From IMG/VR virus record IMGVR_UViG_3300025305_000186, positions 1-20,825 of that record: a stretch of DNA of 20,825 nt; one strand, given 5' to 3'. This DNA comes from a virus. Numbering within the stretch: position 1 is the first letter of the stretch; every line of letters begins with the position of its first letter. The notes beneath the pieces are model-generated. The model worked only from the letters and a program-made list of their open reading frames with translations, did not search any database and was not told the DNA's origin. The position numbers were made by a program, and so were the translations under genes. Below, in pieces: positions 1 through 20,825 of the stretch.

Positions 1-19
1 TGGCTTTGTAAAAATAATT

Positions 20-907
20 CTATCCGAACAGGTTATCTAAATCGCCATCCAGACCTAAGATTCCATCAAACAAAGCGTTATCTGGAGTCTTCTCTTCGGT
101 CTGGCTGTTAGCTCCACTAGCGGTTGTCGGTATGTTCCTGACATTCTTCATCTGGTCCAACATATCATTTTTAGCAGATGTGATAACATTAGCATTAGCC
201 TGATCACGATTCAATAGATAATCAATGTCTTCAAGAGTAAGCACATGTTTCTGTGCTTTTTCTTTAAAGGCATCAAACTGTTCATCAGTCATGCCCTTCT
301 TTTCTCTGAATTCATTTTCCATTGTTTTCTGTGAAGCCTGTTGCTGCATTTTAGCTGCATTAGCTTTTTCAGTTTGTACTATTTGTCCCACTCTATGCTT
401 AACGACCTTGTCTACCTGAGCATTCAAGACTTTTGCTGAATCAGAGTCGGGTTCTGTCATTGCTTCATTAGCATCAAACATAAAATCCTCATCTAATCCA
501 AACTGCTCTTGTACACTCTTGGGAGTACTACCTCCATTGACCAGATACTCACGAACATGCTCAACTAGCCCGCTATCGTTTTTCATTGCCTCAAGGACAG
601 GTACAAAAGGTTCCACCTCTTTATACTTGTCTCTCAGCTTAACGGCTTCACGACTACTATCTTTGTAGCGTTTTTTATAGGGATTACCGTCATCATCCCA
701 ACCCACATTATCGGAGCCAACAGTTTCTTGCTGGGTTACCTGCTCGGTGCCAACTTCCTGTCGGGTTGCCTCAGTGTTATCATCGGCAATTACGCCATTT
801 ACATTTTCTTCTAGAGCTTCAAAAAAGCCCTCAGAGGAGCCAAAAACTTCACTTTCAGCTTGATCAGCTGTCGGTATTGCTTCTGGGTTGCCTGCTGTTT
901 CTTCCAT
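20..907 (-). CDS. Probable capsid scaffolding protein
   Basis: I infer an internal scaffold that guides procapsid assembly and is lost before DNA packaging. The 295-aa product is strongly acidic and hydrophilic, has no membrane segment, and is rich in Gln, Asp and Glu. A charged helical stretch lies at about residues 155-250. The C-terminus is a short acidic and hydrophobic tail (ILGLDGDLDNLFG). Phage scaffolds have this composition and usually sit between the portal and major capsid genes, and this gene follows the portal by 29 bases. The ATG is preceded by AGGAG at good spacing. No catalytic motif is visible. It could instead be another head-assembly protein. The major capsid gene would be expected just left of the window. 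Confidence 0.6.
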   Translation of the reverse strand: MEETAGNPEAIPTADQAESEVFGSSEGFFEALEENVNGVIADDNTEATRQEVGTEQVTQQETVGSDNVGWDDDGNPYKKRYKDSSREAVKLRDKYKEVEPFVPVLEAMKNDSGLVEHVREYLVNGGSTPKSVQEQFGLDEDFMFDANEAMTEPDSDSAKVLNAQVDKVVKHRVGQIVQTEKANAAKMQQQASQKTMENEFREKKGMTDEQFDAFKEKAQKHVLTLEDIDYLLNRDQANANVITSAKNDMLDQMKNVRNIPTTASGANSQTEEKTPDNALFDGILGLDGDLDNLFG

Positions 908-936
908 TCTATTCTCCTATACTTTTGTTAATGTTA

Positions 937-3231
937 CTACTTTTTATTACTACCTTGCAAATTCTTTTTTGCAAACTGTAATTCTCTTGTTAAATCTTTC
1001 TTTGTAGAGTCTACCTCATTAGACATTACATTCTGTAGAAGCTTCTGCTTTGCTTCTGTTGAACGATAGGAATCCTTCATATCACCCTTGACTTCTTCCT
1101 TCTTTTTAGTGATCTCCATCTCAGCCTGCATGACCTTACCCTTAATTCCAGCCTGTACCAATTGTCTCTCAAGAGTTTCAATAGTACCTTCCTTATCTTT
1201 CAATGCTTCTTCCATCTGTCCCAACTGACCTTGTAATTGAGCATAAAGACTCTTACGCTTTGCTATCTGCTCTTTGTTTCTTACATCAGTTTCAGCAAGA
1301 ACTGCAATATCATCTATGACACCAAACTGCATAAGTTCCTTCAGTTCAGCAAGATATGCCCACCTATTTACTGGAAGCGTAGAACCAGCAACTATTCTTA
1401 CATCAAACTTAGCTGCCTGATAATCCATTGACTTCCCTATAGCCTGTCCCATATCATTATAGATTGGAATATTCAATTCCTGCTCACGCTGTTCCTGAAT
1501 AGCTGAAGGCTGTATAATTCTAAATCTTTTATTTGCACTATATACAGATTGGGATACTTGCATGATTACTTTCCCCAACTGCCTTAATGCTGGTTCAATG
1601 GAATGCTTCATCCATTGTTTAATTCTCCTGGTCCCATATTCATCTAATGCTAGCATACCCCTGAATGTCTCATGCTGTTGCTGAGTATCTCCCTGCATTG
1701 AAGAATAAATTCCAGCTAAGTATTCCATATCTGCTTTCCCCTGCTGAACAACAGAAAAGAATGCATTTGATAATGGAGCTGGCATGACTGGAGTAGGAGG
1801 AGCAGATCCTGGTCTAATAGGAAGTAATGCTCCTGGAGAAGAAGAATACTGTTCCCATAATTCTGGATCTATAGAACCCTCTTCATATAACCACCTAAGT
1901 GAAGATCCTAAAGATGCATTATGAACCATTATCTGGTGAGACTTGTTTATCTCTTTCTGCTTTCCTACCAGAGGAGCAACTGCAGATACTGGATATGGAG
2001 TTCCAGTCCATTTGTAATGAAATGGAATTACAGGATAATCAACTATATTCTCTGGGTATACTATCTCAGAAAGCAACTTATCACCTGCAACAATAGTCTG
2101 CCTTATTCTTATACCATAAAACTGTACACTGTCAACAACAGACTCCTGAAAAGCTTTATCCTTTAGAAGTATATTATATTCCTTCTCTGATATGATCTTA
2201 TTCTCAATCTGGGAAGCTGCAGCTTGTAACTGACTCATATATTCCTGCTCTGCAGCCTGTAACTGCTGTTGCATCATTTCCTGAGCTTTCTGCATCTCAA
2301 GCTCATATCTTTCAGGAATCATCTTCCCTTCCTGAACTGCTTGCTCCATTTGTTGCTGTTGTTCCAAAAGTCCAACTTCCATCTCAGCAGCCATTTCCTT
2401 CATTTTCACCTGTACCTGCTGCTGTATTGCCTTCAGCTGCTCCTTATTCGGAGGTAGTCTGTAAAATACATTTACATAAGAAATCTTTATCTTTTCATAG
2501 AGCTCAAATAATTCTAATGTCTGCTCCTGCTGTCCAGTTGCATCTATCCCCATATCCTCTGCAGTAGAATCATCTTTCAAGAATAGTTTCTGCTCACTGT
2601 CTGAAATAGCTCTTTCTGAGTAAGAATGGTCTCCATCTAAAGAGGAAGCACTATTTATCTTTCTCTTATATTGAGGGAAAAGCTTTATAACATGACTCTT
2701 TGGAAGCACCTTCCTTATTAAAACATATGATGCATCCTTGAACATCATATCTCTTGACTTTGGATCTACATATATATCAAAAGGTTCTGGCTGCTGAAGA
2801 ACAACCTCTCCCATTCCATTGTCCATATCTGAATCCACAGTAACAAGTATGTATCCTATAGACTTACAGATAGCATCATTTATCGCATTTGAATAAAGTG
2901 CGGAACCATCTGAAAGATGCCAGATATAATCTGTCAAATCTGAGAATACAGCCGCTACATCAGAGTCACTGCCTTCAACACCAATAGCCTGCCACCTTGG
3001 ACTATTTGCAGTTGCGTAGAAATTAAGCATCTCAACAACAGGCAGTATCCTATTAATTGTAAATGTAGGCATACCTTGTTCCTGCAAAGATGTTTTCTCA
3101 TTCTGGGATAACTGCTCATCATGAGCAAACTCGTACCCCTTCTGATTCACATACTGCCACTGGCTTCGTGTCCAGTTATTAGACATATTGTATAGTTCTC
3201 TTATCTGGTCTGCTTTTTTCTTCTTAGGCAT
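937..3231 (-). CDS. Portal protein, P22-like
   Basis: This is the dodecameric ring at the capsid vertex through which DNA enters and leaves. The 764 residues fit the long P22-type podovirus portals. The N-terminal part has the usual pattern: an FTINRI segment near 57-62, SPRW near 77-80, then a stem region with PEPFDIYVDPKSRD near 148-161. Residues 262-350 form a very Gln-rich, Glu-rich coiled coil. A second charged coiled coil near 665-735 could correspond to the C-terminal barrel of this family. The start ATG shares a base with the TAA of the small upstream gene (TAATG), so translation is coupled. The neighbours, TerL upstream and a scaffold candidate downstream, agree with the call. Confidence 0.85.
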   Translation of the reverse strand: MPKKKKADQIRELYNMSNNWTRSQWQYVNQKGYEFAHDEQLSQNEKTSLQEQGMPTFTINRILPVVEMLNFYATANSPRWQAIGVEGSDSDVAAVFSDLTDYIWHLSDGSALYSNAINDAICKSIGYILVTVDSDMDNGMGEVVLQQPEPFDIYVDPKSRDMMFKDASYVLIRKVLPKSHVIKLFPQYKRKINSASSLDGDHSYSERAISDSEQKLFLKDDSTAEDMGIDATGQQEQTLELFELYEKIKISYVNVFYRLPPNKEQLKAIQQQVQVKMKEMAAEMEVGLLEQQQQMEQAVQEGKMIPERYELEMQKAQEMMQQQLQAAEQEYMSQLQAAASQIENKIISEKEYNILLKDKAFQESVVDSVQFYGIRIRQTIVAGDKLLSEIVYPENIVDYPVIPFHYKWTGTPYPVSAVAPLVGKQKEINKSHQIMVHNASLGSSLRWLYEEGSIDPELWEQYSSSPGALLPIRPGSAPPTPVMPAPLSNAFFSVVQQGKADMEYLAGIYSSMQGDTQQQHETFRGMLALDEYGTRRIKQWMKHSIEPALRQLGKVIMQVSQSVYSANKRFRIIQPSAIQEQREQELNIPIYNDMGQAIGKSMDYQAAKFDVRIVAGSTLPVNRWAYLAELKELMQFGVIDDIAVLAETDVRNKEQIAKRKSLYAQLQGQLGQMEEALKDKEGTIETLERQLVQAGIKGKVMQAEMEITKKKEEVKGDMKDSYRSTEAKQKLLQNVMSNEVDSTKKDLTRELQFAKKNLQGSNKK

Positions 3232-3380
3232 TATTTCTTAACCTTCTTTTTATCATGACTCTCCCTAACTGGGTGAGGTGTACCTTCGTATGGTCATATA
3301 TGATATGAATCTGGAGGAGCTTTCTTCGGCTCCCTGTCACGCTTATCATGACCAAATATGTCTGCTCTCTTCTGTGCCAT
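3231..3380 (-). CDS. Tiny gene interrupted by an in-frame TGA
   Basis: From the ATG at 3380 the frame reads 28 residues (MAQKRADIFGHDKRDREPKK and so on), meets TGA at 3296-3294, and stays open for 20 more residues (PYEGTPHPVRESHDKKKVKK) to a TAA. Both ends make perfect TAATG overlaps: the ATG with the stop of the gene before it, and the distal TAA with the portal start. That suggests the full 49-codon frame was the gene. TGA is used as a normal stop elsewhere in the window, so the code is standard. The TGA is followed by C, the leakiest context in bacteria. It could be programmed readthrough, a recent nonsense mutation or a sequencing error. Function unknown; the product is basic. Confidence 0.5.
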
Positions 3381-3664
3381 TACTTTATCTTTGCCAAATC
3401 TTTCTTTACAGCCTCAGAGTACTTTTTCTGCAATCTCGTCTTACCTCTCAAGCCTCTTGAAACACTTTTCGCAACAGAAGCTCTTTCTGGAGATTTTGCC
3501 TTTTTATGTGGAACACATTTACCCTTCTTTAGATAACCATAACTTGCAGGACATTCCTGCATTGCCAGATTTCTTTTTCTTGACGCTGCTGTTGGTTTAG
3601 CTTTGGGAGGATCAAATATCTCGGCAATCAACTCTTTTTGTCTTTTATTTAATTTTGTAGCCAC
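3380..3664 (-). CDS. Small basic protein with a CP...KCVP motif
   Basis: The product is 94 aa, very Lys/Arg-rich, and unrecognised. I chose the GTG at 3664 because AGGAG lies six bases upstream; the TTG two codons earlier sits directly against that AGGAG. The N-terminal 35 residues look helical and charged. The middle carries CPASYGYLKKGKCVP, which resembles the Cys pair of the 49-aa protein encoded at 3825-3974. The rest is a Lys-rich tail. It lies in a chain of very small genes between terminase and portal, with its TAA sharing a base with the next ATG. A minor head or DNA-associated role is possible but not shown. Confidence 0.6.
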   Translation of the reverse strand: MATKLNKRQKELIAEIFDPPKAKPTAASRKRNLAMQECPASYGYLKKGKCVPHKKAKSPERASVAKSVSRGLRGKTRLQKKYSEAVKKDLAKIK

Positions 3665-3673
3665 TCCCAACTC

Positions 3674-3823
3674 CTAATATGATGATTTGGGTTTAGACTT
3701 ACCTGCAGACTTTGGACTATTACCACTTTTCGCATACTTTTTACCTCTTGGATAACAAAGTTTATGAGCTGCTTCTGGCGAATGACCATCCTTGATTAAT
3801 CTATCTACACATGCTTTTGGCAT
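3674..3823 (-). CDS. 49-aa basic protein with two cysteines
   Basis: The product (MPKACVDRLIKDGHSPEAAH, then KLCYPRGKKYAKSG and a Ser/Lys/Pro tail) has two Cys bracketing a short helix, pattern C-x17-C. The phrase Cys-Val-x-x-Leu-x-x-x-Gly-x-Ser...Ala-x-x-x-Cys looks like a compact conserved fold rather than chance coding. AGGAGG lies just before the ATG, an excellent ribosome site. The gap to the previous stop is one base. Its own TAG stop forms part of the AGGAG of the next gene. No function is known to me. Coding is well supported by signals and spacing. Confidence 0.7.
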   Translation of the reverse strand: MPKACVDRLIKDGHSPEAAHKLCYPRGKKYAKSGNSPKSAGKSKPKSSY

Positions 3824-3824
3824 A

Positions 3825-3974
3825 TTAACCTCCTCTTTTAGTTATGGGAACACACTTATTCCCTACTCTCTTTTTACCTGGAGGACAAGTATTATACTTC
3901 TTCCTTGTATCTCCAGTCTTTAGTTTACTTGTATCCTCTACGGATAAATCTTTAGTTGTAATTATATCTGCCAT
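3825..3974 (-). CDS. 49-aa basic protein with a CPPG...NKCVP motif
   Basis: The protein starts MADIITTKDLSVEDTSKLKT and ends in a Lys/Arg/Gly-rich tail. Its centre is CPPGKKRVGNKCVP, with the cysteines eleven residues apart. The 94-aa neighbour (3380-3664) has a similar motif, CPASYGYLKKGKCVP. The ATG overlaps the TAA of the 192-aa gene by one base (TAATG). The two Cys could form a disulphide knuckle or, in an oligomer, hold a metal. No function can be assigned. Confidence 0.65.
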   Translation of the reverse strand: MADIITTKDLSVEDTSKLKTGDTRKKYNTCPPGKKRVGNKCVPITKRGG

Positions 3975-4552
3975 TACTCATTTATAGCTTCAAAAACCCT
4001 ATCATTTGCTGTAGGCTTTTCTGTTGCCATATTACCTAAAACATCCTTCCACATAGCATCAAAATCTATTCTTTCACGAAAACTCATATCCTTTGTTTCA
4101 TCTCTATAAATTTGTGCCATTTTAAACGGACTCCAAATCTCTCCTTTTTTACTATATAAAGGATTATCACGAGGCATATATCCTGATTTCATCATGCTAG
4201 TACGTATATCACCTGATACCTCAAAAGGCAATTCCCTGTCTAGTTCACCCATTTTCCTAGATAAGTACTGTTGTCTTGGAGGTGCCCCAGAGCTACTTCT
4301 AGTAATGGTTCTTCTCTCAGACTGACCTTTGATATTAGTTCCAGAAATAACACCACCTTCCCTTGATATGTCTGATAGCCCTCTTTCATCCCATGCAGGA
4401 TTCCATTTACCTTCTTTAGTAAAAAGTGGAATATCTGGATAATCACCTTCCTTCTCAAATACAGGAGTACCAGGATCAGCAAAAATACTGTATAAACTAT
4501 CTCCCTTTGTAAAGTATGTTTCTAATTGTTTCTCTAAGTTAGGATCTGCCAT
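3974..4552 (-). CDS. Uncharacterised protein after TerL
   Basis: This is a soluble-looking 192-aa protein that I do not recognise. The start is the ATG at 4552 (MADPNLEKQ), which shares a base with the TerL TAA (TAATG). An in-frame ATG five codons upstream would lie inside terL without a better ribosome site. The N-terminal half is rich in Pro, Gly, Asp and aromatic residues. A Ser/Arg/Thr-rich low-complexity stretch lies near 77-92. The C-terminal third looks helical (FRERIDFDAMWKDVLGNMA). There is no membrane segment or catalytic motif. Position between TerL and portal suggests a packaging or head-completion role, by inference only. Confidence 0.65.
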   Translation of the reverse strand: MADPNLEKQLETYFTKGDSLYSIFADPGTPVFEKEGDYPDIPLFTKEGKWNPAWDERGLSDISREGGVISGTNIKGQSERRTITRSSSGAPPRQQYLSRKMGELDRELPFEVSGDIRTSMMKSGYMPRDNPLYSKKGEIWSPFKMAQIYRDETKDMSFRERIDFDAMWKDVLGNMATEKPTANDRVFEAINE

Positions 4553-6108
4553 TATGCTACTACCCAATCTCTTGCTTTAGGTTTCTTTTTATACCAATTA
4601 CCCTCTTTATCCTGACCTGCTGCCATGGGAGGATTAGCAAACTTGACTGCATAAGCAAGAGCATCTATGGTGTCATCGTGAGCCATTCTTGGTCCAAATG
4701 TTGTTATCTCTCTATGCAGATCATACTGAGTCTTCTTCAGATGTATCTGCCCTATTGAAAATCTTTGAGCTAATATCTCCTGTATCCTGTCCCTTTTGCT
4801 CATCCTGTTCCCTGGCTTTTCTGCCCTGTATCCAATAGAGAAGTCATTTCTTCTTCTCATCTCAGAGTTCAATGCTTGGAAGATAGGTTTGCTCATTGAG
4901 GTATCTTCTACCGTAAAGAGACTTGGTTTGAAACTTTTTGCATATTGGAACATATAATCTACTATACCCAACCTATGCTCTCCTGGGATTCCCAATACTG
5001 GTATAGACTGCTTTCGTATGTAATCAAGTACATAAATATTATTATCTGGAGTTACTGCTACAGCAATCATGACTGAAAAGTCAGAATCTCTTCTGGCAGA
5101 ATCTGTAGCTGGATCCACTCCTACAAATACATTGCATGGCAGAAATCCATTATTATTTGCATCTATAAAAGAAAGTCCAGTTTCCTCATCCAATTTGAAT
5201 GATCCATCCCAAAACTTTATGTGATCCCTTGTAAAGATAGCATCCTCTGCACTTTGAACCTCCATCATGTATTCCTGATAGAACTTCTGTGGAGAGCCTG
5301 AATCCTGGTAGAATTTCTTCTTTCTCTCCATCTCCTTCATTCCAAACCAATCTGGCCAGAGTGGTGTCCCATCATCCTGCAATGCTTTGTATGTTATGAC
5401 CTTCCAGCTAAATGGATTACCCCTCATGTTTGCCTGCTGATATCCAACAAGAATCTTCTGTATAAATGAATCATAGTGCACTGGAGTTCCATTTATTCTT
5501 AATCTTCCTGTTTTTGGTTCAAGTGCTGGAAACACGACTGCCGTGACCAGATTCGATATTTTAGAACGACTCTCAGGCGTAATAGTGTTATTCTCGTCTT
5601 CAAAATCATCCAGCACAATGAGATCATACCTTTTATGAAGCTTTGCCCCACCTCTTATCCCCGAAAGATTAGACTTAGAAATGAGTTTGCACCCATTTGT
5701 GAGTTCAATATCATCCTCAGTCCACTTTCTACCTTTTAAGTCTCCAAAGTAATATCTCACTTTATCATTAAATTCAAGGTGATACTTAATATAATCAAGA
5801 TTAGGGACAGAAATCTTTGAGCTTGCTGCCACCCAACCATAAAACAATGGCTCTTGAGTAAAGAGAAAATCATGAAGGATACTGCACTTAGTAAGAACAG
5901 TCTTCCCATGCCCTCTTGGTAAAATAACTGCCAACTGTCTAACACTTGCATCATCAACTGCATCTGCTACCTCATAATGAAAGAATGGAGTCTCACTTCT
6001 CTGAAAGTCGTCTGGAAGAAATAACTTGCCAAAAGCTATTAAGTCCTCATATGCTAACTTTAACTGTTCTTCAGCTTTCGTTATGTTCTGGGTATTGATG
6101 TTCGCCAT
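4552..6108 (-). CDS. terL: Terminase large subunit (TerL)
   Basis: This is the packaging motor: an ATPase pumps DNA into the procapsid and a nuclease cuts concatemers. All core motifs are visible in the 518 residues. Walker A is PRGHGKT at 64-70, Walker B is LIVLDDFED at about 163-171, and the coupling motif INGTP is at 205-209. The RNase H-like nuclease has GVDPATDS (Asp332), TVEDTS (Glu401) and HDDTIDALAYAV (Asp478/Asp479). The length is normal. The ribosome site is a weak AAGAAG. The first 38 bases overlap the end of the small gene upstream, and the stop overlaps the start of the next gene. It acts with the TerS candidate and the portal in this operon. Confidence 0.95.
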   Translation of the reverse strand: MANINTQNITKAEEQLKLAYEDLIAFGKLFLPDDFQRSETPFFHYEVADAVDDASVRQLAVILPRGHGKTVLTKCSILHDFLFTQEPLFYGWVAASSKISVPNLDYIKYHLEFNDKVRYYFGDLKGRKWTEDDIELTNGCKLISKSNLSGIRGGAKLHKRYDLIVLDDFEDENNTITPESRSKISNLVTAVVFPALEPKTGRLRINGTPVHYDSFIQKILVGYQQANMRGNPFSWKVITYKALQDDGTPLWPDWFGMKEMERKKKFYQDSGSPQKFYQEYMMEVQSAEDAIFTRDHIKFWDGSFKLDEETGLSFIDANNNGFLPCNVFVGVDPATDSARRDSDFSVMIAVAVTPDNNIYVLDYIRKQSIPVLGIPGEHRLGIVDYMFQYAKSFKPSLFTVEDTSMSKPIFQALNSEMRRRNDFSIGYRAEKPGNRMSKRDRIQEILAQRFSIGQIHLKKTQYDLHREITTFGPRMAHDDTIDALAYAVKFANPPMAAGQDKEGNWYKKKPKARDWVVA

Positions 6109-6280
6109 ACTTCTTCTTTAAAAACTTTACAAATTTCTTTTCACTCTTAGTGAAGTCAATATAATCCTTTAAACTGGTACTTAATACCTGTAAACCTGAA
6201 AACAAGTAGTCTAAACGCTCATTTACACCCTTTATTTCACGGATAATGTCATGTTTTGACACTACTCTACCATTTTTCAT
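6071..6280 (-). CDS. Small helical protein upstream of TerL
   Basis: The 69-aa protein is charged and predicted mostly helical (IIREIKGVNERLDYLFSGL and following), with a Lys-rich C-terminus. It could form a short coiled coil. It overlaps the start of terL by 38 bases, so the two are probably translationally coupled. No clear Shine-Dalgarno sequence precedes its ATG. Reading the minus strand, TTGTAA and CATATT lie 17 bases apart just before the ATG, so a promoter giving a nearly leaderless mRNA is conceivable. Function unknown. Confidence 0.6.
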   Translation of the reverse strand: MKNGRVVSKHDIIREIKGVNERLDYLFSGLQVLSTSLKDYIDFTKSEKKFVKFLKKKYGEHQYPEHNES

Positions 6281-6336
6281 GCTAGAATATGCAAAATATA
6301 AAGTTTATTTACAAAAAGAATCTTTTAAATTGTATT

Positions 6337-6696
6337 TTATCTATCTCCAGACAAAGGTACAGGATCTGGATACAGGTCTTCATCAGTTGTAGGATGCTCA
6401 CGTTGATACTGCTTCATAGCCTCTAGCTCAGACATCATTATAGCATCTTCCCCATGAAGTTCTATTAATCTATTCATCCTTCTCTCCTCAGTCCAGTAGT
6501 AATTGTCATAGAAACTATTTATAGCTTTAATAGTTTTTCCTCCATAGAAACCATCTGCCTTTAGTTCCTTACTCTGAGGATAGTACTGGAGAAGTTCCTG
6601 TGCTTTCTTGACATTTGCATTTGTCATTCCATCCTTAGTCTTTAAGGTCTCAAGTGCTTTGTGGACTTTCTCACTATATTCTCCTGTTAACGGCAT
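6337..6696 (-). CDS. Protein with a peptidoglycan-binding-like repeat
   Basis: Residues 29-62 of this 119-aa protein read NVKKAQELLQ...LKADGFYGGKTIKAINSFY. That follows the PG_binding_1 pattern: V-x-x-x-Q-x-x-L, then DG-x-x-G-x-x-T-x-x-A-x-x-x-F. The domain usually anchors enzymes or virion proteins to cell wall. Here it has no attached hydrolase. The remainder is acidic and helical and ends in a Pro-rich tail. AGGAG precedes the ATG at good spacing. It may be a virion protein that touches the cell wall at entry. The match is by motif only. Confidence 0.6.
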   Translation of the reverse strand: MPLTGEYSEKVHKALETLKTKDGMTNANVKKAQELLQYYPQSKELKADGFYGGKTIKAINSFYDNYYWTEERRMNRLIELHGEDAIMMSELEAMKQYQREHPTTDEDLYPDPVPLSGDR

Positions 6697-6722
6697 TTCA
6701 TTCTCCTATTTATGTACTTTCT

Positions 6723-7271
6723 TTAAAAATCGTTTATATCTATTCCAAATTTTTTAAGTGTTTTCTCAGCCTTCATCATATCCTCAAATAACTTACGGCT
6801 TTTCTCTGTTTTATGTTTAATAATATTTTTTATCATATTTGTTTCTTCAATTTTTCTCCCTGTGCCTCTGGAATGCATACCTAACGCACGACCACTAGTT
6901 CTAGCTGTATGACTCCCATAACTAATCCACGTAGGTATATAATCCCCCTCCAACAATTTCTTCTGGACTGAGGATGGTAAAGAATTTACCCCTTTTTGTA
7001 TTCTCTTAGCTGTTGCAATCTGCCCAATAAAAGGTAGAACCGCAGTTAATGACAAAGCTGCATCTCCAAATTCTCCCTCAAGAGCATATAGTGTTGCATC
7101 GGCTAAATCAGCTATATTACCATAAGCAGGAGTCATACCTGCTGCCATCAATGCATTATGTATATTTTTAGTTGATGCCTCTTCTTTCTTAGGGGGAAAT
7201 AAATCTACTGCAGTCTTATCAGCAGCAGTGGTCATTAGATCAAATGCCCTGTCATTCACCTGATTAGCCAC
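6723..7271 (-). CDS. Protein with a pre-toxin-like hydrophobic motif
   Basis: The 182-aa protein is not firmly assigned. Residues 45-90 read GMTPAYGNIADLADATLYAL, then EGEFGDAALSLTAVLPFIGQ. This resembles the linker that precedes toxin domains in bacterial polymorphic toxins (P-x-x-G-x-x-A-D...EG-x-x-x-D-A-A-L-S...P-x-x-G). The C-terminal 90 residues are basic (SYGSHTARTSGRALGMHS, then a Lys-rich helix) and show no nuclease motif I can name. The GTG start has AGGAG seven bases upstream and overlaps the TerS-like gene by eight bases. It could be a virion-carried effector or a membrane-active structural protein. Confidence 0.6.
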   Translation of the reverse strand: MANQVNDRAFDLMTTAADKTAVDLFPPKKEEASTKNIHNALMAAGMTPAYGNIADLADATLYALEGEFGDAALSLTAVLPFIGQIATAKRIQKGVNSLPSSVQKKLLEGDYIPTWISYGSHTARTSGRALGMHSRGTGRKIEETNMIKNIIKHKTEKSRKLFEDMMKAEKTLKKFGIDINDF

Positions 7272-7989
7272 TCTCTATCTCCTTAGGTCTCTCTACATCT
7301 TCCAGCTGCTTATCACTAAACCCTTGAAACTGTATACCAGTCAACTGCGTAAGCTTGGCTGTAGACTTGTCTTCAAGGTCTAATATATCAGATAACTTGA
7401 ACAAAGCCTTCAATTTAGTGTCATCTTTCTCTGAGAGGTCTGCAACTGCCTTTATACCTTCAAGTATGCTCTCTTGGGTGATTCCGAGCTTTTCCAGTAT
7501 AGGTTCTAGTTCTTTCTTCATAGCTTTCCTTATTCTTGTATATTTAATAAGTTCCGAACTCTTAAAATTAGCGTAATGAGGATCATTGGTAGGGAATGCC
7601 TTTATATAAGCTTCCTGTGGGCTCATGCCTGAAGTTACATAATTAACAAAAAGACTTTCATGCTTATTCAGTTTATTCCTCACTGGTGTCTTAGCATTGT
7701 TACCACTGATAGTATATATGTTCTCTCTCCTAGAGGAATCTACCTTTCCTGCAGATAAGTAAGTACCAGTACAGGTCCCTATATACTTTACAATCCTATT
7801 CTTACCCTTGGCTCTCTTTAACTCGCCTGACCTTAACACTTCCATATAACAGCCATCGTGTGCTTCTATCCATTGACCTACCTTGGCCTTCTTGATGTCA
7901 TTAGTTATATTGTTTAGTATATTGGCAGGCAATTCAGCCTCTTCCTCGTATACAGTGTGTGATAAGCCGTTAACTTTGTAATGTCTCAT
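7264..7989 (-). CDS. Probable terminase small subunit (TerS)
   Basis: TerS recognises the packaging site and delivers DNA to TerL. Residues from about 107 on read LNKHESLFVNYVTSGMSPQE, then AYIKAF and further helices. This matches the helix-turn-helix of TerS families (L-x-x-x-x-x-x-F-V-x-x-Y-x-x-x-G-x-x-x-x-x-A-Y). A helical segment follows at about 160-215, suited to oligomerisation. The N-terminal 105 residues form an extra domain, partly beta-rich (VKYIGTCTGTYL), that is uncommon in short TerS proteins. No clear ribosome site precedes the ATG. Position at the head of the packaging operon fits. TerS sequences are poorly conserved, so the call rests on the HTH and context. Confidence 0.7.
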   Translation of the reverse strand: MRHYKVNGLSHTVYEEEAELPANILNNITNDIKKAKVGQWIEAHDGCYMEVLRSGELKRAKGKNRIVKYIGTCTGTYLSAGKVDSSRRENIYTISGNNAKTPVRNKLNKHESLFVNYVTSGMSPQEAYIKAFPTNDPHYANFKSSELIKYTRIRKAMKKELEPILEKLGITQESILEGIKAVADLSEKDDTKLKALFKLSDILDLEDKSTAKLTQLTGIQFQGFSDKQLEDVERPKEIESG

Positions 7990-8008
7990 AGTAAGCGTAA
8001 GCGGCTTG

Positions 8009-8194
8009 TCAAGTTAGGGCTATATCTGTGGAACCCATTTGCATTTCCTCAATCATGTCTTCTTCATCTATTAAGTCTACAAGGTCTGTATCACTAACTT
8101 GAAAATGCATATCCTCATCTTCAATCTCCTCAGATATGTCATATATCTCACCATTTCTCTTACTATATCTTATCCTTAGTGTGTAGATCTGCAT
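8009..8194 (-). CDS. Small acidic protein, first gene of the leftward operon
   Basis: The 61-aa product begins with a short beta-like segment (MQIYTLRIRYSKRNGEIYDI) and continues as a very acidic stretch full of Asp, Glu and Met. It is unrecognised. There is no good Shine-Dalgarno sequence. It ends with TGA and leaves 19 bases to the TerS candidate. The acidic character would suit DNA mimicry or binding a basic partner, but nothing proves that. Confidence 0.5.
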   Translation of the reverse strand: MQIYTLRIRYSKRNGEIYDISEEIEDEDMHFQVSDTDLVDLIDEEDMIEEMQMGSTDIALT

Positions 8195-8408
8195 ATACTA
8201 ATCTATAACTAAGCTGATATCATGTGAAAGTTAAATTATATATTTGGGAAGTATATGGACTTATCCCTGGAGAGGCAGTAGCCAATTCTTGGGTTTCACA
8301 CCTTGTATTTCGTCAGAGCCAGTTCCATTTTTAGTCTTGGACTAAGCTCTACCCATACTCTGCTTTATAACAAGGCTGGTTTCGACAATATCGGAGAAAA
8401 CTCAAGGA

Positions 8409-8433
8409 GAACATGTTCCTGTAAATTCAGGAA
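8409..8433. repeat. Two overlapping palindromes, operator-like
   Basis: GAACATGTTC is a perfect ten-base palindrome at 8409-8418. It overlaps TTCCTG (8416-8421), which is mirrored by CAGGAA (8428-8433) across six bases. Such paired symmetric sites often bind dimeric repressors. They could equally be hairpins in a plus-strand RNA ending at the terminator near 8629. Confidence 0.5.
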
Positions 8434-8530
8434 ACCCCTATCAAATCCAACGTCTGACCCCTTAGGTAGAACTAATGCTAGGGTACCTACTGGGTGATTA
8501 TTATTATTATCTAATAACATTGTCATGGGG

Positions 8531-8580
8531 AATATAGCATAACTTTAGACAATATGCAAAAGGTTTGAAAAATATAGCAT
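8531..8580. repeat. Direct repeat AATATAGCAT, two copies 40 bases apart
   Basis: AATATAGCAT occurs at 8531-8540 and 8571-8580. Each copy is followed within three bases by TTTAG. The 40-base period is close to four helical turns, so a protein could bind both copies on one face of the DNA. The sequences also look like weak -10 boxes. Confidence 0.45.
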
Positions 8581-8608
8581 TTTAGTGTGTGGCCTTTCTC
8601 CCATGGGT

Positions 8609-8629
8609 ACCCCCCTATCGGGGGGTTTT
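8609..8629 (+). terminator. Rightward intrinsic terminator
   Basis: Six C, loop TATC and six G are extended by one A-T pair, then TTTTC follows. The U-tract lies only on the plus-strand side. It ends a plus-strand transcript, yet no plus-strand gene precedes it in the window. It may end an unannotated small RNA or insulate the promoter that follows. Confidence 0.75.
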
Positions 8630-8632
8630 CGT

Positions 8633-8683
8633 AATAACGATTACGTTATTTACAATTTGTATTATTAGATTATATTATTGTAA
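8633..8683 (+). promoter_or_regulatory. Promoter of the rightward operon with nested inverted repeats
   Basis: TTTACA (8649-8654) and TATATT (8671-8676) are 16 bases apart, a good sigma70 match. The core is bracketed by a perfect inverted repeat, TTACAAT at 8650-8656 and ATTGTAA at 8677-8683. A second inverted repeat, AATAAC/GTTATT, lies just upstream at 8633-8650. A repressor on either site would block polymerase. The predicted start near 8683 leaves a leader of about 35 bases before the first gene. Confidence 0.65.
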
Positions 8684-8717
8684 GTAATTACTTAACAACT
8701 AACTTAGGAGACATACT

Positions 8718-9077
8718 ATGTCACTTATAAAGAATCAACTCACAGATGATGAGTTACTAAAGCTAGCTGAGCAGCTGGCTCCACTTATTATCCCAGCAGC
8801 CATAAAGGCTGACACACCTAAAGAACCTGATGCTATTAATGAAGACGAACTGCCGCCTGGCATGGGTGTAGTTAATGGTGAAGTAGTATACACTGACCCA
8901 GCAGTAAAGGTAGCTGATGAGGTTATTGGCAAAGCTTTAAAGTCTTTACCTATGGGAACTGCTACCTATGTCGGAAGACGTGGTACTACTGTAGTCAATC
9001 ACTCCAAAGAATCCATTGATGCTGTTGAATCATGGAAGAAGAGGAGAAACCAATGGCAAACTAGGAGTAAACTGTAA
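8718..9077 (+). CDS. Uncharacterised first rightward gene
   Basis: The 119-aa product is unrecognised. The N-terminus is helical (TDDELLKLAEQLAPLIIPAA), followed by a Pro/Asp/Glu-rich linker. The segment PPGMGVVNGEVVYTDP has a beta-turn look. The C-terminus is basic and aromatic (ESWKKRRNQWQTRSKL), which could touch nucleic acid. A clear TAGGAG precedes the ATG. The gene stands alone between a strong promoter and a strong terminator, so it is probably an abundant early product. A regulatory or host-takeover role is a guess from position. Confidence 0.75.
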   Translation: MSLIKNQLTDDELLKLAEQLAPLIIPAAIKADTPKEPDAINEDELPPGMGVVNGEVVYTDPAVKVADEVIGKALKSLPMGTATYVGRRGTTVVNHSKESIDAVESWKKRRNQWQTRSKL

Positions 9078-9099
9078 ACTTTACGCTGTATCCGTAACG

Positions 9100-9140
9100 A
9101 GAGTGGCAACGCTAGTGCATGAGTGTTGTCACTCTTTCTT
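9100..9140 (+). terminator. Intrinsic terminator after the first rightward gene
   Basis: A 14-pair stem (9100-9113 with 9122-9135, two G-U pairs, loop AGTGCATG) is followed by TTCTT and further T-rich sequence. It separates the 119-aa gene from the structured non-coding region to the right. Confidence 0.8.
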
Positions 9141-9224
9141 GGTTTAGTCTTTATTTTAACTAACTATCATATATACATAACATATACATACTACCAACTT
9201 ATACTCAACAACTTGACAAATTCC

Positions 9225-10040
9225 CTATGGTGGGGGAGTAGTGAAAGTGGGATATCTACTATAAAGCAGGTAGCTGGTTAAAGACAGCAGAAAGTCCTGC
9301 CTATCAACAAACATATGATAAGAAATAGTCCTGGCAAGGTTGCACCCACAAAAATTTTATATACGCTGATAGCCCTTTGAGCTTAAGCCACTACAACTCT
9401 TGAGATACCAATGGCTTCTTAAGATAAACTTAAACATAACTGATGGTTTGAGGTGATACAGTCACTCATTGTTTAGGTATTGAATTGGTGTGTTATTAGC
9501 ATAGGAACAGGGAGAGCATACATAAACTACATGGTGTAAATGGTCTATGTGTGTTCTCTCTAATTTTTGAAAGTTTTTACACCTTTTGACAGTTGTCACG
9601 ATAGGCTCCCTCTAACAGCTAGGTTCATAGCCTAGTACAGTGTTAGTCTCACTGGACTGTCGAATATTTCTTTGGCACTCTAATTCATATCAATCTTAAG
9701 CTATCAGGAGTATCAAGTTTATGGTCCAGTTGGTTGCTGGTTAGACTACTGTAAATATGTATGAATGATAGTGATTGACGCTATTCTTTATAGCGAACCT
9801 GAGTGCCAATATCTTTACAATAGACACCACCCGCATGGCAGAGATTAAGTTCGTCTGTAGAGGGAGAGAATATGAAGATATTCTTCAGTCACGTGCCTTG
9901 ATGGTTTTGTAGCCACTTTAAATAATTACTGATAGGTAGACAGAGTGTGGTATAAACTGTGAGGGATTGCTTAACTTGAGCGAGATGACATAGGCAGTTG
10001 CGAAGATATGAACCCTAGCAATACCACGTCTATTGTAATA
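9225..10040 (+). ncRNA. Giant structured RNA candidate (GOLLD/ROOL-like layout)
   Basis: About 930 bases between a terminator and the next gene lack coding potential but are full of nested helices. Examples: 9266-9270/9296-9300 around 9273-9276/9285-9288; 9382-9390/9412-9423 (bulged); 9511-9524/9546-9561; 9588-9593/9656-9661; 9612-9617/9641-9646 around 9619-9623/9631-9635; 9672-9680/9801-9809 (nine perfect pairs) around 9779-9784/9790-9795; 9815-9825/10028-10038 (eleven perfect pairs) around 9947-9953/10021-10027 and 9867-9873/9878-9884. Loop bases 9533-9540 pair perfectly with 9576-9583, and 9955-9959/9995-9999 crosses 9962-9965/10013-10016, giving two possible pseudoknots. G-U pairs occur in the plus sense, supporting that strand. 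Size, phage context and a tRNA-like neighbour recall GOLLD and ROOL RNAs, which form multimeric cages. The ends are uncertain and family membership is not shown. Confidence 0.7.
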
Positions 10041-10071
10041 CTTTTAATAAACCTCTTGAAGGGAGGATAAT

Positions 10072-10338
10072 ATGTGGACAATAAATCAGAAAGAGCTCAC
10101 AATGAGTCGGAAGATAATTAACTATTTTCGTACTATTACTTCTGAAGAGTTTCTTGGATGGTTAGTCTTAAGGGCAGTACAAGAGCTTATCAAAGTTATC
10201 CTGGGTCGTAAAGATAGCAATGCTAATCTTATGGATGGTAATGCTGATAATTATCATGAGCTTGATGATATGGTTCTTGATAGTGATAATCAATATCTAG
10301 TGGAATTTGCTAAAAAACTATTGAGGTATGGGTCTTAA
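10072..10338 (+). CDS. Small protein after the large RNA
   Basis: The 88-aa product is unrecognised. An amphipathic helical N-terminal half (EEFLGWLVLRAVQELIKVIL) could sit on a membrane or dimerise. The C-terminal half is acidic (Asp/Asn-rich) and ends with a helix containing FAKKLLRY. The ATG at 10072 follows GGGAGG at correct spacing. A second Met at residue 11 has no ribosome site of its own. It lies about 30 bases after the structured RNA, so the two may share a transcript. Confidence 0.65.
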   Translation: MWTINQKELTMSRKIINYFRTITSEEFLGWLVLRAVQELIKVILGRKDSNANLMDGNADNYHELDDMVLDSDNQYLVEFAKKLLRYGS

Positions 10339-10353
10339 AAAAAGGGAGATAAC

Positions 10354-10521
10354 ATGTGTAATATAATACAAGTAACAAAATGGTTAACAAGATATAATCT
10401 ATCATGGTGTAAAGAAGAAGCTGAACGCATTACTGAGAAGACTGGTGATAAATGCAAAGTGATGAATGGCGGTAAAGGCAAAGAAGATAAAATCGCTGTT
10501 GTCAGATGGGTAAAAGATTAA
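10354..10521 (+). CDS. 55-aa small protein
   Basis: The product begins MCNIIQVTKWLTRYNLSWCK and continues EEAERITEKTGDKCKVMNGG with a basic, hydrophobic end (KIAVVRWVKD). An AGGGAG site lies eight bases before the ATG and the gap to the preceding gene is 15 bases. The pattern of a helix (WCKEEAERI) followed by short strands suggests a compact fold with three Cys. Function is unknown. A strong terminator follows at 10554-10621. Confidence 0.6.
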   Translation: MCNIIQVTKWLTRYNLSWCKEEAERITEKTGDKCKVMNGGKGKEDKIAVVRWVKD

Positions 10522-10553
10522 GTAGTAAAGCTCTAGTGCAAACTAGCCGTAAT

Positions 10554-10621
10554 ACAGAGATAGCGGTCGGTATAAATTACCACACCCAGACATATGTGCA
10601 AATTGTGGTCTCTGTTTTTTT
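10554..10621 (+). terminator. Long-stem intrinsic terminator
   Basis: ACAGAGA (10554-10560) pairs with TCTCTGT (10609-10615). An inner ACCACA/TGTGGT helix stacks on the 3' side, and seven T follow. It closes the transcription unit carrying the 88-aa and 55-aa genes and possibly the large RNA. Confidence 0.7.
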
Positions 10622-10652
10622 ATATTTGAACATGAGCACAGACCTCAAATGT

Positions 10653-10791
10653 TGGGTTAGGCTCATTAAAGGTTCGTGGATCGCTACCACAGCTTATGTT
10701 CAATAGTTTGCTGCTGATATCTCTAAGCATAGATATATGTTGAAGGCATGAGTCGCTGCAATACAAGGTTCGAATCCTTAATCTTAACCCA
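10653..10791 (+). ncRNA. tRNA-like RNA with a T-arm and extended core
   Basis: GGTTCGAATCC, the exact T-loop consensus, lies at 10767-10777 in an AAGG/CCTT stem. TGGGTTA (10653-10659) can pair with TAACCCA (10785-10791) as an acceptor-like helix. GGCTCA (10660-10665) can pair with TGAGTC (10749-10754), leaving the T-arm between the two, as in the tRNA-like half of tmRNA. Inside lie GTGG/CCAC around a seven-base loop and ATATCT/AGATAT. No normal D arm, anticodon arm, tag frame or encoded 3' CCA fits this fold. ATGAGC upstream (10632-10637) offers a competing pairing. It may be a decayed tRNA or a new tRNA-like element. It is bounded by terminators on both sides. Confidence 0.4.
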
Positions 10792-10833
10792 TGACTGGTA
10801 AATGGGGCCTGAAGTGTCAGTAGCAAAGAATTA

Positions 10834-10864
10834 TTAGGGATGATAGTTATATCCCTAAATTTTA
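10834..10864 (+). terminator. Probable intrinsic terminator after the tRNA-like RNA
   Basis: TTAGGGAT (10834-10841) pairs perfectly with ATCCCTAA (10851-10858) across nine bases, then ATTTTA follows. The U-tract is short, so termination may be partial. Confidence 0.55.
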
Positions 10865-10890
10865 CTTAACTAAAGAAGGGATAAATAAAG

Positions 10891-11067
10891 ATGAAAGTAC
10901 TTGTAGTTAAAATAATTAAGACTCTTTATCCAGGTATAACCAGTAAATACAGTGAAGGTGTTCATGCATCTAAAGAACCAATGCTTAAAACTCTATTAGA
11001 ATTAAAAGATGATGATCTTATTGCTTTATATGATGCAGTTGTACACAATCATAAAGGAGGAAACTAA
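10891..11067 (+). CDS. 58-aa small protein
   Basis: The product begins MKVLVVKIIKTLYPGITSKY and contains a helix MLKTLLELKDDDLIALYDAV before a His/Lys/Gly end. It looks like a compact alpha/beta protein and is unrecognised. GAAGGGA lies upstream of the ATG. It opens the long rightward series, and its end contains the AAAGGAGG ribosome site of the next gene. Confidence 0.6.
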   Translation: MKVLVVKIIKTLYPGITSKYSEGVHASKEPMLKTLLELKDDDLIALYDAVVHNHKGGN

Positions 11068-11068
11068 T

Positions 11069-11212
11069 ATGAGTGATATCTATAAATGTGAATGTGGACA
11101 CATAGTTCATACTGATAGCAAGGAACCTCCTGAATCTTTAAACTGGAGTGATGGTCACATATGTGTTCTTATAAAACAAAATAAGGAGGAGAAGGATGAG
11201 GATAAAAAGTAG
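11069..11212 (+). CDS. 47-aa zinc-knuckle-like protein
   Basis: The protein reads MSDIYKCECGHIVHTDSKEP and later SDGHICVLIKQ. C-x-C-G-H near residues 7-11 and H-x-C near 30-32 could bind one zinc, as in small zinc ribbons. The tail is Lys/Glu-rich. I use the ATG at 11069, eight bases after AAAGGAGG, and not an ATG upstream in the same frame, which lies inside the preceding gene. Function unknown. Confidence 0.6.
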   Translation: MSDIYKCECGHIVHTDSKEPPESLNWSDGHICVLIKQNKEEKDEDKK

Positions 11213-11348
11213 CTATTATGGTGCTAAAGTTATACTGTCTAAAGATCCAGTACCAGAATGGTGGAAAGCTGGACCACGTAAATGGTGTAAATATGTAATT
11301 GGTAGGGATAAAATCCAGAGAAGGGAGAAGAAAAATGAGTCTAATTGA
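11196..11348 (+). CDS. 50-aa basic protein
   Basis: The product begins MRIKSSYYGAKVILSKDPVP and contains EWWKAGPRKWCKYVIGRDK, very basic and Trp-rich, then a Lys/Arg tail. The ATG follows AGGAGGAGAAGG and overlaps the end of the preceding gene by 17 bases. The TGA lies within the first codons of the next gene. Tight packing and the strong ribosome site support coding. Function is unknown; binding to nucleic acid would suit the charge. Confidence 0.55.
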   Translation: MRIKSSYYGAKVILSKDPVPEWWKAGPRKWCKYVIGRDKIQRREKKNESN

Positions 11349-11520
11349 TGATCTTATAGATAGATGGGTTGATATGATTGATGGACCATTATCAATTAAT
11401 AAGAAACAAGGATTTGTGTTGAAGAATGGTATGAGAATTATACTAGATGATGATTCAAGTTTATCACACAAGTCAAAAGAAAGATTAAGCAATCATTATA
11501 AGAAGGAAGGGAGTAAATAA
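11335..11520 (+). CDS. 61-aa small protein
   Basis: It starts MSLIDDLIDRWVDMIDGPLS, an amphipathic helix. A beta-like stretch follows (GFVLKNGMRIILDDDSSLS) and a basic end. I chose the ATG at 11335, preceded by AAGGGAG, over an in-frame ATG at 11299 inside the previous gene. The stop TAA shares a base with the next ATG. Function unknown. Confidence 0.55.
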   Translation: MSLIDDLIDRWVDMIDGPLSINKKQGFVLKNGMRIILDDDSSLSHKSKERLSNHYKKEGSK

Positions 11521-11729
11521 TGCATATGTGTATGTATTGTACAAGTGTGGCTACTTTCTTTAGAGAAGGTATATTGGTGGTTCGTAAATGGTTGTTCTTT
11601 AAGAAGAATATAGTCAAAGTATTTCGTGCTTGTCCTAATATAAGCTGTCAATATCATGCTGAAGAGGATGCAAGGAATTGGGCTAAAGGAGAAGTACCAA
11701 AGCTTGCATGGGAAGGAGAAGTAAAATGA
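11520..11729 (+). CDS. 69-aa Cys-rich protein
   Basis: C-x-x-C near the start (MCMYCTS) and C-x-x-x-x-C in the second half (ACPNISCQYH) give four possible zinc ligands plus a His. A very basic, aromatic segment lies between them (VVRKWLFFKKNIVKVF). The layout suggests a small zinc ribbon. The ATG overlaps the previous TAA (TAATG) and AAGGAAGGGAG lies upstream. It overlaps the next gene as ATGA. Function unknown. Confidence 0.55.
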   Translation: MHMCMYCTSVATFFREGILVVRKWLFFKKNIVKVFRACPNISCQYHAEEDARNWAKGEVPKLAWEGEVK

Positions 11730-11899
11730 GCTATCTTGAATATAGTTTGATATGTCTAGTGTTAATACTAATAGTTGGTATGGCTTGGTTGTACTATGAT
11801 TTAGGAGCTATGACTGTTAGGAAAGAACAGTGGAGATTAGTTGCTCTTGAAGGAGAGAAAATGGCAAAAAGTTTGAAGAAACATGTGAAGGGTAGTTAA
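11726..11899 (+). CDS. Single-pass membrane protein
   Basis: The 57-aa product has one hydrophobic segment near residues 5-27 (YSLICLVLILIVGMAWLYYD) and a basic cytoplasmic-type tail. The short acidic N-terminus and Lys-rich C-terminus predict an N-out topology. The start is the ATG at 11726, preceded by AAGGAGAAG and overlapping the previous stop as ATGA. It could be a holin-like or accessory inner-membrane protein, but no endolysin lies beside it, so I leave it unassigned. Confidence 0.6.
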   Translation: MSYLEYSLICLVLILIVGMAWLYYDLGAMTVRKEQWRLVALEGEKMAKSLKKHVKGS

Positions 11900-11905
11900 T
11901 ATTTA

Positions 11906-11979
11906 GTCAGCACTTACTTACTCCCTTCACATACCCAGGTAGACCAACCCAAGTGGGTGCTGACAGATTTATAAGGGAG
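11906..11979 (+). promoter_or_regulatory. Hairpin leader with an anti-Shine-Dalgarno in its loop
   Basis: GTCAGCAC (11906-11913) pairs perfectly with GTGCTGAC (11957-11964). The loop contains CTCCCTT, an exact complement of the ribosome site AAGGGAG (11973-11979) of the next gene. A small ACCC/GGGT hairpin stacks inside. It could switch translation of the 66-aa gene, or the match may be chance. Confidence 0.4.
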
Positions 11980-11985
11980 ATAAAG

Positions 11986-12186
11986 ATGGATAAAGAAATA
12001 ATGTTGCTTCAGAATAGAATAAATGAACTTGAATTAGAAAATTGTGAAGCACAACACAAAATAAAAGAGCTAGAACACGAAATTCTTGAAATAAAAAAAG
12101 ATGAAGATGACATGGTTAGTACAATAAGTACGTTAATAACCATGTTACCTCCAATAAATATTAAGGATTTATTAAAAGGATGTTAA
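11986..12186 (+). CDS. 66-aa coiled-coil protein
   Basis: It starts MDKEIMLLQNRINELELENC and continues as regular heptads (HKIKELEHEILEIKKDEDD), so residues 2-40 should form a coiled coil. A more hydrophobic end follows (STISTLITMLPPINIKDLL). The ATG at 11986 has AAGGGAG upstream. Upstream GTG codons fall inside the hairpin leader. It may be a dimerising adaptor; function unknown. Confidence 0.6.
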   Translation: MDKEIMLLQNRINELELENCEAQHKIKELEHEILEIKKDEDDMVSTISTLITMLPPINIKDLLKGC

Positions 12187-12208
12187 ACAAAAAGAAAAGG
12201 AGAACAAA

Positions 12209-12850
12209 ATGCAGTTAGTGACAATGAAAGTTAAGGATGTTAAAACTAATAATGGTAATCCACCTGAGAGAACAGATAGGAATAATAAGTTTAAAAATCT
12301 TATGAAGTCTGTTTCAAAGGTTGGTTTAATGTCACCAATAGTAGTGTCAAGTGATAATCGTCTCATCAATGGTATGAGAAGACTTGCTGTTCATAAAGAT
12401 CTAGGCAAGAAGACAATAAAAGCAATCAGACATAATTCACAATCATCAACTCGTTTTGATGAATTCTTTCTTGAATGCAATATTGTTGAAAAGATAACTG
12501 GATCTCAGTGGGCATGGAGATATTTAAAGGGTGCATCTGTTCCAAGTCATTTAAAAAGAATGTTTACAAGCCTAGAAACAATTGGTGGAAAAGCATGTCT
12601 TCAGAGAATGGTGGAATTAAAGAAATCCCCAGTAAGTTTCTCTATTGGATTAACTATGTTCAGAAACTATACTGGAAATATGAATAAAGTAATGGCAAAG
12701 AAAGTAATCTATTGGATGCTTTATGTCAGTTCAGCATATAGATTAAAAGTTCTCATAGGTGAATATGTTCCTATGCAGGTCTTAGTAAATGCTGTTAAAG
12801 AAAAGAAACAAATAGTCCTGACTAAAAAGGGTTGGGAATTAGCAAAATAA
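12209..12850 (+). CDS. ParB/Srx-like domain protein
   Basis: The N-terminal 75 residues follow the ParB/sulfiredoxin-like pattern. LMKSVSKVGLMSPIVVSSDN (31-50) corresponds to the 'I-x-x-x-G-x-x-x-P-I-x-V' strand. RLINGMRRLAVHKDLG (51-66) corresponds to the signature usually written G-H-R-R, with Met replacing His. The C-terminal 140 residues are helical and basic and not recognised. Phage ParB-like proteins may bind DNA, act as CTP switches or be nucleases. The missing His may change the activity. A GGAG site precedes the ATG. It heads the group of larger genes and may act as a regulator or DNA-organising protein. Confidence 0.7.
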   Translation: MQLVTMKVKDVKTNNGNPPERTDRNNKFKNLMKSVSKVGLMSPIVVSSDNRLINGMRRLAVHKDLGKKTIKAIRHNSQSSTRFDEFFLECNIVEKITGSQWAWRYLKGASVPSHLKRMFTSLETIGGKACLQRMVELKKSPVSFSIGLTMFRNYTGNMNKVMAKKVIYWMLYVSSAYRLKVLIGEYVPMQVLVNAVKEKKQIVLTKKGWELAK

Positions 12851-12860
12851 AGGAGAAATC

Positions 12861-13325
12861 ATGGCTATAAAATATCAACAAGGTGATGTCCTGTTTATTA
12901 AGCAGGAAAATGTAAATACTAAAAAAGGATGGAATATTGTAAAGGGTGCTGAAGGTGATTCTAATGATGGAAAAGAAGTACTACATGCTGGTAAAAATGT
13001 ACCTGGATACCATTCTAATAAAACACAAACTGCATATGTTAATGGAAGAGCTAAAGGTAAGAAATTAACAGTTGCTTTTGGTGAAGTTACAGGTCATTCT
13101 CATTCATTCTATATGGATAAGAATCCTCCAGGTGTAGAAATAACTGCATTTGGAAGAAGGAGTACATCTGTAGGAGATATTCCACAGTATGTTAATATCG
13201 AAGGTGAATCAACCATCAATCACGAAGAACATAATGCTCTTACAATGCCTACTGGTCTTTATGAAGTAAGAATAGTACAGGAGTTTGATCATATTGCTGG
13301 TAGAGCAAGAAATGTAGCAGACTGA
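12861..13325 (+). CDS. Conserved GEVTGHSH/HEEH protein
   Basis: The 154-aa protein has GEVTGHSHSF at 74-83 and HEEH at 121-124. The end reads EVRIVQEFDHIAGRARNVAD. The spaced His and Glu residues could make a metal site in a beta-barrel-like fold. I recall related proteins with TGH-x-H, H-x-E-H and a C-terminal R-x-V-x-D in phages and bacteria, without a known function. AAAGGAG precedes the ATG. The TGA overlaps the next start (TGATG), so the product is made together with the 331-aa protein. The pair looks like one module. Confidence 0.6.
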   Translation: MAIKYQQGDVLFIKQENVNTKKGWNIVKGAEGDSNDGKEVLHAGKNVPGYHSNKTQTAYVNGRAKGKKLTVAFGEVTGHSHSFYMDKNPPGVEITAFGRRSTSVGDIPQYVNIEGESTINHEEHNALTMPTGLYEVRIVQEFDHIAGRARNVAD

Positions 13326-14320
13326 TGAGTATCTATATGAATACTCGAGAAGGTCTAAAAAGAAAAGAAAAGATTCTAGATCTTCTTAAGGATGGTAAAA
13401 GGGGCGATATGGTTACTTTCTACCCTGGATATGGGTATAGATGGACTGCATTTGCATTTATAAAAGCTAGTAATAAAACTATAAATGTATATTGCTATGA
13501 CAGATCCTGGTATGAAAGAGCTGATCATAAAGTTCCTGTTGCTAATATCACTAAAGATCATGTAAAAATGCTTGATGGTCGATATTCGAGAGGTAATGTG
13601 ACTGATACTAAACCAAAAATAGGAGAATACTCTTATACATTTAGAGGATTTCTTAATTTAGGTATGATAGATAATGTTGATTTAAAATTCCTAAGACAAG
13701 GTACTTTAGTCAATATGAATGGAACAACAGTTGCTACTTACTTTCCAATAAAGTTTAATTGGGAAGGTGAATTAATAGGAAGAATACCTAAGAAAGCTAA
13801 AGATATGGCTATTCACTGTATTCAAGAGGATAGGAAGATCAAAAATAGTAATGCTAGATCTAATTATCAGAATACAAGAGTGGTTAGGTTAATGAGATTA
13901 GCTGAATCTAAAAATGACTGGAGTAAACTAAAAACTTCAGATGTATTCTGTCTTACTAATGTAGCAAAGAGAACTGAATTGCTTGAGCACTTTGGTGTAG
14001 AAACTGTACTTGCAACTTTAGATCATGAAGTGGTCCATAAAGATGAAATTGATGGAAGAAAGTATGAACTTCTACGGTTTCAACTTCCTAGAACTGGATT
14101 TGCATGGAATGAAGGAGTACGAACTAGAATAGAAACAGTTCCAGCAACATACTTGAAGATGATTAACCCATCTACAGGTGAAAGTTGTATCGAAGGCATT
14201 CCTAACAATACACAAAGTACATGGAGAACGGAAGTTACTACAGCAACAGTACAAGAAGCTCTTGCTTGGAGAGATGATGATCCAGCAGGGAAATATGTTG
14301 TGCCAGTCGCATTAACATAA
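13325..14320 (+). CDS. 331-aa protein, partner of the TGHSH protein
   Basis: No catalytic family can be given with confidence. The N-terminal half is mixed alpha/beta and basic. Residues 276-315 read YLKMINPSTGESCIEGIP, then EALAWRDDD. This combination of NPSTGE, EG-x-P and ALAWR resembles the C-terminal signature of a family I recall as DUF6745-like, often beside proteins like the previous gene. The segment before it (RTELLEHFGVETVLATLDHE) looks like a helix-strand unit found in that family. Translation is coupled to the previous gene through TGATG. A promoter and terminator follow closely, so this gene probably ends a transcription unit. Confidence 0.55.
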   Translation: MSIYMNTREGLKRKEKILDLLKDGKRGDMVTFYPGYGYRWTAFAFIKASNKTINVYCYDRSWYERADHKVPVANITKDHVKMLDGRYSRGNVTDTKPKIGEYSYTFRGFLNLGMIDNVDLKFLRQGTLVNMNGTTVATYFPIKFNWEGELIGRIPKKAKDMAIHCIQEDRKIKNSNARSNYQNTRVVRLMRLAESKNDWSKLKTSDVFCLTNVAKRTELLEHFGVETVLATLDHEVVHKDEIDGRKYELLRFQLPRTGFAWNEGVRTRIETVPATYLKMINPSTGESCIEGIPNNTQSTWRTEVTTATVQEALAWRDDDPAGKYVVPVALT

Positions 14321-14324
14321 TATA

Positions 14325-14333
14325 TGGTATAAT
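14325..14333 (+). promoter_or_regulatory. Extended -10 promoter
   Basis: TGGTATAAT is a perfect extended -10 element (TGn plus TATAAT). No good -35 is visible, which extended -10 promoters can tolerate. The predicted start near 14340 coincides with the 5' arm of a hairpin. Confidence 0.5.
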
Positions 14334-14338
14334 GAAGG

Positions 14339-14402
14339 GAGGGAGTAGACTATTTTCTTGGTTTGCTCCCTCAATAACCCTTGGAATTAAGGTTATTTTT
14401 TT
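14339..14402 (+). terminator. Hairpin plus intrinsic terminator directly after the promoter
   Basis: GAGGGAG (14339-14345) pairs with CTCCCTC (14366-14372). Directly after it, AATAACC (14373-14379) pairs with GGTTATT (14391-14397) and seven T follow. It would end a transcript of about 60 bases from the promoter at 14325, and also stop read-through from the 331-aa gene. An attenuator or a small RNA are both possible. Confidence 0.65.
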
Positions 14403-14422
14403 GTATTTTCATGAAGTTAAAT

Positions 14423-14590
14423 ATGGATAAAAATAGAGCTCAGCAGCAAGTAATTCAGATATATTTAGAACTACTTTTAAAATATAAAAGACTTGAAGTT
14501 GGTGATGAAACTCCAGAAGGCTATTTAGTAACTGAAGATGTTGTACAGTTATTTGCCGATAGACTTTACAAATATTTAGCTAAGAAATAA
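14423..14590 (+). CDS. 55-aa small helical protein
   Basis: The product starts MDKNRAQQQVIQIYLELLLK and ends with a helix (VQLFADRLYKYLAKK) around a short turn (RLEVGDETPEGYLVTEDV). The ATG at 14423 has a weak GAAG site. An ATG at 14411 is also possible and would add four residues. It lies directly behind a terminator, so expression needs read-through or anti-termination. Function unknown. Confidence 0.5.
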   Translation: MDKNRAQQQVIQIYLELLLKYKRLEVGDETPEGYLVTEDVVQLFADRLYKYLAKK

Positions 14591-14599
14591 ATACTCAAC

Positions 14600-14632
14600 A
14601 GACATATAGTTAGTTCTACAGGCTATCTGTCT
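14600..14632 (+). promoter_or_regulatory. Hairpin leader of the ATPase gene
   Basis: AGACATATAG (14600-14609) pairs with CTATCTGTCT (14623-14632), ten positions with one mismatch, loop of 13. AATAAATA just upstream (14586-14593) differs by one base from the T4 late promoter TATAAATA, but no T4-type sigma factor is visible here. Confidence 0.4.
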
Positions 14633-14656
14633 CTAAAATAGAAAGGAAAAAGCAAG

Positions 14657-15418
14657 ATGAATAAAATCTTAATGTTTGATACTGAACACGGTTCTCATAC
14701 CCTTGGTGGTGAAGTTGAAATACAAGAGATGTTTAACTGTCCAGTATTAAAGCCATCCACATTCGAAGCTTTTGGGAATACAATAAATGGTATATTTGAA
14801 CAAAAAGAAATAGTAGTTGATAAAACAATTACTGAAGATCTTACTATCAAAGAAGTTCAAGTTCAAACTGTACCAAGGAATGGATCTAATATAAGTACAG
14901 TTATTATAGATTCATTTTCTGAGTTAGCTAAGAAATATCAAAGATCATTAGTTAATAAAGATGGTGTAATGCAAATGCAATCATGGGGTAAGCTAAAGAA
15001 TAAACTTGATAAAACTCTTGAGTTTATTACTAAAATGCCTGGAATGCTAATTGTAACATGTCATAGTAAAGTTGAAATGCTAGAGGATGGAAGAACTAGG
15101 ATTAAACCATATATAGATGGAAGTACTAAAGAAGATATAAGTAAATGGTTTGATTTTGTGCTTTATACATATACAAAGAAGAATGGTAACTCTCAAGATT
15201 ACATGTGGAGAACAAAACATTCTGAAATATATGAGCATGCCAAAGATAGAACTGATTTACTTCCATCAGATATGAAACAAGATTTCCAGCTTGTAATTGG
15301 AGCTGCTAAAGAGAAAGGATTCTCAAATGTAAGAATTCTAATTGTCGGTAGCCCAGGTACTGGAAAAACAAGAAGTCTATCTACATTAATTAACAAAGGA
15401 GAAGAAAATGGCAATTAG
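14657..15418 (+). CDS. RecA/Sak4-like ATPase with its P-loop at the C-terminus
   Basis: Sak4-like phage ATPases (AAA_24 type) help single-strand annealing and recombination. The motifs here are in permuted order. The protein starts where such proteins continue after the P-loop: KILMFDTEHG at 3-12, usually strand 2 'DTEGG'. Then come Walker B STVIIDSFSEL at 80-90, sensor LIVTCHSKVEM at 131-141 and FDFVLYTY near 165-172. The P-loop strand and Walker A, RILIVGSPGTGKTRS, are at 226-240, only 13 residues before the end. Standard relatives have it at the N-terminus. No P-loop is encoded in the 66 bases upstream, which hold a hairpin and stops. AAAGGA precedes the ATG. The C-terminal codons overlap the next gene by 11 bases and include its ribosome site. 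DNA recombination or repair is the likely role. Confidence 0.7.
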   Translation: MNKILMFDTEHGSHTLGGEVEIQEMFNCPVLKPSTFEAFGNTINGIFEQKEIVVDKTITEDLTIKEVQVQTVPRNGSNISTVIIDSFSELAKKYQRSLVNKDGVMQMQSWGKLKNKLDKTLEFITKMPGMLIVTCHSKVEMLEDGRTRIKPYIDGSTKEDISKWFDFVLYTYTKKNGNSQDYMWRTKHSEIYEHAKDRTDLLPSDMKQDFQLVIGAAKEKGFSNVRILIVGSPGTGKTRSLSTLINKGEENGN

Positions 15419-15965
15419 AACAGTAACAATTGGTTCTGGTAGTGGTGCTGATTATGTACCAGGATGGAAAGAGCTAACAATAAAGCAAGCCAAGTATGGT
15501 ACTTATAATGGTAAGAAGTTTATAGATATTTGGTTTGAAGATTATCCAGATAACATGAATGCTCGTGTATATGAGACTGTAAATAAAACCACACATGAAG
15601 AGTTTAGAATTTCTAACTGGTTTAGATTTGCTAATGCTGGTATACAAGAAGTTATTGATAATGGCTCTAAGCATCCTGTAGTAACGTACGATGATGATGC
15701 AGCTAATCTAAATGGAATGACAATAAATGTATTATTTCATAAAGATCCTAAAGATGATAAGTATACACGCATATGGCGTGAACCTGCTCCTGTAGTAATG
15801 GAAACAGATAAGTTATCATATACAGAAAAGAATGTATCATTCTGGAAAAATCGTGCTGAGATTAGTTTGAATGCGTTTCAAAATAGAAATGGAGAAAGCC
15901 CAAGTTCAATAGAGACTGTTGTTAAATCAATAACAGATCCTCCTACAACTGAAGTGCCATTCTAG
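15408..15965 (+). CDS. Probable single-stranded DNA-binding protein
   Basis: The 185-aa protein has a beta-rich core (ELTIKQAKYGTYNGKKFIDI, then WFEDYPDNMNARVYE) as in OB folds. A Ser/Pro/Thr-rich disordered tail ends EVPF. That end copies the acidic-hydrophobic tip of bacterial SSB (D-I-P-F), which recruits partner enzymes. Its place after a Sak4-like ATPase and before the primase is typical of a phage SSB. AAAGGAG lies before the ATG, inside the end of the ATPase gene. The fold is inferred and sequence identity with known SSBs is not evident. Confidence 0.55.
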   Translation: MAIRTVTIGSGSGADYVPGWKELTIKQAKYGTYNGKKFIDIWFEDYPDNMNARVYETVNKTTHEEFRISNWFRFANAGIQEVIDNGSKHPVVTYDDDAANLNGMTINVLFHKDPKDDKYTRIWREPAPVVMETDKLSYTEKNVSFWKNRAEISLNAFQNRNGESPSSIETVVKSITDPPTTEVPF

Positions 15966-15979
15966 TATCCAATGACATT

Positions 15980-16044
15980 AGAGGCTGGTAGATATCTTTG
16001 TGATATATAATGAACCCGCATTCATCCACGATCTGCCAGCTTCT
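15980..16044 (+). promoter_or_regulatory. Three-way hairpin leader before the winged-helix gene
   Basis: A 14-pair stem (15980-15993 with 16031-16044, two G-U pairs) encloses ATGAA/TTCAT around CCCGCA and an ATAT/ATAT hairpin. It ends ten bases before the AAAGGAG ribosome site. The G-U pairs support function as RNA. TATAAT follows the stem (16045-16050). Confidence 0.5.
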
Positions 16045-16066
16045 TATAATATGAAAGGAGAACACA

Positions 16067-16318
16067 ATGGGACCAACTGTAAGAAAACATATAGAAACAA
16101 TGATTAAATGGTATTGGAATAATAGAAAACTAGGATTTCGTACCAGAGATATACAAGGTCTTTCAAGAAGAGGAAAGAAATTATATGGAAGAAGGTTAGG
16201 ATCTCCTTCTACATATGAAAGAGTCTTCAGAGATATGAAAGAAAAGAAAATAATCAATGTAAAAGAAAAATCAACTAAAAAAGATTCAGTCTGGTTATTA
16301 AGGGGGCATAGCTTATGA
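16067..16318 (+). CDS. Small winged-helix-like DNA-binding protein
   Basis: The 83-aa protein is very basic. MIKWYWNNRKLGFRTRDIQG gives a first helix and turn, GSPSTYERVFRDMKEKKIIN a candidate recognition helix, and VKEKSTKKDSVWLL the beta wing. This is the usual layout of a winged helix. AAAGGAG precedes the ATG and the stop overlaps the primase start (ATGA). It may load or regulate the primase-helicase, or act as a transcription regulator. Confidence 0.6.
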   Translation: MGPTVRKHIETMIKWYWNNRKLGFRTRDIQGLSRRGKKLYGRRLGSPSTYERVFRDMKEKKIINVKEKSTKKDSVWLLRGHSL

Positions 16319-18039
16319 TACTAAAAGAATATGCATTCTCATTAACTAATCGTCATCATTTCTTCCCACCAAGTCAAGTATCCTCATTCTATAACATATC
16401 TTCTGATACATTCATGTCCTTATGGGATTATGATGAAGAGGTAGTTGAGCATGTGAAGGAAAAGAAAACTTTATCTGGATACAGAGGTAAATTATATATG
16501 CCTGATGAATTTATATTTGATGTTGATGGAGCAAATATAAAACAAGCTAAAGATTTAACTCTTGGATTAATAGAGATATTAGATATTCCAGTACAAGTAT
16601 ATTTCTCTGGAGAAAAAGGGTTTCATGTTCATATATCTGGTTCTGCATTCAAATGGGAACCATGTAATGATCTTCACTTAAAGGTTAAACATGTCTTAAA
16701 GAATAAAGGTATGTATGATTATGCAGACCCACTTGTTATAGATAGAGTGAGATTAATTAGAGTTCCCAATACCTTAAAGATAAGTTCTGGATATTGGAAA
16801 GTTCCTATAAAACAATCTGAAATCATGGATGTTGATGAACATTGGTTAGATAAGAATGCTGCAAGACCTAAAGATAATTTTGTCTATGAAGAGTTAGAAA
16901 CAGAACCTGTATTTGATGTGACGGTATCTCTTCCAAAAGCAAAGTTTGTCTCACAAGGAAGAGCTTCTATCTCTAATGAATATGTGTGCATTCAAAGGAT
17001 GATGGAGAATGTGCCATATGGATTTAGACATAAAGCTGCATTAACTCTTGGGTCTCATTTAAGAATAAGATTCCCAGAAGATGCTGTAAGGATATTCATG
17101 GAATATTGGAGAAGTAAGATATCTGTACCTGACAATCCATTTACTGAGGATGAGATGGAAAAGATAATGCATTCAGTATACAATGCTAATAGTGGCGAAG
17201 GATATCACTTCGGATGTCATTCTGAAGTTAAAGATAGAATGTGTTCACCTGAATGCAAACTATATAAAGCTAAGAAATCAATCAGTAACTATGAAGTAAG
17301 TGATCTTGAACAAGAGTTAATAAAATTCTATTCAACAGATCAAGTTCCATTGGATATAGGCAAAATGTATGACCAGCATTTTCCTGTATATCCAGGTGAA
17401 ACTGTTCTTCTTACTGCTCCTCCAGAGTCAATGAAATCAATGCTAATATTAAACTGGCTGCTTGCCATCAAGAAACGATCATACTTTATGGAGTTTGAGA
17501 TGTCAAGAAAGCAGGTAATTGAAAGAATAGCAATGATACATAATGGATGGAATCAAGAAGATCTGAAGACTCATTACAGAACTGGTAAAAATGGAATGCC
17601 TAAGATGAGTAATATCAAGTTTGATTTTGAACCTTGTTTCCCATGGGAGATAAAGAAAAAGCTTGATGTTATCAATTTTGAACCAGAGGTAATATTCATA
17701 GACCATTGTGGATTAATGAAATCTAGATTCAGAGATGAAATATCAAAAGATAAAGATATTTCTGAAAGCATAATGAATCTATCTAAAGATTTAAACTGCA
17801 TTGTAATAGGAATATGGGAATTATCTAAGGATGCATTCAAGAATGGAATAGACATATCAAGTCCATCAGGATCATTTAGGATATCTTATAATGCCAATAA
17901 GATATTAGCATTAAAGCCAATCAGAGGTAGTGAAGGTGTAATAAGACATCTTGAACTCATTACTTTAAAGAATAGAGAACAAGAAAGACTCAATTGCAGG
18001 CTTGATGTTGATCAAAGAAAAAATGGCAGAATAATCTAG
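16315..18039 (+). CDS. AEP primase fused to a DnaB-like helicase domain
   Basis: This is the likely replication primase-helicase, 574 aa. The N-terminal archaeo-eukaryotic primase domain shows FDVDG (68-72, metal-binding Asp69/Asp71), SGEKGFHVHIS (98-108) and DRVRLIRVPNTLK (143-155). A helical linker resembling PriCT follows at 235-290. Then comes a possible zinc site (His298, Cys301, Cys310, Cys314). The C-terminal RecA/DnaB-like domain has EFEMSRKQVIERI (393-405), like the DnaB SLEMS motif, Walker B VIFIDH (459-464) and IGIWELSK (498-505). The P-loop is odd: LTAPPESMKSM (366-376) lacks the glycines of GxxxxGKS. Helicase activity may be weak or lost. The start overlaps the previous stop. Confidence 0.8.
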   Translation: MILKEYAFSLTNRHHFFPPSQVSSFYNISSDTFMSLWDYDEEVVEHVKEKKTLSGYRGKLYMPDEFIFDVDGANIKQAKDLTLGLIEILDIPVQVYFSGEKGFHVHISGSAFKWEPCNDLHLKVKHVLKNKGMYDYADPLVIDRVRLIRVPNTLKISSGYWKVPIKQSEIMDVDEHWLDKNAARPKDNFVYEELETEPVFDVTVSLPKAKFVSQGRASISNEYVCIQRMMENVPYGFRHKAALTLGSHLRIRFPEDAVRIFMEYWRSKISVPDNPFTEDEMEKIMHSVYNANSGEGYHFGCHSEVKDRMCSPECKLYKAKKSISNYEVSDLEQELIKFYSTDQVPLDIGKMYDQHFPVYPGETVLLTAPPESMKSMLILNWLLAIKKRSYFMEFEMSRKQVIERIAMIHNGWNQEDLKTHYRTGKNGMPKMSNIKFDFEPCFPWEIKKKLDVINFEPEVIFIDHCGLMKSRFRDEISKDKDISESIMNLSKDLNCIVIGIWELSKDAFKNGIDISSPSGSFRISYNANKILALKPIRGSEGVIRHLELITLKNREQERLNCRLDVDQRKNGRII

Positions 18040-18051
18040 AAAGGAGAAACA

Positions 18052-18777
18052 ATGAGTGAATTAACATTGCATTGTGGAGCACAGGAAGTATTATTAAGTG
18101 ATCTTGATAAAGTTCCTTTGCCAGAAGAAACAAGAACATACAAACCAGTATCTCATTTTGATTTAGTTAGGAATACAACAGATATGGGTAATATGTTTCT
18201 TAAGAATCAAGGATATAAGCTTGAGAGTCAGAATTATGCTCTTGGTAGAAAAGGAAAGCATATGTTCTTTTGTCTTAACTATAAGAATGGTACTGAGGAT
18301 GTAGGCCTAACCATTGGTGGTAGAAATAGTTATGATAAGAGTACTACAATAGGTATTGCAGTTGGAATGAATGTATTCATTTGCGATAATCTATGCTTTA
18401 GGGGAGATCAGGTAACATATTTGAGAAAACATACTGGTAATGTGTATGATGATCTTGAAATTATCTTAATGCGTACAATGAAGAATGCTGATACTGAATT
18501 CAAAAGAATGAATGATCAATCAATGAAGATGAAAGATATTCAGCTTACTGATAATAATGCTTATAGAGAATTAGGATTGTTATTTGGTAAAAACATTCTT
18601 CTACCAAGACAGTTATCAGTTGCAAAGAGAGAATGGGAGAAACCACAACATGAAGTATTCAAAGAAAAGAATATGTGGTCTTTCTATAATGCTTGCACTG
18701 AAGCATTGAAATTGTCACCACCAAAAGAAGTGTTGACACGTCATGTTAAGCTGCATAAAGAATTAGCTGTAGCTTAA
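18052..18777 (+). CDS. DUF932-family protein
   Basis: The 241-aa protein matches the pattern of DUF932, a phage and plasmid family of unknown biochemical role. The segment GLTIGGRNSYDKSTTIGIAV, then GMNVFICDNLCFRGD (about residues 83-118), corresponds to the family's 'N-S-x-D-x-S...G-x-x-V-x-x-C-x-N' signature. The C-terminal half is helical. It lies 12 bases after the primase-helicase with AAAGGAG at good spacing, so they are co-expressed. The family is frequent near replication genes. A link to DNA replication or defence evasion is possible but unproven. Confidence 0.65.
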   Translation: MSELTLHCGAQEVLLSDLDKVPLPEETRTYKPVSHFDLVRNTTDMGNMFLKNQGYKLESQNYALGRKGKHMFFCLNYKNGTEDVGLTIGGRNSYDKSTTIGIAVGMNVFICDNLCFRGDQVTYLRKHTGNVYDDLEIILMRTMKNADTEFKRMNDQSMKMKDIQLTDNNAYRELGLLFGKNILLPRQLSVAKREWEKPQHEVFKEKNMWSFYNACTEALKLSPPKEVLTRHVKLHKELAVA

Positions 18778-18787
18778 TGAAAACTAT

Positions 18788-18876
18788 GAAGATAGAGAGT
18801 GGTTTTGAGCTGAACTCCTTAGGCACAATATCAACTATGAAGTTCTCCTTTCCCCACTCTCTTGTCTTCAGGAGAA
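18788..18876 (+). promoter_or_regulatory. Long hairpin leader ending at the ribosome site
   Basis: Fifteen bases at 18788-18802 pair with 18854-18869, with one bulged T. The stem ends exactly beside the Shine-Dalgarno AGGAGAA (18870-18876). TTCTCCT inside the loop (18843-18849) is its exact complement. AACTATGAAG occurs twice (18782 and 18833). A translation switch or processing site is plausible. Confidence 0.5.
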
Positions 18877-18880
18877 TAAT

Positions 18881-19066
18881 ATGGTAACAGTTACAGTAAA
18901 ATTAACAGAAGAAGAGATTGATGCAATCCTTATATATGTTTCTAAAGGTGTTACGTCAGATAGATCTAAGCAATTAAAGAATGACTTTCAAAAGATAAAA
19001 GATATGATTGAAGAAGCTAGGCAAGAAAGGATTAAAGGTTTACATGGAGAACAATGTGAAGATTAA
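18881..19066 (+). CDS. 61-aa small protein behind the hairpin leader
   Basis: The product begins MVTVTVKLTEEEIDAILIYV, a short strand and helix, followed by a long charged helix (DFQKIKDMIEEARQERIKG). AGGAGAA lies before the ATG. The last 23 bases overlap the next gene. Function unknown. The unusually elaborate leader suggests that its synthesis is controlled. Confidence 0.6.
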   Translation: MVTVTVKLTEEEIDAILIYVSKGVTSDRSKQLKNDFQKIKDMIEEARQERIKGLHGEQCED

Positions 19067-19346
19067 AAGATTACCAAATAGAGATTATGTTAGAGATCAT
19101 GTTTATTTAGGAGAATATGGCAGATTTGACAAATCAATAGTACAATCTAAAACCATGGAATCTGCTATTAGATTTCTTATCAAAGGTCTTTCGGTAGCAA
19201 AGAAAGAAACTAAGAAAAAAGATACTGAAGAGTGGATAAATAATGGATATCTATTAGTTAAATATTGGGATCAATGTACTGCATTAGCAAATAAAAGAAG
19301 AGATCTAAGTCGTAAAAAAGAACAAAGGAAAGGAAGACAAAGATGA
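19044..19346 (+). CDS. 100-aa basic protein
   Basis: It starts MENNVKIKRLPNRDYVRDHV and is very basic throughout, with helices EWINNGYLLVKYWDQCTALA and a Lys/Arg-rich tail. I chose the ATG at 19044 because AAAGG lies seven bases upstream. An ATG at 19008 lies deep in the preceding gene without a site. It overlaps its neighbours on both sides (23 bases, then ATGA). Nucleic-acid binding is likely from charge; no family recognised. Confidence 0.6.
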   Translation: MENNVKIKRLPNRDYVRDHVYLGEYGRFDKSIVQSKTMESAIRFLIKGLSVAKKETKKKDTEEWINNGYLLVKYWDQCTALANKRRDLSRKKEQRKGRQR

Positions 19347-19438
19347 AAACAATACTATTATTTGAATTATTCCTTTTAATACAAATTGTTATAGCTTATT
19401 TCATATATAAAGTTATACAGGAAGGAAGAAAAAGATGA
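19343..19438 (+). CDS. 31-aa membrane peptide
   Basis: The product begins MKTILLFELFLLIQIVIAYF and ends IYKVIQEGRKR, one hydrophobic helix with a positive C-terminus. Both ends are ATGA overlaps with neighbouring genes and AAAGGAAG precedes the start. The perfect coupling on both sides is the main support for coding. It may anchor or regulate a membrane complex. Confidence 0.55.
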   Translation: MKTILLFELFLLIQIVIAYFIYKVIQEGRKR

Positions 19439-19641
19439 TACAGATCACAAAAGTTAAGAAAGTATTTCATGATCGTGGAATACAGATGTCTACTGATGCA
19501 ATTAATCTTATCAGACATGATATAGATAAGCAAATAAGACAAATGGCTGACAGATGCAGAGATGGTAATGTTAAAAGACTTACTGTTGCAACCTATAATA
19601 TTGCTATTGGTAAGTACACTACATATTTAAAGGAGGAATGA
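19435..19641 (+). CDS. Histone-fold protein (archaeal histone-like)
   Basis: The 68 residues follow the HMf/CBF-NFY histone fold. Helix 1 is ITKVKKVFHDRG (4-15). IQMSTDA (16-22) matches the 'V-S-x-D-A' start of helix 2, which runs to about 43. The loop DGNVKRLTV (43-51) matches the archaeal 'H-A-G-R-K-T-I' with the conserved Arg...Thr pair. Helix 3 is ATYNIAIGKY (52-61), matching 'A-E-D-I-x-L-A-V'. The size equals a minimal archaeal histone of about 67 aa. Such proteins dimerise and wrap or bend DNA. Cys41 within helix 2 is unusual. GGAAGGAAG precedes the ATG, which overlaps the membrane-peptide stop. The family call is by motif. Confidence 0.6.
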   Translation: MIQITKVKKVFHDRGIQMSTDAINLIRHDIDKQIRQMADRCRDGNVKRLTVATYNIAIGKYTTYLKEE

Positions 19642-19642
19642 T

Positions 19643-19930
19643 ATGATTGATTTAGAAGTAGGTGATTGGATTAAAATAATAGGAGAAGAAGACTATTTTA
19701 ATATTAAATCTATTAATGCTGATTCAGGTTATGTTGAAGTACAAGATGTTGGTGGTCATACTTGGCACACTGCTGCTAGTACAATTAAACGTAAGTGTAG
19801 TAATAAAGAAATATACGGACATGCTGAAAAAACAACAGCAGATGAATTTAATAAAGAAAAGTATTCACATTTTGGAGATGATGAAGAAGATAATAATGAA
19901 GTAAATACTAAACCACCAAATTGCAATTAA
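19643..19930 (+). CDS. 95-aa beta-rich small protein
   Basis: The first 55 residues (DLEVGDWIKIIGEEDYFNIK, then GYVEVQDVGGHTWHTAASTI) look like an SH3-like small barrel. The rest is acidic and probably disordered, ending in a Pro/Asn-rich tail with Cys. A strong AAAGGAGG lies ahead of the ATG. It directly follows the histone-fold gene, so its acidic tail may matter for contacts with a basic partner, by inference. No family recognised. Confidence 0.6.
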   Translation: MIDLEVGDWIKIIGEEDYFNIKSINADSGYVEVQDVGGHTWHTAASTIKRKCSNKEIYGHAEKTTADEFNKEKYSHFGDDEEDNNEVNTKPPNCN

Positions 19931-19943
19931 AAGGAGAATAAGT

Positions 19944-20054
19944 ATGAAAAAAACAAAAGCAAAAAGAAAGTACACTATAGATCCCTGGAATAAGTTCATG
20001 CGTAAGGTTATAAAGGGAGCAAAAGTTCTCTTTAGTCCAGCGTTTAAAAAATAG
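19944..20054 (+). CDS. 36-aa very basic peptide
   Basis: The product starts MKKTKAKRKYTIDPWNKFMR and ends KVIKGAKVLFSPAFKK; 13 residues are Lys or Arg. AAAGGAG precedes the ATG with good spacing. Composition fits a nucleic-acid-binding peptide, comparable to a free histone tail. It sits between the histone-fold and SET-domain genes and has many Lys residues. Too short for assignment. Confidence 0.5.
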   Translation: MKKTKAKRKYTIDPWNKFMRKVIKGAKVLFSPAFKK

Positions 20055-20063
20055 GAGTATTAA

Positions 20064-20228
20064 ATGGTTGTAAAAAAGAAGAGTAATGCACCAAAAGAGG
20101 TGGGTTTAAAAGATGTAAAGAAAGATATGTTAAAACTCATTGATAGTGTTGATGCTCTTGAACAAAAGATAGTTAACGTATCTCACAGAGTAAAGAAACT
20201 GGAAGCAAGAGTCGGTATCCCTGTATGA
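20064..20228 (+). CDS. 54-aa coiled-coil protein
   Basis: After a basic start (MVVKKKSNAPKEVGLKDVKK) comes a helix with heptads (MLKLIDSVDALEQKIVNVSH, then RVKKLEARVG). It should dimerise or trimerise. TAGGAG lies nine bases before the ATG. Its TGA overlaps the SET gene start (ATGA), so the two are made together. It may be a partner of the methyltransferase. Confidence 0.6.
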   Translation: MVVKKKSNAPKEVGLKDVKKDMLKLIDSVDALEQKIVNVSHRVKKLEARVGIPV

Positions 20229-20551
20229 AAACCTACAGACCTTTACCAAGATATCTTACTGTTAAAAGGTCTGAAATTAATGGATTAGGGCTCTTTGCTG
20301 TGAAAAAGATTGAAGAAGGGAAAAAGATAGGAACTACTCATTATGATCTAAATGGTGAAATTTGGAGTGGTTTAATGAGGACTCCGTTAGGAGGATTTAT
20401 TAATCACTCCAGTGAGCCAAACTGTGTAATAAATAAAACATCTTTTGATTGGAATCTTTATACTCTTAGGGAGATAAAAAGAGGTGAAGAGCTAACAGTT
20501 AAATATGAAACATATGAGGTAGCAAATGATACATATAGAAATGGAAGATAA
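20225..20551 (+). CDS. Minimal SET-domain protein lysine methyltransferase
   Basis: SET enzymes transfer methyl from S-adenosylmethionine to protein lysine. The 108-aa protein shows the family motifs: NGLGLFAVKKIEEGKKIG (19-36), the pseudoknot signature GGFINHSSEPNCVIN (56-70, the usual N-H-S-x-x-P-N), and GEELTVKYETYEV (87-99, with the Tyr that lines the active site). The usual post-SET zinc Cys cluster is absent. The size is close to vSET, the about 119-aa chlorella-virus enzyme that methylates histone H3. The substrate is unknown. A histone-fold gene lies 0.6 kb upstream, and Lys-rich peptides lie between. Translation is coupled to the coiled-coil gene. Confidence 0.85.
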   Translation: MKTYRPLPRYLTVKRSEINGLGLFAVKKIEEGKKIGTTHYDLNGEIWSGLMRTPLGGFINHSSEPNCVINKTSFDWNLYTLREIKRGEELTVKYETYEVANDTYRNGR

Positions 20552-20780
20552 TTATACTCAAACCACACGTTATTATGGATCTGCAAATGATAAGAATTTT
20601 ACAGTTGAATGTCACTATGATAGCAATGCTGACCATTGGGAGATTAGACAGATTACATGGACCACTGAAGATTTGAGTTCAATACCTAAAAAGAAAGTAG
20701 AAGGGAAGATTAAAGATTTTATAAGTAAATGGTTATTTGATAAACCAAAGAAAGAAGAGGAAGAAAATGGGACTGTTTAA
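20526..20780 (+). CDS. 84-aa acidic-tailed small protein
   Basis: The ATG at 20526 follows GAGG at good spacing. A later ATG at 20541 has no site. The protein begins MIHIEMEDNYTQTTRYYGSA, has beta-like segments (NFTVECHYDSNADHWEIRQI) and ends in Lys/Glu-rich charge. It overlaps the end of the SET gene by 26 bases. Function unknown. Confidence 0.55.
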   Translation: MIHIEMEDNYTQTTRYYGSANDKNFTVECHYDSNADHWEIRQITWTTEDLSSIPKKKVEGKIKDFISKWLFDKPKKEEEENGTV

Positions 20781-20825
20781 AGACTTAACAATAGATACAA
20801 TAGACCATGATAGATTTAATAATAT
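20767..20825 (+). CDS. Start of a gene that runs off the right edge
   Basis: MGLFKDLTIDTIDHDRFNN is open to the end of the window, with AAAGAAGAGGAAG before the ATG and an overlap of 14 bases with the previous gene. Too little is seen for identification. Confidence 0.5.
   Translation, partial: MGLFKDLTIDTIDHDRFNN

Follow-up and report, generated by a model that had tools for sequence, protein, structure and literature searches.

What occupies a long stretch without genes in the genome of a marine tailed phage, and is it an RNA of a known kind? The window analyzed here is a 20.8-kb IMG/VR virus record, in which an initial annotation had placed a giant structured RNA, either of the GOLLD/ROOL class or new, at 9225-10040. 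To our knowledge, the structures of these two large phage RNAs are solved and their function is not known.

Setting of the gene-free stretch

The minus-strand genes of the window include those for the portal and the large and small terminases, and the rightward genes are mostly small, with a ParB-like protein, an AAA/Sak4-like protein and a primase-helicase among their products. The large terminase (TerL) was less than 60% identical to that of every isolated phage in the collection; uncultured relatives of the phage were many. The intergenic segment between the leftward and rightward genes (7990-8717), which is kept in dozens of relatives (93% identity in contig L089 and 60-75% in most), probably serves as a divergent promoter or an origin.

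The gene-free stretch is flanked by a 119-aa gene (8718-9077) and an 88-aa gene, neither of which could be assigned to a family; the product of the 88-aa gene had no match in Pfam or PHROG, and no relatives were confirmed with the 119-aa gene as bait. No plausible gene was found in 9123-10071, where the longest ORFs (45-52 aa) were unconvincing, so the original estimate of about 0.8 kb without genes held. A coding explanation for 9210-10040 was rejected, since the ORFs reach at most ~50 aa and the paired changes described below fit a structure. The 3' limit of the region was kept at 10040 and its start was better moved to about 9210.

The features of the locus are given in Table 1. The sigma-70-like match at the 5' end (9177-9205) lies 3' of the terminator-like hairpin. 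Many relatives have an element of the ACCAACTTATACTNAAC type next to their divergent promoter region, with its orientation unchanged, and it also stands upstream of GOLLD in L083, L051, L032, and L075. In 9 of the 19 records with enough downstream sequence, the 541-1115 nt after the promoter-like element held no accepted ORF, a count that includes the window, related records and the calls of a simple ORF caller. No terminator-like site was found between the RNA and the gene at 10072.

Table 1. Coordinates of features at the locus, as positions in the window.
Feature	Position	Strand	Description
Intrinsic-terminator-like hairpin	9099-9136	+	Ends upstream gene 8718-9077; 15-pair stem, loop of 8, T-rich tail
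Conserved promoter-like element	9177-9209	+	ATAACA-17-TATACT inside ACATACTACCAACTTATACTCAAC
5' module block	9210-9575	+	366 nt; missing as one block in L089
Sub-domain D	9387-9498	+	Closing helix 9428-9436/9470-9478; inner hairpin 9449-9456/9462-9468
Long hairpin	9505-9583	+	Loop 9533-9540 complementary to 9576-9583; possible pseudoknot
Domain B	9586-9662	+	Closing helix 9588-9593/9656-9661; ~91% identical in L089
Domain A	9672-9809	+	Closed by 9-bp helix; homologues L089, L007/L086, L088/L090/L091
Domain C	9815-10038	+	Closed by 11-bp helix; inner helix 9956-9959/9995-9998; homologues L024, L085, L092
First gene 3' of the RNA	10072-10338	+	88 aa; Shine-Dalgarno-like GGGAGG upstream

Conserved structure in domains A and C

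Relatives collected by their terminases gave partial matches to the region, at 9814-10046 with L024 (81%) and at 9663-9786 with L007 (72%). Pattern scans of IMG/VR added L085, L086, L088, L089, L090, L091, and L092, and covariance models recovered the identical set of homologues and nothing further. Blastn searches of INPHARED phages with the RNAs of the window, L024 and L083 gave no match, and the patterns of domains A and C found none in bacterial and archaeal genomes. Covariation was evaluated on four distinct, partly related sequences per domain, drawn from fragmentary contigs. These were the window, L024, L085, and L092 for domain C and the window, L089, L007, and L088 for domain A, where L086 and L007 belong to one phage and L090 and L091 are nearly equal to L088. 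The domain A alignment was A3, and a model of poor structure (R2) was replaced by R3.

The two closing helices named in the initial annotation were exact, with 9 bp in domain A (9672-9680, TTGGCACTC, and 9801-9809, GAGTGCCAA) and 11 bp in domain C (9815-9825, TTACAATAGAC, and 10028-10038, GTCTATTGTAA), and both were kept by compensatory changes in the homologues. Ten of the 50 pairs in domain C were changed on both sides and 99.5% of the cells were paired; slid versions of the same domain paired 31-46%. Shuffles reached 10 two-sided pairs in 2 of 500 cases and the score in none of 500. The 10-pair part of its closing helix had five compensatory pairs, a value as high being found in 0 of 200 column shuffles. 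In domain A, two-sided changes affected 13 of 41 pairs and 95.1% of the cells were paired (27-44% in slid versions), and none of 500 shuffles reached its percentage paired, its pairs or its score. The core of domain A (ATCAATCTTAAGCTA ... GTGATTGACG ... CGAAC) was near-invariant, one hairpin ranged from ~15 to 60 nt among homologues, and the window and L007 sequences gave the same architecture when folded singly. At the level of comparative analysis, domains A and C are each shown to be a conserved RNA structure. G-U pairs far exceeded A-C pairs (22 to 4 in domain A, 27 to 0 in domain C and 49 to 4 over both), so the RNA is the plus strand, the sense first proposed for it.

The folding energies of the single sequence argued only weakly against chance. 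The whole region had a z-score of -3.2 (20 shuffles) or -2.4 (60 shuffles) on the plus strand and -1.9 on the minus strand, yet control windows inside genes had z-scores of -3.8 to -4.5. Sliding windows of 150 nt were unremarkable (mean z -1.0 inside the region and -0.5 outside), and 8% of shuffles contained an 11-bp helix and 19% contained two 9-bp helices. The comparison with shuffled sequences, by which the initial annotation proposed to judge the fold, gave a strong result for domain A alone (z -5.1) and a weak one for the whole region. Folding energy was rejected as proof of structure because gene windows were equally low, and the case for structure depends on the homologues because the energies are suggestive at most.

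Two sets of crossing pairs had also been predicted. The complementarity between 9533-9540 (GGTGTAAA) and 9576-9583 (TTTACACC) was exact; none of the relatives found had a homologue with both segments. In the second set, in domain C, the helix 9956-9959/9995-9998 is real and covaries (three compensatory pairs), but a conserved crossing partner was absent in L024, L085, and L092, and a pseudoknot at this position is not supported by the alignment. The 5' block has little support from homologues, which comes from a single contig, L036, over ~110 nt. Sub-domain D matched L036 (6075-5965, minus strand) at 65% identity (E 1e-4), and a pattern search returned the known L036 contig only. By eye, L036 kept the closing helix with a different sequence (GTATAAC/GTTATAC) and had a TGA/TCA to TCA/TGA swap in the hairpin, in a comparison of two sequences only.

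Gain, loss, and exchange of domains

The closest relative, L089, was 92.9% identical to the window over 7990-8717 and 93.2% over 7266-8651, and was without 9210-9575 and 9813-10040. Both are missing as blocks, so domain C has a natural empty site. The order in L089 was promoter, domain B directly after it, a block of 275 nt that the window does not have, domain A and the ribosome-binding site, and the shared domains B and A were about 91-92% identical to those of the window. AATATTT repeats border the L089 insertion.

Domain C of the window was 83.5-83.9% identical to that of its carriers, whose TerL proteins were 80.5, 60.7, and 30.1% identical. Domain C was 94.7% identical between L024 and L085, and their terL genes were 67.7% identical in nucleotides. 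Domain A also occurred in otherwise different RNAs, and in L007 it began directly after the stop codon of the preceding ORF. As far as alignments can reveal, these comparisons show whole domains being acquired, dropped and traded among phages both related and distant, and we infer that folded domains travel as units by recombination. Other noncoding blocks at the locus were mosaic too, such as one of 322 nt at 91% in L024 and L027.

The noncoding blocks common to L024 (6655-7460) and L027 [292-2071 (-)], of 322 and 283 nt at 85-91% identity, are likely to be further RNA modules. In L085, near-identical direct repeats of ~75 nt (7463-7394 and 6714-6645, minus strand) bracket the noncoding RNA region with domain C.

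No description of such modular RNAs was found in the part of the literature covered. A locus where large RNAs come and go among close relatives, and where folded domains are common to distant phages, suggests that viruses can assemble RNA tools from folded modules that they exchange. The natural variation allows clean tests, with close relatives that have or do not have one domain and a search for a partner per domain, and the two covariance models (domains A and C) can be used for searching any virome.

Known RNAs and alternative explanations

The window had no match at the gathering score or at E ≤ 10 to any of 4227 Rfam families, including the conserved 416-position 3' region of GOLLD (RF02032) and ROOL (RF03087), and the domain carriers L007, L024, L085, and L086 had none at E 1. 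The GOLLD model matched 7 of 43 relatives' records, which makes it a working positive control; the ROOL model matched none of 44 records, a search in which no positive control rang. Judged by these models, the window RNA is not GOLLD and is not ROOL. The comparative evidence bears out the large structured noncoding RNA, or new one, of the initial annotation, and the proposed GOLLD/ROOL class is not supported.

GOLLD was common in the window's phage group, often with tRNA-Met in the region. The window RNA is phage-encoded. tRNA genes were absent from the window, but the setting that the initial annotation had guessed was a good one, since GOLLD and tRNA-Met were both present at the locus in relatives. 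A tRNA (Met, CAT where ARAGORN called it) was found in the corresponding noncoding region of L035, L039, L047, L049, L060, L064, and L075. GOLLD env-38 came from a marine sample and lies downstream of a Met-tRNA (PMC12286853), and may therefore derive from phages like the window group.

The nearest full-length relative, L083 (TerL 96% identical in amino acids), has the order promoter, ~530-nt noncoding stretch (6095-6620), 103-aa gene, 55-aa gene, GOLLD (7473-7887) and small genes. The window has promoter, RNA, 88-aa gene, 55-aa gene, noncoding stretch (10522-10890) and small genes, and its 55-aa gene looks homologous to that of L083 by eye. The window RNA therefore corresponds to the first noncoding slot of L083 and not to its GOLLD slot. 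The idea that it fills the GOLLD slot of its nearest relative was wrong; GOLLD lies two small genes downstream in L083. The L083 stretch 6095-6620 is unclassified and folds with -160 kcal/mol over 526 nt, and L083 7125-7900 holds GOLLD in the same transcription direction. These arrangements raise the question of whether GOLLD is just one of several RNAs that the locus can take.

We give a little over an even chance to the explanation that 9210-10040 is a large noncoding RNA of self-closed, interchangeable domains, transcribed from one promoter, with swappable binding modules that act in trans. Transcription would start from the conserved early-type promoter that opens the rightward unit, one transcript would span 9210-10040, and the RNA would be a series of four or more domains, each closed on itself and folding separately. 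The RNA may act in trans, each domain being a putative binding module for the ribosome, an RNA-binding protein or a defense component of host or phage, and module swapping could retune the RNA for its host, in the way that proteins are retuned by domain shuffling. The binding partner and the action of the RNA are guesses. The terminator followed by a promoter at the 5' end, with an element common to relatives, favors this explanation; the slight homology of the 5' block speaks against it. A wider reading, which we hold tentatively, is that this is a class of phage RNAs evolving like modular proteins: phages down to 30% terminase identity would exchange independently folding domains, with a separate partner for each, and the result would be a rapidly retunable RNA for host takeover or counter-defense.

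The RNA may also be a leader of the downstream gene's mRNA because no terminator is present at its 3' end. A cis-acting 5' leader controlling the early operon from 10072, by attenuation or ligand sensing for example, would start at the promoter and run into the 10072 ribosome-binding site, a position like that of phage leader RNAs and riboswitch-like 5' UTRs. However, leaders are usually far shorter than these 830 nt with their several domains, domains come and go with no conserved expression platform next to the start of the gene, no Rfam family matched, and domain A in L007 follows a stop codon directly. We consider such a leader unlikely. An equal role to GOLLD or ROOL in an unrelated sequence, with the domains as arms of a self-assembling cage, is improbable as well. 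GOLLD forms a closed 14-mer cage and ROOL an octameric one (PMC12286853). The window RNA shares with GOLLD its large size, many helices, phage origin, separately folding regions and, in GOLLD-carrying relatives, a corresponding locus behind a matching promoter element, and the 5' region of GOLLD is also variable (PMC12286853). No record carrying domain A or C had GOLLD, which could be chance given fragmentary records and 7 positives in 44. The window RNA has no detectable homology to GOLLD in sequence or structure, its domains are exchanged singly and no universally conserved 3' region was seen. GOLLD and the window-equivalent stretch occupy separate slots in L083, which means that neither simply replaces the other, and the intertwined interfaces needed by cages would resist domain swapping. 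ROOL is similar in size class and phage origin but matched neither the window nor its relatives, and OLE, another large ornate bacterial RNA (PMC12286853), likewise had no Rfam match in the window.

That each domain is self-closed and recurs alone in other contexts, and that relatives have tRNA-Met and a Pistol ribozyme in the corresponding region, would suit a tandem of unrelated small RNAs cut from one transcript for separate jobs. This is quite unlikely, as Rfam identified no cleavage element in the window and the possible contact between 9533-9540 and 9576-9583 would join blocks into one molecule. A DNA element or recombination hot spot (an origin, packaging site or mosaic junction), with hairpins that have no RNA function, is already disfavored and seems very improbable: the high turnover, the adjoining divergent promoter region and the repeats at the L089 insertion agree with it, but the excess of G-U over A-C and the direction of the promoter speak for a plus-strand RNA.

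A Pistol self-cleaving ribozyme was found inside the noncoding stretch of L071 (7317-7381, minus strand). The second noncoding stretch of the window (10522-10890, plus strand) is positioned where L083 has GOLLD. ARAGORN and Rfam called no tRNA in it; a tRNA T-arm-like hairpin, AAGGTTCGAATCCTT (10765-10779), lies inside its long closing helix (~10710-10838) and is conserved in L089 and L088.
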